Source: Acidimicrobiales bacterium (lineage in GTDB: Bacteria > Actinomycetota > Acidimicrobiia > Acidimicrobiales > MedAcidi-G1). Taken from it: a stretch of DNA of 64,000 bases. A program made the translations under genes and the position numbers. The stretch covers positions 1 to 64,000 of the forward strand of contig JAAZZG010000004.1 of assembly GCA_014237715.1 (NCBI GenBank), given 5' to 3'. The notes beneath the pieces were generated by a model, which saw only the letters and a program-made list of their open reading frames with translations, searched no databases and was not told the DNA's origin. The stretch's first letter is position 1. Each line of letters begins with the position of its first letter. This document shows positions 1-64,000 of this stretch, piece after piece.

Positions 1-464
1 CCCCGCACGAACTCCAGGGAACTCTCCTCGACGGTGGCCGACGAACAGACCACCCACACCGAGCAGATCGACTGACCGAGGAACGGCCAGTACGGGATGT
101 CCTGGTGCCACGGGGTGGGCGACTCGGTCCTCGGCTCCTTGACCAGCAGGTGGTCGAAGTAGAGGCGAGCCGACGACGAGCCCATGCAGGTGGCGGCCAA
201 CTCGGCCACCCCCGACTCGAAGGCGAAGCGATTCACCACCGGGTCGTCACGCCACAGGTAGCGCGACGTGAAGAGCCGACCGGGGGCCGGGTCGTCGGCG
301 GTGTCGGTCACCCACGGACCGGGATCGGACAGCTCGCGGTCGGCCAGGGCGAGGACCTCGTCGATCAGGTCGGCGTCCACGGCACCCGGCACGTGGACCA
401 CCCCATCGGCGGCGAAGGCCTCGACCCAGGCTGCGGTGAGCTTGTCGGCTCCGTGGATGGTCAT
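1..464 (-). CDS. Phytanoyl-CoA dioxygenase (PhyH) family protein, 3' part cut by window edge
   Basis: The minus-strand frame opens at an ATG (462-464) and runs off the left edge without a stop, so 154 codons are visible. The translation begins MTIHGADKLTAAWVEAF and carries the PhyH N-terminal pattern (AFAADGVVHVPGAV, then LVKEP and WHQDIPYWPF). The HQD triplet is the HxD iron-binding motif of Fe(II)/2-oxoglutarate oxygenases; the distal His and the 2OG-binding Arg lie beyond the edge. Family members hydroxylate small lipophilic or acyl substrates; the substrate here is unknown. The gene is divergent from the RDD gene, 72 bp away. No Shine-Dalgarno is present, but a TACGGT hexamer sits 6 bases before the ATG, which supports this start. 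Confidence 0.85.
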   Translation of the reverse strand, partial: MTIHGADKLTAAWVEAFAADGVVHVPGAVDADLIDEVLALADRELSDPGPWVTDTADDPAPGRLFTSRYLWRDDPVVNRFAFESGVAELAATCMGSSSARLYFDHLLVKEPRTESPTPWHQDIPYWPFLGQSICSVWVVCSSATVEESSLEFVR

Positions 465-470
465 GGCCGC

Positions 471-476
471 ACCGTA
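471..476 (-). promoter_or_regulatory. Putative -10 (TACGGT) of leaderless PhyH transcript
   Basis: TACGGT on the minus strand ends 6 bases before the ATG at 464, so the transcript should begin at or next to the start codon. No -35 element is obvious. Confidence 0.45.
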
Positions 477-524
477 CGACAGGCGCCGGGTCGGCGACCC
501 ATACCGGTCCCAACCCCGGACCAA

Positions 525-530
525 TAGTCT
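525..530 (+). promoter_or_regulatory. Putative -10 (TAGTCT) of leaderless RDD gene
   Basis: TAGTCT ends 6 bases before the ATG at 537 and no Shine-Dalgarno sequence precedes that ATG. The arrangement matches about twenty other genes in the window. Confidence 0.45.
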
Positions 531-536
531 TGGGTT

Positions 537-1097
537 ATGACCGATGCCGTGCATCCAACCGAATCCGCCCTCGAGGCCGCTACCTGGTGGACCCGCGGCA
601 AGGCCGCCATCATTGACGCGCTGATCTTCTTCGGGGCCCTGATCGCTCCGATGGTCCTGACCATCATCGGATTCGTGGTGGCGTGGGATGAAAACCGGGA
701 TGAGTTCGACTTCACTGCGGCCTCGGTACTCGTGGTCATCGTCGGCCTGGGATTGGCGGTTGCCGTGGTCGTTTGGGGTGGTTGGCTGTTCGGCTATCGG
801 CAGGGCGTCACCGGTACCACACCGGGTAAGCGTCGTCTGCGGATCCGTCTCGTCGATGCTGAGACGGGCGAGGCCCCCGGCGGCGCCAAGGGAGTGGGTC
901 GCTGGCTGGTGCCAGGGCTCATCGGTGGCGTCCAGGGCTTCGGCAACGTGATCCAGCTCATCGACATCTTGTGGCCGCTGTGGGACTCAAAGAACCAACG
1001 TCTCATCGACAAGGTGCTCAAGACCAGAGTGGTGGTCGGGTTGCCGTCCGACGGGACCGACGACGGGCCGGCGCCTCCGGTCAGCCCCATCAGTTGA
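537..1097 (+). CDS. RDD family membrane protein
   Basis: A 186-residue protein with hydrophobic segments at about 24-48 and 62-87 and a third weaker one near 123-148. The RDD family features are visible: the WWTRGKAAIIDALI start (R20, D27), the TPGKRRLRIRLVDAETG strand near 95-111, and the LWDSKNQRLIDKVLKTRVV end. RDD proteins are small inner-membrane proteins of mostly unknown function; some have been linked to cation/proton antiport, but nothing here proves that. The gene stands alone between the divergent PhyH gene and the CMD gene downstream. The start is set by the -10-like hexamer immediately before the ATG. Confidence 0.85.
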   Translation: MTDAVHPTESALEAATWWTRGKAAIIDALIFFGALIAPMVLTIIGFVVAWDENRDEFDFTAASVLVVIVGLGLAVAVVVWGGWLFGYRQGVTGTTPGKRRLRIRLVDAETGEAPGGAKGVGRWLVPGLIGGVQGFGNVIQLIDILWPLWDSKNQRLIDKVLKTRVVVGLPSDGTDDGPAPPVSPIS

Positions 1098-1135
1098 TGC
1101 AGTCGCCCGCTGGGAGGCGGGCAGGAGGCGAGTCC

Positions 1136-1141
1136 TAACCT
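1136..1141 (+). promoter_or_regulatory. Putative -10 (TAACCT) of leaderless CMD gene
   Basis: TAACCT ends 6 bases before the ATG at 1148. A GGAGG occurs about 20 bases further upstream, too far to act as ribosome-binding site for this ATG. Confidence 0.4.
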
Positions 1142-1147
1142 CCGGCC

Positions 1148-1822
1148 ATGCCACGACTGCGGAGGGTCCGACGGACCGACCTCCATCCGGGCGCCCAGCC
1201 TGTGTTCCAGATGCTGTTCGGCGACCGCGACCCGATCGACGAGCCCGGGACGCCGACCGGCACTCCCGGCGATTGGTGGTCCACCTTCGCCCTTGTACCA
1301 GACGTGTTCGACCACGCCCTGGAGGGCATTGCCTTGTATCGGAGCCCCAAGCGCCTCCTCGACCCGAAGCTACGTGAGCTTGGTCAGACACGGGTCGGAT
1401 GGTGCGTGGGCAGCCGGTTCGTCTATTCCCAGCACCGCAAGGCGTGCCGCACCGTGGGCCTGACCGACGAGCAGATCGATGCCATCGAGGCGTGGGAGAC
1501 CGCCGAATGCTTCGACGGTGCCGAACGGGCCGTGTTGGCCTATACCGATGCACTGTCGATCCAGCACGGGAGGGTACCCGACGGCGTGTTCGACGCTCTT
1601 CAGGCCCATCTCACCGACGAGGAGATCCTCGAGCTGACCTACATCGTGGGGACGTACGCCATGCACGGGGCCATGAGTCGGGCGTTGCGCCTCGAGTACG
1701 ACAATGATCCGCCGGTGCTCGTCGAGGAGCCCGGTGACGAGGAGAGTCTCAGCGACGAGCACACCCGTCGGGAGTTTCGACGGGCCCTGCGGCTCGTCGG
1801 CGAGGAACCCGGGGACGACTGA
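1148..1822 (+). CDS. Carboxymuconolactone decarboxylase (CMD/AhpD-like) family protein
   Basis: A 224-residue protein with a single CMD domain at about residues 60-175: LRELGQTRVGWCVGSRF, then YSQHRKACRTVGLTDEQIDAIEAW, then ALSIQHGRVPD and LELTYIVGTYAMHGAMSRAL. AhpD-type peroxidases use a CxxC pair; here only Cys86 remains and the second position is Ser89, so a thiol peroxidase role is unlikely. It resembles the large non-peroxidase CMD subgroup of unknown function common in actinobacteria and often found near lipid or xenobiotic catabolism genes. The acidic C-terminal tail after residue 185 is probably disordered. It ends 44 bp before the convergent end of the flavoenzyme gene. Confidence 0.8.
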   Translation: MPRLRRVRRTDLHPGAQPVFQMLFGDRDPIDEPGTPTGTPGDWWSTFALVPDVFDHALEGIALYRSPKRLLDPKLRELGQTRVGWCVGSRFVYSQHRKACRTVGLTDEQIDAIEAWETAECFDGAERAVLAYTDALSIQHGRVPDGVFDALQAHLTDEEILELTYIVGTYAMHGAMSRALRLEYDNDPPVLVEEPGDEESLSDEHTRREFRRALRLVGEEPGDD

Positions 1823-1866
1823 GCCACCGGGTCCCGCCTCACGGCGGTCGACTGTTTACCGGGAAC

Positions 1867-3186
1867 TCAACCGTTCACCGAGAACGACGAGTTCGGGTTG
1901 ATCTCTCGGTTGCGTCGGTAGAAGCCCATGTCCATCTCGAGGCCGGTGTGCACACCGGTTACTACCAGCGGCTCGGCATCGTGGTCGTGGCCACCCTCGA
2001 CTGCCTCGATCAGCTCGGCCATGCAGTACGCGGCCACCGGGGCGTTTTTGAACTGGTTGCCGCTGGAGCCGATGGCCACATAGAAGCCGTCCAGATCGGT
2101 CCGGTCGTAGATGGGAATCCAGTCGTCGGACACGTCGTACAGGTCGACGATGCCCTTCTTCTCTGACGGCACGCCCAACTCGGGTATGCGGCGGGCCAGG
2201 CGAAGCACCTGTGCGTTCCACTGCTCGTCGGACACCACGGTGTCGTAGTCGTCTGGATCGTCGATCCAGACCTGCGGGTCACACGCTGGGTCCTCGGAGC
2301 CGATCAGGATGTTGTTGCCCGACTCGGGCCGGACGTAGATGGCCAGGTCCGAATCCGAGGAGTGCAGGCCGTCGGCCTCGAAGTCGATGCCCTCGGGTGA
2401 GGGCACGTGGTGGACCTCGTGGCGCAGCGCCTTTGTCTTGATGTTCATCGAGTCGTACACACCGGCCATCTTGTTGATGACGAAGGAGTGCGGGCCGGCC
2501 ACGTTGACCACCACCGGGGCGTCGATCTCGGTGCCGTCGGACAGCGTTATGCCGGCCACCCGACTGTCGGAGCGGCGCACGTCGACCACCTCGGTGTTGA
2601 AGCGGAACTCGCCGCCCTTGGCCTCGGCGGCCCGCTGCAGGTTGTGGCTGGCCAGTTGTGGGTCGGACACGTAGCCCGAATCCGGTGTGTACAGCGCCCC
2701 GACCAGCTCGCCCTCCGGCTCGGCCCAGAAGCGGTCGTCCTCGGGGCGGCACGGCTCACCGTGGGTGCCGTGCTCGTAGAACGGGTACCGCTCCCGGAGT
2801 TCCTCGTTGGTAAGGACCTCGTAGGGCACGCCGACCTGGTCGAACAGGGGCAGGACCTTCTCGTGGTGGCCGCCCTCCAGCATGAACAGGACGGTGCCGC
2901 TCTGCATGTACACGGCATGGCCGCGCTCATCCTCGCTCTCGAGATAGTTCGACCAGTCCTTCCAGTAGGAGAACCCTTCGTAGGCCATGGCCACCCCGTC
3001 GAAGGTGGAGTAGTGGGCTCGCACGATGGCACACGAGTTGCTGGTCGAGCCGTAGCCCGAGGCAGGCAGCTTGTCGACGTTGAGGGTCTTCCAACCCTTC
3101 TTGGCCAACTCGAAGGCCATGGCGGAGCCGATAACCCCGGCACCGACGATGATGGCGTCGTAGGACGCCCGTTCTGAGTCGCTCAT
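1867..3186 (-). CDS. DAO-type FAD-dependent oxidoreductase
   Basis: A 439-residue soluble flavoprotein. The N-terminal Rossmann motif YDAIIVGAGVIGSAMAFELAKKG (GxGxxG at 15-20) binds the ADP part of FAD. A DAO-family core follows: STSNSCAIVRAHYS, then DAPVVVNVAGPHSF, and a C-terminal IYDRTDLDGFYVAIGSSGNQFKNAPV stretch. The family includes sarcosine, dimethylglycine and D-amino-acid oxidases/dehydrogenases, which oxidise a C-N bond. No fused folate-binding GcvT domain is present, so a dimethylglycine dehydrogenase of the long type is excluded. It is the last gene of a minus-strand series whose previous gene is an Fe/2OG oxygenase 101 bp upstream. GGAG lies 9 bases before the ATG. The substrate is unknown, with an N-methylated or secondary amino acid the likeliest class. 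Confidence 0.85.
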   Translation of the reverse strand: MSDSERASYDAIIVGAGVIGSAMAFELAKKGWKTLNVDKLPASGYGSTSNSCAIVRAHYSTFDGVAMAYEGFSYWKDWSNYLESEDERGHAVYMQSGTVLFMLEGGHHEKVLPLFDQVGVPYEVLTNEELRERYPFYEHGTHGEPCRPEDDRFWAEPEGELVGALYTPDSGYVSDPQLASHNLQRAAEAKGGEFRFNTEVVDVRRSDSRVAGITLSDGTEIDAPVVVNVAGPHSFVINKMAGVYDSMNIKTKALRHEVHHVPSPEGIDFEADGLHSSDSDLAIYVRPESGNNILIGSEDPACDPQVWIDDPDDYDTVVSDEQWNAQVLRLARRIPELGVPSEKKGIVDLYDVSDDWIPIYDRTDLDGFYVAIGSSGNQFKNAPVAAYCMAELIEAVEGGHDHDAEPLVVTGVHTGLEMDMGFYRRNREINPNSSFSVNG

Positions 3187-3287
3187 TGCTTCTGCTCCGG
3201 GAATCAGGTGCGGCTGTGTCGCCCAGTGACGACGTTGACGCTTGGTAGCCGGACGCTAGATGGATCCGGCGGCTAACGGAAGGGCGG

Positions 3288-4175
3288 TCAATCCTTCAAT
3301 TCGTCGCTTCTGCTCCGGCTGCGTTCGGCTGCTTCATGGGCGGGGAGGGCCCGGCCGAACAGCTGCCTCGTCCGCTCGAGGCGACCAATCACGTCCGGCT
3401 TCTCGGTGTACGCGAAGACCGCGGTGTGCCGGGCCGGCGAGTCGGTGGCCACCTTGGTGACGCGGTGCAGGGAGAACCGGCCACGGAAGATTTGGAGGTC
3501 ACCCGATCGGAGCTGCAACGTCCGGACCGTCGTCAGGTCCTCGCCCTGGCAGGAACGGACACAGTCGAAGTTCTCGTCTCCGGCCGTCCGGATGTTGGGC
3601 GAGTACTGGAACAGTCCGCCCTCGGAGGCCTCGTCCACGAGGATGGTCACCGCGTAGTCGTTGGTGTCATAGTGCCAGGCGAACTGCTGGCCGGGGTCTA
3701 GGGCATTGATGGTCAGGCCGGCCAGCGGATCGGCGTAGCAGTGGATCTCCGGGAGGTCCAGACAGTCGGCGATGAAGGCCAGCAGCGGTGGCCACTGGTA
3801 GACGGCATCGATAGCGCTCGTGGCAGCGAAGGCGTCACGGGGGATGAACCCACCCGACCGCTCGGCGAACGTGTTGATGGCGTGGTCTTTGGGCAGCAAC
3901 GGGTCACCCTCGGAGAAATACGGGTTGATGTGGATCGTCGACTCGTGGAGGAATGGTCGAATCCCGCGGATCTCGGCGCTCATGACGGGCAGCGCTTCGT
4001 CGTGGAGAAACTGGGAGATCACCGCACAGCCGTCATCATCGAGCTTGGCCCGAGTCTCGGCGACCAGTGCGGCGTATAGGGGGGAGTCGGGGCGGTCGAC
4101 GGGATGCCGTTCAAGGTCGATCAGCTCAGCGACGGGAATCGGGCACGGGTGCTGCGGCTCAGCGACGTCGGTCAT
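3288..4175 (-). CDS. HalD/BesD-like (ArpA-type) Fe(II)/2-oxoglutarate oxygenase
   Basis: A 295-residue protein. The start at 4175 is chosen because AGGAGG lies 6 bases upstream and follows directly on the previous gene's stop (10 bp gap). The cupin core shows LDPGQQFAWHYDTNDYAVTI with iron ligands His168 and Asp170, distal His237 in FSLHRVTKV, and Arg249 as likely 2OG carboxylate ligand. The overall pattern resembles the HalD/BesD family, which contains radical amino-acid halogenases and hydroxylases. Halogenases replace the Asp of HxD with Gly to make room for chloride; here Asp is retained, so hydroxylation of a free amino acid is the more likely activity. Family assignment is from memory of the motif context. 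Substrate unknown. Confidence 0.7.
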   Translation of the reverse strand: MTDVAEPQHPCPIPVAELIDLERHPVDRPDSPLYAALVAETRAKLDDDGCAVISQFLHDEALPVMSAEIRGIRPFLHESTIHINPYFSEGDPLLPKDHAINTFAERSGGFIPRDAFAATSAIDAVYQWPPLLAFIADCLDLPEIHCYADPLAGLTINALDPGQQFAWHYDTNDYAVTILVDEASEGGLFQYSPNIRTAGDENFDCVRSCQGEDLTTVRTLQLRSGDLQIFRGRFSLHRVTKVATDSPARHTAVFAYTEKPDVIGRLERTRQLFGRALPAHEAAERSRSRSDELKD

Positions 4176-4185
4176 GGGTGGCCTC

Positions 4186-5112
4186 CTACTGCTCCCATGG
4201 TGGTGTCCAGTCGCCGTCGAGGCGGAACGACAGGCCCGTCTCGTCCTCAATACGGCGGGCCACGTGGAGTTCGCCGACGTCTGGCCCGTAGCGGTCGATG
4301 GCCCGGGTGAAGGTGGCGGCTGCCGCTTGGGTCATCGGGAGGTCGGTGCTCAGCGCGGCCGAAAGTTCACTGATGAGTCCGAGGTCCTTGTTGCAGAGGT
4401 CGAGAGTGAACGACGGGTCGTAGTGGCCGGCGAAGATCGAAGGGGCGTCGTGGCGGGCCACGAACGAGTCGCCGACACTGTCGGTGATGGCGTCCCACAG
4501 GACCGACAGTTCGACCCCGTTGTCCATGCCGAGGGCAAACCCCTCTCCAATGGCCGCTGCAGCGATGAACCACAGTTGGTTGGTTACCAACTTCACCACG
4601 TTGCCGGTGCCCAGTGGGCCACAGGCGATGACCCGACCGAGATGCTCGAGGATGGGCGTAGCCCGGGCGACGGTGGCGTCGTCGCCGCCGATGAACAGGG
4701 TGAGCCGGCCATTCCGGGCCCCGTCAACGGCTCCGGTAAGTGGCGAGTCGGCCACAGTGACCCCGGCGGGCGCAGCGGCGGCCAAGCGCTGGACCAGTTC
4801 ACGGCGGTTGGTGGTCAGGTCGACCCAGCACGAGCCGGGGCGAAGCGCGGCTAGTGCGCCGGCTCCCTCCATGACGGCCTCGACGTGGTCGGGGCGGGGT
4901 AGCGAGGTGAGGAGCACGTCGCAGGCGGCGGCCACCTCGGCGACGTTGGATGCGGGGGTAGCTCCGGCGGCAGCTACCTCGGCAAGTGCCTCGTCGGCTA
5001 GGTCGTAGGCGACGACGTGATATCCGGCCTCCAGCAGTCGATGGGACATGGGTCGGCCCATGTTGCCCAGACCGATGAAGCCGACCGTTTCTGGTGTGAG
5101 GGTCTCGGACAC
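4186..5112 (-). CDS. NAD(P)-dependent beta-hydroxyacid dehydrogenase (3-hydroxyisobutyrate dehydrogenase family)
   Basis: A 308-residue protein with the family's N-terminal NAD(P) motif VGFIGLGNMGRPMSHRLLEAG (GxGxxG at 14-19), the substrate loop DSPLTGAVDGARNGRLTLFIGG, and the GTGNVVKLVTNQL helix with the conserved catalytic Lys. Members oxidise 3-hydroxyisobutyrate, 2-hydroxy-3-oxopropionate (tartronate semialdehyde), 6-phosphogluconate-like acids or reduce succinic semialdehyde; the substrate cannot be assigned from sequence. The GTG start has a perfect AGGAGG 5 bases upstream. The gene stops 10 bp before the start of the HalD/BesD-like oxygenase, so the two are almost certainly co-transcribed and the dehydrogenase may act on its hydroxylated product. 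Confidence 0.85.
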   Translation of the reverse strand: MSETLTPETVGFIGLGNMGRPMSHRLLEAGYHVVAYDLADEALAEVAAAGATPASNVAEVAAACDVLLTSLPRPDHVEAVMEGAGALAALRPGSCWVDLTTNRRELVQRLAAAAPAGVTVADSPLTGAVDGARNGRLTLFIGGDDATVARATPILEHLGRVIACGPLGTGNVVKLVTNQLWFIAAAAIGEGFALGMDNGVELSVLWDAITDSVGDSFVARHDAPSIFAGHYDPSFTLDLCNKDLGLISELSAALSTDLPMTQAAAATFTRAIDRYGPDVGELHVARRIEDETGLSFRLDGDWTPPWEQ

Positions 5113-5168
5113 GGTTTCCTCCTCAGGACAGGTCGGTGGTCGTCATGGCGTCCAGTCTCGTCCTCTGG

Positions 5169-6407
5169 TCAACCGATAGAGGAAGCGGGACCAGTGAACG
5201 ATTCGGCCACTTGGTCGGCGATTAGTGCGCCGATCTCCAGGGACGCGGTAGCTGCAGGTGAGGGGGCGTTCAGCACGTGCAGCGACCGGTCTCCGTCGAC
5301 CAACGCAAAGTCGTCGAGGAGGGAGCCACGGCGGTCCACGGCTTGGGCGCGTACCCCGGCTGGCGCCCGTCGGAGGTCAGCCCTGTCGAGGTCGGGTATG
5401 AGCCGTCGGGCGGCGGACACGAACCGTCGGCGGCTGAGTGACCGGAGCAACTCCTCGAGCCCGGGCCGCCAGTAGCGGCCGATGAGGCGGGTCGTGCCCG
5501 GCCAGGCCACCGCGCCGAGCAGGTCGCGAATCGAGGTATTGGACCACCGGTAGCCCTCGCGGGCCATGGCAAGCACGGCATTGGGGCCGGCGTGCACATG
5601 GTCGTCGAGCCCCCGGGTGAGGTGTACCCCGAGGAACGGGAAGCGGGGGTCGGGAACGGGATAGACGAGGCCCCGAACCAGGTCGGCTGACGGTCCGGTC
5701 ACGTCGAGGTACTCGCCACGGAACGGGAGGATCCGAGCGTCAGGGCGTTGCCCGGCGGCTCTGGCCACCCGGTCGGCATGTAGTCCGGCGCAGCCCACGA
5801 GGAACCGGGCATTGAGCGGTAGCCCGTCGGTTTCGATCCTCCAGCCGGTGGCCGTGGAGGTGGCGCGTCCGGCCCGAACCCCGGTGCGGATCTCGCCACC
5901 AGCGGCGCTGACCTGTCGGGCCAGGGCAGCAGCCACACCGGCGAAGTCGGCCCGACCCGTAGCCGCCACATGAAAGGCCGCGATCGCTGCCACGTGGGGC
6001 TCGTACTCGTGTGCCTCTTCGGCGGTCAGGTCGGTGATGGTCACACCGTTGGCCCGGGCCCGCTCCGCCAACGCGGTCAGGCGGGGCACCTCGTCGTTGG
6101 AGGTGGCCACCACGAGCTTCCCGCATCGGTCGTGGGCCACGCCGTAATTGGCGCAGAATTCGACCATCCGGGCCCCACCTCGTGTGGCCAACTCGGCCTT
6201 GAGCGATCCCGGGGCGTAGTAGAGGCCCGCGTGGATGACGCCGCTGTTGCGACCGGTCTGGTGGGTGGCGACCACGTCCTCCTTCTCGAGGACGACGATC
6301 GACGCGCCGGGCAGACGGGCCTGAAGGGCGTCGGCGGTGGCCAGTCCGAGGATCCCGCCGCCGATTACCACCACATCCACCGTGACGCCGGCGCGGGTTC
6401 TCCTCAT
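5169..6407 (-). CDS. lhgO: L-2-hydroxyglutarate oxidase/dehydrogenase (LhgO family)
   Basis: A 412-residue FAD enzyme. After the short N-terminus comes VDVVVIGGGILGLATADALQ (GxGxxG at 16-21), then the LhgO signature EKEDVVATHQTGRNSGVIHAGLYY and GSLKAELATRGGARMVEFC. LhgO oxidises L-2-hydroxyglutarate to 2-oxoglutarate and passes electrons to the quinone pool. The length fits the family. A longer in-frame extension upstream is possible, but the ATG at 6407 is preferred because a TAGCGT hexamer lies 7 bases before it, as in other leaderless genes here. It stops 56 bp before the beta-hydroxyacid dehydrogenase. In some bacteria LhgO works downstream of the glutarate hydroxylase CsiD, but the neighbouring oxygenase is not a CsiD homologue. 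Confidence 0.85.
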   Translation of the reverse strand: MRRTRAGVTVDVVVIGGGILGLATADALQARLPGASIVVLEKEDVVATHQTGRNSGVIHAGLYYAPGSLKAELATRGGARMVEFCANYGVAHDRCGKLVVATSNDEVPRLTALAERARANGVTITDLTAEEAHEYEPHVAAIAAFHVAATGRADFAGVAAALARQVSAAGGEIRTGVRAGRATSTATGWRIETDGLPLNARFLVGCAGLHADRVARAAGQRPDARILPFRGEYLDVTGPSADLVRGLVYPVPDPRFPFLGVHLTRGLDDHVHAGPNAVLAMAREGYRWSNTSIRDLLGAVAWPGTTRLIGRYWRPGLEELLRSLSRRRFVSAARRLIPDLDRADLRRAPAGVRAQAVDRRGSLLDDFALVDGDRSLHVLNAPSPAATASLEIGALIADQVAESFTGPASSIG

Positions 6408-6414
6408 GGGCCGG

Positions 6415-6420
6415 ACGCTA
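6415..6420 (-). promoter_or_regulatory. Putative -10 (TAGCGT) of leaderless lhgO transcript
   Basis: TAGCGT on the minus strand ends 7 bases before the ATG at 6407. It decides between this start and longer frames that would run towards ald. Confidence 0.45.
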
Positions 6421-6535
6421 GCGCCGGTCGAAAATGGAAGACCCCGGCACCAGATCCCCACATTCGTGGGGCGTTCGATGCCGGGTTGTCCCGACGGTCG
6501 GTCGCCCCGGGGGGGTCGACCGCAGTCTGGAGGTC

Positions 6536-7657
6536 CTACCGGGCGGCGAGGGCGGTCAGCGGCTCGATGTACTCGAGGTCGAACGTCTCTGCAACGGCTC
6601 GATCGGTCACCTTTCCAGCGCACACGTTGAGGCCGTTCATGAGGTGCGGATCGGCCTTGAGTGCGGCGTCGGTTCCCTTGTCGGCCAGCGCCAGGGTGAA
6701 TGGCAGGGTGGCGTTGGAGAGTGCCTGGGTCGAGGTGCGTGACACCGCGCCCGGCATGTTGGCCACGCAGTAGTGGACGACCCCGTCGACCACGTACGTC
6801 GGGTCTGTGTGGGTGGTGGCCTTGGTGGTCTCGAAGCAGCCGCCCTGATCGACGGCCACGTCGACGATGACCGAGCCGGGCCGCATGCGACCGAGCATGT
6901 CGCGGGTGACTAGATGGGGTGCTCGGGCGCCCTTGACCAGCACGGCACCGATAACGAGGTCGGCGTCGAACACCGAGGCGTCCAGTTCGGCCTTGGTGGA
7001 GTACACGGTCTTGACCCGGCCAGCAAAACGCTTGGCTAGCCCATCGAGAACGGCGGGGTTGCGGTCCAGCACGGTGACCTCGGCGCCCAGGCCGACGGCC
7101 ATCTCGGCGGCGTTCTCGCCGACCACACCACCGCCGATGACCACGACCTTGCCGGGGCGCACGCCGGGCACACCACCTAGCAGGAGCCCGGCACCGCCTT
7201 GGGTGGCCTCAAGCGCGTGGGCGCCAGCCTGGATGGACATGCGACCGGCAATGGCCGACATGGGAGCCAACAGGGGCAGGCGACCGGCGTCGTCGGTCAC
7301 CGTCTCATAGGCGATGCAGGTGGCTCCACTGGCTAGCAGGTCGTCGGTCTGGGGGCGATCGGCTGCCAGGTGGAGATAGGTGAAGAGGGTGTGGTGAGAC
7401 TGCAGGCGGGCCCGCTCGGGGGCAAGGGGTTCCTTCACCTTGACGATCATCTCCGAATCGGCGAAGACGTCGTCGGCGGTCCCGGTGATGACCGCACCGA
7501 CCTCTTTGTAGTCGACGTCGTTGAAGCCGGCGCCGTCGCCGGCACCGGTCTCGACGGAGACCTTGTGGCCTCGGTTCACCAGTTCACCGGCGGCGGCCGG
7601 GGTGAGACCAACCCGTCGCTCGGCCGTCTTGACCTCTCTGGGGACTCCGATGTCCAT
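6536..7657 (-). CDS. ald: Alanine dehydrogenase
   Basis: A 373-residue enzyme of the usual Ald length, interconverting L-alanine and pyruvate plus ammonia with NAD. The N-terminal [20 protein letters not shown] is the family signature. Catalytic Lys75 (IVKVKEP) and His96 (TYLHLA) are present, as is the NAD-binding GGGVVG at 175-180 and the C-terminal [15 protein letters not shown] block. The start is fixed by AGGAG about 6 bases upstream; longer frames run into the intergenic region. It is divergent from an Lrp/AsnC gene, the usual arrangement in actinobacteria where an AsnC-type regulator (AldR-like) controls ald in response to alanine. Confidence 0.95.
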
Positions 7658-7800
7658 GGTGCGCTCCTGTGATTGGTTCTGGTCGTCGTTCCGGCGGACG
7701 CCGGGCGTCCGGTGGACTGCAATCCGCTTCCCGATGGGGTCAACGGTAGGGATCGGGCCACGCTGCTTGATTGTGGAGTTCGGCGTAAAAAGGGTATGAG

Positions 7801-7817
7801 ACGCAATCTGATTGCGT
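7801..7817. promoter_or_regulatory. Candidate Lrp/AsnC operator, 17-bp palindrome
   Basis: ACGCAATCTGATTGCGT is a perfect dyad with 7-bp arms around CTG. It lies in the ald-lrp intergenic region and ends 5 bp upstream of the lrp -10-like hexamer. The palindrome itself is observed; binding by the adjacent Lrp/AsnC protein is inferred from position and from known autoregulation in this family. Confidence 0.55.
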
Positions 7818-7822
7818 AGAAA

Positions 7823-7828
7823 TAGAAT
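7823..7828 (+). promoter_or_regulatory. Putative -10 (TAGAAT) of leaderless lrp
   Basis: TAGAAT ends 7 bases before the ATG at 7836. The palindrome at 7801-7817 fills the space where the spacer and -35 would be. Confidence 0.5.
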
Positions 7829-7835
7829 CAGAGAC

Positions 7836-8309
7836 ATGTCAAATGCACCGTTGATCATTGATGCCGTGGATAGTGCCATTCTCGACCTGCTCCAGGAGGA
7901 TGGTCGGATAGCCAACGTGGACCTGTCTGAGGCCGTTCACCTCTCTCCGTCAGCCTGCCTGCGGCGGGTCCGGCGTCTGGAGGAAGTCGGCCTGATCGAC
8001 CGGTACGTGGCTCTCGTTGATCCGGTGGCTGTGGGCCTGGGAACCGACGTGTTTGTGGAGATCACGCTCACGGGTCAGGACGAAACCACCCTCGAAGCGT
8101 TCGAGCAAGCGGTTACCCACCGGCCGGAGATTCTGAGCTGCCACCTGATGGCCGGCGACTTCGACTATCTGGTTCACGTGGTGGTTCACGACGTGGCCGA
8201 CTACGAGGTGCTCCACCGAACCCACCTCGCCCAGTTGCCGGGGGTGGCCCGGATGGTGTCGAGTTTCGCTCTCCGTCCGATCTGCGCCCGGACCGCGTAT
8301 CCGCTCTAG
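7836..8309 (+). CDS. Lrp/AsnC family transcriptional regulator, probable regulator of ald
   Basis: A 157-residue protein with the classic two-domain layout. The N-terminal winged helix covers about residues 10-60 (DAVDSAILDLLQEDGRIANVD, then LSPSACLRRVRRLEEVGLI). The C-terminal RAM ligand-binding and oligomerisation domain runs from about 70 (VFVEITLTG) through LMAGDFDYLVHVVVHD. The ATG at 7836 is preferred over an in-frame TTG at 7812 because of the TAGAAT hexamer 7 bases upstream and the AsnC-like start. It is divergent from ald, which strongly suggests an AldR-like role sensing alanine or another amino acid. Its 3' end overlaps the convergent TetR gene by 4 bp. Confidence 0.92.
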   Translation: MSNAPLIIDAVDSAILDLLQEDGRIANVDLSEAVHLSPSACLRRVRRLEEVGLIDRYVALVDPVAVGLGTDVFVEITLTGQDETTLEAFEQAVTHRPEILSCHLMAGDFDYLVHVVVHDVADYEVLHRTHLAQLPGVARMVSSFALRPICARTAYPL

Positions 8310-8890
8310 GCCGGGCCCGGGGGCTGGGTGCCAGCCTGGCTGATGCCATCGATGAGCAGTTCGACGAGAAAGGCAAAGTCTGCGTCGTGGTCCCCGCGTC
8401 CCATGTTGTCGGCGTTCTCGAGACGGGAGAATCCGTCCAAGGCCGACCGGAGCGAGCGCCCGGCCTGAATGGCTGACGTTTCGTCGATGCCGAAGCCCCG
8501 GATCACGGCCTGAACGGCGCCGAGGGCCAGGCGGGCACCGGCCCGACGTTCGTCGTCATCGGCGGCGATGGGGAGCAGCGTCATCTCGTAGCGGCCGGGG
8601 AACCCGGTGGCCCACCATCGGTAGGCGTCAGCGAACGACCGGACGGCGTCGGGGCCACTGCGACCGAGCACCGAATCGCGCAATACCTCTCCGAACTCGA
8701 CGGTCGTCGTATGGGCGAGATCGCGTTTGAGGCCGGCCAGGCCGTCGACGTGGGCGTACAACGAGGGAGGGCGCACATCGAGTCGTCCGGCCACGGCGGC
8801 AAGGCTCACCGCGTCGATGCCGGCGTGGTCGAGGACGGCCAGACCGGCAGTGACCACGTCATCGCGTCCAAGCCCCCGCTTGCGTGCCAT
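8306..8890 (-). CDS. TetR family regulator with WHG-type C-terminal domain
   Basis: A 194-residue protein. The N-terminal helix-turn-helix is clear: VVTAGLAVLDHAGIDAVSLAAVAGRLDVRPPSLYAHVDG over residues about 11-49. The C-terminal ligand domain has the RSLRSALDGFSRLE helix near residue 150, typical of the WHG (TetR_C_33) subgroup. It probably represses transcription and releases DNA on binding a small hydrophobic ligand. It is divergent from an amidohydrolase gene 56 bp away, the likeliest target. Both genes of the pair have TAnnnT hexamers just before their start codons, so one operator between them could control both; I see no perfect palindrome there. Confidence 0.9.
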   Translation of the reverse strand: MARKRGLGRDDVVTAGLAVLDHAGIDAVSLAAVAGRLDVRPPSLYAHVDGLAGLKRDLAHTTTVEFGEVLRDSVLGRSGPDAVRSFADAYRWWATGFPGRYEMTLLPIAADDDERRAGARLALGAVQAVIRGFGIDETSAIQAGRSLRSALDGFSRLENADNMGRGDHDADFAFLVELLIDGISQAGTQPPGPA

Positions 8891-8896
8891 GCACTC

Positions 8897-8902
8897 ACGA
8901 TA
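8897..8902 (-). promoter_or_regulatory. Putative -10 (TATCGT) of leaderless TetR gene
   Basis: TATCGT on the minus strand ends 6 bases before the ATG at 8890. Confidence 0.45.
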
Positions 8903-8932
8903 GCCGGGGTTGCACGACCATAGGCAAATCTC

Positions 8933-8938
8933 TACGAT
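8933..8938 (+). promoter_or_regulatory. Putative -10 (TACGAT) of leaderless amidohydrolase gene
   Basis: TACGAT ends 8 bases before the ATG at 8947. It supports that ATG over an in-frame ATG at 8884 that would overlap the TetR gene. Confidence 0.45.
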
Positions 8939-8946
8939 GCATAGTC

Positions 8947-10137
8947 ATGAGCACCAACTACACCCTGATCTCGTCAGACTGCCACGCCGGCGGCAACATG
9001 AAGGCCTACGAGGAGTATCTCTCCCCGTCGCACCGTGAGGCATTTGCCGAGTGGCGTGGGGCCTACTCCAATCCGTTCCGCGATCTACAGGACGACGGCC
9101 GATCCCGCAACTGGGACGACGAACGGCGCAACGGGGATCTCGACGCCGAGGGCGTGGCCGCCGAGATCGTGTTCCCCAACACCGTTCCGCCGTTCTTCCC
9201 GACCGGTGCGCTCATCACCTACCCGGCCACCGACCGGGACGAGTACGAGCGGCGTCTGGAGGGCATCCGGACTCACAACCGCTGGTTGGCCGACTTCTGC
9301 GCCGCCCACCCGGAGCGTCGCTGCGGGCTGCCCCAGGTGTTCCTTAACGACCTCGACGACACCATTGCCGACCTCGAACTGGCGGCCGCCAACGGCCACT
9401 CCAGCTTCATGCTCCCAGCGGTGCCGCCGGACTCGGGCATGCCCGGGCTCTACCACCCGGTGTACGACCGTGTGTGGGCGGCGTGTAGCGACCTCGACCT
9501 GACCATCACCCAGCACGGTGGATCGGGCAACCCCAGCTACGGCGATGCCCCGGCAGCCAGCCTCATGTTCCTGTTGGAGGTGCCGTTCTTCGCCCACCGA
9601 AACCTGTCGCACCTGATCATGTCGGGCGTCTTCGACCGGTTCCCCGAACTCCGCTATGTGATGACCGAACAGGGCGTGGGCTGGGTGATCGAGGACCTAC
9701 GGAGGATGGACGGCTACCACGCCCAGATGGCGTCAGGCCGGGTCGGCGAGCTGGGCTTCCCGGCCGAACTGGTGCTGCCTGAGAAGCCGAGCGACTATTT
9801 CGCACACAACGTCTGGATCGGGGCCAGCTTCCCCAGTCCGTCAGAGGCCTCTGCGATGAAGAAGGTCGGCGTCGACCGGATGATGTGGGGAAGCGACTAT
9901 CCACACAACGAGAGCACCTTTCCCTACAACCGCCTGCACCTGCGTCGGTCGTTCAGCGACTGGGACGAGGCCGACCTGCGGAAGGTCTTTGCCGAGAACG
10001 CATCGAAGGTCTACCGGATCGACATGGATGCCCTGGCCCCATTGGCCGATCGCATCGGCCCGTCGGTCGACGAGGTGGCCACGGCGCTCGACGAGGTGCC
10101 CCGCGACGCCTTCAGCCCCGCCTTCACCCGTCCGTAG
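8947..10137 (+). CDS. Amidohydrolase family 2 protein (LigW/ACMSD-like TIM barrel)
   Basis: A 396-residue metal-dependent hydrolase or decarboxylase. The N-terminal metal motif reads LISSDCHAGG, where the usual HxH is reduced to DCH. Further metal or active-site positions are the His in LTITQHGGSGNP and the Asp in MMWGSDYPHNESTFPY near the C-terminus. The GSDYPH motif is typical of the amidohydrolase_2 family that includes ACMS and gamma-resorcylate decarboxylases; actinobacteria carry many uncharacterised relatives. It is divergent from a TetR gene and faces a second amidohydrolase (10346-11557), with an XRE remnant between. The TetR may respond to its substrate. The substrate is unknown. 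Confidence 0.85.
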   Translation: MSTNYTLISSDCHAGGNMKAYEEYLSPSHREAFAEWRGAYSNPFRDLQDDGRSRNWDDERRNGDLDAEGVAAEIVFPNTVPPFFPTGALITYPATDRDEYERRLEGIRTHNRWLADFCAAHPERRCGLPQVFLNDLDDTIADLELAAANGHSSFMLPAVPPDSGMPGLYHPVYDRVWAACSDLDLTITQHGGSGNPSYGDAPAASLMFLLEVPFFAHRNLSHLIMSGVFDRFPELRYVMTEQGVGWVIEDLRRMDGYHAQMASGRVGELGFPAELVLPEKPSDYFAHNVWIGASFPSPSEASAMKKVGVDRMMWGSDYPHNESTFPYNRLHLRRSFSDWDEADLRKVFAENASKVYRIDMDALAPLADRIGPSVDEVATALDEVPRDAFSPAFTRP

Positions 10138-10345
10138 CGCCCTCCAGGTCGTCGCCGATAGTGAGCAGGTAGGAATCTCCGTAGAACACGGTGGAGATCT
10201 CGAGTTGGCCACCGAGGCCCTCGTCGATTCGCCGAAGGGTGGAGAACCGAGGGTTGGACCGGTTCTCGATGCCCGAGAGCGAGGGTTGGGTCATGGCGGC
10301 GCCCGGCGGAAGGCGACGCCACGGGCTAGCGGCCGTACCGGCGAG
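10124..10345 (-). pseudogene. Remnant of an XRE-type helix-turn-helix regulator (56 codons from ATG at 10294)
   Basis: Directly after the stop of the amidohydrolase gene, in the same frame, the minus strand stays open to a TGA at 10124-10126. From the ATG at 10294 it encodes 56 residues beginning MTQPSLSGIENRSNPRFSTL, followed by RRIDEGLGGQLEIS. This closely matches the recognition-helix half of XRE/HigA-type regulators (M[ST]QPSLSRIE...TL RRIA.ALG..L). The first two helices are missing: upstream in-frame residues do not resemble them and there is no ribosome-binding site. I read it as the 3' remnant of a decayed XRE gene, although a short expressed protein cannot be excluded. It overlaps the end of the convergent amidohydrolase by 14 bp. 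Confidence 0.55.
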
Positions 10346-11557
10346 TCAGGCGGTGATACCGAAGCGCTGGAGGCCGAATGCCTCGATGGCGTTGCCCCGC
10401 ATCAGCTTGTAGATCTCGCCGTCGTCGAGGCTCGCCGCGGTGCAGATCTTTGTCGCCACGTCCAGAGTGTGGGGGTAGGTCGTGTCGGCGTGCGGGAAGT
10501 CCACCTCGAAGCAGATCTGGTCCATGCCGATGACGTCCCGATTTTTGAGGCCCGTCTCGTCGTCGAAGATGCAACCCCAGATATGGCCCGGGATGTACGA
10601 GCTGGGCCGATCAGGCAGGTCGATACCGAAGCTGGCGTCGCCCCGCTCCTCCCAGATCTTGTCCATACGTTCGATGACGTAGGGCATCCAGCCCACCTGG
10701 CCCTCGGCATAGGCGATCTTGAGCTTCGGGAAGCGGACGAAGGTGCCCGACAGGATGTAGTCGCACATCGAGCCCATGGCGTTTGAGAACGTGATTGTTG
10801 ATGACACGGCAAAGGGGGCGTCGGGCGACGTTGACGGCATCTTGGAGCTGGACCCGATGTGCATGTTGACAATGGTGTCGGTCTCCTCGCATGCCCGGAG
10901 GAAGGGGTCCCAGAACCGGTCCTTGTCGTGGATCGATGGGAGGCCCAGCGGGTAGGGGTTCTCCGAGAAGGCCACGGCGAACGAGCCCTTCTCGGCACAG
11001 CGGTACACCTCGGCGGCTGCGGCGATGGGGTCCCAGAGGGGGATGAGGGTGAGCGGGATGAGCCGGCCGTTGCCGTCGCCGGCGCACCAATCGTCGATCA
11101 TCCAGTCGTTGTACGCCTGGACGCAGAGCAGGGCGAGTTCCTTGTCCTCGCGCTCCAGAAAGGCCTGGCCGCAGAACCGGGGTAGCACATTGGGGAAACA
11201 GATCGATACGTCGACATGGTTCTCGTCCATGGCGATCAGGCGGTCGGCTTGCTTCCAGCCCGCGGGGTGGATCTCATCGAAGGTGACGGGGACGATGTCG
11301 AGTTCGTCGAATCCGGCCGCTGCTGAGAGCTTGGGGAACGGGTAGACGAGGTCGTCGTACATCCACCAGTCGCACATCTGACCGCCCTCAACGCCCTTCT
11401 CGTAGGAGAAGACGCCGCCCTCGAAGTTAAACACGGCGGTGTCGCGCTCGACCCGGGGGCCGCGATCGCTGTACTTCGCCGGCAGACGTGATGTCCAGAG
11501 GTCGGGGGGTTCGACCACGTGGTCGTCGACCGAGATGATGCGGGGGATGGTCGTCAT
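10346..11557 (-). CDS. Amidohydrolase family 2 protein (second copy type)
   Basis: A 403-residue protein of the same superfamily as the facing gene at 8947 but only distantly similar. It starts MTTIPRIISVDDHVVEPPDLW, with VDDH in place of the HxH metal motif. It has the barrel His in TIVNMHIGSSSK and the Asp of CFEVDFPHADTTYPHT. Proteins with VDDHVVEPPDLW starts are abundant in mycobacteria and marine actinobacteria and are mostly uncharacterised metal-dependent hydrolases. AGGAG lies about 8 bases before the ATG. Upstream is a perfect 17-bp palindrome (11576-11592), a likely repressor site, which also occurs in its 13-bp core upstream of mutAB. Confidence 0.87.
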   Translation of the reverse strand: MTTIPRIISVDDHVVEPPDLWTSRLPAKYSDRGPRVERDTAVFNFEGGVFSYEKGVEGGQMCDWWMYDDLVYPFPKLSAAAGFDELDIVPVTFDEIHPAGWKQADRLIAMDENHVDVSICFPNVLPRFCGQAFLEREDKELALLCVQAYNDWMIDDWCAGDGNGRLIPLTLIPLWDPIAAAAEVYRCAEKGSFAVAFSENPYPLGLPSIHDKDRFWDPFLRACEETDTIVNMHIGSSSKMPSTSPDAPFAVSSTITFSNAMGSMCDYILSGTFVRFPKLKIAYAEGQVGWMPYVIERMDKIWEERGDASFGIDLPDRPSSYIPGHIWGCIFDDETGLKNRDVIGMDQICFEVDFPHADTTYPHTLDVATKICTAASLDDGEIYKLMRGNAIEAFGLQRFGITA

Positions 11558-11575
11558 GGAGACTCCTGAGAAGTT

Positions 11576-11592
11576 TCTGACGGTCCGTCAGA
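11576..11592. promoter_or_regulatory. Candidate TetR-type operator, 17-bp palindrome
   Basis: TCTGACGGTCCGTCAGA is a perfect dyad (8-bp arms around one base) 18 bp upstream of the amidohydrolase ATG at 11557. Its 13-bp core TGACGGTCCGTCA recurs, as its exact reverse complement, at 42336-42348 before mutA. Size and symmetry resemble TetR-family operators. Confidence 0.55.
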
Positions 11593-11601
11593 TTTGACTA
11601 C

Positions 11602-11607
11602 ACCATA
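11602..11607 (-). promoter_or_regulatory. Possible -10 (TATGGT) for the amidohydrolase transcript
   Basis: TATGGT on the minus strand lies 9 bases before the palindrome at 11576-11592, so transcription would start beside or in that dyad and leave a leader of roughly 35 bases with an AGGAG site. Only the hexamer supports it. Confidence 0.3.
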
Positions 11608-11634
11608 GCGTCGCCCCCTCCCTACCGTCGGGCT

Positions 11635-11661
11635 GTGGCAAACGAGACGAGAACAGCGTGA
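11635..11661 (+). CDS. Possible leaderless 8-codon upstream ORF
   Basis: GTG at 11635 opens eight codons (encoding MANETRTA) closed by a TGA at 11659-11661. A TACCGT hexamer (11623-11628) ends 6 bases before the GTG, the same spacing as the leaderless genes of this window. Its stop overlaps the GTG of the next ORF as GTGA, which would allow translational coupling. Support is positional only. Confidence 0.25.
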   Translation: MANETRTA

Positions 11662-11879
11662 ACGACATGCACCAAGCTGGCCAGGGGTCGGGCCGGGACC
11701 AGCCGGGTGTCATCGCTCGGCTGATGGGGATCCTCGACGAGGCCTGCACCGAGATGTGCGACGTCGAGCAGTTGGTGATCTGGGGCCGCCTCGACGACCC
11801 ACCTGGTTCCCGGAGGCCAGTTGCCGGCGACGGGTTGCGGGAGGCCGGTTACGGGAGGCTGGTTACAGGAGGCTGGTGA
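11658..11879 (+). CDS. Possible small protein, 73 residues, unknown
   Basis: This frame begins at a GTG overlapping the stop of the 8-codon ORF (GTGA) and encodes a 73-residue product with a helical-looking middle, GVIARLMGILDEACTEMCDVEQLV. The last third is composed of the 14-bp tandem repeat at 11807-11876 and overlaps the 3' end of the opposite LLM gene by 17 bp. I recognise no domain. It may be a real small protein, or a chance frame in a repeat-bearing gap. No Shine-Dalgarno sequence precedes it. Confidence 0.3.
   Translation: MNDMHQAGQGSGRDQPGVIARLMGILDEACTEMCDVEQLVIWGRLDDPPGSRRPVAGDGLREAGYGRLVTGGW
11807..11876. repeat. Degenerate 14-bp tandem repeat, five units
   Basis: Read on the minus strand, five consecutive 14-bp units follow one another: CCAGCCTCCTGTAA, CCAGCCTCCCGTAA, CCGGCCTCCCGCAA, CCCGTCGCCGGCAA and CTGGCCTCCGGGAA. 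The first unit contains the last sense codons and the TAA stop of the LLM gene; the others extend downstream. The array looks like slippage duplication of the gene's 3' end, decaying with distance. Confidence 0.75.
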
Positions 11880-12774
11880 GCAGGGCCCGGGTGCGGGCGG
11901 ACTCGTCGGGGTTGGTCCCGAACTCAAGGGCTGAGAAGTCAGTAACCCCGGCGTCGGCCAACGCCGATAGGCGGGCTGCTACCTGCTCCTCGTTGCCGAT
12001 GACCGCCACGTCACCCGGACCGGCCGCACCTTCACGGTCGAGCATGGCCCGATACGACGGCAGGAGGCCGTAGATCTCGAACACGGCGTTCGCAGCGGCC
12101 CGAGCCGCATCGACGTCACTGGTCACGCAGGTAGGCAAGCTGCAGATGATGCGAGGTGCCGATCGGCCGGCGGTGTCCGCGGCCTCGTTCAGGCGCGGGG
12201 CAATGTGGTTGGCCACCGTCCGTTCGCCGACCATCCAGAGGATCGAACCGTCGGTACGGCGCCCGGTGACCCGGAGGGCCTGTTCACCGAGAGCGGCCAC
12301 CATCACCGATGGTGCCCGGTCAACGGGGCGACCGGTCGCGATGTGGGCGGTGAACGCCTCACCGTCGTAGTCGACCGATCCGCTCTCCAGTAGCGGCTGG
12401 AGCACCTCCAGGTAGTCGATGAGGTGGCGGATCGGCTTCTCGAACGAGAGGCCAAGCATGTCCTCGATCACCGGGCGGTGCGAAAGGCCGATGCCCAGTA
12501 CCAGCGGACGATCGCCAAGAGCCGCCGCCGTGGTCAAAGCCTGACCGGCGAGCGCTGTCGGATGCCGGGGAAAGGTCGGGATGACGGCGGTGCCGAACTC
12601 CATGCCGGGGGCCACGTCGGCCAGCGCGGTGAACGCCGTGAGGGCGTCGATCAGCCCCGTCTGGGCCAGCCACCACCCGGAGAAGCCATCCTCAGCGGCC
12701 CGGACAGCGTGCGCGCGGAGTCGACCGAGGTCGGTGTGCTGTAGTTCGGCTGAAGCATTGATGGCGATACGCAT
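11863..12774 (-). CDS. LLM-class F420-dependent oxidoreductase
   Basis: A 303-residue luciferase-like monooxygenase-fold enzyme. It starts MRIAINASAELQHTDLGRLRAHAVRAAEDGFSGWWLAQ (TIM-barrel strand 1 and helix 1) and continues with FGTAVIPTFPRHPTALAGQALT and the LGIGLSHRPVIEDMLGL loop, typical of F420-using actinobacterial members. Such proteins use reduced F420 or flavin for redox chemistry on diverse small molecules; no substrate is evident. The ATG at 12774 has a purine-rich GAGAGA upstream; a longer frame back to 13035 overlaps the SRPBCC gene and is rejected. The stop codon lies in a 14-bp tandem repeat. It follows the SRPBCC gene by 50 bp on the same strand. Confidence 0.87.
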   Translation of the reverse strand: MRIAINASAELQHTDLGRLRAHAVRAAEDGFSGWWLAQTGLIDALTAFTALADVAPGMEFGTAVIPTFPRHPTALAGQALTTAAALGDRPLVLGIGLSHRPVIEDMLGLSFEKPIRHLIDYLEVLQPLLESGSVDYDGEAFTAHIATGRPVDRAPSVMVAALGEQALRVTGRRTDGSILWMVGERTVANHIAPRLNEAADTAGRSAPRIICSLPTCVTSDVDAARAAANAVFEIYGLLPSYRAMLDREGAAGPGDVAVIGNEEQVAARLSALADAGVTDFSALEFGTNPDESARTRALLTSLL

Positions 12775-12824
12775 GTGGGTTCTCTCTTCTGGGTCAGGGC
12801 CCGGTTGTTTCAGACTGGCTTGGA

Positions 12825-13304
12825 TCAGACGGCTTCGGCTCGAGCCTTCACGTCGTCGGCGAAGCGGGTTAGGAACGATTCCACATGGGCCAAGAAGGTG
12901 TCCGACGCGCCGTCTGATAGCGGATCTACCACGATCGACCAAGCCATGAGGCAGTGGTCGTCCTGATCGGTGAACGCCGTGGTCCCCTGATAGAGGGCCA
13001 CCGGGGCGCCAGAGAGTTCGTATACCCGGCGCCACGGTGGCTCGAAGGAGATGACCTCTTCGGAGAGGTCCAGATCGCCGAGCGTGAACTCGAAGCGGGC
13101 ACCCAGACCGTGGGGTTCGGGGCTGCCGTCCACTACCGGGCCTCCGGTCGCCTCACTGATCAGGGCGCAGGCGGCGTCGAAGGCAACCGCCCGGGGAGCG
13201 GCGATTCCCCGCTCGGCCACGAACGTCGTGTACTGCTTCTTCGGGCGGGGATCCCCGCCGATCTCACCGTCGACCAGGTCACGGTCCGAATCTTGGTTGC
13301 GCAC
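12825..13304 (-). CDS. SRPBCC (START-like/polyketide cyclase) family protein
   Basis: A 159-residue protein with the SRPBCC pattern: a beta strand near the start (QYTTFVAERGIAAPRAVAFDAACALI), then LGARFEFTLGDLDLSEEVISFEPPWRRVYEL, YQGTTAFTDQDDHCLMAWSIVVDP, and a long C-terminal amphipathic helix (DTFLAHVESFLTRFADDVKARAEAV). These folds bind hydrophobic ligands. The GTG at 13304 is chosen because TACGGT ends 7 bases upstream; an in-frame TTG at 13343 would overlap the divergent MFS gene. The -10 elements of this gene and the MFS gene overlap, so the two are mechanically linked at the promoter. Biological role unknown. Confidence 0.7.
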   Translation of the reverse strand: MRNQDSDRDLVDGEIGGDPRPKKQYTTFVAERGIAAPRAVAFDAACALISEATGGPVVDGSPEPHGLGARFEFTLGDLDLSEEVISFEPPWRRVYELSGAPVALYQGTTAFTDQDDHCLMAWSIVVDPLSDGASDTFLAHVESFLTRFADDVKARAEAV

Positions 13305-13311
13305 CGGCCGG

Positions 13312-13317
13312 ACCGTA
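13312..13317 (-). promoter_or_regulatory. Putative -10 (TACGGT) of leaderless SRPBCC gene
   Basis: TACGGT on the minus strand ends 7 bases before the GTG at 13304. It shares the two base pairs 13316-13317 with the opposing -10 of the MFS gene. Confidence 0.45.
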
Positions 13318-13321
13318 CTGT
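13316..13321 (+). promoter_or_regulatory. Putative -10 (TACTGT) of leaderless MFS gene
   Basis: TACTGT ends 6 bases before the ATG at 13328. It overlaps the opposing -10 of the SRPBCC gene by two bases, which implies competition for RNA polymerase. Confidence 0.45.
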
Positions 13322-13327
13322 GCGCCG

Positions 13328-14518
13328 ATGGCGGGACCACCAACGACCGGACCAGAGGCGGGTGACCGGCTGGCTACCCCACGATTCCTCGTGTTGTGCC
13401 TGGCGTCGTTCGGCTACTTCACCGCACTGGGCAGTACGTGGCCGGTCGTTCCAGCCTTCGTGGAACACGAGCTCGGGGGAGGCGGCGTGGCCATCGGCCT
13501 GTCGGTGGGGGCATTCGGCTTTTCCGCCGCGTTGCTGCGGCCCCTCATCGGGCCGCTGGGCGATCGGCGAGGCCGCCGATTCCTCCTGCTGTTGGGTTCG
13601 GTCGGGGTCTCGACCTCGTTGCTGCTACTGGTGCCCGCCACCTCGGTGGCCATGGTGGTGGCCGCCCGACTGGTGCTGGGCATGGGCGAGGCTGCCTTCT
13701 TCATCGGTATCTCGTCGGCCATTCAGGACCTCTCGCCGCCCGATCGCCGGGGCGAAGCCACTAGCTACTTCACCGTCACCCTCTACACCGGCTTGGCCCT
13801 TGGTCCGGCCCTCGGCGAGTGGCTGATGGACAACGGTGGGCCGGATCGGGCGTTCGTGGTGGCCGCCGTGTTGGGAGTGGTGCCGGTCCTCCTAGCCGGA
13901 GCTGCACCGGGCCGACCGCTCGACCCGCCAGACGTGCCGCTGTTCCGGTGGCGGCTCCACCCGGCGGCCATCCGTCCCGGGGTGATGCTGTTCGTAGGCC
14001 TGCTGGCCTACTCGGGCTTCCTGGCTTTTATGGCCCTGCACGCCGCTGACGTGGGCATCGCTTCGTCAGGCACGGTGTTCGCGGCATTCGCGGGGCTCGT
14101 GGTGGCAGTCCGACTGATCGGAGCGAAGATCCCCGACCGGTTGGGATCGTTGGCCACCACCCGGCTGTCCATGGGATTTACTGCGGCAGGGATGTTGGTC
14201 CTTGGCCTGTGGACCCAACCAGCGGGCGTCTACGCCGGAGCGATGGTCATGGCCCTCGGACAGTGCTTCCTGTTTCCGGCCCTCTTCGTACTGGTGGTGG
14301 ACCGTGCACCTGACGCCGAACGCAGTCACGCCATCGGGTCGTTCAGCGTGGCGTTCGACCTGGCCATCGCAGTGGGCGGTTTCCTGGTGGGGGCCGTGGT
14401 GGCGCTCACCGACCGACCCGGCGGCTTCCTGTTCTGTGCGGCAGTGGCAGCCGGGGCGTTGGCCCTCACTGGTCCGGTCCTGGGTGGCGTCGGTGCGATA
14501 GCCCGCTCCGAAGCCTGA
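13328..14518 (+). CDS. Major facilitator superfamily transporter
   Basis: A 396-residue integral membrane protein with about 12 hydrophobic segments. The MFS motif A lies between segments 2 and 3 (LIGPLGDRRGRRFLLLLG), and RLVLGMGEAAFFIGISSAIQDLSPPDRRGEA resembles motif B/C loops of drug-proton antiporters. An export role for a small molecule is plausible but not shown. It is divergent from the SRPBCC gene with start codons only 23 bp apart. The 187 bp downstream to the acyl-CoA dehydrogenase gene holds two short imperfect hairpins but no clear terminator. Confidence 0.88.
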   Translation: MAGPPTTGPEAGDRLATPRFLVLCLASFGYFTALGSTWPVVPAFVEHELGGGGVAIGLSVGAFGFSAALLRPLIGPLGDRRGRRFLLLLGSVGVSTSLLLLVPATSVAMVVAARLVLGMGEAAFFIGISSAIQDLSPPDRRGEATSYFTVTLYTGLALGPALGEWLMDNGGPDRAFVVAAVLGVVPVLLAGAAPGRPLDPPDVPLFRWRLHPAAIRPGVMLFVGLLAYSGFLAFMALHAADVGIASSGTVFAAFAGLVVAVRLIGAKIPDRLGSLATTRLSMGFTAAGMLVLGLWTQPAGVYAGAMVMALGQCFLFPALFVLVVDRAPDAERSHAIGSFSVAFDLAIAVGGFLVGAVVALTDRPGGFLFCAAVAAGALALTGPVLGGVGAIARSEA

Positions 14519-14705
14519 GACGGGTTCACCGACCAGTTCCTCAGTATTGGTTGCCGGGCACTGGTGCCGACGACGTACTGACAGGTTGCCTTCCCGCCGG
14601 GGTGGCCCCGCCCCTATCGGGCTGGGAAGATCACGCCCGTAGACCCACACGCTCCTCACCGGGGAGCATCCGTAGAGACAGACATCGAACAGAAAGAGTC
14701 ATCCG

Positions 14706-15863
14706 ATGGCGACCGATCAGGCGCTGGCCGACGAGATCGTCGGCACCATCCGATCGTGGGTGGACCGCGACGTCATTCCGAACGTGGCCGAGTTCGAGCA
14801 TGCCGACGAGTTTCCGCAGGCCATGTTCGACCAGATGTGCGAGTTCGGCCTGTTCGGCTCGACCATCCCCGAGGAGTACGGCGGCCTAGGCCTCGACATC
14901 ACCACCTACGCCCGGATCATCGAGGAACTGTCGCGGGGCTTCATGTCGCTGGCCGGCATCCTCAACACCCACAAGATCGGCGCCACGATGATCGGCCGGT
15001 TCGGAACCGACGAACAGAAGCAGCGGCTCCTGCCGCGGATGTGCGACGGCTCGTTCCGGGCCGCCTTCTCGTTGTCGGAGCCCGACGCGGGCAGCGACAC
15101 CGGGGCCCTTCGCTGCAAGGCCGAGCGGGACGGCGACGAGTGGGTGGTGAACGGCACGAAGATGTGGGTCACCAACGGTGTCCGGGCCTCGCTGGTCATG
15201 TTGATGGTCCGCACGCCGGACGACCGCATCACCTGCCTGTTGGTTGAAAAGGAGCCCGGCGAGACGTTCGAGGGCATCTCGGTGTCCAAGAAGATCGACA
15301 AGCTGGGCTACAAGGGCCTCGAGACGGTCGAAATGTCCTATGTAGACCACAAGGTTCCGCACGCCAACGTGCTGGGCGGCGACGAAGGCATCGGCCACGG
15401 CCGCCAGTACGCGCTCTCGGCGCTCGAGTTGGGTCGCATCAACATTGCCTCGCGTGCCGTCGGCGTAGCCCAAGCGGCGTTTGAGGCGGCGATGCGGTAT
15501 GCCCAGCAGCGTGAAACGTTCGGCAGGCCCATCTACGAGCATCAGGCCATCCAGTTCAAGTTGGCTGAGATGGCAACCAAGCTTCAGGCGGCCCGGCTCA
15601 TGACCTATGACGCGGCCCGGCGGGCCGACGAGGGCGAGCGAGTCGACATGGAGGCCGGCATGGCCAAGCTGTTCGCATCCGAGGCGGCGTTTGAGATCGC
15701 CACCGATGCCCTTCGGATTCACGGCGGCAATGGCTACACCGCCGAGTTCCCGGTGGAGCGCTACTTCCGTGACACCCCGTTGATGATCATCGGCGAGGGC
15801 ACGAGCGAGATCCAGAAGATGGTGATCGCCCGCAAGTTGCTCGAGCGTTACCCCGCCGAGTGA
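14706..15863 (+). CDS. Acyl-CoA dehydrogenase
   Basis: A 385-residue FAD enzyme of standard family length, oxidising an acyl-CoA to the 2,3-enoyl-CoA. Visible family blocks are AAFSLSEPDAGSDTGALRC (FAD/substrate loop), WVVNGTKMWVTNG, AMRYAQQRETFGRPI and the C-terminal ALRIHGGNGYTAEFPVERYFRD. The catalytic base is the Glu in IIGEGTSEIQK, at the position used by short/medium-chain and branched-chain enzymes. AAAGAG precedes the ATG as a weak ribosome-binding site. It is first of a four-gene plus-strand run; the aminotransferase start overlaps its stop as GTGA, so the two are translationally coupled. Chain-length specificity is unknown. Confidence 0.93.
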   Translation: MATDQALADEIVGTIRSWVDRDVIPNVAEFEHADEFPQAMFDQMCEFGLFGSTIPEEYGGLGLDITTYARIIEELSRGFMSLAGILNTHKIGATMIGRFGTDEQKQRLLPRMCDGSFRAAFSLSEPDAGSDTGALRCKAERDGDEWVVNGTKMWVTNGVRASLVMLMVRTPDDRITCLLVEKEPGETFEGISVSKKIDKLGYKGLETVEMSYVDHKVPHANVLGGDEGIGHGRQYALSALELGRINIASRAVGVAQAAFEAAMRYAQQRETFGRPIYEHQAIQFKLAEMATKLQAARLMTYDAARRADEGERVDMEAGMAKLFASEAAFEIATDALRIHGGNGYTAEFPVERYFRDTPLMIIGEGTSEIQKMVIARKLLERYPAE

Positions 15864-17038
15864 CCGTCGTGCCCGATCGTCCGAACGCCCATCTGGTGGC
15901 CCGGATGCAGGGACACCGGTTGTCGATCTTCGCCGAGATGTCGACGCTGGCCGTCGAGACGGGGGCCATCAACCTCGGGCAGGGATTCCCCGACACCGAC
16001 GGTCCGGCCGAGGTCACCGCGGCGGCCATCCAGGCCATCCGGGATGGCTTCAACCAGTATCCGCCCGACCGGGGCATCCCCGAGTTACGCCGGGCCGTGG
16101 CCGACCATCAGGCCCGTTTCTACGGCCAGCAGGTCGACCCAGGTGACGTCATGGTTTCCACCGGCGCATCCGAGGCCATCGGGGCGGCGATCATGGCCCT
16201 TGTCGAACCGGGTCAGGAGGTGGTGGTCTTCGAGCCCTACTTCGACCTGTACGCGGCGGTCATCGAGCTGGCCGGGGGCGTCCGGCGAGCCGTCACCCTG
16301 CGGACGCCCGACTACTCGTTCGACCTGGACGAACTCGAGGCGGTCATCAACCCGTCCACGCGGTTGATCCTCGTCAACACGCCACACAACCCGACGGGCA
16401 AGGTGTTCTCCGAAGCCGAACTGGCCGCGATCGCCCGCCTGGCCATCACCCATGACCTGTTGGTGGTGACCGACGAGGTCTACGAGCACATGACCTACGA
16501 CGGGACCCGCCACATCCCGTTGGCCACCCTGCCCGGCATGGCCGAGCGAACGGTGACCATCTCGTCGGGGGGCAAGTCGTTCGGATTGACGGGCTGGAAG
16601 GTGGGTTGGGCCCATGGCCCCACGGAGCTGGTCAACGCGGTGCACACCGTCAAACAACACCTGTCGTTCACCAGTGGGGCCCCGTTCCAGCGGGCCATGG
16701 TGACCGCCCTGAACCTGGGCGACGGCTACTTCACCGGGCTGGCCGACGACCTGTGTGCCAAGCGTGACCTGGTGGCCGACGGGCTGCGTTCGGTGGGCCT
16801 CCACGTGCTGCCAGCACAGGGGACCTACTACGTGACGGCCGACGTGGCACCGCTGGGCTACGACGACGGCATGGACTTCTGTCGTGACCTGCCTGGGCGG
16901 TGTGGCGTGGTGGCCATCCCCAACCGGGTCTTCTACGACGATGAGTCGTCTGGGCGGTCGATCGTCCGGTTCGCCTACTGCAAGCAGTTCGAGGTGCTCC
17001 ACGAAGCCGTCGAGCGCCTGTCTCGTCTGACAGCCTGA
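15860..17038 (+). CDS. Class I/II PLP aminotransferase (kynurenine/glutamine transaminase-like)
   Basis: A 392-residue fold-type I aminotransferase. Motifs in order: GAINLGQGFPDTDGP at the N-terminus, GFNQYPPDRGIPELRRAVA, VSTGASEAIGAAIMAL, VNTPHNPTGKVF, and SSGGKSFGLTGWKVGW with the PLP-binding Lys239. The N-terminal and GWKVGW features resemble the YbdL/kynurenine-oxoglutarate aminotransferase group, which includes glutamine transaminase K. The start GTG overlaps the preceding stop. Only 4 bp separate it from a Nit2-like omega-amidase gene; together they form the glutamine transaminase-omega-amidase pair, which drives transamination by hydrolysing the alpha-ketoglutaramate formed. An alternative role is transamination of 4-methylthio-2-oxobutyrate in methionine salvage. 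Confidence 0.9.
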   Translation: MTVVPDRPNAHLVARMQGHRLSIFAEMSTLAVETGAINLGQGFPDTDGPAEVTAAAIQAIRDGFNQYPPDRGIPELRRAVADHQARFYGQQVDPGDVMVSTGASEAIGAAIMALVEPGQEVVVFEPYFDLYAAVIELAGGVRRAVTLRTPDYSFDLDELEAVINPSTRLILVNTPHNPTGKVFSEAELAAIARLAITHDLLVVTDEVYEHMTYDGTRHIPLATLPGMAERTVTISSGGKSFGLTGWKVGWAHGPTELVNAVHTVKQHLSFTSGAPFQRAMVTALNLGDGYFTGLADDLCAKRDLVADGLRSVGLHVLPAQGTYYVTADVAPLGYDDGMDFCRDLPGRCGVVAIPNRVFYDDESSGRSIVRFAYCKQFEVLHEAVERLSRLTA

Positions 17039-17042
17039 TCAC

Positions 17043-17819
17043 ATGAAGATCGCCGCCCTGCAGCACGACATCGCCTGGGAGGACGCGGCAGCCACCTGTA
17101 CCCGGGTGGCGCCGATGATCGCCGAGGCGGCTGCCGACGGGGCCGACATGGTCCTGCTGACCGAGATGTTCGGACCGGGCTTCTCGCTGGCCGCCGACCG
17201 GATCGCCGAACCGCCGGGTGGACCGACCGAGCAGTTCTTGGCCGGCCAGGCGGCAGTTCACGACATCTGGGTGGGTGGATCGATCCCGACACGTGACGAT
17301 CCGGACGGCGAGCCCGGTGCACTGCCGGTGAATCGGTTCCTGCTGGTCGGCCCGGACGGAACCCGGCACCACTACGACAAGCTTCATCCGTTCACGTTCG
17401 CCGACGAGCACGAGGCCTACCGGGCCGGCGACACTCCGGTCACCGTCAACATCGACGGCCTCCGGCTGACCCTGTTCGTCTGCTATGACCTGCGTTTCGC
17501 CAACGCCTTCTGGGATCGGGCGCTGGACACTGACGCCTACCTGGTGGTGGCCAACTGGCCCGAGTCCCGGCGCGACCACTGGAGTGCCCTGCTGGTGGCC
17601 CGGGCCATCGAGAACCAGGCGTACGTAGTGGGCGTCAACCGGGTGGGGGAGGCCAACGGGCTGACCTACTCGGGCGACACGGTGATCGTGGACCCGTCCG
17701 GCGAGGTGGTGGCCGAGGGCGTCGACTACACCGAGGGTGTGGTGATGGCTGACGTGGATCCGGCCCGGGTGGCTGAGGTACGCGACGCTTTTCGCTTCTT
17801 GCCCGACCGGCGGGACTGA
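17043..17819 (+). CDS. Nitrilase-superfamily omega-amidase (Nit2/YafV-like)
   Basis: A 258-residue carbon-nitrogen hydrolase with the complete Glu-Lys-Cys triad: Glu41 in LLTEMF, Lys113 in HYDKLHPF, and Cys147 in LFVCYDLRF. The WPESRRDHWSALLVARAIENQAYVVGVNRVG segment is typical of omega-amidases, which hydrolyse alpha-ketoglutaramate and alpha-ketosuccinamate. It sits 4 bp after an aminotransferase of the glutamine-transaminase type. The next gene's ATG overlaps its stop (TGATG). The pairing gives higher confidence in omega-amidase than in general nitrilase activity. Confidence 0.88.
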   Translation: MKIAALQHDIAWEDAAATCTRVAPMIAEAAADGADMVLLTEMFGPGFSLAADRIAEPPGGPTEQFLAGQAAVHDIWVGGSIPTRDDPDGEPGALPVNRFLLVGPDGTRHHYDKLHPFTFADEHEAYRAGDTPVTVNIDGLRLTLFVCYDLRFANAFWDRALDTDAYLVVANWPESRRDHWSALLVARAIENQAYVVGVNRVGEANGLTYSGDTVIVDPSGEVVAEGVDYTEGVVMADVDPARVAEVRDAFRFLPDRRD

Positions 17820-18856
17820 TGGCGGCGGTGCCGGCGGTCCTGGTACGGGCCCGAGAGTTGGTGGAACCGGCGCTGGTGGCTGCCGTGGATCGCCTGTGTG
17901 ACGAGCTTCGCCTACCCGCCCGGTACCACTTCGGATGGGTGGAGGCCGATGGGTCGCCGTCGACGGCCGGACCAGGTAAGGGCCTGCGTCCTGCCCTGGC
18001 TGTGCTGTCGGCCGAGGCGGTAGGCGCCGATGGTGCGGTGGCGGTGCCCGGGGCGGCCGCTGTGGAATTGGTGCACAACTTCTCTCTGGTGCACGACGAC
18101 ATTGTCGACGGCGACGTGGAGCGACGGCACCGTCCGACGGTGTGGGCAGTCTTCGGGGTGGACGACGCGGTGATCTCGGGCGACGCCCTTCACAACCTGG
18201 CCTTTCAGGTACTGCTTGACACGCCTACTGGTCAATCCGGCGGAGAGCCCTCACCCGAGCGAGTGCGGGCCACCATCCGACTGGTGACGGCTACCACGGC
18301 GATGATCGCCGGTCAGTCCGCCGACATGGCCTTCGATGACCTCCCCGAGGTTGACCTAGCGGCCTGCCTGGCCATGGAAGCCGACAAGACCGGCGCCCTA
18401 CTCGGGTACTCGGCATCGGTGGGTGCCGTGCTTGCTGGGGCACCCGCTGACCAGGTCGACGCGTTGGAGGTCTACGGGCAGGAGCTTGGCCTGGCCTTCC
18501 AGGCCGTCGACGACGTGCTGGGCATCTGGGGAGACCCGTCGGTGACCGGTAAGGCAGCCGGCAACGACCTCCGGGAACGTAAGAAGTCGATGCCGGTGGC
18601 CAGCGTGCTGTCCGGCGGGGGAACAGCGGCCGCCGAACTCCGGGCCGTCTACGACGTGGCTGGCGATCTCTCCGATGATGACGTGGAGCGGGCCTCTGCT
18701 GTCATCGAGGCAGCCGGCGGCCGGGACGACACGATTGCTGAAGCCAGCCGTCGCCTGGACGCTGCACTGGCCGCCATTGACGGGGTGGGCCTGGAGGTTG
18801 GAGCAGTTGACGAGTTGACCGGTCTGGCCCGTTTCGTCGCCGAGCGGGAGTTCTAG
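17819..18856 (+). CDS. Polyprenyl (isoprenyl diphosphate) synthase
   Basis: A 345-residue all-helical trans-prenyltransferase. The first aspartate-rich motif is complete (LVHDDIVDGDVERRHRPTVW) and follows GKGLRPALAVLSAEA. The second motif reads LAFQAVDDVLGIWGDPSVTGK, with DDxxG in place of DDxxD, as in a number of actinobacterial geranylgeranyl diphosphate synthases. The enzyme condenses isopentenyl diphosphate with an allylic diphosphate; product length, possibly C20 or longer, cannot be read from the sequence. It is translationally coupled to the omega-amidase gene although the functions are unrelated. It overlaps the convergent helicase gene by 4 bp. Confidence 0.9.
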   Translation: MAAVPAVLVRARELVEPALVAAVDRLCDELRLPARYHFGWVEADGSPSTAGPGKGLRPALAVLSAEAVGADGAVAVPGAAAVELVHNFSLVHDDIVDGDVERRHRPTVWAVFGVDDAVISGDALHNLAFQVLLDTPTGQSGGEPSPERVRATIRLVTATTAMIAGQSADMAFDDLPEVDLAACLAMEADKTGALLGYSASVGAVLAGAPADQVDALEVYGQELGLAFQAVDDVLGIWGDPSVTGKAAGNDLRERKKSMPVASVLSGGGTAAAELRAVYDVAGDLSDDDVERASAVIEAAGGRDDTIAEASRRLDAALAAIDGVGLEVGAVDELTGLARFVAEREF

Positions 18857-21531
18857 AGCCGACGGATGGCGCCGAGGCGGACCACGGCCCGGCCTTCTTC
18901 GCGACTGGCCTCCAGGTCGACCTGACCCTCGAGCACCCACTCGTCGTGCCCCTTGGGATCGGCAATGGTCTGGACGACGGGCCATCTGGCGGCCCTTACT
19001 CCACCAGAGTCGTCAAGCACGAAGAACGCGCCTCCCCGGGCGTGGCTGTCGGTGGGAAGCACGGAATGCTCCTCCCAGTAGGGGGCGATGGCCTCGGTGA
19101 CGTCGGCGGCGGTCCGGCGGGCGTCGTCGACCGCGGGAACCTCGGCCAGGGATTCGTGGTCATCGAGACGACGGTGCGACAGCAGTTGCACCCAGCGGAA
19201 CACCTCGTTGCGGACCATGATCTTGAAGGCTCGGGCATTGCGGGTCACGTCGGGTCGTTCTGGGCCAGTGTCGGCTTCCTTGCCTTCGGGTGACGTGTCT
19301 TCGGGGTTGCGGAGCTTCTCCCACTCGTCAATGAGGCTGGAGTCAACCTGACGAACCATCTCGCCCAGCCATGCCTCGATGTCTCGGATCGCCTCGGTTC
19401 GGGAGTCCTCGGGCACCGTCTGGGCCAGTGCCTTGTAGGCCTCACCGAGGTAGCGAAGCACCGTGCCCTCAGAACGCTTCAGGCCATGGTGTTCGATGTA
19501 CTGGCGGAAGTCGAAGCCAGTCTCGTAGAGCTCACGGGCTACCGCTTTGGGCTTCACGTTCTCCGTTCCCACCCACGGGTGATGGCTGCGGAAGACATCG
19601 AAGGTTCCGTACAGGAACTCCTTGAGGGGGCGGGGTTGCTCGACCTCGGAGAGGCGTTCCATCCGTTCTTCGTACTCGACGCCCTCCATCTTGAGACGAG
19701 CCACCAGTTCGCCCTTCATCTGATGGATCTGGGCGGCGATGATCACGCCCGGATCCTCCAGCACTGATTCGATCACTGACAGCACGTCCAGCGCGTGTTC
19801 GCGGGCCGAGGCATCCGGATCAGCATGACGGGCGGCCTCGCTGGCGGTCTGCTTGACGGTCTGCTCCTGATCCTCAGCGTTCTCGCCCGGTTCAGGGTCG
19901 GATGCGGGCTCGGGTTCTGGGCGGTCGGCCAGTTCGGGGATGACCTCCAGAGCGAACAGTGAGAGCGGTTGGTGGAGAGCGAAGCGGTCCTGGAGGTCCA
20001 TGCCGACCGAGACGAGACGCCCTTGGCCGTCCGGCTGGTCGAGTTCGACGATCACTCCGGCGTCACGCAATGACCGGTAGATGCCGATGGCCCGTCGAAT
20101 GTGTTGTCGCTGGCGGTCCCGGGGCTCGTGGTTATTCAGCAGCAGGTGCTTCATGTCCTGTCGGCCGTCGCCGGGCCTCGACAACATGTTGAGAACCATC
20201 TGGTGGGTCACGTCGAAGCTCGAGATCAACGGCTCAGGGGTCCCGTCGACAATCTTCTGGTACGACTCCTCGTTCCAGTGGGCGTAGCCACGATCGGGTG
20301 GCTTCTTCTTCACCAACTTCTTCTTCTTGCCGGGGTCGGCCACCACCTTGGCCTCGGCCCGGCGGTTCTCGATCCAGTGGACCGGCGCCTGCACCCATAC
20401 ATGGCCCTCGTCGTCGAAGCCCCGTCGCCCGGCCCGGCCGCTGATCTGGGCGAACTCCCGGTTGCCGAGCAGGCGGGTCGAGACGCCGTCGTACTTGCAG
20501 AGCTGTGTAAACAGCACGGTGCGGATCGGCACATTGACGCCCACCCCAAGGGTGTCGGTGCCGCAGATGAGCTTCAGCAGTCCGGCCTGGGCCAGCTTCT
20601 CGACTAGTAGGCGGTACCGGGGGAGCATCCCAGCATGGTGCAGGCCGATGCCGTGACCGATGAACCGCTTCAGGTCCTTGCCGATTGGCGTGTCGAACCG
20701 GAACCCGCCCACCTCGGAGCGCACAGCAGCCTTTTCGTCCTTGGTGAGCACGTCGAGGCTGCAAAGATCCTGGGCCTTCTCGGAGGCGGCTTTCTGGGTG
20801 AAGTGGACGATGTAGACGGGCGCACGGTCGGCGTCGACCAGTTCGGTGATCGATTCGTGGAGCGGAGTCTCGCGGTATTCGAAGGTGAGCGGCACCGGTC
20901 GGACCGTGCCGGCCACGGTCACTGCGGGGCGGCCGGTGCGCCGGGTCAGGTCCTCGGCGAAGCGGGCCGTCGGGCCGAGGGTGGCCGACATGAGCAGGAA
21001 CTGGGCGTTGGGCAACTCCAATAGGGGGACCTGCCATGCCCATCCCCGTTGGGGGTCGCCGTAGAAGTGGAACTCGTCGGCCACCACGAGGCCGAACGGG
21101 CAGTCGGCCCCTTCCCGGAGGGTCTGGTGGGCGAGGATCTCGGCGGTGGCGCAGATGATCGGGGCACCCGGGTTGACCGAGGCGTCGCCGGTGACCATGC
21201 CGACGTGTTCGGGGCCGAAGTCGCGGGCCAGAGCGAAGAATTTCTCGCTGACTAGAGCCTTGATGGGTGCGGTGTAGATGCTTCGCTCGCCCCGGGCCAT
21301 CGCCGCTGCGTGGGCCGCGGTGGCCACTAGAGACTTCCCCGAGCCGGTGGGGGTGGCCAGGATCACGTGAGTGCCCGACAGCAGTTCGAGGATGGCTTCT
21401 TCCTGGGCCTCGTAGAGCTCCAGGTTCCGCTCGGCGGCCCAGTCCACGAACAGGTCGAGGAGTAGGTCGGGGTCGGTCCCCACCGGGATGCGTTCAGCCA
21501 GCGTGACGGCCCGAGCAGCGGCGTCGGTCAT
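18853..21531 (-). CDS. Ski2-like DEAD/DEAH-box helicase with DUF3516 C-terminal region
   Basis: An 892-residue superfamily 2 helicase. N-terminal RecA domain: Q-motif region ELYEAQEEAILELL, Walker A ATPTGSGKS (59-67), IYTAPIKALVSEKF, the DEFH box in VVADEFHFYGD and motif III LLMSATLG. Second domain: GIGLHHAGMLPRYR, GTDTLGVGVNVPIRT and motif VI EFAQISGRAGRRGFDD. The roughly 480-residue C-terminal part contains an acidic linker and the helical DUF3516 region found in actinobacterial members. Likely RNA or DNA unwinding; its cellular job is not established. It is the last gene of a tightly coupled operon (tag, LLM oxidoreductase, helicase) with ATGA overlap at its start. Confidence 0.9.
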   Translation of the reverse strand: MTDAAARAVTLAERIPVGTDPDLLLDLFVDWAAERNLELYEAQEEAILELLSGTHVILATPTGSGKSLVATAAHAAAMARGERSIYTAPIKALVSEKFFALARDFGPEHVGMVTGDASVNPGAPIICATAEILAHQTLREGADCPFGLVVADEFHFYGDPQRGWAWQVPLLELPNAQFLLMSATLGPTARFAEDLTRRTGRPAVTVAGTVRPVPLTFEYRETPLHESITELVDADRAPVYIVHFTQKAASEKAQDLCSLDVLTKDEKAAVRSEVGGFRFDTPIGKDLKRFIGHGIGLHHAGMLPRYRLLVEKLAQAGLLKLICGTDTLGVGVNVPIRTVLFTQLCKYDGVSTRLLGNREFAQISGRAGRRGFDDEGHVWVQAPVHWIENRRAEAKVVADPGKKKKLVKKKPPDRGYAHWNEESYQKIVDGTPEPLISSFDVTHQMVLNMLSRPGDGRQDMKHLLLNNHEPRDRQRQHIRRAIGIYRSLRDAGVIVELDQPDGQGRLVSVGMDLQDRFALHQPLSLFALEVIPELADRPEPEPASDPEPGENAEDQEQTVKQTASEAARHADPDASAREHALDVLSVIESVLEDPGVIIAAQIHQMKGELVARLKMEGVEYEERMERLSEVEQPRPLKEFLYGTFDVFRSHHPWVGTENVKPKAVARELYETGFDFRQYIEHHGLKRSEGTVLRYLGEAYKALAQTVPEDSRTEAIRDIEAWLGEMVRQVDSSLIDEWEKLRNPEDTSPEGKEADTGPERPDVTRNARAFKIMVRNEVFRWVQLLSHRRLDDHESLAEVPAVDDARRTAADVTEAIAPYWEEHSVLPTDSHARGGAFFVLDDSGGVRAARWPVVQTIADPKGHDEWVLEGQVDLEASREEGRAVVRLGAIRRL

Positions 21532-22556
21532 TGTTCGGGCGTCGCTGGGGGGATTAGGCCGAACTGGTGGGCCAGCAACTCGTAGGACCGGACCCGGGCT
21601 TCGTGGTCGTGGCAGATGGTGACCACCATGACTTCCTCGGCGCCGCTGGCCTCGGCCATCTCGGTGAGTCGGGTCGATACCCGATCCGGTGTGCCGGTGG
21701 CGATCGACCGGCGGCCCGGCTGGACTGCCAGCGGTGCCGGTGCGACCGGCAGTGTCGCTCCGTCGGAGTTCGAGGCGGCACGGGCGGCGGGCACGGGTCC
21801 CCGGAGGCCGGAGGCCCGCCAGGCTCGGACGGTGGCCACGATGGCCTCAGCTTCCTCGTCGGTGTCGGCGCACACCGCGCTGGCGCACAACAGCACCCGA
21901 GGTTCGGCACAGCGGGCCGACGGGCGGAACTGGCGGCGGTAGGCGTCGATGATCGGAGCGCCGTCCACCTGGGCGATGAAGTCGGCCCAGCCCAGCGGCA
22001 GGCCGAAGTGGGCGGCGAAGGACGCCGAGTCAGCGCTCGATGCCAGCAACCAGATCTCCGGCGGCTCGTCTGGTCGGGGTGTCGCCCGCACCCCCTGGAT
22101 CGGACTATGGGAGGGCAGCGTGTCGTCGACCAGGTGGACCAGTTCCTGGACCTGGTTCGGGTAGTTCTCCAGCGGTGTGCGTGCACCGCCGCGGGCCAGG
22201 GCAGCGGCGGTGAGATGGTCTGAGCCGGGCGCCCGACCGATGCCCAGGTCGATGCGATCCGGGTGGAGCGAAGCCAGCACGCAGAACGACTCGGCGACCT
22301 TCAACGGGGCGTAGTGGGTGAGCATCACGCCACCGGAGCCGACCCGGATCCGGTCGGTTGCCCCGGCGATCGAGCCGATGAGAACCTCGGGGCTGGAGCC
22401 GGCCAGCCCGGTCATGCCGTGGTGCTCGGCCACCCAGTACCGGTGGTAACCCATGGCGTCGGTACGACAGGCCAAGTCGAGCGTGTTTCGCAGGGCATCA
22501 CCAGCGGTCGAGCCCTCGGGCACCGGTGACTGATCCAGCACCGACAGGCGGATCAC
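21528..22556 (-). CDS. LLM-class flavin-dependent oxidoreductase (MsnO8/YhbW-like group)
   Basis: A 342-residue bacterial luciferase-like protein. It starts MIRLSVLDQSPVPEGST, then YHRYWVAEHHGMTGLAGSSPEVLIG and RIRVGSGGVMLTHYAPLKVAESF, a signature shared with the alkanal-monooxygenase-like MsnO8/YhbW group that normally uses FMN rather than F420. HPDRIDLGIGRAPGSD follows. Both ends are coupled: its GTG start overlaps the tag stop (GTGA) and its stop overlaps the helicase ATG (ATGA). Being sandwiched between a DNA repair glycosylase and a helicase is unusual for this family. Substrate unknown. Confidence 0.88.
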   Translation of the reverse strand: MIRLSVLDQSPVPEGSTAGDALRNTLDLACRTDAMGYHRYWVAEHHGMTGLAGSSPEVLIGSIAGATDRIRVGSGGVMLTHYAPLKVAESFCVLASLHPDRIDLGIGRAPGSDHLTAAALARGGARTPLENYPNQVQELVHLVDDTLPSHSPIQGVRATPRPDEPPEIWLLASSADSASFAAHFGLPLGWADFIAQVDGAPIIDAYRRQFRPSARCAEPRVLLCASAVCADTDEEAEAIVATVRAWRASGLRGPVPAARAASNSDGATLPVAPAPLAVQPGRRSIATGTPDRVSTRLTEMAEASGAEEVMVVTICHDHEARVRSYELLAHQFGLIPPATPEQ

Positions 22557-23224
22557 GGTGTTGCCGTCGGGTCGAGGTGGGGGACCGGTCGGACGAGGGT
22601 CGCCCGTTCGGCGGCCACCACGGTGTGCAGTTCGCAGCCGGGGAGGTGGTCGTTGACCATGCCCATGGCCTGCATGAGGGCGTAGATGGTGGTCGGGCCC
22701 ACGAAGGACCAGCCGCGGTGCTTGAGGTCGCGGCTGAGTGCCGCGGACTCAGCGGTGGCGGCCGGAATGTCGTCGTGGGTGGCCCGGACCGGACTGTCGG
22801 GTTCGAAGCTCCACAGGTAGGCGGCCAGCGAACCGAACTGGTCGATGGCCTCCAGGGCGTGGGCAGCGTTGTTGATGGTCGACTCGATCTTTCCCCGGTG
22901 GCGGACGATGCCCGTGTCGCCCAGACATCGCGCCACGTCGGCATCGGTGAAGTGGGCCACGACCGCCGGGTCGAAGCCGGCGAAGGCGGTCCGAAAGTTG
23001 TCCCGCTTTCGGAGGATGGTCAGCCACGACAGACCGGCCTGAAATCCTTCCAGGCAAACCTTCTCGAACAGGCGGACGTCGTCGACCACTGGTCGGCCCC
23101 ACTCGTCATCGTGGTAGGTGCGGTAGTCGTCGTGGTCGCCGGGCCATGGGCAGCGGGCCACGCCATCGGCGCCGGTAACCGCTCCGTCAGTGGCTGGGCC
23201 GCGAGTAAACGGGACCTCAGTCAC
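22553..23224 (-). CDS. tag: DNA-3-methyladenine glycosylase I
   Basis: A 223-residue repair enzyme that removes 3-methyladenine from alkylated DNA. Family blocks: RCPWPGDHDDYRTYHDDEWGRPVVDD, FEKVCLEGFQAGLSWLTILRKRDNFRTAFAGFDP, and SFVGPTTIYALMQAMGMVNDHLPGC. The zinc ligands expected of TagI (N-terminal Cys/His in RCPW...YH and C-terminal His/Cys in DHLPGC) are all present. The GTG at 23224 is preferred because GGAG lies 5 bases upstream; an ATG at 23248 would add eight residues without a ribosome-binding site. It is the first gene of the tag-LLM-helicase operon and divergent from the small ABM gene. Confidence 0.93.
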   Translation of the reverse strand: MTEVPFTRGPATDGAVTGADGVARCPWPGDHDDYRTYHDDEWGRPVVDDVRLFEKVCLEGFQAGLSWLTILRKRDNFRTAFAGFDPAVVAHFTDADVARCLGDTGIVRHRGKIESTINNAAHALEAIDQFGSLAAYLWSFEPDSPVRATHDDIPAATAESAALSRDLKHRGWSFVGPTTIYALMQAMGMVNDHLPGCELHTVVAAERATLVRPVPHLDPTATP

Positions 23225-23303
23225 AGGATCTCCGCTTCCGTCCAGCATGGAGGCCGAGAGTACGCTCCGCCCCGTTCCAAGAGACCCTCGGAGGCCCCAG
23301 TCC

Positions 23304-23606
23304 ATGATCATCATCGCCGGTTCCATCTCGATCGACCCTGAGCGGGTCAACCTCATGTTGGAGGCGATCGTTCCCTTGATGCAGGCCACCCACGCCGAGG
23401 AGGGCTGCATCGACTACGTGCTGAGTGCCGACCCGGCCGAGGCCGGCAAGATCCGGATCTTCGAGAAGTGGGCGTCCGACGAGGCGCTCGGGGCGCACAT
23501 GACGGCCCCCCACATGGGTGACTTCCAGAAGGCGCTCAAGACCGTCGGCGTGACCGGCATGTCGGTCCAGCGCTTCGACAACGCCGAGGAATCCAAGCTC
23601 TTCTAG
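23304..23606 (+). CDS. Antibiotic biosynthesis monooxygenase (ABM/YgiN-like) domain protein
   Basis: A 100-residue single-domain protein of the dimeric alpha+beta barrel fold: MIIIAGSISIDPERVNLMLE (strand 1/helix 1), THAEEGCIDYVLSADPAEAGKIRIFEKWASDEAL and HMTAPHMGDFQKAL. ABM proteins include quinol monooxygenases, haem-degrading enzymes and many of unknown role. It lacks the Asn of IsdG-type haem oxygenases as far as I can judge, so quinol- or stress-related function is only a guess. GGAGG lies 10 bases before the ATG. It is divergent from tag and convergent with an LLM gene; a weak 5-bp hairpin lies between the two stops. Confidence 0.85.
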   Translation: MIIIAGSISIDPERVNLMLEAIVPLMQATHAEEGCIDYVLSADPAEAGKIRIFEKWASDEALGAHMTAPHMGDFQKALKTVGVTGMSVQRFDNAEESKLF

Positions 23607-23631
23607 ACGGGCTCTTCTGAGCCAGGGCCGG

Positions 23632-24684
23632 TCAGTCGGCGTCGGCGAGGTGGCGAGCCACGTCGGACCAGCGGTCCAACAGGTCGGGGTCGCGGCGCCA
23701 GTGGTCAAGCGCCGTGTAGGTCATGACTCTGGTGTGAGGGGCCATGCCCCGGTAGCGGTCGGCCAGCACCCCACCGAGGTCGGACCACGTGGCTGACACC
23801 GTGTAGTGGTCCAGCACGTCGTCGGCGACCAGGTCGACCATGGTGGCCATGTCGCCCGATCGCTGGCAGGCGTTCAACTCGCCCTGCAGTCCGTCGAACC
23901 CGTGGTGTTCGAGCACCGGCGCGTAGTTGGGTGTCGATCCGTAGAAGGCGATGGTGGCCCGGTTGGCGTCTCGAGCTGCGGCGATCTCCTCGTCGGTGTC
24001 GCCGACGGCGATGATCACCGGGCACACCACCGTCACGTCGTCCATCGACCGTCCGGCCGACGCCGCACCAGCGGCCACCTCGGGGAGCTGCACGTCGGTG
24101 AGCCAGCCCGGGGAGTGCATGGGGTGGATGTGGATTCCATCGCATTCCGCACCGGCCATCCGGCTCATCCACGGCAGCACGGCCGAGATGTAGACGGGCG
24201 GATCGGCGACGTCGATGGGGCCCGGTGACCACATCCGGGGTAAGAGGTTGAACGAGTAGTAGTCGCCCTCGAAGGCCAACTTCTCCTCACCCCGGAAGGC
24301 CCGGAAGATGGCCTTCACAGCCCGGACGTATTCGCGGAGGCGGGGCCCGGGTGGCGCGTAGGTACTGGAGTAGCGGCGCTCCACGTGGGCCTTGACCTGG
24401 GTACCCAGGCCGACCACGTAGCGGCCACCGGTGGCCTCGGCCAGTTCCCAGGCCATCTGGGCCGTGACCATCGGGCTACGGGGGAAGGCCACGGCAATAG
24501 CCGTACCCAGGCCGAGCCGTTCGGTGGCCAACGCGGACGCGGCGCACGACAGCGAGGCGGTCCGCGCTCCCTCGGTGAACCACATGGTGCCGAAGCCCGC
24601 CGACTCGGCCCGCCGGGCCAGATCGCCGACCTGTCGTAGCGGCAGGGGCGACGCCATCATGTCGAGTGTCAGGTTGGCAACCAT
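23632..24684 (-). CDS. LLM-class F420-dependent oxidoreductase
   Basis: A 350-residue luciferase-fold protein: VANLTLDMMASPLPLRQVGDLARRAESAGFGTMWFTEGART, then RLGLGTAIAVAFPRSPMVTAQMAWELAEATGGRYVVGLGTQVKAHVERRYS, typical of F420-associated mycobacterial/actinobacterial members. It probably uses F420H2 or F420 on an unknown substrate. It is leaderless by its TACCGT element 6 bases before the ATG and divergent from an acyl-CoA ligase gene 113 bp away. Confidence 0.87.
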   Translation of the reverse strand: MVANLTLDMMASPLPLRQVGDLARRAESAGFGTMWFTEGARTASLSCAASALATERLGLGTAIAVAFPRSPMVTAQMAWELAEATGGRYVVGLGTQVKAHVERRYSSTYAPPGPRLREYVRAVKAIFRAFRGEEKLAFEGDYYSFNLLPRMWSPGPIDVADPPVYISAVLPWMSRMAGAECDGIHIHPMHSPGWLTDVQLPEVAAGAASAGRSMDDVTVVCPVIIAVGDTDEEIAAARDANRATIAFYGSTPNYAPVLEHHGFDGLQGELNACQRSGDMATMVDLVADDVLDHYTVSATWSDLGGVLADRYRGMAPHTRVMTYTALDHWRRDPDLLDRWSDVARHLADAD

Positions 24685-24690
24685 GGACGG

Positions 24691-24696
24691 ACGGTA
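24691..24696 (-). promoter_or_regulatory. Putative -10 (TACCGT) of leaderless LLM gene
   Basis: TACCGT on the minus strand ends 6 bases before the ATG at 24684. Confidence 0.45.
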
Positions 24697-24783
24697 GTTG
24701 CGGTCCAGCGGCCGGCCCGCAATCGGCCGGTTTCGCTGCCGCCAACTCTTCTACACGCCTTTCTGGGGGCGGGTGAGCCGGTG

Positions 24784-24789
24784 TAGGTT
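24784..24789 (+). promoter_or_regulatory. Putative -10 (TAGGTT) of leaderless acyl-CoA ligase gene
   Basis: TAGGTT ends 8 bases before the ATG at 24798; no Shine-Dalgarno sequence is present. Confidence 0.4.
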
Positions 24790-24797
24790 CGCCGACC

Positions 24798-26354
24798 ATG
24801 GACTCCTCACTGGTTAAGAATTTCGCCGACATCATCGATCTGGGGGCCGCGGCCCGTGGCGACCAGGACATGTTCGTCCTCGGAGACGACCGGACCTCGT
24901 GGAACGAGATGCAGGCCCGGGCCGGCAAGGTGGCCAACGCCCTGGCCGCCGAGGGCGTGGGCAGCCAGGACCGCGTGGCGTTCATCGACAAGAACTCGGT
25001 CGAGTACTTCGAGGTCCTGTACGGCTGTGCCTATCGGAACGCAGTGACCGTCGCCGTCAACTGGCGCCTCGCCCCACCGGAGATGGCGTACATCGTCAAT
25101 GACTCGCAGGCCACGGTGCTGATCATCCACGAGGAGTTCGCCGACCACCTGGCCGCCTTCCGTGGCGATCTGGCCCATGTCACGACCATCGTGGTGATCG
25201 GCGATGGTGGCGACGACGCGTCGTACGCCGCCTGGAGCGACGCCCACGGCCCCGAGTGTGAGAAGACCCCGTCGACCGACGGCGATGTCTGCTCCCAGCT
25301 CTACAGCTCCGGCACCACTGGTCATCCCAAGGGCGTGCAGAGCACCAACGCCAACTTCCAGGCCCTGTTCGCCACCGTGGACTGGGACATGGACGAGGAG
25401 TCCCGGAACATGGCCGTGCTGCCGTTCTTCCATATCGGTGGGGGCGGCTGGGCGCTGTTCGGGATGGTCAACGGGGCCACCACGTTCACCGTGCGTGACT
25501 TCGACCCGGCAGGGGTGCTGCGGGGGATCGAGACCGAGGGCATTTCCCATGCCATCTTCGTGCCGGCCATGCTGCAGTTCTTCCTGATGGTGCCCACCGA
25601 CTCGATCGACCTCTCGTCAATGGAGCGCATTGCCTACGGGGCCTCGCCGATAACCGAGGACGTCCTGGTCAAGTCCATGGCGCAGTTCGGCTGCGAGTTC
25701 TTCCAGGTGTACGCCATGACCGAGACGACCGGTGCCGGGACCACCCTGCCGCCCGAGGACCACGGGGGCGACGCCGATCCCAAGCTGCTGCGGTCGGCCG
25801 GCAAGCCCATCCGTGGCATGGAGATGAAGATCGTCGACCCGGAGACCGGCGAGGAGGTGCCCGACGGGGAGGTGGGCGAAGTCTGGATGCGCCACGACGG
25901 GAACATGTTGGGCTACTGGAACCTTCCCGAGGAGACGGCCAAGGCCCTGCCCGGTGACGGCTGGCTGCGGTCTGGTGACGCCGCCTACCTAGAGGATGGC
26001 TACCTCTACATCCACGACCGTGTGAAGGACATGATCGTCTCCGGTGGCGAGAACGTGTACCCGGCCGAGGTGGAAAACGCCCTCATGTCCCATGACGGGA
26101 TCGCCGATGTGGCGGTCATTGGCGTACCTGACGAACGGTGGGGCGAAGCCGGCAAAGCCCTGGTCATCGCGGTGCCCGATTCTGGGGTGACCGCTGATGA
26201 CATCCTGCTCCACGCCCGCCAGCACCTGGCCGGCTTCAAGTGCCCGAAGACGGTTGAGTTCATCGAGGAGATCCCCCGCAACCCGTCGGGCAAGATCCTC
26301 AAGCGCATCCTCCGCGAGCCCTACTGGGAGGGTCACGACCGCCGGGTCGGCTGA
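24798..26354 (+). CDS. Acyl-CoA synthetase (AMP-dependent ligase, FadD-like)
   Basis: A 518-residue ANL-superfamily ligase that activates a carboxylic acid with ATP to an acyl-adenylate and transfers it to CoA. Motifs: P-loop SQLYSSGTTGHPKGVQ, ligand motif VYAMTETTGAGT, hinge/ATP motif GWLRSGDAAYLEDGYLYIHDRVKDMIVSGGENVYPAEVE, and the C-terminal catalytic Lys in NPSGKILKRILRE. Length fits medium/long-chain FadD proteins; the acyl group is unknown. An SDR gene follows 73 bp downstream with its own -10-like element, so both may belong to one catabolic unit. Confidence 0.92.
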   Translation: MDSSLVKNFADIIDLGAAARGDQDMFVLGDDRTSWNEMQARAGKVANALAAEGVGSQDRVAFIDKNSVEYFEVLYGCAYRNAVTVAVNWRLAPPEMAYIVNDSQATVLIIHEEFADHLAAFRGDLAHVTTIVVIGDGGDDASYAAWSDAHGPECEKTPSTDGDVCSQLYSSGTTGHPKGVQSTNANFQALFATVDWDMDEESRNMAVLPFFHIGGGGWALFGMVNGATTFTVRDFDPAGVLRGIETEGISHAIFVPAMLQFFLMVPTDSIDLSSMERIAYGASPITEDVLVKSMAQFGCEFFQVYAMTETTGAGTTLPPEDHGGDADPKLLRSAGKPIRGMEMKIVDPETGEEVPDGEVGEVWMRHDGNMLGYWNLPEETAKALPGDGWLRSGDAAYLEDGYLYIHDRVKDMIVSGGENVYPAEVENALMSHDGIADVAVIGVPDERWGEAGKALVIAVPDSGVTADDILLHARQHLAGFKCPKTVEFIEEIPRNPSGKILKRILREPYWEGHDRRVG

Positions 26355-26413
26355 GCCGGTGAGGTGACGCGAGCCTCTCCGCTCCCGCTTCGGGTGGGCG
26401 GAGGGCGTCCCCC

Positions 26414-26419
26414 TAGGGT
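26414..26419 (+). promoter_or_regulatory. Putative -10 (TAGGGT) of leaderless SDR gene
   Basis: TAGGGT ends 8 bases before the ATG at 26428. Confidence 0.4.
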
Positions 26420-26427
26420 CGCCGCCC

Positions 26428-27189
26428 ATGGACATCAGACTGGACGGCAAGGTCGCCATCATCACCGGCGGCTCACGGGGAATCGGTCGGGGCATCGCCG
26501 CGGCCATGGCATCGGCGGGGGCGAAGGTGATGATCACCAGCCGCAACGAGGAGTCGTGTGCGGCCACCGTCGAGGAGCTTCGGGCCTCGACGGGCGGTGA
26601 CCTGGCCTACGTGGCCGGCCACGTAGGCAAGACCGAGGACATGGACCGTGTGCTGGACGCCACACTTGAGGCCTTCGGGGCCATTGACGTGCTGGTCAAC
26701 AATGCGGCTACCAACCCCTATGCCGGTCACGTCATCGACATCGACGTGCCGCGCTGGGACAAGACGTTCGCCACCAACCTGACCACCCCGCTGGTGTGGA
26801 CCCAGGCGTGTTGGAACCGGTGGATGAAGGAGCACGGCGGCTCGGTGGTCAACATCTCGTCGGTCGGAGCCTTTGGCACCAACGCCATCCTCGGCGTCTA
26901 CGACCTGACCAAGCGAGCGCTTATCCACCTGACCGAACAGCTGGCCGCCGAGATGGGTCCGGGCGTGCGGGTCAACGCGGTTTGCCCGGGTCTCATCCGG
27001 ACTGACTTCGCCAAGGCGTTGTGGGAGGACGGCCGGGGCGACGCCATTGCCGAAGCCCTGCCCATGAAGCGGCTCGGTGAGCCGGAGGACATCGCCAACA
27101 CGGCGCTCTTCCTGGCGTCGGATGCCGCCGCGTGGATGACCGGTCACGCCGTGCTGGTAGACGGTGGCCAGCTCATCAACATCAACTGA
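26428..27189 (+). CDS. Short-chain dehydrogenase/reductase
   Basis: A 253-residue classical SDR. Cofactor motif IITGGSRGIGRGIA (TGxxxGxG), NNAAT in place of NNAG, catalytic Ser in VVNISSVGAFG, and YDLTK supplying the Tyr and Lys. The C-terminal GHAVLVDGGQLININ is typical of FabG-like enzymes. It oxidises or reduces a hydroxy/keto group, perhaps on an acyl-CoA given the ligase upstream. A small ORF with a strong ribosome-binding site begins 43 bp after its stop. Confidence 0.92.
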   Translation: MDIRLDGKVAIITGGSRGIGRGIAAAMASAGAKVMITSRNEESCAATVEELRASTGGDLAYVAGHVGKTEDMDRVLDATLEAFGAIDVLVNNAATNPYAGHVIDIDVPRWDKTFATNLTTPLVWTQACWNRWMKEHGGSVVNISSVGAFGTNAILGVYDLTKRALIHLTEQLAAEMGPGVRVNAVCPGLIRTDFAKALWEDGRGDAIAEALPMKRLGEPEDIANTALFLASDAAAWMTGHAVLVDGGQLININ

Positions 27190-27232
27190 CCCGGGTTACC
27201 GGGGTCGAGCCGAGAGATGCCGGAGGTAGGCC

Positions 27233-27346
27233 GTGGAACCGGTTGCGCTGAACGGCCTTGCCGAGTGGATGGACATGGCCGCCGAGCACTTCGGCGGTGA
27301 AATTCTGTTGCCCGACGACCTGGATCGGATCCCCGTCGGGAGCTGA
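27233..27346 (+). CDS. Small ORF, 37 residues, unknown
   Basis: GTG at 27233 is preceded by GGAGG with an ideal 6-base spacing, better than most large genes in this window. The frame ends with TGA at 27344-27346, seven bases before the convergent nitronate monooxygenase stop. The product starts MEPVALNGLAEWMDMAAEHF and ends LLPDDLDRIPVGS; it is acidic, with an amphipathic helix-like first half. I recognise no family. It could be a small protein made from the SDR transcript or the tail of a decayed gene. Confidence 0.5.
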   Translation: MEPVALNGLAEWMDMAAEHFGGEILLPDDLDRIPVGS

Positions 27347-27353
27347 GCCCGCT

Positions 27354-28484
27354 TCAGACCTCGAGTTGGGCGGCCACGGCCTGAGCGGCGTCGATGAACT
27401 CCTCGACCATGTCCATCACCACCTGGCCGGCACCCCGGCTGCGGTTCATGGTGCCCACCACCTGGCCCACGAAGTAGGTGGCCAGGTCCTCGGCGCCCGA
27501 TCCCTCGTGGTGGGCGGCCCGGTTGATGCGGTCGATGGCCGCGCCGGTAAGCATCGGCTGGAGCGGCATGCCCAACGGGGCGGGCGTGTCGTCGCGGTCC
27601 CACTCCTCGGTCCACGCGGTGCGCAACATGCGGGCCGGCTTGCCGGTTATGGACCGTGAGCGAAGCGTGTCGCCTGAACCGGCGGCCAGCATCTTGTCCT
27701 TGACCACCGGATGGGTTTCGGCCTCCTCGGTGGTCAGCCACACCGAGCCGCACCACACGCCCGCCGCGCCGAGCGCCACGGCGGCAGCCATCTGACGACC
27801 CCGCCCGATCCCTCCCGCGCCGAGCACCGGCACCGGGGCCACCGCGTCGACCACCTCGGGCAGCAGCACCATGGAGCCGATATGGCCGGTGTGGCCTCCA
27901 CCTTCGGTGCCCTGGGCGATGATGATGTCGGCGCCGGCGGCCACGTGGCGTTCGGCGTGGACCTTCGTGCCGGCAAGTGCACCCACCTTGACGCCGGCCT
28001 CGTGGCAGCGCTCGACCATGTCCCGGGGTGGCGGGCCGAGGGCGTTGGCCACCAAGACGGGGTGGTGGGCCAGGGCGATGTCCAACTGCCGGTCGGCTCG
28101 GTTGGCCGAGAACGGGGCGTCACCGGGGCGTTCGGCCCATCCGGCGGAATCGGGGTTCTCAGGTACGCCGTACCGCTTTAGCATCTCGTCGAGGAAGTCG
28201 CGGTGGGCACCGGGGATGGTCGACACGAGGTCGGCCACCGAGAGTCCACCCTCGTCGGATCCGGCGTAGCGGGCCGGAACGATCAGGTCGATGCCGTAGG
28301 GGCGGTCGCCCAACTCGTCCTCGATCCAGGCCAGGTCGGTCTCCAGCTGGGCGTCGCTGTGGGCCACCGCGCCCAACACGCCCAGACCCCCGGCCTTGGA
28401 GACGGCGACCACCACGTCACGGCAGTGGGTGAAGGCCACGATGGGGAACTCGATATCGAACATCTCGGTGATCGGGGTCTGCAT
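27354..28484 (-). CDS. Nitronate monooxygenase (2-nitropropane dioxygenase-like) family protein
   Basis: A 376-residue FMN TIM-barrel protein: PITEMFDIEFPIVAFTHCRDVVVAVSKAGGLGVLGA at the N-terminus, then DIIIAQGTEGGGHTGHIGSMVLLPEVVDAV with the His of GGHTG that acts as the family's catalytic residue, and PVLGAGGIGRGRQMAAAVALGAAGVWCGSVWLTTEE for FMN phosphate binding. Members oxidise alkyl nitronates or reduce enoyl/quinone substrates; actinobacterial paralogues are often near fatty acid or sterol catabolism genes. AGGAG precedes the ATG by 7 bases. It lies 70 bp downstream of the thiolase-like gene on the same strand and may be co-transcribed with it. Confidence 0.9.
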   Translation of the reverse strand: MQTPITEMFDIEFPIVAFTHCRDVVVAVSKAGGLGVLGAVAHSDAQLETDLAWIEDELGDRPYGIDLIVPARYAGSDEGGLSVADLVSTIPGAHRDFLDEMLKRYGVPENPDSAGWAERPGDAPFSANRADRQLDIALAHHPVLVANALGPPPRDMVERCHEAGVKVGALAGTKVHAERHVAAGADIIIAQGTEGGGHTGHIGSMVLLPEVVDAVAPVPVLGAGGIGRGRQMAAAVALGAAGVWCGSVWLTTEEAETHPVVKDKMLAAGSGDTLRSRSITGKPARMLRTAWTEEWDRDDTPAPLGMPLQPMLTGAAIDRINRAAHHEGSGAEDLATYFVGQVVGTMNRSRGAGQVVMDMVEEFIDAAQAVAAQLEV

Positions 28485-28554
28485 GGGATCTCCTGATTCT
28501 CGGAATGGGTTCTCTCGGGCTGGTTCCCCTCGGGCTGGGCTCTCTCTGGTTAGG

Positions 28555-30060
28555 TCAGAGCGAGATCAGGCCGGTGGGGTCAAGATCGCACGGCTGGCCG
28601 ACGAGGTCTCCGTCCAGCAGGGTGTCGAGCGTGGCACGGTCGGTTGTACCGCCCCACACCCGGGAACTGTCCCTGTCGCCCTTGCTGTCGCGGCCAGGGG
28701 TAAGGGCAGCAACCAGAGCCTCGGTTGGTTGACCGTAGCGGTCGTGGCGGACGGTGTAGCCGTTCACGATGGCTGTCCCGGTGAAGTCGGGGGCGGGGGT
28801 CCGGGTGGGCTCGTCGGCCACCTCGGCTGCGCCGTCGATCGAGCGGAACGGGGTGGCCGGCGGCTCGGTGCCGTAGATCCCGAAGGCGTGCTTGCCGAGG
28901 TACCCACCGTTGGCGTACAGCAGGCCAGTGCCCGGCGTTTCGCGGAGTCGGCCCACGAGGGTGGCCAGCGACTGGCCGACCGAGTTGGAGTGTGGACCGC
29001 CGGCGAACGTCAGGCCGCCGTTGGTGGTCAACGGTCGGGTCTCACCGTCCGCATCGAGGCCCAGTTCGGTGGCGCACACCTGAACCGAAGAGGGAAAGCA
29101 GGCGTACAGATCGAGGTGGTCGACGTTGTCGAGGTGCAGGCCCGCCGCTGACAGGGCGCTGGCACCGCTGATCCGGATACCCGGCGAGCGATGGAGGTGC
29201 ATCCGGGCGCTCGGCGACCCCGGGTCGTCGGCCCGGGTGGCCACATGGGGAAAGACCCACCGGTCGCGGTTAACCCCGAGGGTCTCGGCACGGGCTACCG
29301 AGGTCACCAGCACGGCACTGGCCTGGTCGACGTTGTTGTTAGCCATCATGGCCCGGGTGTACGGGGCGGCGACCATGCGGTTATCGCCCGTCGGGGTGGT
29401 GATGGCCTTGGCGTCCATGGGGGTGCGACTGGCTGCATGGGGGTTGGTGCACGCCACCTCGTTGAAACGGGCCCACAGGGCGCCGACCCGCCGACGGTGC
29501 TGGTCGACGGTCTCGTCCCGGGCATGGCGAATGGCCGACTCGGCCACCGGATAGAAGACGCCGGGCTCGACCAGGCCACGGGATTCCTCGTGAGGGGTGG
29601 ACATGTCGAGGACGCCTTCGAATCGTTCGGCCGGCGCCAGTGATTCGTCGACGTCTCGGCGGACGACCACGTCCAGCTGACGGGCCCGGCGTCGGGACCG
29701 GAACACCTCGCCGCCCACCATGAGCGCGGCGTCGAGTTCACCGTCGGCGATGCGTGCCGAAAGGTGCGCCAGTAGGCGTTGAGGAGACGTGCCCGACAGT
29801 CCGGTGAGCAGTGTGGTGGCCGCTGATGCACCGAGGGCACCGGCCACCTGTCGTCCCGGATCTCGGTAACTCCAGATGCCGCCAACCACCGCGACGACGT
29901 CCACTGAGGCTTCGCTTCCGGCGGCGCCGGCGTCGATGGCGGCTGAACGGCCGGCATCGATCATGAGTTCCAACGCTGTTCGGGCCGTTGACGGATCGTC
30001 GACTCGGTCGGTGACCTGGGCAACGCCGACGATGACCGGGGTACGGGGGTCCAGTGGCAC
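28555..30060 (-). CDS. Thiolase-like protein type 1 (acetyl-CoA acetyltransferase-like, with extra C-terminal domain)
   Basis: A 501-residue protein. The thiolase fold is recognisable (LDPRTPVIVGVAQVTDR; MVGGEVFRS; TNGGLTFAGGPHSNSVGQSLATLVGRLRE) and the C-terminal 90 residues match the small added domain of mycobacterial thiolase-like protein 1 (DFTGTAIVNGYTVRHDRYGQPTEAL). The nucleophilic Cys of true thiolases appears replaced: the region reads GLSGTSPQRLL. It is therefore unlikely to catalyse normal thiolysis and may bind or transfer an acyl-CoA. The GTG at 30060 places the family-typical LDPRTPVIVGV right at the start; an in-frame TTG at 30135 is the alternative. It is divergent from the DtxR gene. 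Confidence 0.8.
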   Translation of the reverse strand: MPLDPRTPVIVGVAQVTDRVDDPSTARTALELMIDAGRSAAIDAGAAGSEASVDVVAVVGGIWSYRDPGRQVAGALGASAATTLLTGLSGTSPQRLLAHLSARIADGELDAALMVGGEVFRSRRRARQLDVVVRRDVDESLAPAERFEGVLDMSTPHEESRGLVEPGVFYPVAESAIRHARDETVDQHRRRVGALWARFNEVACTNPHAASRTPMDAKAITTPTGDNRMVAAPYTRAMMANNNVDQASAVLVTSVARAETLGVNRDRWVFPHVATRADDPGSPSARMHLHRSPGIRISGASALSAAGLHLDNVDHLDLYACFPSSVQVCATELGLDADGETRPLTTNGGLTFAGGPHSNSVGQSLATLVGRLRETPGTGLLYANGGYLGKHAFGIYGTEPPATPFRSIDGAAEVADEPTRTPAPDFTGTAIVNGYTVRHDRYGQPTEALVAALTPGRDSKGDRDSSRVWGGTTDRATLDTLLDGDLVGQPCDLDPTGLISL

Positions 30061-30166
30061 CGCGCCATCATCGCCGGGCCGGCCCGCCCGGGGAGAACCG
30101 GACCCGCCACCTTTCCGGGGGACTGGACCGGACAACCGACCCGGACAACCGGTCGGTGAGGGCGCC

Positions 30167-30172
30167 TACAAT
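30167..30172 (+). promoter_or_regulatory. Putative -10 (TACAAT) of leaderless DtxR-family gene
   Basis: TACAAT, one of the best -10 matches in the window, ends 7 bases before the GTG at 30180. It fixes the start of the regulator. Confidence 0.55.
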
Positions 30173-30179
30173 CGAAGCC

Positions 30180-30845
30180 GTGCTGTATGAGACACCGGAA
30201 TACCACCCGGCCTTCGAGGAGTACTGCGAGACGATCTTCGAACTCGACGAGGACGACCTAGAGGTCATCCAGGCCCGGATCGCCGAGCGTCTCGACGTGA
30301 GCCGCCCCGCGGTCTCCGAAATGATCAAGCGCCTGGAGAAGGCCGGACTGGTCGCCACCGAGGATGCGGGGATCGCCCTGACCGACGACGGTCGCGAGCT
30401 GGCCACCTCGGTGGTGCGTCGTCACCGCCTGGCCGAGCGGTTCCTTACCGATGTCCTCGAGCTGACATGGACCGAGGCCCACCACGAGGCCGGCAAGTGG
30501 GAGCACGTCATCTCGCCGGCCGTCGAGACCGCCCTGAACCGACTGCTGGGTGAGCCCACCACCTGCCCCCATGGCAACCCGATCCCCGGTAGCTCATATC
30601 GCGAGCCCGACACGCAGAACCTGTCTGATGTGGGTGTGGGTGAAACGTTCACAGTCAGCCGGATCCCCGAGGAACTCGAATTCACCGAGGGGCTGCTGCA
30701 GTTCCTGGAGGACGCCTGCCTGATACCCGGCGAAGAGGGCTCGGTCACGGCATCCGATGGCGGCGGCATGACCGTCGAGATCGGTGGCAGCCGGGTCGAT
30801 GTACAACCGTTCGCCGCCGACCGGATCCTGGTCACCACTCTCTGA
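30180..30845 (+). CDS. DtxR/IdeR family metal-dependent regulator
   Basis: A 221-residue regulator with N-terminal winged helix (YCETIFEL...VSRPAVSEMIKRLEKAGLV, residues about 14-58), a dimerisation/metal-binding domain (about 70-140), and a C-terminal SH3-like FeoA domain (from about 148). Aligned with diphtheria DtxR at offset +3, the metal ligands His82, Glu86, His101, Glu108 and His109 are conserved, but the primary-site Cys (DtxR Cys102) is Gly105 in HHEAGKWEH. The GTG start is fixed by TACAAT 7 bases upstream. It is convergent with the ferric ABC importer genes, the probable regulon. Iron versus manganese specificity is open because of the missing Cys. Confidence 0.88.
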   Translation: MLYETPEYHPAFEEYCETIFELDEDDLEVIQARIAERLDVSRPAVSEMIKRLEKAGLVATEDAGIALTDDGRELATSVVRRHRLAERFLTDVLELTWTEAHHEAGKWEHVISPAVETALNRLLGEPTTCPHGNPIPGSSYREPDTQNLSDVGVGETFTVSRIPEELEFTEGLLQFLEDACLIPGEEGSVTASDGGGMTVEIGGSRVDVQPFAADRILVTTL

Positions 30846-30871
30846 GAGCTGGCCGCTGGAAGCCGATCGGT

Positions 30872-32521
30872 TCAGCGCAGGTGGTCGCTGCGGCGAACCA
30901 CTAGCAGCCAGGTCATGAGGGCGCTGATGGCCAGCAGGATGAGGGCCAGGATGGCCATCTCGGGCAGGAAGAGCGCCTCGTAGGTGCCCCAGACCTGGGT
31001 GGCGAGCGTCCGGAACCCGATGGGCGAGGCCAGCAGGGTGGCTGGGAGTTCCTTCATGGTCGAGAGCATGACCAACCCGGCCCCGGCAGCCAGCCCGGGC
31101 AGCATGAGTGGAAGTTCCACGGTGGCCAGACGTCGCAGGCGTCCAGCGCCGAGCAGACGGGCCGCATCCTCCATACGCGCCGGCACCGCGTCGACGGCCA
31201 CCTGGGCGGTCCGGACGGCCTGGGCGCCGAAGTGCACCACGTAGGCAAAGACCAGTACGGGCATGGAACCGATAAGGAAGTCGAACGGCGAGGCGTGCAT
31301 CGTCCAGAAGACCAGTGAGAGGGCGACGACCAGCCCCGGGATAGCGAAGCCGGCAACCACCACCGCGTTGACGGCGCCCCCGAGGCGGGACCGGTGGCGG
31401 GTGGTGAGGTAGGCCACGGGCAGCACCACGGCCACGGCGATCACCGCGGTGGTGACCCCGATCCACACCGTGTTCCACGTGGGGGCCAGCACATCGTCCC
31501 AGTCCAGGCGGAGAGGGGCGCCGCCGCGGCGGGATCGCATCCAGCCGAACAGCCCCCAGTCGGCCAGTGAGATGGCCGGCGAGACCAACGCCAGGCCGAC
31601 CACGCCGGCCACCAGACCGGTTGCCGGGGCGGCCCACCGACCGAGGGGAACGGTCAGTGCCCGACGGTCTCCGACCGTGGCGTCGCTGGTCAACAACGCG
31701 CCGCGCCGGGCACCGGCCCGGGTGATGGTCCGTTCGGCTGCGACCACCACAAGGGCTAGGACGAGCAACAGGAGTGCTAGGGCGAAAGACCGATCCCGAT
31801 CGAACAGGCGGGTCCGGAAGATGGTCTGGGTGAGGGTCTCGAACCGCATGAGGTGGACGGCCCCGAAGTCGCTCACCGTGTACAGGAACACCAGCAACGA
31901 TCCGGCGGCCACCGATGAACCGATCTGGGGAAGGACCACCCGGCTGAATACTCGGGCCGGGCGGTCGCCGAGCAGGCGGGCGTTCTCCTCGAAGGCCGTG
32001 GGGAGCGAGGCAAGGCGGGCCGCTACCGGGAGGTACACGTAGGGATAGGTGAAAAGGGTGAGAACCAACCACGCACCGGTCAGGCCGTGGAGGCGCATGG
32101 TGAGGTCGAAGCCCAGGTCGGCGGCCAGGTCGTGGACGATCCCGCCCGGGGAGAGTCCGGAGATGAAGGCCGCGGCGCCGACGAAGCTCGGGTAGACGAG
32201 GGGGAGGGGGACGACGACCCGCCAGAACCGTCGTCCGATCAGGTCGGTACGGGTGGTTACCCAGGCCAGGGCGGTACCCAGGACCGCGGCGGACGCCGAG
32301 ACGAGGACGGCCAGTTGCACGGTACGCCAGAGCGGGGAGAGCGTCCGGGGGCTGGTCAGGAGGGCCAGGGGAGATTCGGTGCCACCGATGACCCGCCAGG
32401 CCACGTAGCCGCCGGGGAGTGCGAAGGCGGCCGCCACGAGGACGGCTACCACCGGGAGGAGAAGCTGGGGTCGACCGTGACCCGCATGGACGCGGTCGAC
32501 CCCGGTGGGCCCGTTCAACAC
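30872..32521 (-). CDS. fbpB: Ferric iron ABC transporter permease, fused double-domain (FbpB-like)
   Basis: A 549-residue membrane protein with two tandem permease halves, each of about six helices, as in FbpB/AfuB/ThiP importers. Each half has an EAA-type loop: RLASLPTAFEENARLLGDRPARVFSRVVLPQIGSS in the first and VDAVPARMEDAARLLGAGRLRRLATVELPLMLPG in the second. It forms the channel for iron delivered by the binding protein. The GTG at 32521 is chosen because the upstream gene's stop is at 32532-32534, only 10 bp away. It is last in the minus-strand iron operon and convergent with the DtxR gene, 26 bp between stops. Confidence 0.9.
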   Translation of the reverse strand: MLNGPTGVDRVHAGHGRPQLLLPVVAVLVAAAFALPGGYVAWRVIGGTESPLALLTSPRTLSPLWRTVQLAVLVSASAAVLGTALAWVTTRTDLIGRRFWRVVVPLPLVYPSFVGAAAFISGLSPGGIVHDLAADLGFDLTMRLHGLTGAWLVLTLFTYPYVYLPVAARLASLPTAFEENARLLGDRPARVFSRVVLPQIGSSVAAGSLLVFLYTVSDFGAVHLMRFETLTQTIFRTRLFDRDRSFALALLLLVLALVVVAAERTITRAGARRGALLTSDATVGDRRALTVPLGRWAAPATGLVAGVVGLALVSPAISLADWGLFGWMRSRRGGAPLRLDWDDVLAPTWNTVWIGVTTAVIAVAVVLPVAYLTTRHRSRLGGAVNAVVVAGFAIPGLVVALSLVFWTMHASPFDFLIGSMPVLVFAYVVHFGAQAVRTAQVAVDAVPARMEDAARLLGAGRLRRLATVELPLMLPGLAAGAGLVMLSTMKELPATLLASPIGFRTLATQVWGTYEALFLPEMAILALILLAISALMTWLLVVRRSDHLR

Positions 32522-32531
32522 GGGCGCACGA

Positions 32532-33569
32532 TCACTGGTCGAGAATCCCGCTGGCTTCGATGATCTCAATGGTGCGGGTGAACTCGGCGGCCACGTCGTC
32601 GATTTCGACGGCACCCACCCGGTCGGCCGGCACCGGCGGCAGCACGTCGGCAGGCATCACGCCGAGGGCCAACGGGTACTCGTAGACCTTGTTGGTGAGG
32701 TAGGCCTGCTGGGCGTCGCTCAGGATGTGGGTCAGGAGCCGGTTGGCGGTGTCCTTCTCCTCGCTGGAGTCGATGACGGTCGCCGTGGCGATGATCATGA
32801 GGCCTCCATCGTCGCCGGCGGCGAAGCCGTGGTTGGCCGACCTCTGGGCGTCACCATTGGCGACCACCTTCTGGAAGTTGTAGTAGTGGTTGACAAGGCC
32901 GAACTGGATCTCGTTGCGGCCCACGGCCTCGACGATGGCGCCGTTCTTCGGGTAGAAGCGGCTGTCGTTGGTCACCATGGCGTCCAACCATTCGATGGCC
33001 ACGTCGTCGCCGTTGCGCAGACGGAACAGGGTGAACCAGTCCTGAAACGAGGAGTTGCTGCCCGGCACGGCTACCCGGCCGGCGTACTCGGGACCGGTCA
33101 GGTCGAACACCGAATCGGGAAGGTCGCCAGTGGCCACCTCGTCGATGTTGTAGACGAGCACCCGTCCTCGGCCAGCGAAGCCGACCCAGGTGCCGTCAGG
33201 GGAACGGTCACCGGTCGCTACCCGGTCGAGCACGTCGTTATCCAGCTCGGAAAGCATGCCGAGGTCGTCGAGGTAGCCGGCGGGACCGGGGCTCCGGGAG
33301 AGGAACACATCGGCGGGGCTCTTGTCTCCCTCCTCGGCCAGTAGCAGAGCGAGGTCGTTGGACGAGCCGTAACGCACGTCGAGTGCGATGCCGGTCTCGG
33401 CGGTGAAGGCCTCGAAGATCGGACCGATGAGCTTCTCGCTGCGGCCGGAGTAGACGGTCAGCGAGTCGGGGTCACCGCCACAGGCCGTGGCAGAAGCCGT
33501 GAGGACGACGAGGATCAGGACGGCCGCCGCTGAGCGGACCAGTCGTGAGGAGATGGATCGGGTGTTCAT
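32532..33569 (-). CDS. fbpA: Ferric iron ABC transporter substrate-binding lipoprotein (FbpA-like)
   Basis: A 345-residue extracytoplasmic binding protein. The signal peptide has a hydrophobic stretch (AAAVLILVVLTASATA) ending at a lipobox-like TACGG, so Cys30 would be lipidated and the protein membrane anchored. SLTVYSGRSEKLIGPIFEAF and SPADVFLSRSPG are typical of the Fbp cluster. The paired tyrosines that bind ferric iron are present in EIQFGLVNHYYNFQK. It is preceded by a promoter region whose -10 is flanked by a 9-bp inverted repeat, a likely metal-regulator site, and lies between fbpC and fbpB. Confidence 0.92.
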   Translation of the reverse strand: MNTRSISSRLVRSAAAVLILVVLTASATACGGDPDSLTVYSGRSEKLIGPIFEAFTAETGIALDVRYGSSNDLALLLAEEGDKSPADVFLSRSPGPAGYLDDLGMLSELDNDVLDRVATGDRSPDGTWVGFAGRGRVLVYNIDEVATGDLPDSVFDLTGPEYAGRVAVPGSNSSFQDWFTLFRLRNGDDVAIEWLDAMVTNDSRFYPKNGAIVEAVGRNEIQFGLVNHYYNFQKVVANGDAQRSANHGFAAGDDGGLMIIATATVIDSSEEKDTANRLLTHILSDAQQAYLTNKVYEYPLALGVMPADVLPPVPADRVGAVEIDDVAAEFTRTIEIIEASGILDQ

Positions 33570-33607
33570 TTTGAGAAGCTCACCGTTTCAATCAGAGGGG
33601 TTCGTAA

Positions 33608-33646
33608 AGGTTCCCTAACAATAAGTAAAGGGAACCTACCAATCAA
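33608..33646 (-). promoter_or_regulatory. fbpA promoter with flanking inverted repeat, candidate DtxR-family operator
   Basis: On the minus strand, TTGATT (33641-33646) and TATTGT (33618-33623) are 17 bp apart, a plausible -35/-10 pair 48 bp or more upstream of the fbpA ATG. A perfect inverted repeat with 9-bp arms, AGGTTCCCT (33608-33616) and AGGGAACCT (33629-33637), flanks the -10 with arm centres 21 bp apart, two helical turns. The AGG...CCT arms recall DtxR/IdeR box cores, but this is not the canonical iron box. Confidence 0.55.
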
Positions 33647-33656
33647 TCCTCTGAGT

Positions 33657-34730
33657 TCATACCCCGAGGGGTACGGCCCCTGGGCCGACATATGTCACAC
33701 CCACCCGGTCGCCCCGCTGCCAGCGGACGTCGGCCCCGGTCCGGGCGTGCACCGTGGAGCCGTCGCCGAGTAGGACCCGGACCATGGCGTCGTGTCCGTA
33801 GTACTCGACCAGTTCCACCGTTCCCGTCGAGCCCTCGTCTAGCCGGAGGTCCTCGGGTCGCACGAGGAGATCGGCCGGGCCACCGATCACCCGGCCCACC
33901 ATCCCGTCCGTGTCGCTGGCCACGGCCACGGGCCCCACAGCGGTGTCACAGGTGCCCGATGCATCGGCGACCGGCAGGAGGTTGGCGTCACCCACGAACG
34001 TGGCCACCCACTGGTCGACGGGACGCCGGTAGAGGTCATCGGGGCTTCCCACTTGGGCGATCCGTCCCTCGTTTAGCACGGCCACCCGATCGCCGAGAAC
34101 GAAGGCCTCCTCCTGGTCATGGGTGACAAACACCGTCGTCACTCCGAGCTCGAGGAGCAGGTGATGGATCTCGGATCGGACCTGGACGCGCAGCGAGGTG
34201 TCGAGGCTGGAGAACGGTTCGTCCAGCAAGAGGACGCCGGGATGGGGAGCCAGCGCTCGAGCTAGGGCGACCCGCTGCTGCTGTCCGCCGGACAACGAGC
34301 CCGGTCGGCGATCTTCCAGGCCACCGAGTCCGACCAGGTCGAGCGTCTCGGTAACCCGCCCGGACCGACGCTCTGACCGGGGAAGGCCGTAGGCCACGTT
34401 CTGTCCGACATCGAGGTGGGGAAACAGTGCGCCGTCCTGAAACACCATGCCGATCCGACGCTTCTCCGGTGGGATGAAGGAGTAGCTGTCGCCGAGGGTA
34501 CGTTCGCCGAGTCGGACGGTGCCGGCCATCTGGCGTTCGAGTCCGGCGATGGTTCGCAGCAGGGTGGTCTTCCCGCAACCGCTAGGCCCCAACAGGGCGA
34601 CCATCTCGCCGGCCGCCACGTCGAGGGACACGTCGTGGAGCACGGGGGGCCCGTCGTAAGCCACCGAGAGGCCCTCGATTGAGAGGTTCTCGGCCGTGGC
34701 CCGAGGCACGACCACTCGCTTGTTCAGCAT
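33657..34730 (-). CDS. fbpC: Ferric iron ABC transporter ATP-binding protein (FbpC-like)
   Basis: A 357-residue ABC ATPase: Walker A LLGPSGCGKTTLL, Q-loop MVFQDGALFPH, signature SLSGGQQQRVALARALA, Walker B GVLLLDEPFSSLD, and switch His in VFVTHDQEEAF. A C-terminal TOBE-like regulatory domain follows from about residue 260. It energises the FbpAB importer. The ATG at 34730 is supported by TACCCT 7 bases upstream. It is the first gene on the minus strand, with fbpA starting 87 bp after its stop from an apparently separate promoter, and it is divergent from the FetB-like gene. Confidence 0.92.
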   Translation of the reverse strand: MLNKRVVVPRATAENLSIEGLSVAYDGPPVLHDVSLDVAAGEMVALLGPSGCGKTTLLRTIAGLERQMAGTVRLGERTLGDSYSFIPPEKRRIGMVFQDGALFPHLDVGQNVAYGLPRSERRSGRVTETLDLVGLGGLEDRRPGSLSGGQQQRVALARALAPHPGVLLLDEPFSSLDTSLRVQVRSEIHHLLLELGVTTVFVTHDQEEAFVLGDRVAVLNEGRIAQVGSPDDLYRRPVDQWVATFVGDANLLPVADASGTCDTAVGPVAVASDTDGMVGRVIGGPADLLVRPEDLRLDEGSTGTVELVEYYGHDAMVRVLLGDGSTVHARTGADVRWQRGDRVGVTYVGPGAVPLGV

Positions 34731-34737
34731 GCCTAAC

Positions 34738-34743
34738 AGGGTA
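34738..34743 (-). promoter_or_regulatory. Putative -10 (TACCCT) of leaderless fbpC
   Basis: TACCCT on the minus strand ends 7 bases before the ATG at 34730. Confidence 0.4.
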
Positions 34744-34809
34744 CGGCTGTTGTAGATCACTGCCAAAGGCGGAGACCCGGCTAGTCCCGGCCACCCGTCA
34801 GCCGCTGGC

Positions 34810-34815
34810 TACCGT
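34810..34815 (+). promoter_or_regulatory. Putative -10 (TACCGT) of leaderless fetB-like gene
   Basis: TACCGT ends 6 bases before the ATG at 34822; no ribosome-binding site is present. Confidence 0.45.
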
Positions 34816-34821
34816 GCGGCC

Positions 34822-35643
34822 ATGAGCCTGACCGTGGATGCTCTCGTGGTCGCAACCGAGGAAGCGGCAGTTGAACTCGGCCGGTGGGGGCCGTGGTGGG
34901 GGTTGATCGCCTCGCTGGTGCCGTTGCTGGTGGTGGTCGGGATCTCCCTCAGCCGGGGACTCGGCCTTGAACGCGACCTTGTGGTGGCCACCGTGCGGGC
35001 CATCGCCCAGTTGGTGGCGGCCGGCTGGGCGCTCACCCTGCTCCTGGACGGCGATGCATCGATGGCCTGGGCGTGGGCCTGGGTGGCCGTGATGGTCCCG
35101 ATGGCCGGCGACGCCGCCCGCCGACGGGAGCCACGTCTGCCCGGCCTCGGCTGGATGACCGGCCTGGGCGGGCTGAGCGGTCTGGGGATCTCGTTGAGCG
35201 TGGTGTTTGGACTGGGGGTGCTGCCCCTGGAGGCTCGAGTGCTCGTCCCGGTGTCGGGGATGGTGGTCGGGAACTCGTTGAGGGTCGTGGTGGTGGCCGC
35301 CACCCGGCTGGTCGACGGTCTCCGGGAGCGGGCGGGTGAGGTGGAGGCCCTACTGGCGTTGGGCTTCCGACCGACCCGGGCGGTGCGTGACGTGGCGTCT
35401 GATGCCCTGGGCCTCTCGTTACGGCCCCAGTTGGAGACGACCCGCAGCGTCGGGATGGTGTTCCTGCCCGGTGCCCTGACCGGCCTGATCCTGGCCGGGG
35501 TCGACCCCATGGATGCCGTGCTCATCCAGGCGGCCTTGCTCTTCCTGATCCTGGGGACGGCGGCTGTCGCCGGGCTGGTGGTCGTGGTGGTCGGGGTCCG
35601 ACCGTTCCTAGTGGATGGTCGGTTCGAGCCGCCGATCAACTGA
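34822..35643 (+). CDS. FetB-like (UPF0014/YbbM) membrane protein, putative iron exporter component
   Basis: A 273-residue protein with about seven hydrophobic segments. The family blocks are TVRAIAQLVAAGWALTLLLDG, VSGMVVGNSLRVVVVAATRL and FLPGALTGLILAGVDPMDAVLIQAALLFLILG, which identify UPF0014/FetB. In E. coli FetB pairs with the ATPase FetA in iron export and oxidative-stress resistance. No FetA gene is adjacent here; the divergent neighbour is fbpC of an iron importer, 91 bp away. Iron homeostasis is therefore likely, but direction of transport and partner ATPase are unknown. The last codons overlap the convergent maf gene by 8 bp. Confidence 0.82.
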   Translation: MSLTVDALVVATEEAAVELGRWGPWWGLIASLVPLLVVVGISLSRGLGLERDLVVATVRAIAQLVAAGWALTLLLDGDASMAWAWAWVAVMVPMAGDAARRREPRLPGLGWMTGLGGLSGLGISLSVVFGLGVLPLEARVLVPVSGMVVGNSLRVVVVAATRLVDGLRERAGEVEALLALGFRPTRAVRDVASDALGLSLRPQLETTRSVGMVFLPGALTGLILAGVDPMDAVLIQAALLFLILGTAAVAGLVVVVVGVRPFLVDGRFEPPIN

Positions 35644-36208
35644 CCCGGGCCAGTAGATCCAGTGCGGTGGTCACCGGCAGGCCTATGACGTTGTCCCGGC
35701 TGCCTATCAGCGAGGTGACGAAGTTGGCGCCGCCACCCTGGATGCCGTAGCCGCCGGCCTTGTCCAACGGCTCGCCGGTGGCCACGTAGGTGGCGATCTC
35801 CGCAGATGACAGTGCACGCCACGTGACCTCGGTCGACACGGTGGTCGATGCGGTGTCGGCCGGCCCGCTGACTGCCACACCGGTCACCACGTGGTGGGTC
35901 CGCCCGGACAGGCGGCTGAGCATGGCCGTTGCAGTTCCGGGAGTGCCGGGTTTGCCCAGTACCACGCCGTCAAGCACGACCACCGTGTCAGCGGCCACCA
36001 CGCGCCGGTTAACACCGTCGGTGATCGAGGCGAGCACCGCGTCGCGCTTGGCACACGCCAGTCGCTCCACCATGGCGGTCGGATCTTCACCGGGCAGCGG
36101 CGACTCGTCGATGTCGGGGATCCGGACCTCGGGATCAAGCCCGGTGGCCCGCAACAGGTCGAGGCGGCGGGGCGACGCCGAGGCGAGAATCAGGTGGCGA
36201 GTGGGCAT
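35636..36208 (-). CDS. maf: Maf-like nucleoside triphosphate pyrophosphatase
   Basis: A 190-residue protein of usual Maf length, starting MPTRHLILASASPRRLDLLRATGL with the SASPRR phosphate motif, then DIDESPLPGEDP, VVAADTVVVLDGVVLGKP (catalytic Asp) and KAGGYGIQGGGANFVTSLIGSRDNVIGLP. Maf enzymes hydrolyse non-canonical or canonical NTPs (dTTP, UTP, m7GTP) to monophosphates, as housecleaning or division-linked functions. It follows dusB by 17 bp on the same strand and is probably co-transcribed. Confidence 0.92.
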   Translation of the reverse strand: MPTRHLILASASPRRLDLLRATGLDPEVRIPDIDESPLPGEDPTAMVERLACAKRDAVLASITDGVNRRVVAADTVVVLDGVVLGKPGTPGTATAMLSRLSGRTHHVVTGVAVSGPADTASTTVSTEVTWRALSSAEIATYVATGEPLDKAGGYGIQGGGANFVTSLIGSRDNVIGLPVTTALDLLARVS

Positions 36209-36225
36209 GGGGCCTGTCGGGCGGC

Positions 36226-37428
36226 TCAGCCGCCGGAGACCAGCAGCTCGGCCTCGGCCGACGGAGGGGTGGCGTCCTCGGGATCGTCCAGCCAGCCATC
36301 GGGCAGCGCCACAGGCCTTGGACCGTTGCGGTGACTCCGGGGCACGCGCAGTGAGGCCGGATCCAGGGCCATGTCCGGGTCGACCTCGTCGAGTAGGTCG
36401 ACCAGTAGCCCGTCGAGATGGTCGATGTCGGTGATCGACTGGAAAGCATGGCGTATCGCCGGGCCGGTGGCGTAGCCCTTGAGGTACCAAGAGGTGTGCT
36501 TGCGGAAGTCCTTGATGCCGTGTGGGCCAGCCCATTCCACCAGCAGGCGGGCATGGCGGACCATGGCCCGGGCTACGTCGGCCAGCACGGGCGGTTCGCC
36601 GGGTTCGGCTCCCCCAGCGTCTGGGGTGGGGCCGAAAACAGCGGCCAGGTCGCCAAACAGCCACGGTCGGCCGAGGCAACCCCGACCCACCACCACGCCA
36701 TCACATCCGGTGGAGCGCATGAGTCGAAGGGCATCCCACGGCTCCCACACGTCACCGTTTCCGAACACCGGAATGGAGGTCACCGCGGCCTTGAGTGCCG
36801 CCACTGCGGTCCAGTCGGCCTCACCGGAATAGAGCTGCTCGGCGGTGCGGGCGTGGAGAGACACCGCGGCGGCGCCTACCGACTCGGCGATGCGGCCCGC
36901 CTCGAGAAAGGTCAGGTGACCGTCGTCGGTTCCCTTGCGGAACTTCACCGTCACCGGAACCGGTCCGGCCTGCTCCACGGCGGCCCGCACGATGGACTCG
37001 AACAATCGGGGTTTCAACGGGATGGCCGCGCCGCCACCCTTGCGGGTCACCTTGGGCATGGGGCAGCCGAAGTTCATGTCGATGTGGTCAACCCGGCCCT
37101 CGCCGGCCAGCATCTCGGTCGCCCGGCCGATGCTCTCGGGTTCGGTGCCGTAGAGCTGGATACTGCGGGGCGTCTCGTCGGGATCGAAGTGGGCCAGTCG
37201 CGACGTCTTGAGATGCCCGTCGACCAGGCCTCGGGCGGTGATCATCTCGCTCACGTAGAGCCCGGCGCCGAACTCGCGACACAGCGATCGGAACGGTGCG
37301 TTGGTGACGCCGGCCATGGGGGCCAGTACGACGGGAGGCCAGACCTCCAGTGGACCGATCCGGGGTACGGCGAACTCGCCGGAGGCGGCCGGCTCAACGT
37401 GCTCGTTCACCTCGGATCGTAGGCCCAT
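36226..37428 (-). CDS. dusB: tRNA-dihydrouridine synthase, DusB type
   Basis: A 400-residue FMN enzyme reducing uridine to dihydrouridine in tRNA. VVLAPMAGVTNAPFRSLCREFGAGLYVSEMI starts the barrel; DHIDMNFGCPMPKVTRKGGGAAI holds the catalytic Cys. LHARTAEQLYSG and VFGNGDVWEPWDALRLMRSTGCDGVVVGRGCLGRPWLF follow, and the C-terminal helical domain includes KHTSWYLKGY. The ATG at 37428 is supported by TAGCCT 7 bases upstream, against a longer frame that overlaps the FGE gene. It is 22 bp downstream of the FGE gene and 17 bp before maf. Confidence 0.93.
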   Translation of the reverse strand: MGLRSEVNEHVEPAASGEFAVPRIGPLEVWPPVVLAPMAGVTNAPFRSLCREFGAGLYVSEMITARGLVDGHLKTSRLAHFDPDETPRSIQLYGTEPESIGRATEMLAGEGRVDHIDMNFGCPMPKVTRKGGGAAIPLKPRLFESIVRAAVEQAGPVPVTVKFRKGTDDGHLTFLEAGRIAESVGAAAVSLHARTAEQLYSGEADWTAVAALKAAVTSIPVFGNGDVWEPWDALRLMRSTGCDGVVVGRGCLGRPWLFGDLAAVFGPTPDAGGAEPGEPPVLADVARAMVRHARLLVEWAGPHGIKDFRKHTSWYLKGYATGPAIRHAFQSITDIDHLDGLLVDLLDEVDPDMALDPASLRVPRSHRNGPRPVALPDGWLDDPEDATPPSAEAELLVSGG

Positions 37429-37435
37429 CTCGTCA

Positions 37436-37441
37436 AGGCTA
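37436..37441 (-). promoter_or_regulatory. Putative -10 (TAGCCT) of leaderless dusB
   Basis: TAGCCT on the minus strand ends 7 bases before the ATG at 37428, spanning the gap after the FGE gene, so dusB may have its own promoter. Confidence 0.4.
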
Positions 37442-37450
37442 CGGGTCGGA

Positions 37451-38314
37451 TCAGGTGGCGATCCGGAAGCCCTGATGGCCGGTAGTGCTGTCCGGGGTGC
37501 TGGACGTCCGGGCGGCCAGTCGGTACCGGTGGCAGTAGCTGTCGTGGCAGAGGAACGAGCCACCCTTGAGGACACGGTTTACTCCCATTGGCGGTCCGTT
37601 CGGGTCGACCAGCGTCCCGTCGGATCCGTCGGGACGGTGACTGGCCGTGAACCAGTCGGCGGTCCACTCCCACACATTGCCCGAGCAGTTGTAGAGGCCG
37701 TAGCCGTTGGGTTCGAAGGCATCCACCGGGCAGGTGCCGGCCCAGCCGTCAGCGCCATCGTCGTGGCTCCAGAACGTGCCGGTGAAGATATTGAACCGGT
37801 GGTCGTCGGCGCCGCCGGGCTGGTTTTCGTCCCCCCACGGGAGGCGCTTGTGCTCCAGTCCGCCCCGGGCCGCGTACTCCCACTCGGCCTCGGTTGGGAG
37901 CCGTCCGCCGACCCATTCGGCGTAGGCCACGGCATCGAACCACGACATGTGAACCACCGGATGGTCACCCCGGTCAGAAAGATCGCTCTGCGGGCCCTCG
38001 GGATGGCGCCAGTCGGCACCGAACACCTGACGCCACCATTCGGCGCCCACCACGCCTCGGGTCTCGTCGAAGTCGTCGGGAAGGTGGCCGGCGAACACGA
38101 ATGACCATCCCTCCAGTTCGGCGATGGTTCGGTGGCCGGTGACGTCCACGAAGGTCGCGAACTCGGCGGTGGTCACCGAGGTGGACGAGATGGCGAACGG
38201 GGAGAGGTGGACGGAGCGGACCGGGCCCTCACCGTCGGCTGGGTAGGCGTCCTCCTCGTTGCCCATGAGGAAGCTGCCCCCGGGCAGGTCAATCCGACGG
38301 TCGGTGGCCACCAT
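37451..38314 (-). CDS. Formylglycine-generating enzyme (SUMF1/FGE family)
   Basis: A 287-residue protein, close to the length of bacterial FGE catalytic cores. It starts with the FGE pattern DLPGGSFLMGNEEDAYPADGEGP and contains VHMSWFDAVAYAEWVGGRLPTEAEWEYAARGG and SGNVWEWTADWF. The copper-binding active-site cysteines are both present in GGSFLCHDSYCHRYR (Cys256 and Cys261), which distinguishes true FGE from EgtB/PvdO relatives. FGE converts a Cys in CxPxR motifs of type I sulfatases to formylglycine. No sulfatase is encoded in this window, so the client lies elsewhere. Only a poor -10-like hexamer (GAAGAT) precedes the ATG. Confidence 0.9.
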   Translation of the reverse strand: MVATDRRIDLPGGSFLMGNEEDAYPADGEGPVRSVHLSPFAISSTSVTTAEFATFVDVTGHRTIAELEGWSFVFAGHLPDDFDETRGVVGAEWWRQVFGADWRHPEGPQSDLSDRGDHPVVHMSWFDAVAYAEWVGGRLPTEAEWEYAARGGLEHKRLPWGDENQPGGADDHRFNIFTGTFWSHDDGADGWAGTCPVDAFEPNGYGLYNCSGNVWEWTADWFTASHRPDGSDGTLVDPNGPPMGVNRVLKGGSFLCHDSYCHRYRLAARTSSTPDSTTGHQGFRIAT

Positions 38315-38360
38315 GGAACGATCTTCGCGCCTACGGGCTGGCTCCGGGTCGGGTAGCCGC

Positions 38361-39098
38361 TCAGGCCAGACCGGCGATGAAGCGACGGACGGCCGACGCG
38401 CACTCGGAAGGCGCCTTCACGTGGACCATGTGTCCCTGGTCCGGAACGACTACCGACTCGCGCACGTCGAGATCCCGCTCGAAGAGGCTGGCCGACGCGG
38501 CGAAGCGCTTATCGCGCTCGCCCAGCAGGACCAGCACAGGCACCTGGATCTCGGCCAGGTGGTCGATGACGTACGAGTCGTGGTGCATGGAGATCTCCTC
38601 GGACCCCGGAGGCACCCCGATCTTGACGGCTGACTCGCGAACCGACTCGTTCCACTGCTCGCGGGCCTCAGCCTTACGGAAGCCCGGCCCGGTGGCCACC
38701 AGCACCAGTCCGGCCACCTCGTCGGGATGGTCCACGGCGTGCGCCAGACACAGGAAGCCGCCGAGGCTGTGGCCCATGAGGATGGCCGGGCCGCCGCCAG
38801 AGCCGACCGCGTGATCGCGCACGGCGGCAAGGTCGGCCAGCACATGGGTCCGCGAATAGGCGCCCGGCGGTGGAGCATCGCTGTCGCCGTGGCCCCTGAG
38901 GTCCCAGGTCACGACCTGATACCCACCGGTCGGTTCTCCGACGAGTTCCCCAACGAGGGGCGCCCAGACCGAGCGGTCGTTGGCCCAGCCGTGGGTGGCA
39001 ACGATGGGCGGCCAGCCCGTGGCCCCGGCATCGCCCGATGAATCCACCGCGACCGAGATCCCGTCGGCGGTGGTGATTCTCAGGGCTTCAGTGCCCAT
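38361..39098 (-). CDS. Alpha/beta hydrolase
   Basis: A 245-residue alpha/beta hydrolase fold protein: VATHGWANDRSVWAPLV (oxyanion-hole HG), VTWDLRGHGDSDAPP, nucleophile elbow ILMGHSLGGFLCLAH, catalytic acid near LVLLGERDKRF and His in VVPDQGHMVHVKAP. Esterase, thioesterase or lactonase activity is possible; substrate unknown. Its ATG overlaps the stop of the upstream epoxide-hydrolase-like gene by one base (TAATG), so the two are translationally coupled. Confidence 0.88.
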   Translation of the reverse strand: MGTEALRITTADGISVAVDSSGDAGATGWPPIVATHGWANDRSVWAPLVGELVGEPTGGYQVVTWDLRGHGDSDAPPPGAYSRTHVLADLAAVRDHAVGSGGGPAILMGHSLGGFLCLAHAVDHPDEVAGLVLVATGPGFRKAEAREQWNESVRESAVKIGVPPGSEEISMHHDSYVIDHLAEIQVPVLVLLGERDKRFAASASLFERDLDVRESVVVPDQGHMVHVKAPSECASAVRRFIAGLA

Positions 39099-40261
39099 TA
39101 GAGCCCTCGGAAGAATTCGCGGAGATCGGTGACCAGTTCGACGGGCCGCTCCATCGCGGCGAAGTGGCCGCCGCGATCGTGCTCGCGCCAGAAGGTGACG
39201 TTGCGGTCGGCCTCCACCCAGCGGCGCCGACCCACCATGAGCTCCATGGGGAAGGCCGAGACGCCGAACGGCACATCAGGGTTGGGCGGCGGGAGCTTCC
39301 CGGCCGCCAGGTCCTGCCCGAACTCGAAGTAGAAGCGGGTCGACGAGGTGATGGTGCCGGTGAACCAGTAGGTGGCGACGTTGGCCAGCAGGTTGTCGCG
39401 GTCGACGACGTCCAGTGCGTCGCCGTCGTGGTCGGTCCAGCCGTGGAACTTCTCGCCGATATAGGCCAACAGCCCGACCGGCGAGTCGTGGAGGCCGGCG
39501 CCCACTGTCTGGGGACGGGTGCGCTGGATCTCGAAGTAGCCGCTGTCCTCCTTCTGGTACCAGGCGACCCGGTCGAGGTGCTGCTGTTCGGCCGGCGTGA
39601 TGTCGGCCAGATCGTCGTCCCTTCCAGGGGGGAAGGCGGCGACCATGTTCAGGTGGCAGCCGGTCACGTGGTCCGGAGCATGGCCTGCTACGTGCTGGGA
39701 GATGATCGACCCCCAGTCGCCGCCCTGGACGCCGTAGCGGTCGTAGCCCAGCCGGGCCATGAGCGCGGCGAAGGCCCGTCCGGTGCGGTCGGGCCCCCAG
39801 CCCCGTTCGGAGGTCGGGCCCGACCAGCCGTAGCCGGGAAGCGACGGGGCGACTACGTGGAAGGCGTCAGCGGGGTCTCCACCATGGGAGGCCGGGTCGG
39901 TCAGCGGACCCAGGACCTCGAGAAATTCTACGATCGAGCCGGGCCAGCCGTGCGACAGCAGCAGGGGTCGAGCGTCGGGTTCGGGGGATCGGTGGTGGAT
40001 GGCGTGGATCTGCTGGCCGTCGATAGTGGTGACCAGTTGCTCAAAGGCGTTGATCCGAGCCTCGGCGGCCCGCCAGTCGAACCCATCGGCCCACCAGCCG
40101 GCCAGATCACGCAGCCAGCGTTGGTCACAGCCGTAATCCCAGCCGGTGTCGGGAATCTGGTCAGGCCAACGGGTGTCGGCCAGACGGCGTCTCAGGTCGT
40201 CGATCGCCTCGTCGGTGATCGACACGGTGAACGGTTTGATCAGGTCGGATTCGGGGGGCAC
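39098..40261 (-). CDS. Epoxide hydrolase (EHN-domain alpha/beta hydrolase)
   Basis: A 387-residue protein of microsomal-type epoxide hydrolase family. The N-terminal EHN domain (KPFTVSITDEAIDDLRRRLADTRWPDQIP) wraps the hydrolase core, which has the oxyanion motif LLSHGWPGSIVEFLEVLGPL, nucleophile Asp in VQGGDWGSIIS, and the C-terminal His in DRGGHFAAMERP. It would open an epoxide to a diol, useful for juvenile-hormone-like, terpene or aromatic epoxides. The GTG at 40261 is supported by TACGGT 6 bases upstream. It is coupled to a second alpha/beta hydrolase and divergent from an SDR gene. Confidence 0.88.
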   Translation of the reverse strand: MPPESDLIKPFTVSITDEAIDDLRRRLADTRWPDQIPDTGWDYGCDQRWLRDLAGWWADGFDWRAAEARINAFEQLVTTIDGQQIHAIHHRSPEPDARPLLLSHGWPGSIVEFLEVLGPLTDPASHGGDPADAFHVVAPSLPGYGWSGPTSERGWGPDRTGRAFAALMARLGYDRYGVQGGDWGSIISQHVAGHAPDHVTGCHLNMVAAFPPGRDDDLADITPAEQQHLDRVAWYQKEDSGYFEIQRTRPQTVGAGLHDSPVGLLAYIGEKFHGWTDHDGDALDVVDRDNLLANVATYWFTGTITSSTRFYFEFGQDLAAGKLPPPNPDVPFGVSAFPMELMVGRRRWVEADRNVTFWREHDRGGHFAAMERPVELVTDLREFFRGL

Positions 40262-40267
40262 CGGGCG

Positions 40268-40273
40268 ACCGTA
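40268..40273 (-). promoter_or_regulatory. Putative -10 (TACGGT) of leaderless epoxide hydrolase gene
   Basis: TACGGT on the minus strand ends 6 bases before the GTG at 40261 and argues against longer frames. Confidence 0.45.
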
Positions 40274-40377
40274 CCCGTGGCGGGTAGTCGGCTGGAAAGC
40301 CGGACCGGAATGGGGATTACGGTCGATGAAGGGCCCGACCAAGAGCCGACGGAAAACAGGACCGGGAGACGGGAAAC

Positions 40378-41187
40378 ATGGATCTGAATGGCGCACGGGT
40401 ACTGGTGACCGGCGGTTCGAAGGGGATCGGGGCCTCACTGGCCCGGGCCTACGCTGCGGCCGGTGCCAACGTGGTGGTGGCCGCCCGTCCGTCAGACGAG
40501 TTGGATGCGGTGGCCACCGAGGTGGACGGTCACGCCGTGGCCGTCGACCTGACCGACGCGGCAGCCGTCGAGGATCTCATCCCGGGTGTGGAGGCCGACC
40601 TCGGACCGGTCGACGTGCTGGTCAACAACGCGGGCATGGAGACCATCGACATGGCGGCGGTCATCGACCCGGCGGTCATCCGGGCCACCACCCGGCTGAA
40701 CCTCGAGGCGCCCATGGTCCTGACCCGACATGCCCTGCCTCAGATGCTGGAACGCGGTCGGGGGCACTTGGTGTTCCTGTCGTCGATCGCCGGTACGGCC
40801 GGATTCCCGACCATGGCCACCTACTGCGCCACCAAGGCGGGGATATCCAACTTCGTGCGGGCGCTCACCCTGGAACTCAAGGCCACGTCGATCGGCACGA
40901 CCACCGTGGCGCCGGGGCCGGTAGCCACCCGCATGTGGGAGGCAGTGGAGTCCACGTCACCGAGCGGCCAGAAGGTGCTGGACCGGATGAACGCCGTCCG
41001 GATGCTCCCCATTGCCGACCCGGATCGGCTGGCCCACAAGGTGGTGACGGCCACCCGACGGGGAACCCGTCATGTCCGGACGCCACGGCGCCTCATGGGC
41101 AACTTCCTGATGGCCGAAGGGGCGAACCGGATGACCGGTGCCCTGCTGGCCGGGGTGAAACTCGACCCCACGGACAGCCGGCCGTGA
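40378..41187 (+). CDS. Short-chain dehydrogenase/reductase
   Basis: A 269-residue SDR: cofactor motif VLVTGGSKGIGASLARAYA, NNAGM, catalytic Ser in LVFLSSIAGTAG, YCATK. Unlike FabG-type enzymes it lacks the C-terminal VDGG motif and ends with a longer tail (RRLMGNFLMAEGANRMTGALLAG), as in DltE-like or lipid-modifying SDRs. GGGAG lies about 8 bases before the ATG. It stands between a divergent epoxide hydrolase and a convergent LLM gene that starts immediately after its stop. Confidence 0.9.
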   Translation: MDLNGARVLVTGGSKGIGASLARAYAAAGANVVVAARPSDELDAVATEVDGHAVAVDLTDAAAVEDLIPGVEADLGPVDVLVNNAGMETIDMAAVIDPAVIRATTRLNLEAPMVLTRHALPQMLERGRGHLVFLSSIAGTAGFPTMATYCATKAGISNFVRALTLELKATSIGTTTVAPGPVATRMWEAVESTSPSGQKVLDRMNAVRMLPIADPDRLAHKVVTATRRGTRHVRTPRRLMGNFLMAEGANRMTGALLAGVKLDPTDSRP

Positions 41188-42225
41188 TCAGGCGTGTTCG
41201 GCGAGCTCCCGGAGGCGACCCAGCACGGTGGCGGCCTCGCCACCGACCGGTGTGACGTTCAGCGAGGTCACGCCAGCGTCCTTGTAGGCGGCCAGACGGT
41301 CGACCACGTAGGCCTCGTCGCCACACAGTGACGTGTTCTCGATGAGCTCGTCGGGGAGCAGGCCGGCGGCCTCCTCCTTGCGCCCGTCCAGGTAGGCATC
41401 CTGGATGGCGGTCGCCTCGTCGGCGAAGCCGTACTGGCGGCACACGTCGTTGTAGAAGTTCTTCCCGCGGGCGCCCATCCCACCGATGTACAGAGCGGCC
41501 ATGGGCCGGCCGAGGTCGCGGTACTGAGCTGCATCGTCGCCAATGGCCACCAGGCCACCGGCCACCACGTCGAAGTCATCGAGCGCCGCATCGCGCCGGG
41601 CCAGCCCTGCGGTTACCGCGTCGCCCCACACCCGGGCCATGCGCTCCGGGTAGACGAGGAACGGCAGCCAGCCGTCGCACGACGCAGCGGTCTCCTCGAC
41701 GCTCTTCTGGCCGAGGGCGGCAATGTAGATCGGGATCTCGGCGCGCTTCAGATGGTTAATGATCTTCAACGGCTTGCCGAGGCCCGTGCCCTGGTCGGGC
41801 GGCAGCGGAAGGGTGAACACGTTGCCGTCGTAGACGAGGGGTTCGCGGCGCCACGCCGAGCGGCAGATCTCGATGATCTCCTTGATCCGGGTCAGGGGCT
41901 TGGCATAGGGCATACCGTGGAAGCCCTCAATGACCTGGGGGCCTGAGGCCCCCAACCCGAGCACGAAGCGGCCCTCGGACAGCGCATCCAGACCGGCGGC
42001 CGTCTGGGCCAGGAGGGCCGGGGTGCGGCTGTACGTGTTGAGGATTCCGCTGCCCAGTTCGACGGTTGACGTGCTAGCTGCCAGATAGCCGAGCAGGCTC
42101 ACGGCGTCGAAGCCGTAGGCCTCGGGGATCCAGATGCGGTCGACGCCGGCCGCTTCCAGTTCCCGAGCCTGAACGGCCGCGGTCTGGGGGTCGGTGGCGT
42201 AGTTGAGGCTGGTGGAGATGCGCAT
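41188..42225 (-). CDS. LLM-class F420-dependent oxidoreductase
   Basis: A 345-residue luciferase-fold protein: MRISTSLNYATDPQTAAVQARELEAAGVDRIWIPEAYGFDAVSLLGYLA, TVELGSGILNTYSRTPALLAQTAAGLD, FVLGLGASGPQVIEGFHGMPYAKPLTRIKE and PIYIAALGQKSVEETAASCDGWLPFL. The pattern closely resembles F420-dependent mycobacterial proteins around steroid and lipid catabolism genes. Its start is divergent from mutA, 137 bp away, so the candidate operator at 42336 could regulate both. Substrate unknown. Confidence 0.88.
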   Translation of the reverse strand: MRISTSLNYATDPQTAAVQARELEAAGVDRIWIPEAYGFDAVSLLGYLAASTSTVELGSGILNTYSRTPALLAQTAAGLDALSEGRFVLGLGASGPQVIEGFHGMPYAKPLTRIKEIIEICRSAWRREPLVYDGNVFTLPLPPDQGTGLGKPLKIINHLKRAEIPIYIAALGQKSVEETAASCDGWLPFLVYPERMARVWGDAVTAGLARRDAALDDFDVVAGGLVAIGDDAAQYRDLGRPMAALYIGGMGARGKNFYNDVCRQYGFADEATAIQDAYLDGRKEEAAGLLPDELIENTSLCGDEAYVVDRLAAYKDAGVTSLNVTPVGGEAATVLGRLRELAEHA

Positions 42226-42335
42226 GGCACTGAGCCTCGCAGGTGTGACTGGTCTCTGAGGAACCGGTCCTTCAAGAACTGGCCACTGAGGGGCCGATTG
42301 GAAGACAGGTCATGAGTCACACGGCTCCGAGGACC

Positions 42336-42348
42336 TGACGGACCGTCA
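42336..42348. promoter_or_regulatory. Candidate TetR-type operator before mutA, 13-bp palindrome
   Basis: TGACGGACCGTCA is a perfect dyad located 2 bp upstream of the mutA -10-like hexamer, in the promoter spacer. It is the reverse complement of the core at 11578-11590 before the amidohydrolase gene, so one regulator may control both promoters. Confidence 0.55.
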
Positions 42349-42350
42349 CC

Positions 42351-42356
42351 TACCAT
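42351..42356 (+). promoter_or_regulatory. Putative -10 (TACCAT) of leaderless mutA
   Basis: TACCAT ends 6 bases before the ATG at 42363; no ribosome-binding site is present. Confidence 0.5.
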
Positions 42357-42362
42357 CTGCGC

Positions 42363-44216
42363 ATGGATCCGCATGCCCTGTCGACCGACGGCTTCGTCAC
42401 GGTTGACCGCGCCGAATGGGTGGCCCTCGCCGAGGCGGGGCTCAAGGGCCGCACGCTGGCGTCGCTGGCCACCATTACGGCCGACGGCATCGAGATCGCC
42501 CCCGTCTACTCGCCGGACTCCGACGGAGATCCGAACGGCTCCGACGATCGATTCGGCCTGCCTGGTTCCGGCGACCGGACCCGTGGATCGTTGGCTGCGG
42601 GGCGGACGACCAACGGGTGGGACGTACGGGCCCTGGTGGCTGACGACGGCCCGGACGCCGCCAACGCCACGGTGCTCGATGAACTCGAGCGGGGCTCCAC
42701 CTCAGTACTGCTCGACGTGGAGGCGATCGGCATTCGGTCGCTCGATGACCTCGGCACCGTGTTGGCCGGTGTGCACCTAGAGATGGCGACCGTGGCCCTG
42801 GTGCCCGGTCCGACCAGCGTGGCGGCCGCCGGATGGCTGCTCGACCTCTGGGAACGACGGGGCACGCCGACCGATGAGCAGGCCGGCCTCCTGGGTCTGG
42901 ATCCGCTGGGTGTGGCTGCCCGTCACGGTGGCGAGCCGGACGTCGGCGATGACGTGCTCGCCATCGTGGACCGTGCCCGGGGGCTGCCCGGCGTGCGGAC
43001 TTTCACGGTGGATGGCACGGTGTTCGCTGACGCCGGGGCGAGCGACGCACGGGAGCTGGGCTGGACCACGGCCGGTGGGGTGGCCGTGCTACGGGCACTG
43101 GTCGATCACGGGTTGACCATCGACGAGGCTCTCGGCCAGCTTGCCTTCACGTGGTCGGCCGATGCTGACCAGTTCCGGACCATCTGTCGGCTCCGAGCGG
43201 CGCGCCGACTTTGGGCCCGGGTTGCGGAGACCAGCGGTGCGGGCACTGCCCATCGGGGCCAGATCCAGCACGCCATGGGTTCGGCGGTCGACCTGACCCG
43301 TCGGGATCCGTGGGGCAACCTCCTGCGGGGCACGGTGGCCGCCTTCGCTGCCGGCATCGGTGGGGCCGACGCGGTGACCGTCCGCCCCTTCGACTCGATC
43401 CTCGGTCGGTCCGACGCGTTCGGCCGACGAACGGCCCGCAACACTCAGGTGCTCTTGCTCGAGGAGAGCGCCCTAGCCTCGGTCGTCGATCCGGCCGGCG
43501 GGTCCTGGTACGTCGAGGACCTGACGTCTCGCATGGCCGACGCAGCCTGGGACCGCTTCCGCGACGTCGAAGCGGCCGGAGGAATCGCCGCGGCGCTCAC
43601 CTCTGGACTGATCGGCCGGGAAACCGAGGCCTGCTGGGAGGCTCGCCGAACCCGGCTGGCCACCCGGGCCGAAGCGATCACGGGCGTGTCGGAGTTCCCC
43701 GACCTCGACGAGAACCTTCCCGAACGGCCGCCGGCTCCGTCGGATCCGTCGGGTCCGTTGCCCCTCCGGCGCCGATCCGAAGCGTTCGAGGCCCTCCGGG
43801 ACGCCGCGGACGCTGCGGTGCTGACGCCCACGGTGCGCCTTGTCACGGTGGGTGATCTGGCCGATCACACGGCTCGGAGCACGTTCGCCACCAATCTTTA
43901 CGCGGTGGCCGGCATCCGGGCGCTTGCTTGCACCGGTTCGGACGCCGGGTCGTCGGTGGCCGTGGTGTGTGGATCGGATGATGGTTACACCGCCGAGGGT
44001 GTCGCCGTGGTGGCCGCCCTCCGAGCCGAGGGCGTGTCCCGTATCCACCTGGCAGCTCGGGCGACAAGCCTGGACGATGACTTGGTAGCTGCGCTGGTCG
44101 GGGCGGGCGTCGACGAGTTCGTGCACGCCGGCTCCGATGTGATCGACCTGATGGGACGGACGCTGGATGCACTGGGTGTCGACACCCTGGTGGACGTCGA
44201 GGGGGAGTGGGCATGA
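42363..44216 (+). CDS. mutA: Methylmalonyl-CoA mutase small (beta) subunit
   Basis: A 617-residue protein of the MutA type. It has the mutase TIM-barrel part ([79 protein letters not shown]) and a C-terminal flavodoxin-like region that lacks the DxHxxG cobalamin motif, as expected for the non-catalytic subunit. With MutB it forms the heterodimer converting methylmalonyl-CoA and succinyl-CoA, used in propionate, branched-chain and odd-chain fatty acid catabolism. Its stop overlaps the mutB start (ATGA). A leaderless promoter and a palindromic operator precede it. Confidence 0.93.
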
Positions 44217-46432
44217 TCCCCGACTTCACGGCGGTCTCCCTGGCGCCGGACACCGATGGTCAGGCTTCAGTCGATCCGGGTACAAGGGTCGACTCGGGTG
44301 TATGGGTCGATCAGGTGGTGGCTGAGACGGGCTGCACACCCGACGAGTTGGCCCGCGACACCCCCGAGCAGATCCGTGTGCCCATCCTCTCCACACCGGT
44401 CGAGGGTGCCGCCGACGGGTCTTCGGACACGGGTTTCACCAATGCGTGGCCGGGTGTCGCTCCGTACCTGCGGGGCCCGTACCCGACGATGTACGCCAGC
44501 CAGCCATGGACGGTGCGCCAGTACGCGGGCTATTCGACCGCCGAGGAGAGCAACGACTTCTACCGGCGCAACCTGGCCGCCGGCCAGAAGGGCCTCAGCG
44601 TGGCCTTCGACCTGGCCACCCACCGCGGCTATGACAGCGACCACCCGCGGGTGCGTGGCGACGTAGGAATGGCTGGGGTGGCCATCGATTCCATCTATGA
44701 CATGCGGACCCTGTTCGACGGAATCCCGTTGGATCGCATGAGCGTGTCGATGACCATGAACGGGGCGGTGCTGCCCATCCTGGCCCTGTACGTGGTGGCC
44801 GCCGAGGAGCAGGGGGTGTCGCCGGACCAGCTGGCTGGGACCATCCAGAACGACATCCTCAAGGAGTTCATGGTCCGGAACACGTACATCTATCCGCCGG
44901 GCCCGTCCATGCGGATCGTGTCGGACATTTTCGCCTTCACCAGCACCGAGATGCCCCGCTTCAACTCCATCTCCATCTCCGGCTACCACATGCAGGAAGC
45001 CGGGGCGACGGCCGATCTGGAACTGGCCTACACGTTGGCCGACGGCGTGGAATACGTGCGGGCTGGGATCGCCGCCGGGCTGGAGGTTGACGCCTTCGCC
45101 CCCCGGTTGAGCTTCTTCTGGGCCATTGGCATGGACTTCTTCATGGAGGTGGCCAAGCTCCGGGCTGCCCGGCTCCTCTGGGCCGGCCTCATGCGCCAGT
45201 TCGAGCCGACTGACCCCCGGTCGTCGTCGCTGCGAACCCACTCCCAGACTTCAGGTTGGAGCCTCACCGCACAGGACGTCTACAACAACGTGGTCCGGAC
45301 GTGCGTGGAGGCCATGGCCGCCACCCAGGGCCACACCCAGTCGTTGCACACCAACGGCTTGGACGAGGCCTTGGCGCTGCCCACCGACTTTTCGGCCCGT
45401 ATCGCCCGCAACACCCAGTTGTTCCTCCAGCAGGAGAGCGGTACCTGTCGGGTGGCGGACCCGTGGGGCGGTAGTCACCATGTGGAGCGTCTCACCCGGG
45501 ACCTTGCCGTGCGGGCGCTGGCCCACATGGACGAGGTGGAGGAATTAGGCGGTATGGCCAGCGCTATCGAGGCCGGGATTCCCAAGTTGCGGATCGAGGA
45601 GGCGGCGGCCCGTACCCAGGCCCGCATCGATTCCGGTCGCCAGTCGGTGGTCGGAGTGAACCGCTACCGGCTGGACACCGAGGATCCGATCGACGTGCGC
45701 AAGGTCGACAACGCCCAGGTCCGGGCTGATCAGTTAGCCAAGTTGGAACGCCTCCGGGCCGAGCGCAACCCGCAGGCGTGTGTCGCCGCACTGGAGGCCC
45801 TCACGAGAAGCGCGTCATCCGGTGACGGCAACCTGCTGGCGCTGGCCATCGACGCAGCGCGGGCGAGGGCTACGGTCGGGGAGATCAGCGACGCTCTCGA
45901 AAAGGTCTACGGGCGTTACGTGGCGGAGGTCCGCACCATCTCCGGAGTTTTCAACAGCGAGGTAGGCAATGGGGAGGCAGTGGCCTCGGCCCGTTCCCGA
46001 GTGGCGGCCTTCGAGGCCGGCGCCGGTCGGCGCCCCCGGATCCTGGTGGCCAAGATGGGCCAGGATGGTCACGACCGCGGCCAGAAGGTCATCGCCACGG
46101 CATTTGCTGACCTGGGTTTCGACGTCGACATCGGGCCACTCTTCTCGACGCCCGACGAGGTGGCCCGTCAGGCCGTCGAGAACGACGTCCACGTGGTGGG
46201 CGTTAGCTCGCTGGCCGCCGGTCACCTGACGCTGATCCCCGAACTACGCGATGCCCTGACAACCCACGGTCGCACTGATATCGCCATCGTGGTCGGTGGA
46301 GTCATTCCACCCGACGACCACGATGCGCTGCTGACCGCCGGCGCCGCGGCGGTGTTTCCCCCGGGAACGGTGGTGGCCACCGCTGCCGTTGACCTGCTCG
46401 AAGCGCTGGTGGCCGGACCGGCCACCAGGTAG
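44213..46432 (+). CDS. mutB: Methylmalonyl-CoA mutase large (alpha) subunit
   Basis: A 739-residue adenosylcobalamin enzyme. The catalytic barrel contains [57 protein letters not shown], the substrate-binding signature. The C-terminal B12 domain contains the DxHxxG motif in [13 protein letters not shown], with His620 as lower axial ligand, then [18 protein letters not shown] and VGGVIPPDD. The ATG at 44213 overlaps the mutA stop (ATGA), preferred over a GTG two codons earlier. Next comes the meaB chaperone gene after 7 bp. No epimerase or propionyl-CoA carboxylase gene lies in the window. Confidence 0.96.
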
Positions 46433-46439
46433 ACGACTC

Positions 46440-47411
46440 ATGGCCGTCCCCGAACTCGTTGACGGCGTACTGGCCGGCGATCGGGCATCGATCGGTCGGG
46501 CTTTGACGCTCGTCGAGTCGATCCACCCCGGCCACCAGCCCGAGGTGACCGCGCTGCTCGACGCCCTCTCGCCCCACGCCTCGGATTCACACCGCGTGGG
46601 CATCACTGGTGTGCCGGGGGTGGGCAAGTCCACGTTCATCGAGTCTCTCGGGGGCCGACTGACCGCGGCCGGCCGTCGGGTCGCCGTGCTGGCTGTCGAT
46701 CCGACGAGCACGGTCACCGGCGGCAGCATCCTGGGCGACAAGACCCGCATGCTGAACCTGGCCAACGACCCGGCAGCGTTCGTCCGACCGTCGCCCAGTG
46801 CCGGAACGCTCGGCGGGGTTACCCGCACGACCCGGGAGTCGATGGTGGTGCTCGAGGCTGCCGGCTATGACGTGGTGCTCGTCGAGACGGTGGGCGTGGG
46901 CCAGTCCGAGACGGTGGTGGCCGGGATGGTCGACTTCTTCCTGGTACTGATGCTGCCGGGTGCCGGTGACGAACTCCAGGGCATCAAGAAGGGCGTGCTG
47001 GAGTTGGCCGACATGATCGCCGTGAACAAGGCAGACGGGGAGAATGCCCCGGCGGCCCGCACAGCGGCCCGGGACTACACGGCCGCGCTACGCCTCACCC
47101 ACCCGACCAGCCCTACGTGGACCCCGCCGGTGGTGATGTGCGCCGGCCTGTCAGGTGAGGGTCTGGACGAGGTCTGGGGCCAGGTCGAGGCCCACCGTAT
47201 GGCGTTGACCGACTCTGGCGAGTGGGCCGATCGGCGTTTAGCCCAACGTCTGGCCTGGATGTGGTCGATGGTCGAGGGCCGCCTGCTGGCCGACCTCCGG
47301 GCCGATCCGGCGGTGCTGGACCTCCTTGGAGTCGTGGAGGCCGATGTCCTGGGCGGACGGACTTCGCCCTCAGCGGCCGCCCTCCGTCTACTCGACGCGT
47401 TCGGCACCTGA
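46440..47411 (+). CDS. meaB: MeaB/ArgK-family G-protein chaperone of methylmalonyl-CoA mutase
   Basis: A 323-residue GTPase: P-loop VGITGVPGVGKSTFIESLG, RVAVLAVDPTSTVTGGSILGDKTRM, DVVLVETVGVGQSETVVAGMVDFFLVLMLPGAGDELQGIKKG, and NKAD for guanine recognition. MeaB protects and reactivates methylmalonyl-CoA mutase and gates cofactor loading. The ATG at 46440 lies 7 bp after the mutB stop, so it is part of the mutAB operon. Confidence 0.95.
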   Translation: MAVPELVDGVLAGDRASIGRALTLVESIHPGHQPEVTALLDALSPHASDSHRVGITGVPGVGKSTFIESLGGRLTAAGRRVAVLAVDPTSTVTGGSILGDKTRMLNLANDPAAFVRPSPSAGTLGGVTRTTRESMVVLEAAGYDVVLVETVGVGQSETVVAGMVDFFLVLMLPGAGDELQGIKKGVLELADMIAVNKADGENAPAARTAARDYTAALRLTHPTSPTWTPPVVMCAGLSGEGLDEVWGQVEAHRMALTDSGEWADRRLAQRLAWMWSMVEGRLLADLRADPAVLDLLGVVEADVLGGRTSPSAAALRLLDAFGT

Positions 47412-47434
47412 CGGGCGTTCGGGAACCGGTGGAG

Positions 47435-49051
47435 ATGGAACGGCGGGCGTTCCTGTGGGACGGCCTCCGGGCCGGAGCTGTGCTCGGCGTGGCCAGCGGC
47501 GTGTGGGGGGTGGCCCTCCCGGGTGCACTGGCCGGCGGACCGAGCGCCGGGTCGGGGTCGACGCCTTCGTCGGTGTTTTCGCCGGGCCCCTACGGGTCGC
47601 TGGACGGCCAGACCCCCGATGGTCATGGCCTCGTGCTGCCCGAGGGATTCACTGCCCGGATCGTCGCCGAAGGAGGGGCGCCGGTGGCCGGCACCGATCT
47701 CATGTGGCCGCTGTTTCCCGACGGCAAGGGCACGGTGTCGGCTGACGACGGGGGATGGCTCCTCGTCTGCAACCACGAGGTATTCGACTTCCAGACCCCG
47801 AATGGACCGCGTGGCGGGGCCTCGACCATCGGGTTCGCTCCGGACGGGTCGATCAGTGGTGCCTGGCCCGTGCTCGTCAGTAGCCACTCCAACAGCCGTG
47901 GGGCGGTCACCCCGTGGGGAACGTGGCTCTCCTGTCAGGAGGCGTTCGGCTCGGCGGCGGGAGACGGCAACGGCCTCGTCTGGGAATGCGACCCGAACGG
48001 TGGGCAACCAGCAGTGGCCCGCCCGGTGTTGGGACGTCGGACCCACGGATCGGTGGTCGTGGATCTCGACGGGGGGCACGCCTATCTAACCGAAGCCCAT
48101 CGGGACGGTCGTCTCTATCGGGTGGCCCTCGCCGATGCCGGCGACCCGTTGGGCGGAGCGGGCGACGAGTCTGGCCGGATGGAGGCCCTGGCCGTGGACC
48201 TCGACGGTGGGGTCCGCTGGTTGTCCGTTCCCGACCCCTCTGGGTCGTTCCTCCCGACCCGGTTCCAGGCGCTCGACGGCCTGGTCACCCCGATGGGCGG
48301 TGGCATACAGATCCACGATGGGGTGCTGGTGTTCACCACCGGGCTCGACGACCGGGTCCACGCGGTGGACCTGGCGGCCGGTCACCACTCGGTGGTGTGG
48401 GACGGTTCGGGACGACGCCGTCCGTTGCACGGGATTGGCGACCTTGCGGTGGCTTCCTCCGGCGATCTGTTCGTATCCGAGGACCGGGGCGACATGGAGG
48501 TCGTGATGATCACGCCGACCGGGGAGGTGGCGCCGTTCTGCCGAATGGTTGGCAACGCCCACCGGCTCTCGGCGGTCACCGGACCGTGCTTCGACCCGTC
48601 AGGTACCCGGCTGTACGTCAGCTCGTTACGAGGTCGGGGCGAGGCATTGGTGCGTGACGTGGTGGCCGATCTGGATTGGGGCACCGGGGCAGAAGGACGC
48701 CACGTCGGCGTGACCTACGAGATCAGTGGTCCCTTCCGGTCCGAGGCGGCGATTCTCGGAGGTCAGTCGACCACGACGGTGGTCCCGGCGTCAACGACCG
48801 CTGCACCGTCCACGACAGCGACCAACGAGGGCACCGCTACGACTTCGACTGTCGCCGTCTCCGCCTCGCCGACGACCGGCGGGCCCTCAGAAATCGTTGC
48901 AGGCGGCAACCCTGCCGAGAGTGAAACGACCAGGAGTCCCAGTGGAGACGGTGGGTTGGTAACGCCGATCGGTTTGGGTGCGGCGGTACTCGCTCTTGGC
49001 GGCGCCCTCGCCCTTCGCAGACGGCGGGACCGGGATATCGACGGGAGTTAG
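47435..49051 (+). CDS. PhoX/DUF839-type phosphatase-like secreted protein with C-terminal anchor
   Basis: A 538-residue exported protein. A twin-arginine signal opens it (MERRAFLWDGLRAGAVLGVA, Arg3-Arg4), as for PhoX alkaline phosphatases. The core has PhoX/DUF839 features: LLVCNHEVFD, GAVTPWGTWLSCQEAFG and FVSEDRGDMEVVMITP. After about residue 445 comes a Thr/Ser/Ala-rich stalk, then a hydrophobic segment and an arginine-rich tail (LGGALALRRRRDRD), resembling a cell-surface anchor without an LPXTG motif. Phosphatase activity is likely but unproven. It follows meaB by 23 bp and may be read from the same transcript, an odd pairing. It overlaps the convergent nrdB gene by 4 bp. Confidence 0.8.
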   Translation: MERRAFLWDGLRAGAVLGVASGVWGVALPGALAGGPSAGSGSTPSSVFSPGPYGSLDGQTPDGHGLVLPEGFTARIVAEGGAPVAGTDLMWPLFPDGKGTVSADDGGWLLVCNHEVFDFQTPNGPRGGASTIGFAPDGSISGAWPVLVSSHSNSRGAVTPWGTWLSCQEAFGSAAGDGNGLVWECDPNGGQPAVARPVLGRRTHGSVVVDLDGGHAYLTEAHRDGRLYRVALADAGDPLGGAGDESGRMEALAVDLDGGVRWLSVPDPSGSFLPTRFQALDGLVTPMGGGIQIHDGVLVFTTGLDDRVHAVDLAAGHHSVVWDGSGRRRPLHGIGDLAVASSGDLFVSEDRGDMEVVMITPTGEVAPFCRMVGNAHRLSAVTGPCFDPSGTRLYVSSLRGRGEALVRDVVADLDWGTGAEGRHVGVTYEISGPFRSEAAILGGQSTTTVVPASTTAAPSTTATNEGTATTSTVAVSASPTTGGPSEIVAGGNPAESETTRSPSGDGGLVTPIGLGAAVLALGGALALRRRRDRDIDGS

Positions 49052-50127
49052 AACTCCTCGTCGAACGCCACGTCGCCCTCGACGCCCACCTGGTAGGCGG
49101 CCACGGTTCGTTCGAAGAAGTTCGTGACCTCCTGCACGTCTTGGAGCTCCATGAACCCGAACGGGTTGGTGGTGTTGTAGCGGCGATCCAGACCCAACTG
49201 GGCGAGGCGCTGGTCAGCCACGAACTGCAGGTACTGCTTCGTGTCGGCGGTCGACATGCCGGGCACGCCCTGGCCGAGGAGATCCTCAGCGAACTGGAAC
49301 TCGCACTCGATGGCCTCGTCGAGCATCTCGTAGATGCGGTTGCTGAGGTCCTCGTCGAACAGGTTGGGCTGCTCACGGCGAACCGTGTTGATGACCTCGA
49401 AGGCGAAGTTCATGTGGCAGCTCTCGTCGCGGAACACCCAGTTGGTGCCGGCGGCCAGGCCGTTGAGCAGGCCTTTGGAGCGGAGGAAGTACACGTAGGC
49501 AAAGGCAGCGAAGAAGAACAGCCCCTCGATACAGGCGGCAAAGCAGATGAGGTTCAGCAGGAACGTCTTGCGCTTCTCGTCGGTGTCGAGGTCGCCGAGG
49601 TTTTCGGCAGCGTTCATCCACTTAAAGCAGAACTCGCCCTTCTTGGCGATCGACGGGATGCTGTGGATCGCCGTGAAGGCGGCCTCCCGCTCGGCCATAT
49701 CGGGGATGTAGTTGTCCAACAGGGTCAGGTAGAACTGGACGTGCAGCGCCTCTTCGTAGAGCTGACGCGACAGGTACATCCGGGCCTCGGGGGCGTTGAT
49801 GTGCTGGTACAGGTTGAGCACCAGGTTGTTGGAGACGATCGAGTCGCCCGTGGCGAAGAAGGCCACCAACCGGTTGATGAGGTGCTTCTCGGCCGGGACG
49901 AGCTTGCGGTCCAGGTCGGGGATGTCGTCGGAGAAGTCGATCTCTTCGACCGTCCAGGTGTTCTTGATGGCGTCCCGGTACATCTCGTAGAACACCGGGT
50001 AACGCATGGGCCGCAGCGTCAGGTCGAAACCGGGGTCCAGGATGTTGGCCCGGTGCGTGACCGGAGCGGCCGCTGGGGCCTCAAGGGGACCAGCAGCCGG
50101 GTCGAAGGGAACTTCTGCGAGAGCCAT
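49048..50127 (-). CDS. nrdB: Class I ribonucleotide reductase, small (radical) subunit
   Basis: A 359-residue helical metalloprotein. The di-metal ligands are recognisable: Asp in FFATGDSIVSNNL, Glu and His in LYEEALHVQFY, Glu in FAACIEGLFFFAAF, and Glu/His in FRDESCHMNFAF. The residue four after the first His is Tyr (HVQFY), the position of the tyrosyl radical, so a class Ia-type radical is expected. The C-terminus is acidic (EGDVAFDEEF), as used to dock NrdA. The ATG at 50127 overlaps the nrdA stop (TAATG). Confidence 0.95.
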   Translation of the reverse strand: MALAEVPFDPAAGPLEAPAAAPVTHRANILDPGFDLTLRPMRYPVFYEMYRDAIKNTWTVEEIDFSDDIPDLDRKLVPAEKHLINRLVAFFATGDSIVSNNLVLNLYQHINAPEARMYLSRQLYEEALHVQFYLTLLDNYIPDMAEREAAFTAIHSIPSIAKKGEFCFKWMNAAENLGDLDTDEKRKTFLLNLICFAACIEGLFFFAAFAYVYFLRSKGLLNGLAAGTNWVFRDESCHMNFAFEVINTVRREQPNLFDEDLSNRIYEMLDEAIECEFQFAEDLLGQGVPGMSTADTKQYLQFVADQRLAQLGLDRRYNTTNPFGFMELQDVQEVTNFFERTVAAYQVGVEGDVAFDEEF

Positions 50128-52544
50128 TAGTTGCACGCCTCACAGGACTCGGGGTTCTCCAACGAGCAGGCCACGGCCTCCTCGTCGGAGAAGGTGGGCT
50201 TCTCGGCCGGTTCACCACCGCCGGTTGGGTCCGAGGGTCCGCCGGTGGTCGTCTTGTTGATCCGGGTGGCCGGTCGGGACCGCAGGTAGTAGGTGGTCTT
50301 CACACCAGACTTCCAGGCATGGAGGTACATGGAGCTGAGCTTGCCGATGGTCGGTGACTCCATGAACAGGTTTAGTGACTGGCTCTGGTCGATGTAGGCA
50401 CCCCGGGCCGCCGCCATGTCGATCAGCGATCGCATGGGCACTTCCCAAGCGGTGCGATAGACGTCTTTGAGGTCATCGGGCATGCCCTCGACGTCCTGGA
50501 TGGAGCCCTCCTCCGTCTTCACCCGGTTGGCCATGGTCTCGTTCCACAGGCCCCGCTGCTGAAGCTCGCGCACCAGATAGCGGTTGATCTGCATGAACTC
50601 GCCCGACAGGGTCTCGCGCTTGAATAGGTTGGAGACTTGGGGTTCGATGCACTCGCAGCAGCCAGCGATTGAGGCGATGGTGGCCGTCGGGGCGATGGCG
50701 ATGAGGAGCGAGTTGCGTAGGCCGTGCTCGGCGATCCGGGCCCTGAGGGTGTCCCAGCGGGCGGTGTCGGACGGAGCGACGCCCCACAGGTCGAACTGCA
50801 GGTCGCCCTTGGCGGCCCGGGTCAGTCCGTAGTTCTCGTGTGCGCCGGAGGCCTCGGCGAGTTCTGTCGACGCCCACAGGGCGTTGAAGTAGATCTCCTC
50901 GGATATTCGTGACGACAGGGCGCGGGCCTCTTCGGAGTCGAACGGCAGGCCGAGCTTGAAGAAGACGTCCTGGAGGCCCATGAGACCCATGCCGACCGGT
51001 CGCCACGCGGAGTTCGACGTCGACGCCTCGGGGGTCGGGTAGTAGTTGATGTCGATGACCCGGTCGAGGAACGGCACGGCCAGGCGAACCACCTCGGCCA
51101 GACGGTCGAAGTCGAAGGTTCCATCGGTCACGAGGGCTCCCAGGTTGACCGAGCCGAGGTTGCACACAGCGGTCTCGTCCTGGTCGGTGACCTCGAGGAT
51201 CTCGGTGCACAGGTTCGACAGATGGACGACACGGCCGTCGGTACCCGTTTGGTTGCACTTCAGGTTGGAGGCGTCCTTGAAGGTCATCCAGCCGTTGCCG
51301 GTCTGGGCCAGCGATCGCATCATCCGGCTGTAGAGCTCACGGGCCGGGATCTGGCGCTCGTAGATGCCTGCTTCTTCGGCCTTGAGGTAGGCGGACTCGA
51401 AGTCGGAGCCGTATAGGTCGGTGAGGTGCGGCACCTTCGCCGGGTCAAATAGCGACCACTGCCAGTCCTTCTCAACCCGTTCCATGAACAGGTCGGGAAT
51501 CCAGTTGGCCAGGTTCAGGTTGTGGGTTCGACGCTGCGGGTCGCCGGTGTTCTCCTTGAGGTCGAGGAAGTCCTCGATGTCGGAGTGCCAGGACTCGAGG
51601 TAGACGCACGCCGCGCCCTTGCGGCGACCTCCCTGGTTAACCGCTGCGACGGAACTGTCGAGGGTCTTGAGCCACGGAATGATGCCGTTTGACAGACCGT
51701 TGGTGCCCCGGATCAGCGAGCCCTTGGCGCGGATGCGGTGCCACGCCACACCGATGCCGCCTGCGAACTTCGAGAGCTTGGCGATGTCGGTGTAACGCTT
51801 GTAGATGCCGTCGAGGCTGTCCTCGGGCGAGTCCAGCAGGTAGCAACTGGACATCTGCGGATGGCTGGTGCCCGAGTTGAACAGCGTGGGGCTGGACGGC
51901 AGGTACGCCAGCGACGAGATGAGCCGGTAGAAGCGGATGGCCTCGTCGGGGCAGGTCGATAGACCGCAAGCCACACGCAGGAAGAAGTACTGCGGGGTCT
52001 CAATGACCATGCGGTTCTCCGGGTGGCGCAGGAGGTACCGGTCGTAGACGGTGCGAAGTCCGAAGAACTCGAACAGGTGATCGCGCTCGTCCTCGATGGT
52101 GTCGTTCAACTTGCGAGCGTTGGTGGCGACGAACTCGGCCACCTCGGTACCGATGAGGCCCTGCTCGACGCCCATGGCCACCGACTGCGAGAAGGAGTGG
52201 ATGTCCTGGTTGCGGACCTCCTTGTCGACCACCGTGGCCAGCAGGCGGGCGGCCAGACGAGAGTAGTTGGGCTCCTCGACGATGAAGGCCGCCGAGGTCC
52301 GGATGGACAACTCGTCGAGCTCCTCGGTGGTGGCGCCATCGCACAGGCCCGAGATGGTCCTAGTGGCCACCCGCATCGGATCGACGCCCGGTAGGCCATC
52401 GGCGCACCGTTCCACGGCTCGCACGATCTTGTTGACGTCGACCGCTTCCAGGTCGCCGTTGCGCTTTCGTACCCGCATGGTGGTGCTGGTGTTCTCGGTC
52501 GATTCGACGTCCGTGTCGCCGATCCGTTCATCCGTGAGTGCCAT
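50127..52544 (-). CDS. nrdA: Class I ribonucleotide reductase, large (catalytic) subunit
   Basis: An 805-residue catalytic subunit making dNDPs. An N-terminal ATP-cone (MRVRKRNGDLEAVDVNKIVRAVERCADG, about residues 23-110) provides dATP control. Active-site elements are MSSCYLLD (reducing Cys), NLCTEI (Asn/Cys/Glu with the thiyl Cys) and ETAVCNLGSVNLGAL. TATIASIAGCCECIEPQVSN follows and the C-terminal shuttle cysteines are in ENPESCEACN. A GAGG ribosome-binding site precedes the ATG, and a leader of roughly 160 bases separates it from a probable promoter at 52713-52742. It is co-transcribed with nrdB. Confidence 0.96.
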   Translation of the reverse strand: MALTDERIGDTDVESTENTSTTMRVRKRNGDLEAVDVNKIVRAVERCADGLPGVDPMRVATRTISGLCDGATTEELDELSIRTSAAFIVEEPNYSRLAARLLATVVDKEVRNQDIHSFSQSVAMGVEQGLIGTEVAEFVATNARKLNDTIEDERDHLFEFFGLRTVYDRYLLRHPENRMVIETPQYFFLRVACGLSTCPDEAIRFYRLISSLAYLPSSPTLFNSGTSHPQMSSCYLLDSPEDSLDGIYKRYTDIAKLSKFAGGIGVAWHRIRAKGSLIRGTNGLSNGIIPWLKTLDSSVAAVNQGGRRKGAACVYLESWHSDIEDFLDLKENTGDPQRRTHNLNLANWIPDLFMERVEKDWQWSLFDPAKVPHLTDLYGSDFESAYLKAEEAGIYERQIPARELYSRMMRSLAQTGNGWMTFKDASNLKCNQTGTDGRVVHLSNLCTEILEVTDQDETAVCNLGSVNLGALVTDGTFDFDRLAEVVRLAVPFLDRVIDINYYPTPEASTSNSAWRPVGMGLMGLQDVFFKLGLPFDSEEARALSSRISEEIYFNALWASTELAEASGAHENYGLTRAAKGDLQFDLWGVAPSDTARWDTLRARIAEHGLRNSLLIAIAPTATIASIAGCCECIEPQVSNLFKRETLSGEFMQINRYLVRELQQRGLWNETMANRVKTEEGSIQDVEGMPDDLKDVYRTAWEVPMRSLIDMAAARGAYIDQSQSLNLFMESPTIGKLSSMYLHAWKSGVKTTYYLRSRPATRINKTTTGGPSDPTGGGEPAEKPTFSDEEAVACSLENPESCEACN

Positions 52545-52712
52545 CTCGTGTCCTCTTCCCCGGTTCCCGCCGGTCGTCTCCTGAACCGTCCACCGTCGCC
52601 GGTGACCTGTCTCCTCGTTGTTCGGGCGATGGAGCGCGGCCTCCCATCTTGTAACCGTCCCGGTTGCTCGGGTCGGTAGAGGGTGGGCCGGGCACTTCCT
52701 CCCGGGACTTGA

Positions 52713-52742
52713 ATTGCACGCATGTAACTACAACCGTGTCAA
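52713..52742 (-). promoter_or_regulatory. Probable nrdAB promoter
   Basis: On the minus strand, a perfect -35 TTGACA (52737-52742) is followed after 18 bp by TGCAAT (52713-52718), a moderate -10. The spacer contains the short dyad TGTAGTTACA, which might serve a repressor such as NrdR, but it does not match the NrdR-box consensus well. Confidence 0.45.
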
Positions 52743-52872
52743 GTTATTCGTGCGGTCCGGACAGGATTTCTCGAGAGTCGCGCCACGGGTGGCCGGGAAA
52801 GGACGGAAACTGGGTGTATTCGCGCTCCGAGTGGTCGCCGCCCAGCGGCGGTCGGTGGGCCGCAGTCCGGCC

Positions 52873-52878
52873 TAGCGT
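52873..52878 (+). promoter_or_regulatory. Putative -10 (TAGCGT) of leaderless IPNS-like gene
   Basis: TAGCGT ends 7 bases before the GTG at 52886 and favours that start over many longer in-frame alternatives. Confidence 0.45.
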
Positions 52879-52885
52879 GTTGCCC

Positions 52886-53857
52886 GTGAGCCACTCCACC
52901 CCCATCCTCGACGTCGATCTCGTTGCATTCGAGAACGGTGACGAGGCAACCCGGCGAGCGGTGGTCGACGGGACGATGCGGAGCCTGGCCACCGGCTTCG
53001 TCTACGTACGCCATGACCTCTCCGAGAACCTTCTGGATGAGGCTTACGGTCGCCTGGCCGACTTCTTTGCCCTGCCCCGGGATCGCAAGGACCGCTACAC
53101 GGTGCCTGGCGCCAACGGCCAGACCGGGTACACCGGCCTCCTCGTGGAGACGGCGGCCATCTCCGACGTGCCCGATTGGAAGGAGATGCTCAACTGGAGT
53201 GCCCCGGTTCCCGAGGGGCATCCGTTGAGGAAGCGCTTCCCTCATCGGTATGGCGAACAGGTGCTTCCCGATGAGGATCTGCCGGGCACCACCGAACTGC
53301 TCATGGCGTTCCACGAGGCCACGCTCGGTCTGCAGTGTCGGGTGCTGCGGATCCTGGCCGTGGGTCTCGGTGTCCACGAGAGCTACTTCGACGTGATGCT
53401 GAACGACGGTGCCGCACTGACCCGGGCCCTGCATTACCCGTCCATGGACGCCGCCCCCGGCGACGAGCACGTGTGGGCGGCCGAGCACGGAGACATCAAC
53501 CTCATCACAGCGCTACCGCGGGCCACGGCTCCCGGTCTGCAGGTCAAGGTGGACGATTCTTGGGTGGACGCTTCGCCGCCGGACGGCCACCTCATCGTCA
53601 ACACCGGGATCATGCTGGATCACCTGACCAACGGGGTGATCCCGCCGGGCATCCACCGGGTAGTGGCCAACGGCCCGGGCGAACGTCATTCGGTGGTGCA
53701 GTTCTGCCACCCCACGCCGTGGACCATGTTGGCGCCCATCCCGACATGTGTGACGCCGGATAATCCGCTCCGCTATCCGACGATCACTGCGTCTGACCGG
53801 CTGGAACAGGTGATCTGGGAGATCAACCTCGTGGAGTCAGGTCGCCGGCTCGACTGA
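52886..53857 (+). CDS. Isopenicillin N synthase-like Fe(II)/2-oxoglutarate dioxygenase
   Basis: A 323-residue protein of the IPNS/2OG-FeII oxygenase family. N-terminal DIOX_N region: PILDVDLVAFENGDE and LATGFVYVRHDLSENLLDEAYGRLADFFALPRDRKDRY. Iron ligands are His and Asp of AAEHGDINLITALP and the distal His of GIHRVVANG. The 2OG carboxylate ligand pattern RxS is RHSVVQF. Plant and bacterial relatives hydroxylate or desaturate small molecules; the substrate is unknown. It is divergent from nrdA and convergent with ileS, 30 bp between stops. Confidence 0.88.
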   Translation: MSHSTPILDVDLVAFENGDEATRRAVVDGTMRSLATGFVYVRHDLSENLLDEAYGRLADFFALPRDRKDRYTVPGANGQTGYTGLLVETAAISDVPDWKEMLNWSAPVPEGHPLRKRFPHRYGEQVLPDEDLPGTTELLMAFHEATLGLQCRVLRILAVGLGVHESYFDVMLNDGAALTRALHYPSMDAAPGDEHVWAAEHGDINLITALPRATAPGLQVKVDDSWVDASPPDGHLIVNTGIMLDHLTNGVIPPGIHRVVANGPGERHSVVQFCHPTPWTMLAPIPTCVTPDNPLRYPTITASDRLEQVIWEINLVESGRRLD

Positions 53858-53887
53858 GAGCCCGCACGCTTCCGGATGGTGCGCGGT

Positions 53888-56800
53888 TCAGGCGACGGTG
53901 AGTGAGAACTGGAGCTGGGCGCCCTCGACGGTCACTGTGGTCGCTTCGCCGTCTGGGCTGCCAGCCGGGTGGCCGTAGACGATGTCGACGGCCAGGACCT
54001 GACCGGCCACATGGGCCTCATGGATGCGGATTGCGTCGAGCACCGCCTCGTCGCCGTCGACCGTCAGTTGGATGCGGTCGGTGACCACCAGATCGGCGTC
54101 GCGTCGGGCTTGCTGGACGTGGCGGACCACGTCACGGGCCAGGCCCTCACAGGTCAGTTCGTCGGTCACTTCGGTATCGAGCACGACGACGGCGTCGCCA
54201 CTACCCAACGCTCCGGCCGTAACCCCCTCGGGTGACTCGACACCCAACTCGAACTCGTCGGCGGCCAGCACGTGGCCGGCCACGGTCACCGTCCCATCGT
54301 CGTTGCGGACGTAGTCGCCGGACCGGGCTTTGGCGAACACTGACTGGACATCGCCGCCGAGGCGGGGTCCGAGGGCCCGCCCGTCAGGGCGGAGCACGAA
54401 CCGGGCATGGGATTCCAGGTCGTCGGTCAGGTGCACGGCCTTCACGTTGACTTCGTCGACCAGCAGGTCGAGCAGGTCAGCGAGCGTCTCGCTGTCGGTG
54501 CCGGCCACCGTCAACGACGACAGGGGAAGCCGCACCCGGAGACCGTGGTCCTCGCGGAGTCGAAGGGCTGTCGAGGCCACATCACGGAGGCGGTCCATCC
54601 GGTCCACCAGATGGGGGTCCGACGGGAGGTCCATGGCATCAGGCCAGTCCTGGAGGTGGACGCTGGTCGAGCCACCAGTCAGGCCGGTGTGGATCTCCTC
54701 GGCCACCATGGGCAAGAACGGGGCGGCGACTCGACAGAGGGTGACGAGCACCGTGTAGAGGGTGTCGTGTGCGTCGCGCTTGCCGATGGCCTCGTCGGTG
54801 TCGGCCGTCGGGTCGGTGGCCGCCCGGGCCCAGAAGCGGTCACGGCTGCGTCGGATGTACCAGTTGTTGAGGGCGTCGAGGAACCCCTGGATCTCGGCGG
54901 TGGCTCCGGGTAGGTCGTAGGCGTCCATCCGGTCCTGCACTGACTCGACGAGGCGGCGGGTCTTGGCCAGCAGGTACCGGTCGAGCAGGTGGGTGGAGTC
55001 GGTCCGCATGGTGGCCGAGTGGCCGTCGACGTTCGCGTACAGCGTGAAGAAGGAGTAGGCGTTCCAGACGGGCAGCAGCACCTGGCGCACCACATCGTCG
55101 ATCCCGCTGTCGGTGATGCGAAGGTCGCCACCCCGGACGATGTTGGACGACATCAGGTACCAGCGCAGGGCATCGGCGCCTTGGGCCTCGAAGATGGCCG
55201 CCGGTTCGGTGTAGTTGCGGTACTTCTTGGAGAGCTTTGCCCCGTCCTCGGCCAGCAGGATCCCGTGGCAGATGACGTTTTGGAAGGCCGGTCGGTCGAA
55301 CAGGGCGGTGGCCAGCACGTGGAGGGTGTAGAACCAGCCGCGCGTCTGGTTGATGTACTCGACAATGAAGTCGGCCGGGAAGTGCTCCTCGAAGCGCTCT
55401 CGGTTCTCGAACGGGTAGTGGAGTTGGGCGAACGGCATGGAGCCCGACTCGAACCAGCAGTCGAGCACCTCGGGCACCCGACGCATGGTGGAACGGCCGG
55501 TCGGGTCGTCCGGGTTGGGTCGGGTCAGGTCATCGATGAACGGGCGGTGCAGATCGTCGGGCCGCACCCCGAAGTCTTGTTCGATCTCGTCGAGGCTGCC
55601 GTACACGTCGATGCGGGGGTAGTCGGGATCATCGCTGCGCCACACCGGGATGGGTGAGCCCCAGAAGCGGTTCCGACTGATGGACCAGTCGCGGGCGCCG
55701 TCCAGCCACATGCCGAAGCGACCGTCGCGGATGTGGTCAGGGACCCAGTTGATCTCGGCGTTGGTGGCCAGCATCCGTTCGCGTAGGTCGGTGACCTTCA
55801 CGTACCACGACGAAATAGCCTTGTAGATGATCGGCGTGTCGGTGCGCCAGCAGTGCGGGTAGTTGTGTTCGTAGGTGTCGTGGCGGACGACGCGGCCCGC
55901 CTCTTTGAGGTGGCGGATGATGTCCGGATTGGCTTCGAAGACATTCTGGCCGGCCCACTGGGCGACGTCGTCGGTGAATCGGCCCTGGTCATCGACGGGC
56001 ACGACCCGGCCGATGGGGATATCGGCGGCCTCGCAGGTCACCTGATCGTCCTCGCCGAACCCGGGGGCCATGTGGACAACGCCGGTGCCGTCGCCGGCAT
56101 CCACGAAGTCAGCGGCGAGGATCCGGAAGGCATCGGTTCGGTCGGCGAAGAAGTCGAACAGCGGGGTGTAGGTACGTCCAACCAGGTCGCGGCCCGTGCA
56201 GGTCCCGACTTCGGTGGTGTCCTCGAGCTGGGCGGCGTAGCGCTCGGCGGCGGCTGTGCCGATGACTAGCACGGTGCCGTCGGCGTCGACCTGCAACGAG
56301 TAGTCGACATCGGGACCCACGGCGAGAGCCAGGTTCGACGGCAGGGTCCACGGCGTGGTCGTCCAGGCCAGGATCCGCATGGGGCCCGGGTCACCCTCGG
56401 CCGGATCCAGGTCGAATGCCACGGTGATGGCCGGGTCCTGGCGGGGCCGAGTGGCGTCGTCGAGGCGGATTTCGAAGTTGGACAGTGGGGTCTCGGCACC
56501 CCACGAGTAGGGCATGACCCGGAACGCCTCGTAGATGAGGCCCTTGTCCCAGAGTTGCTTGAACGCCCACATGACCGACTCCATGTAGTCGGGGTCCATG
56601 GTCTTGTAATCGTCCTCGAAGTCGACCCACCGGGCCTGCCGGGTGACCGTCTTCTCCCATTCCCCGGTGTATCGCAGGACCGACTGGCGGCATTGGGCGT
56701 TGAAGCGGTCGATGCCGTATTCGATGATGTCGGCCCGGCCGGCGACCGGGAGTTCCTTCTCGGCCTCCATCTCGGCGGGCAGGCCGTGGCAGTCCCAGCC

Positions 56801-57058
56801 GAAGCGACGGTCGACCCGGTGGCCCCGCATGGTCTGGTAGCGGGGGACAACGTCTTTTACGTAGCCGGTCAACAGGTGTCCATGGTGGGGCAGGCCGTTG
56901 GCGAACGGGGGGCCATCGTAGAAGACGTACTCCGTCTCGACGGGGCGGGCGTCGACGGAGGCCAGGAAGGTGCCGTCGGTAGCCCAGCGGGCCAGCACGC
57001 GGTCCTCGATGGCCGGGAAGTCGGGTCGGCCCACTTCTGGGTAGGGGGTGTCGCTCAT
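53888..57058 (-). CDS. ileS: Isoleucyl-tRNA synthetase, eukaryote-like type 2
   Basis: A 1056-residue class I synthetase. The HIGH motif reads GLPHHGHLL, followed by RVDRRFGWDCHGLPAEMEAEK; the KMSKS motif is AKLSKKYRN. The WDCHGLP block and the long C-terminal region without a zinc finger mark the type 2 (eukaryote/archaea-like) IleRS, which is common in actinobacteria and often less sensitive to mupirocin. A CP1 editing domain lies between the two motifs. Seventy-three bases separate it from the acyl-CoA ligase upstream, too short for a T-box; a TAGCCT hexamer 10 bases before the ATG may be its own -10. Confidence 0.96.
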   Translation of the reverse strand: MSDTPYPEVGRPDFPAIEDRVLARWATDGTFLASVDARPVETEYVFYDGPPFANGLPHHGHLLTGYVKDVVPRYQTMRGHRVDRRFGWDCHGLPAEMEAEKELPVAGRADIIEYGIDRFNAQCRQSVLRYTGEWEKTVTRQARWVDFEDDYKTMDPDYMESVMWAFKQLWDKGLIYEAFRVMPYSWGAETPLSNFEIRLDDATRPRQDPAITVAFDLDPAEGDPGPMRILAWTTTPWTLPSNLALAVGPDVDYSLQVDADGTVLVIGTAAAERYAAQLEDTTEVGTCTGRDLVGRTYTPLFDFFADRTDAFRILAADFVDAGDGTGVVHMAPGFGEDDQVTCEAADIPIGRVVPVDDQGRFTDDVAQWAGQNVFEANPDIIRHLKEAGRVVRHDTYEHNYPHCWRTDTPIIYKAISSWYVKVTDLRERMLATNAEINWVPDHIRDGRFGMWLDGARDWSISRNRFWGSPIPVWRSDDPDYPRIDVYGSLDEIEQDFGVRPDDLHRPFIDDLTRPNPDDPTGRSTMRRVPEVLDCWFESGSMPFAQLHYPFENRERFEEHFPADFIVEYINQTRGWFYTLHVLATALFDRPAFQNVICHGILLAEDGAKLSKKYRNYTEPAAIFEAQGADALRWYLMSSNIVRGGDLRITDSGIDDVVRQVLLPVWNAYSFFTLYANVDGHSATMRTDSTHLLDRYLLAKTRRLVESVQDRMDAYDLPGATAEIQGFLDALNNWYIRRSRDRFWARAATDPTADTDEAIGKRDAHDTLYTVLVTLCRVAAPFLPMVAEEIHTGLTGGSTSVHLQDWPDAMDLPSDPHLVDRMDRLRDVASTALRLREDHGLRVRLPLSSLTVAGTDSETLADLLDLLVDEVNVKAVHLTDDLESHARFVLRPDGRALGPRLGGDVQSVFAKARSGDYVRNDDGTVTVAGHVLAADEFELGVESPEGVTAGALGSGDAVVVLDTEVTDELTCEGLARDVVRHVQQARRDADLVVTDRIQLTVDGDEAVLDAIRIHEAHVAGQVLAVDIVYGHPAGSPDGEATTVTVEGAQLQFSLTVA

Positions 57059-57068
57059 GACCGGGCTG

Positions 57069-57074
57069 AGGCTA
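57069..57074 (-). promoter_or_regulatory. Possible -10 (TAGCCT) of ileS
   Basis: TAGCCT on the minus strand ends 10 bases before the ileS ATG. The spacing is longer than for the other leaderless candidates, so the call is weaker. Confidence 0.3.
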
Positions 57075-57131
57075 CCGGCGCGGTCCGGGGCAGTCGGGCC
57101 TGTCGGGTGGCCGGGCCTGGGCCGCGCCGGC

Positions 57132-58751
57132 TCAGCGGTCGTGCAGGGCGGCGGCCCGGTCCCGGAGTTTGTACTTGAGCACCTTGCCGCTGGCGTTCAT
57201 CGGCAGGTGATCGACCACCACCACCAGACGGGGAACCTTGTAGTTGGCCATGGCGTCGCGACACCAGGCCACGATCTGGTCGGGATCGGGTCCGTCGTCG
57301 ACACCGCGGTCGGGTGCAGCGATGACGAAGGCTGCGCCGACCTCGCCCATGCGCTCGTCAGGGACGCCAACCACGGCGACCTGGGCAATGGCCGGATGGT
57401 CGAGCATCAGGTGCTCGACCTCAGCGGGATACACGTTGAACCCGCCGTTGATGAACATGTCCTTCACTCGGTCGGTGATGTCGAGATAGCCGTGGGCGTC
57501 CATCACCCCGATGTCGCCGGTGTGGAGCCACCCGTCGGCGTCGATGGCCTCGGCGGTCTGCTCGGGCGAATCCAGGTAGCCGACCATCACGTTGTAGCCC
57601 CGGACGACGACCTCACCCGGTGTGCCGGGAGGACACTCGGCGCCGTCGGCGTCGACGATCCGGACCTCGACGTCGTCGATAGCCCGACCTGAGGTGCTGG
57701 CGATCGTCACCGGGTCGTCATCGTGGCGACACATGGTGGCGATGCCCGATGCCTCAGTGAGTCCGTAGCCGGTGACCACCTTCTCGAATCCGAGCCGCTC
57801 GCGCATGTCGTGGATCATCTGGACGGGGATGGCCGCAGCACCGGTCACCGCCAGTCGCAACGACGAAAGGTCGAGGGCGTTGGCATCGGGATGGCTGAGG
57901 ATCGTCTGGTAGATGGCCGGCGGGCCGGGGAGCATGGTGATGCGCTCCTCGGCCACCCGGCGCATGACCGACGGGACGTCAAACACCAGGTGCGGCACGA
58001 GGGTCACGCCCTTCATGAGGCAGGCCAGGATCCCTGAGTTGAGGCCGAAGGCGTGGAAGAACGGGTTGACGACCAGGTAGCGGTCGCCCTCCTCGAGACC
58101 GATTACGTCGCTCCATGACAGGAATGCCCGGCAGATGGCCTCGTGGCGGAGCATGGCGCCCTTGGGGGCGCCGGTCGTACCCGAGGTGAACATGATGTGA
58201 CACAGGTCGTCGCCGGTCACCGCGGCGGAGCGTTCGGCCCGGTCAGCATCATCGACGGTGTCTCCGGCGGCCAGAAAGTCGTCCCAGGCGGTGCTGCATT
58301 CGGGCACGTCGCCACGGAGCACGATCACCTCGTCGAGGTGCGGGAGCAGGTCGGAGAGTTCGGTGGATCCCTCCACGACCTCGTTCAGCAGGGCCACGTA
58401 GTCGGTGCCGAGGAAGTCGGTGACGGTGAACAGGATCCGGGCTGACGACTGGGCCAGCAGGTCGACCGCCTCACGGCCCTTGAAGCGGGTATTGACCGGG
58501 ACGAGGACGGCGCCGACACAGTGGGCACCGAGCGCGGCGACGGCCCATTCGGCGAGGTTGGGGGCCCACACGGCGATCCGGTCGCCGGGTTGGACGTCGT
58601 GGCCCATGAAGGCCCGGGCCGCGGCGTGGATCTGATCCCGGTACTGGGTGAACGTCCAGCGTCGGTCTTCGTCGACGAAGGCCTCATTGTCGCCGAAGCG
58701 GATCGCCGCGTCGTCGACTAGTTGGGGAATGGTGGACCAGGGGGCGTTCAC
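57132..58751 (-). CDS. Acyl-CoA synthetase (AMP-dependent ligase, FadD-like)
   Basis: A 539-residue ANL-family ligase: P-loop IMFTSGTTGAPKGAM, VVTGYGLTEASGIATM, GWLHTGDIGVMDAHGYLDITDRVKDMFINGGFNVYPAEVE, and the C-terminal Lys in NASGKVLKYKLRD. It resembles actinobacterial FadD enzymes acting on medium-chain or ring-derived acids. Its GTG start overlaps the stop of the upstream PhyH dioxygenase gene (GTGA), so ligase and dioxygenase are made together. In phytanic acid alpha-oxidation the acid is activated to CoA before PhyH hydroxylates it, so a similar pairing is plausible here. The real substrate is unknown. Confidence 0.92.
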   Translation of the reverse strand: MNAPWSTIPQLVDDAAIRFGDNEAFVDEDRRWTFTQYRDQIHAAARAFMGHDVQPGDRIAVWAPNLAEWAVAALGAHCVGAVLVPVNTRFKGREAVDLLAQSSARILFTVTDFLGTDYVALLNEVVEGSTELSDLLPHLDEVIVLRGDVPECSTAWDDFLAAGDTVDDADRAERSAAVTGDDLCHIMFTSGTTGAPKGAMLRHEAICRAFLSWSDVIGLEEGDRYLVVNPFFHAFGLNSGILACLMKGVTLVPHLVFDVPSVMRRVAEERITMLPGPPAIYQTILSHPDANALDLSSLRLAVTGAAAIPVQMIHDMRERLGFEKVVTGYGLTEASGIATMCRHDDDPVTIASTSGRAIDDVEVRIVDADGAECPPGTPGEVVVRGYNVMVGYLDSPEQTAEAIDADGWLHTGDIGVMDAHGYLDITDRVKDMFINGGFNVYPAEVEHLMLDHPAIAQVAVVGVPDERMGEVGAAFVIAAPDRGVDDGPDPDQIVAWCRDAMANYKVPRLVVVVDHLPMNASGKVLKYKLRDRAAALHDR

Positions 58752-59617
58752 CGTGCCGACCCTACGGTCCGCCTCCAGACCACCGGACAACCGGGATGGT
58801 CGACCACCTGGTCACCGGATCGGACCTGATCATGGTGGGCCTTGGTGGGGACGCCCGGACGGAGCTGGTAGCGAACGTCGTTGCCGCAGTACCGGACCGA
58901 CACGGCCCGTCGGCGAGACGTGGTCGAGCGGTTGGGGCCGGCGCCGTGGAGGGTGGCGGCGTGGTGGACGACGACGTCGCCCGGCTGGACGACGAAACGT
59001 ATGAGGCGGGGGTCGTCAACGTCGATGGTGGGGACCGGTGTGCCCTCGGCGCCGGGGAGGGGTTCGTCGGACACGAACCAGTTTGGGCGGTGAACGAGGC
59101 CTGATCGGTGCGAGCCGCGGAGGTAGGCCACGGCGCCCGTCTCGACGGTCACCGGGTCGAGCGGAACCCAGGTAGTGCAGATGCGGTCACCGTCGAGATG
59201 GAAGTAGCCGAGGTCCTGGTGGAGGGCCGTGGTCTCGGCGGTGCCGGGTTCCTTGACCAGCACCGAGTCCTCGTAGAGATGGATGCGTTCGGCGTCCATC
59301 AGGGCGGCGGCGATGGCCGGAAGGGGCGAGGCGGTGGCAAAGGCGGCGAAGGCCGGGTCGTGGAGCCAGTGGTCGACACCCGACAGAAAGCGACCCGGGC
59401 CGGTGGAATGGGGCGGCGTATCGGTCACGGCGGCTCGGAGCGCCGTCATATCGGTGGTGATCACCGGGTCGGTGATCGTGGCCTCCACCGGTTCGACGAG
59501 GAGTTCGACCCACTCGTTGGGGAGGATGGCCGGGAGGTGGACGACGCCGTCGCGCGCAAAGGCGTCGATCTCGTCATCGGTGACCGGCCGGAACGGCTCG
59601 GAGGTGGGGCCCGACAT
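58748..59617 (-). CDS. Phytanoyl-CoA dioxygenase (PhyH) family protein
   Basis: A 289-residue Fe(II)/2OG oxygenase: VTDDEIDAFARDGVVHLPAILP at the N-terminus, VLVKEPGTAETTALHQDLGYF with the HxD iron motif (His-Gln-Asp), and the distal His and Arg region VVHHAATLHGAGPNRSTTSRRRAVSVRYCG. It is translationally coupled to a FadD-like ligase, which suggests it hydroxylates a CoA-activated acid. It begins 11 bp after the stop of the Glu/Ala-repeat gene. It is a second family member besides the truncated gene at the left edge; the two are not close copies. Confidence 0.9.
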   Translation of the reverse strand: MSGPTSEPFRPVTDDEIDAFARDGVVHLPAILPNEWVELLVEPVEATITDPVITTDMTALRAAVTDTPPHSTGPGRFLSGVDHWLHDPAFAAFATASPLPAIAAALMDAERIHLYEDSVLVKEPGTAETTALHQDLGYFHLDGDRICTTWVPLDPVTVETGAVAYLRGSHRSGLVHRPNWFVSDEPLPGAEGTPVPTIDVDDPRLIRFVVQPGDVVVHHAATLHGAGPNRSTTSRRRAVSVRYCGNDVRYQLRPGVPTKAHHDQVRSGDQVVDHPGCPVVWRRTVGSAR

Positions 59618-59628
59618 GGGGCCGGGTG

Positions 59629-60156
59629 CTACTCCTCCTCGTCGGGAGCGGCAGCCGGTGCGTCCTCATCGTCGGGAGCGGCAGAGGTTTCCTCAGCCGG
59701 GGCTTCCTCGCTGGGCGCCTCTTCAGCAGCTTCTTCAGATGGGGCCTCTTCGGCGGTTTCCTCAGCCGGGGCTTCCTCGCTGGGCGCCTCTTCAGCAGCT
59801 TCTTCAGATGGGGCCTCTTCGGCGGTTTCCTCAGCCGGGGCTTCCTCGCTGGGCGCCTCTTCAGCAGCTTCTTCAGCTGGGGCCTCGTTGTCCGGCGCGG
59901 CCTCCGTTTCGGGGACCTCCTCACCGTCGCGCAGGCGCTGCCAGAGGTCGACGGCTTCGCGCCATGTTGACTCGGCCTCGCTGACAGCCTCGGCACCGTC
60001 TCGGCCGTTCTGAGCGCGCTTGAGCGCCTCGGCGGCTTCGTCCTTGGCCTTTACGGCCTTGGCCAGCCGTCGCTCAGCGGTCTTGGCGGCCTCGGCGGCC
60101 TCAGCGCGCCGGTTGAACAGCAGCAGCGCCTTCTGGGTGTCGTCATCGACCTTCAT
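59629..60156 (-). CDS. Glu/Ala-rich repeat protein with N-terminal coiled coil
   Basis: A 175-residue acidic protein of unknown function. Residues about 1-75 form a charged, probably coiled-coil helix (LFNRRAEAAEAAKTAERRLAKAVKAKDEAAEALKRAQ). The rest is a low-complexity Glu/Ala/Pro/Ser tail built from a 23-residue repeat (EAPAEETAEEAPSEEAAEEAPSE) present in nearly three copies. There is no signal peptide or membrane segment. GGAGG precedes the ATG by 4 bases. It lies immediately upstream of the PhyH-FadD pair on the same strand. The repeated DNA is almost identical between units, so tail length probably varies among strains. Confidence 0.8.
   Translation of the reverse strand: MKVDDDTQKALLLFNRRAEAAEAAKTAERRLAKAVKAKDEAAEALKRAQNGRDGAEAVSEAESTWREAVDLWQRLRDGEEVPETEAAPDNEAPAEEAAEEAPSEEAPAEETAEEAPSEEAAEEAPSEEAPAEETAEEAPSEEAAEEAPSEEAPAEETSAAPDDEDAPAAAPDEEE
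59691..59885. repeat. 69-bp tandem repeat, about 2.8 copies, in frame
   Basis: Units begin at 59691, 59760 and 59829. The first two are identical over all 69 bp; the third is identical until a single A-to-C change near its end and then breaks off. Being a multiple of three it adds 23 residues per copy to the Glu/Ala-rich protein. The lack of silent differences implies recent duplication. Confidence 0.9.
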
Positions 60157-60267
60157 CGTGCCTCCATGGACAGGCCTCAAGGTATTCGCTGCCCCATGAT
60201 CGCCGATCCGGGGGCCAGTCCCACCCTCGATGTGGGTTCTCGACGATTCACGTCCTCCGGCGTTCGT

Positions 60268-61212
60268 TCAGAGTAGGGGTCGGACTTGCTCGCCGAAGGC
60301 GGCCAACTGGTCCAGATATTCCTCGATGGTGCGTCCACGGAACTTGAGGTGGAAGACGTTTGCGCCCGCATCGCGGTCGGCTTGGAGTTCGGCGGCGATG
60401 TGTTCGGGGTCGCCGGTCAGCCAGGCCGGTGGCAGATCGTCGGGAGGTTTACCGATGTAGGCCCAACCGGGCATGATCCCGATGTCGAAGGTGGCATCCG
60501 GTCGCCCGGCTTCGTCGGCGGCCCGACGGATGGTGTCGATGATCTCCGGGTACTGGTCGCGCGAGGCGCCCATGGGGATGTAGCCGTCTCCGCGTCGACC
60601 GGTTCGCTTCCAGGCGGCGGACCCTGAGCCGCCCACCCAGATGGGGAGATCGCCGGATGCGGGGCCCGGGCCCACTCCGACGTCGCGGTAGGAGTACTGG
60701 GGGCCATCGTGGCTGACGTAGGTGTCGACGTATGCCCCCCGAACGGCGTCTATGCATTCGTCGAGAAGCTTCCCGCGACGGTGGTAGTCGACGCCGAGGG
60801 CGGCGAACTCTCCCTCTACGTGACCGGCACCGACCCCGAGGATCACCCGCTCGTCAGTGAGGTGGGCCAGTGTGCCGAAGGAGCTGGCCGTGAGGAGGGG
60901 GTGGCGGTAGGCGGCGATGAGTACGACCGAGAGAAGCCGGATGGACTCGGTCCGGGCCCCCAGCCAGGCGAGCGTGGCCACCGGGTCATACCAGGTGGTT
61001 CGCATGCCTGACGCGTACTCGTCGTCGGGGACGGCCACGTGGTCGCACACTCCGACAAAGTCGAGGCCGGCGGCCTCGGCGGCCTGGGCGACACGAAGGA
61101 GGTCGGCCGGTGTGGCGTCGTCCTCCCAGGGGTCGGCCAGCGTCCGGGTGAGGGTCTGGATGGGAAGCTGGATGCCGTAGAGGGCTCCGCCCTCGGGTGT
61201 GATGCTGGCCAT
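60268..61212 (-). CDS. LLM-class F420-dependent oxidoreductase
   Basis: A 314-residue luciferase-fold protein: GIQLPIQTLTRTLADPWEDDATPADLLRVAQAAEAAGLDFVGVCDHVAVPDD, then RLLSVVLIAAYRHPLLTASSFGTLAHLTDERVILGVGAGHVEGEFAALGVDYHRRGKLLDE, typical of F420-associated enzymes with the DHV...RHP pattern. C-terminal ANVFHLKFRGRTIEEYLDQLAAFGEQV is also family-like. It follows the CitE-like gene by 58 bp on the same strand. Between its stop and the Glu/Ala-repeat gene start lie 111 bp with no other feature. Substrate unknown. Confidence 0.87.
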   Translation of the reverse strand: MASITPEGGALYGIQLPIQTLTRTLADPWEDDATPADLLRVAQAAEAAGLDFVGVCDHVAVPDDEYASGMRTTWYDPVATLAWLGARTESIRLLSVVLIAAYRHPLLTASSFGTLAHLTDERVILGVGAGHVEGEFAALGVDYHRRGKLLDECIDAVRGAYVDTYVSHDGPQYSYRDVGVGPGPASGDLPIWVGGSGSAAWKRTGRRGDGYIPMGASRDQYPEIIDTIRRAADEAGRPDATFDIGIMPGWAYIGKPPDDLPPAWLTGDPEHIAAELQADRDAGANVFHLKFRGRTIEEYLDQLAAFGEQVRPLL

Positions 61213-61270
61213 CGGTGTGCTGGTCTCCTGGGTGGCGGTTGTCGAGGGCCGGTTCGGGACGGGCCGTAGG

Positions 61271-62131
61271 TCAATCGGCGGCGGCCAGCAGGGCTCGGGC
61301 GCGGCGGGCCACCGGTTCGTCGACCATTTGGCCGTTCACGGCGATGGAGGCATCGCCGGTGGCCAGAGCAGCGTCGTAGGCCTCGGCAATGTCGGTAGCC
61401 CAGGCCAGTTCGTCGGCCGACGGCCGGAAGGCTTCGGTGGCGATCGGCACCTGTGAAGGGTGGATGCAGAGTTTCCCGCTGAAGCCGAGGGCGCGTGACT
61501 CGATGGCCTCGCGACGGAAGCGGTCGTCGTCTCCGAAGTCGGCCACCACCATGTCGATAGCCTGGATCCCACCGAGGTGGGCCGCCTGGGCGATCTGGGC
61601 GCGGGCGACGGCCACCTCGTGGTTGCCCGGGGTGCGGACACCTCCCAGGTCAGCGATGTAGTCCTCGGCGCCGAAGTAGCACCACCGGACGCGCGGGTGG
61701 GTGGTGACGGTGCGGGCATCGACTACTCCGGCCACGGTCTCCAACCCGGCGACGATGGGGAGGTCGGGGTGTCCCGCCGCGTCGAGGGCAGCGGCCACGG
61801 CATCGACGGTGGCTACCGATTCGAGTTTGGGGACGACCACACCGGTGAGGCCGGCGGGCAGCCCATTGGACACGTCGACTGCGAAATGGTCGGTGTCGGC
61901 GGCGTTGATTCGCACGAACAGGCGGACTTCGGCGACTAGTTCGGGGGCGACCTGATGGGCGATGGTACGGGCTTCGGCCTTGCGGTCGGAGGGAACGGCG
62001 TCTTCGAGGTCGATGACCGCCCCGCTTGGTGCCGACCGGGGAAGCTTGGTCAGCACCTCGGCCCGGTTGCCGGGAGCGAACAGCAAGCTGCGGAGGACGA
62101 GGTGTGTCGACGAGCCGGATCCGGGGGCCAT
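61271..62131 (-). CDS. CitE-like CoA ester lyase (HpcH/HpaI family)
   Basis: A 286-residue TIM-barrel enzyme: LRSLLFAPGNRAEVLTKLPRSAPSGAVIDLEDAVP at the N-terminus, VVPKLESVATVDAV, the metal-binding region YFGAEDYIADLGG and GFSGKLCIHPSQVPIATEAFRPS. The family includes citryl-CoA, malyl-CoA, beta-methylmalyl-CoA and citramalyl-CoA lyases. Stand-alone actinobacterial CitE-like proteins without CitF often act on (methyl)malyl-CoA or citramalyl-CoA, as the human CLYBL enzyme does. The ATG is supported by TAGCGT 7 bases upstream. Confidence 0.88.
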   Translation of the reverse strand: MAPGSGSSTHLVLRSLLFAPGNRAEVLTKLPRSAPSGAVIDLEDAVPSDRKAEARTIAHQVAPELVAEVRLFVRINAADTDHFAVDVSNGLPAGLTGVVVPKLESVATVDAVAAALDAAGHPDLPIVAGLETVAGVVDARTVTTHPRVRWCYFGAEDYIADLGGVRTPGNHEVAVARAQIAQAAHLGGIQAIDMVVADFGDDDRFRREAIESRALGFSGKLCIHPSQVPIATEAFRPSADELAWATDIAEAYDAALATGDASIAVNGQMVDEPVARRARALLAAAD

Positions 62132-62138
62132 GGGGTCG

Positions 62139-62144
62139 ACGCTA
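62139..62144 (-). promoter_or_regulatory. Putative -10 (TAGCGT) of leaderless CitE-like gene
   Basis: TAGCGT on the minus strand ends 7 bases before the ATG at 62131. Confidence 0.45.
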
Positions 62145-62185
62145 CCGACCGGCCCGGAGCGGGACCTGATCGGAGTGGTATTGGA

Positions 62186-64000
62186 TCAGACGCCGGCCAA
62201 CTCGCGGGCGGTGGCACGCACCTCGAGCATCGCTCCAGCCAGGTTGGTGACGTCGACCTCCGTGGTGCCGTCGGTGGCCAGGAAGCAGAGCACGACCCGC
62301 CGGACCGGAAGGCCGGTCGACCGCTCAGCGGCCAGGGCGTAGGTGGCGCCCTGCAAGCGGTATCGCTGAGCTTTGGCAGCTAGGGCGTCGGCGTCAGCCA
62401 CCGCGTCGGTCTTGTAGTCGACGATTACGAGGCCGGGGCCCTCAGGGCCGTCATCGAGGACGGCCAGGTCGATGTAGCCCTCGATTACCGGGGCATCGGG
62501 ATCGTCGTCGACCGGGGCGGCCACGTAGAGCTCTCGCCAGTGGCGAACTTCGGCAGCCAACCGGACCACGTCGGCGGTCAGGCCGGAGCGGACCAGGGCG
62601 TCCACGGTTCGGAGATCGCCGAGGACCCCTTCGGCGACGGACCGTTCCCGGACGACCGACGTGGGATCGGTGGTGTCGAAGTCGAGGAGTTCCAGGGCTC
62701 CGTGCACGGCCCGTCCGATGCCGGTTCCGTGGCGTCCCACCTCACCTGGTCGGGTCCGGTCTTCGTCGTGGTCCGCTGTGGCCTGTTCAGCGGCCTGTTC
62801 GGTAGCCAGGGTGGCCACATGTCCGGCGATCGCGGTGGCCGACACCGTGCTGGGTCGTCCGGCGCGGTCCAGGGCGTGGTAGTGCTCAGCGAGCCACGTC
62901 TGGCGATCGGGGAGCGCGCGGCCCGAGGGCACAGCCCTGCCGGGAAGTGTGCCGGTGGTGGAGGATAGGTCGGAGCCGTGGGCGCCGTCGAGCGCCCTGG
63001 CGAGCAGGCGTCCCGGCCCGGGCCGACCGGGCTTTTCGTCATCGATGTCTGTGGCCCGGTGAACCGACACGATGAGGTGGTCTCGGGCCCGAGTGGCGGC
63101 CACGTACAGGAGTCGGATGGCCTCGGCGTCCTGAAACCGGCGGTCGACTGCGTGGGCGGCCTGAAATCCGGACGTCTCGACACCTTCCCGGATACCGATC
63201 TCGATGGACCGGTCGGGGTCGATGAGGAGTTGAACCCCCCGGTCGGACCTCGCGTTGGCAGTCGACATGCCCGAGAGGATGGTGATGGGGAACTCCAAGC
63301 CCTTGGCGCCATGGATGGTCAGGATCCGGACGGCGGCATCGTCGATCTCGGAGAGGACGGTCTCGGCGACCCGGCCCTTCTCGTCGGCCTGGGCGAGACA
63401 CCAGTCAACGAAGCCGCGCAACGAGCCCCCGCCGGCCTCTGCGAAGGCCCGGGCACGGTCAGACAAGAGTCGGACCCGGCGCCAAACGTCGCGGGGCCGG
63501 GTCTCCCCAAAGGCCACCTGCAGTACACGGCGCTCGTCGACTAGGCGTTCCAGGATCCCGGATGGTCCGAGGAGGTGGCGGCATCGGTGCATCTGGCCCA
63601 GCCAGACGAGTCCCGATGCCACGAGCTCGACCGACTGGTCGCCTTCCGGCTGGTCGGACTGGTGGTTCCAGGAGCCGCCATGTTGCACCCGCCAGCGGGC
63701 GAGGTCGTCGTCTCCGCAGCCGAAATGGGACGTGCGGAGTGCCGCCACGACGGCCAGGTCATCAGTGGGGTCGTCGATGGCCCGCAGCACCATGAGTAGG
63801 TCCCGGACCTGAGGCGTGGCGAAGAGCAGGGAGCTGGATTCGGCCCGATAGGGGATACCGGCGGCTTCCAGCGAAATCTCCAGGTCGGGCAGCGAAGTTC
63901 GCGTGGGGAGGAGGATGGCGACGTCACCGAAGCCACATGGGCGCTGGTGGCCGGCACGGTCCTCGACCGTCCATCCCTCGACCACCGCGGTGGTGATGGC
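62186..64000 (-). CDS. UvrD/AddA-like helicase with RecB-type nuclease domain, 5' part beyond window
   Basis: The frame is open to the right edge, so 604 C-terminal residues are visible. The second helicase domain has AILLPTRTSLPDLEISLEAAGIPYR, the motif V block VRILTIHGAKGLEFPITIL and motif VI EAIRLLYVAATRARDHLIVSVH. A C-terminal PD-(D/E)xK nuclease follows: GTGIGRAVHGALELLDF, then the catalytic Asp in VIEGYIDLAVLDDG and the DYKT signature in LVIVDYKTDA. This layout (UvrD helicase plus RecB nuclease) fits AddA or a mycobacterial AdnA/AdnB-like subunit in double-strand break repair. The missing N-terminus would hold Walker A. The partner subunit is not in the window. Confidence 0.9.
   Translation of the reverse strand, partial: AITTAVVEGWTVEDRAGHQRPCGFGDVAILLPTRTSLPDLEISLEAAGIPYRAESSSLLFATPQVRDLLMVLRAIDDPTDDLAVVAALRTSHFGCGDDDLARWRVQHGGSWNHQSDQPEGDQSVELVASGLVWLGQMHRCRHLLGPSGILERLVDERRVLQVAFGETRPRDVWRRVRLLSDRARAFAEAGGGSLRGFVDWCLAQADEKGRVAETVLSEIDDAAVRILTIHGAKGLEFPITILSGMSTANARSDRGVQLLIDPDRSIEIGIREGVETSGFQAAHAVDRRFQDAEAIRLLYVAATRARDHLIVSVHRATDIDDEKPGRPGPGRLLARALDGAHGSDLSSTTGTLPGRAVPSGRALPDRQTWLAEHYHALDRAGRPSTVSATAIAGHVATLATEQAAEQATADHDEDRTRPGEVGRHGTGIGRAVHGALELLDFDTTDPTSVVRERSVAEGVLGDLRTVDALVRSGLTADVVRLAAEVRHWRELYVAAPVDDDPDAPVIEGYIDLAVLDDGPEGPGLVIVDYKTDAVADADALAAKAQRYRLQGATYALAAERSTGLPVRRVVLCFLATDGTTEVDVTNLAGAMLEVRATARELAGV

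Follow-up and report, generated by a model that had tools for sequence, protein, structure and literature searches.

Within the 64,000-nucleotide stretch of DNA analysed here (the window), a gene for a SRPBCC-fold protein and a gene for a transporter of the MFS family are divergently oriented and separated by 23 bp. The Polyketide_cyc2 (SRPBCC) match of the minus-strand gene (E=1.7e-5) falls slightly short of the Pfam cut-off, and the plus-strand gene matches MFS_1 (Pfam, E=3e-43). The features of the locus are as follows:

11863-12774, minus strand: F420-dependent LLM (luciferase-like) oxidoreductase gene, the next gene after SRPBCC
12825..13304, minus strand: open reading frame of the SRPBCC-fold gene, 159 aa, start GTG at 13304-13302
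13305..13327, no strand assigned: intergenic gap of 23 bp, putative bidirectional promoter core, its length fixed in 8/8 paired congeners
13312..13317, minus strand: putative -10 TACGGT of the SRPBCC gene (plus-strand letters ACCGTA), 7 bp before the GTG
13316..13317, no strand assigned: shared TA step, positions -12/-11 of both putative promoters
13316..13321, plus strand: putative -10 TACTGT of the MFS gene, 6 bp before the ATG
13328..14518, plus strand: open reading frame of the MFS transporter gene, 396 aa, start ATG at 13328

Positions 13302-13330 read CAC CGGCCGG ACCGTACTGT GCGCCG ATG, where CAC (13302-13304) is the GTG of the minus strand and the nearly symmetric ACCGTACTGT forms the core of the gap. 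The gap (13305-13327) holds no Shine-Dalgarno-like GGAGG. Beside the LLM and SRPBCC genes, two Amidohydro_2 genes lie close together at 8947-10137 (plus) and 10346-11557 (minus) of the window, a pairing that suggests a neighbourhood devoted to small-molecule degradation.

Orthologues of both genes were collected from the same genus, the matches that bear names being Acidimicrobiaceae and Acidimicrobiales metagenome assemblies. SRPBCC orthologues begin with GTG or ATG at the site of 13304 and MFS orthologues with ATG or GTG at the site of 13328, the two codons swapping in place at both starts among the paired genomes, and relatives having the SRPBCC/MFS pair yielded no conserved alternative start for either gene. 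A crude gene caller had picked GTG13391 as the MFS start; this candidate was rejected, since the N-terminus upstream of it is conserved in relatives. An earlier note on this DNA had placed the starts at GTG 13304 and ATG 13328, 23 bp apart, and was right about both of them to the base.

The distance between the divergent starts is exactly 23 bp in all eight genomes that have the pair (G000, which is the genome at hand, and G002, G016, G012, G005, G004, G014 and G015); these represent seven distinct gap sequences, G002 and G016 being identical. The spacing is fixed although the adjacent N-terminus of the SRPBCC protein varies by indels. Gap identity to G000 amounts to 78-96%, compared with 46-60% at the fourfold-degenerate third positions of the MFS gene (five more distant genomes); in the near relative G002, gap and fourfold identity hardly differ (0.91 and 0.92). 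GGACCGTAC is invariant in the eight paired genomes and the plus hexamer reads TACYGT in every one of them, while TACGGT is invariant in all ten genomes with the SRPBCC gene at this promoter, including two that lack the MFS gene, G010 and G011. Conservation of the 23-bp gap in related genomes, which the earlier note had proposed as a check, is thus borne out, and the divergent arrangement itself is conserved. Such conservation of the gap may also be compatible with an additional binding protein.

The two hexamers had been described as TACGGT (minus) and TACTGT (plus), overlapping at 13316-13317 and at leaderless spacing, and the sequence agrees at each of these coordinates. The wider leaderless signal was assessed in 1.25 Mb (1.247 Mb) of G000, an assembly of 2.33 Mb in 75 contigs, with 1,126 genes called by an ad hoc codon-usage script and 1,123 starts scanned for TANNNT. 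The motif stands at spacing 6, 7 and 8 before 88, 52 and 47 of these starts, respectively, and occurs 0-5 times per position at other spacings, except for 14 at spacing 9. This enrichment suggests that about 17% of the genes carry a leaderless promoter signature, a share near the 19% average of leaderless genes in Actinobacteria, which have TANNNT upstream (PMC3160421), and near the 22-26% obtained by mapping in M. tuberculosis (PMC3898074). With spacings of 7 and 6, both hexamers of the present locus fall in the zone of about 6-8 bp before the start where TANNNT is enriched genome-wide. They resemble the actinobacterial leaderless genes described previously (PMC3160421; PMC3898074) in having TANNNT at about -12 to -7, the same spacing and no clear -35; however, those studies treat starts one by one, whereas here two leaderless promoters would merge via a shared TA. 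TACGGT is common among the leaderless -10 hexamers of the genome (12/187) and TACTGT is rare (1/187). No conserved -35 was demonstrated on either side: TTGGTT, which stands 17 bp upstream of the plus -10 in G000, was considered as a -35 box and rejected, G012 lacking it by eye.

Relatives in which the pair is broken suggest that hexamer decay is coupled to the gene, each hexamer following its own (G010, G011 and G003). The MFS gene is absent from G010 and G011, the latter retaining a mere remnant of its start. Both genomes keep GGACCGTA 7 bp from the SRPBCC start, and the plus hexamer has decayed to TAGTTC in G010 and is misplaced in G011, where the gap is one base shorter. In the SRPBCC tree the two cluster together among the divergent genomes, the nine-row fork being weakly supported (90/85). 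MFS and SRPBCC are separated by a gamma-glutamyltranspeptidase gene in G006 (L077:2812-4173), G003 (L080) and G009 (L082), and apparently in G008 too, where the locus is split over two contigs. Upstream of MFS, TACCCT-GCGCCG-ATG is retained by G003 and G006, and this stretch is masked in G009. G003 no longer has the minus element; G006 still carries it (ACCGTA) despite the relocation of the SRPBCC gene. Where the transpeptidase gene intervenes, SRPBCC has another leaderless-looking element, CATGAT at spacing 6. Most of the SRPBCC orthologues from outside the divergent clade share a conserved element resembling GCATGATC, whose CATGAT stands 6 bp ahead of the start (loci L011, L012, L013, L016, L020-L025, L027, L030 and L031). 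The CATGAT element suggests a different type of leaderless promoter, outside TANNNT. G000, G002, G016, G004, G005, G014 and G015 lack the transpeptidase gene, which stands before SRPBCC in other genera as well (G019, G021); its absence suggests deletion as the origin of the 23-bp arrangement. As the simplest history we infer that loss of the transpeptidase gene by deletion placed SRPBCC under the mirror -10 within the MFS promoter.

Judged by sequence, the shared-TA divergent design is not unique to this locus but recurs in marine actinobacterial (Acidimicrobiia) genomes across the order. Among 177 divergent pairs in the 1.25 Mb of G000, five have both leaderless hexamers sharing a TA, with 0.31 expected per offset (Poisson P about 2e-5); when the present locus is left out, four remain (P about 3e-4, calculated by hand). 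At any other offset below 15, the 177 pairs include none with two hexamers. The gaps of the five shared-TA pairs measure 22, 23, 23, 23 and 26 bp. The other four join gpsA-like and CofC-like genes, zinc-dehydrogenase and P450 genes, NUDIX and SulP (sulfate permease) genes, and GNAT and endonuclease III-like genes, both neighbours belonging to recognisable protein families in each case, and the cores differ among pairs of the same geometry (ACCCTAGGGT, ATCCTAGGGT, ACCGTAGGGT). Three shared-TA pairs lie within 8.5 kb on contig C55, at 59448 (L070), 63817 (L071) and 67969 (L072), a cluster made up of the gpsA-like/CofC-like, dehydrogenase/P450 and NUDIX/sulfate permease pairs. On contig C2, which is outside the 1.25-Mb sample, a 73-aa ORF that has no Pfam match and a YaaA-family peroxide-stress gene point away from each other (L062:1282-2330) across the same 23-bp shared-TA gap, and a sequence like this gap recurs in about ten congeners.

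For counts over many genomes, the same core at the wrong spacing served as control; a reversed pattern was judged unfair, since coding DNA contains fewer TA than AT steps. The shared-TA pattern occurs 86 times in 17 genomes of the genus versus 5 at wrong spacing, counts that are non-independent as individual pairs, for example ACCCTAGGGT with its 22-bp gap, recur in many congeners. In 24 genomes from other families of the order the figures are 198 versus 31, or 178 versus 15 without the AT-rich G056, and the rest of the family to which the genus belongs, AT-rich genomes included, shows little excess (130 versus 88). Inspection of 30 pattern matches, one per genome, revealed convincing coding on both sides in 13. 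A phylum-wide scan, which is uninterpretable in AT-rich genomes, gave no uniform pattern excess outside the order.

The geometry, its conservation, the spacing-specific enrichment and the coupling of hexamer decay to the gene are seen directly in the sequences, and from them we infer promoter activity, transcription start sites and leaderless translation at this locus. The 23-bp gap very probably acts as a single -10-driven promoter of the bidirectional 23-bp class, from which both mRNAs would be leaderless. Two outward-facing TANNNT -10 elements would share their first two base pairs, a palindromic TA at -12/-11, and the near-palindrome ACCGTACTGT would serve RNA polymerase in either orientation. 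Transcription would start at, or within about a base of, each start codon, and leaderless mRNAs of this kind would lock the start codons to the promoter, 22-24 bp apart, and would also account for the lack of a Shine-Dalgarno sequence. The shared promoter could be occupied by one polymerase at a time; the earlier note had argued that RNA polymerase can open one direction only, and indeed the geometry cannot hold two polymerases. By analogy with E. coli, both genes would probably be expressed independently at ordinary weak activity, with interference arising only if one direction were strongly activated. The rarity of TACTGT, the lack of a conserved -35 and the retention of ACCGTA in G006 speak against the bidirectional reading.

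Both ingredients, the bidirectional promoter and the leaderless mRNA, are already known, and their combination is new as far as searched: no report linking the two was found in the literature searched, of which subscription papers were partly covered. In E. coli, bidirectional promoters commonly have start sites 18, 10 and 23 bp apart (PMC12825309), and in the shared -10 class the -10s of opposite strands overlap in a described configuration with divergent start sites 7-25 bp apart (PMC10268837, PMC12825309). The present locus has in common with the promoters described by Warman, Grainger and co-workers (PMC12825309, PMC10268837) a short near-symmetric -10 region that would be used in both orientations, under mutually exclusive occupancy; its hexamers share TA as in the shared -10 class, and the predicted start-site distance of 23-24 bp fits the 23-bp class. 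Unlike those cases, both transcripts would here be leaderless, with the gene starts locked, and a second protein-coding gene is the partner. In the genus, pattern matches number 86 for the 23-bp geometry and 4 for the 18-bp geometry (TANNNTA), whereas 18 bp dominates in E. coli; the contrast is no more than suggestive, since TANNNTA needs two TA steps. Related cases come from M. tuberculosis (PMC3898074, PMC5648196). There, prpD/Rv1129c is likewise divergent with both genes leaderless, and lysG/lysE is likewise divergent with overlapping promoters, the second lysE promoter being leaderless; lysG and lysE are 108 bp apart, with an inverted repeat bound by their own regulator. In the passages considered, a shared -10 between two leaderless starts is not shown for either pair.

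The shared -10 could alternatively be a true regulatory switch, with the cell expressing either the SRPBCC operon or the MFS transporter. Such an either/or switch is physically plausible but unproven, and we regard it as unlikely. Two polymerases at once are forbidden by the geometry, the arrangement is strictly conserved, and in E. coli strong activation one way represses the other (PMC12825309). However, mutual exclusion was observed there only when one direction was strongly activated, basal activity being too low for competition in all five bidirectional promoters tested (PMC12825309), and at the present locus neither an activator site nor a regulator gene was identified. The same design moreover joins unrelated gene pairs and need not encode a choice; this variety makes a purpose-built switch less favoured, and the proposal in the earlier note of a built-in choice specific to a ligand-binding protein versus a transporter finds no support here. 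Its accompanying remark that there is no room for an operator holds within the intergenic gap but not beyond it; the opening codons of either gene could still accommodate a regulator.

It is improbable that the near-palindrome serves chiefly as an operator for a repressor or an activator, with the real promoters or start sites elsewhere (inside either gene). The near symmetry and strong conservation of the core ACCGTACTGT would fit an operator, but this very symmetry is expected of two -10s that face outward and have a TA in common, the half-sites track their own gene when the pair breaks (G010, G011, G003), the leaderless spacing is fixed, and pairs of the same geometry carry the other cores ACCCTAGGGT, ATCCTAGGGT and ACCGTAGGGT. 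TANNNT is short, so that in principle one promoter might be real and the other hexamer a chance match, and the rarity of TACTGT among the leaderless -10s of the genome fits this idea; yet each hexamer persists alongside its own gene and degenerates where that gene is gone, both stand at the spacing enriched genome-wide and the start codons are fixed on both sides, which makes coincidence very improbable. Hardly any credence can be given to an SRPBCC start further upstream, at TTG13343 or GTG13340, which would overlap MFS and make the conservation a coding one. The frame is open up to TTG13343, but G012 and other relatives have neither of these codons, and position 13304 alternates between GTG and ATG. 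This longer gene was rejected as its start is not conserved in relatives; a start inside MFS was also one of the outcomes that the earlier note had named as contrary to its reading.

The reading as one bidirectional promoter for two leaderless genes can be extended beyond this locus, with about even chances of being correct. In Acidimicrobiia, or at least in their high-GC families, leaderless expression may have made the shared-TA promoter a standard module, with starts locked 22-24 bp apart and the whole intergenic region forming the core of one polymerase footprint, and new pairs would arise through deletions that bring a gene up against the mirror of an existing -10. This proposal draws on the loss of the transpeptidase gene at the present locus and on G006, which already has the mirror -10 upstream of MFS. 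The present locus would provide a minimal promoter, with a single 2-bp step common to two promoters and setting both start codons, and would tie together the two known themes of bidirectional promoters and leaderless mRNAs. A distance of 22-24 bp between divergent start codons is predicted to be diagnostic of a shared promoter; for uncultured actinobacteria, such a rule could help to correct annotated gene starts and to predict where transcription begins. The presence of several unrelated pairs in one genome would allow a direct test of whether polymerases compete as a consequence of sharing.
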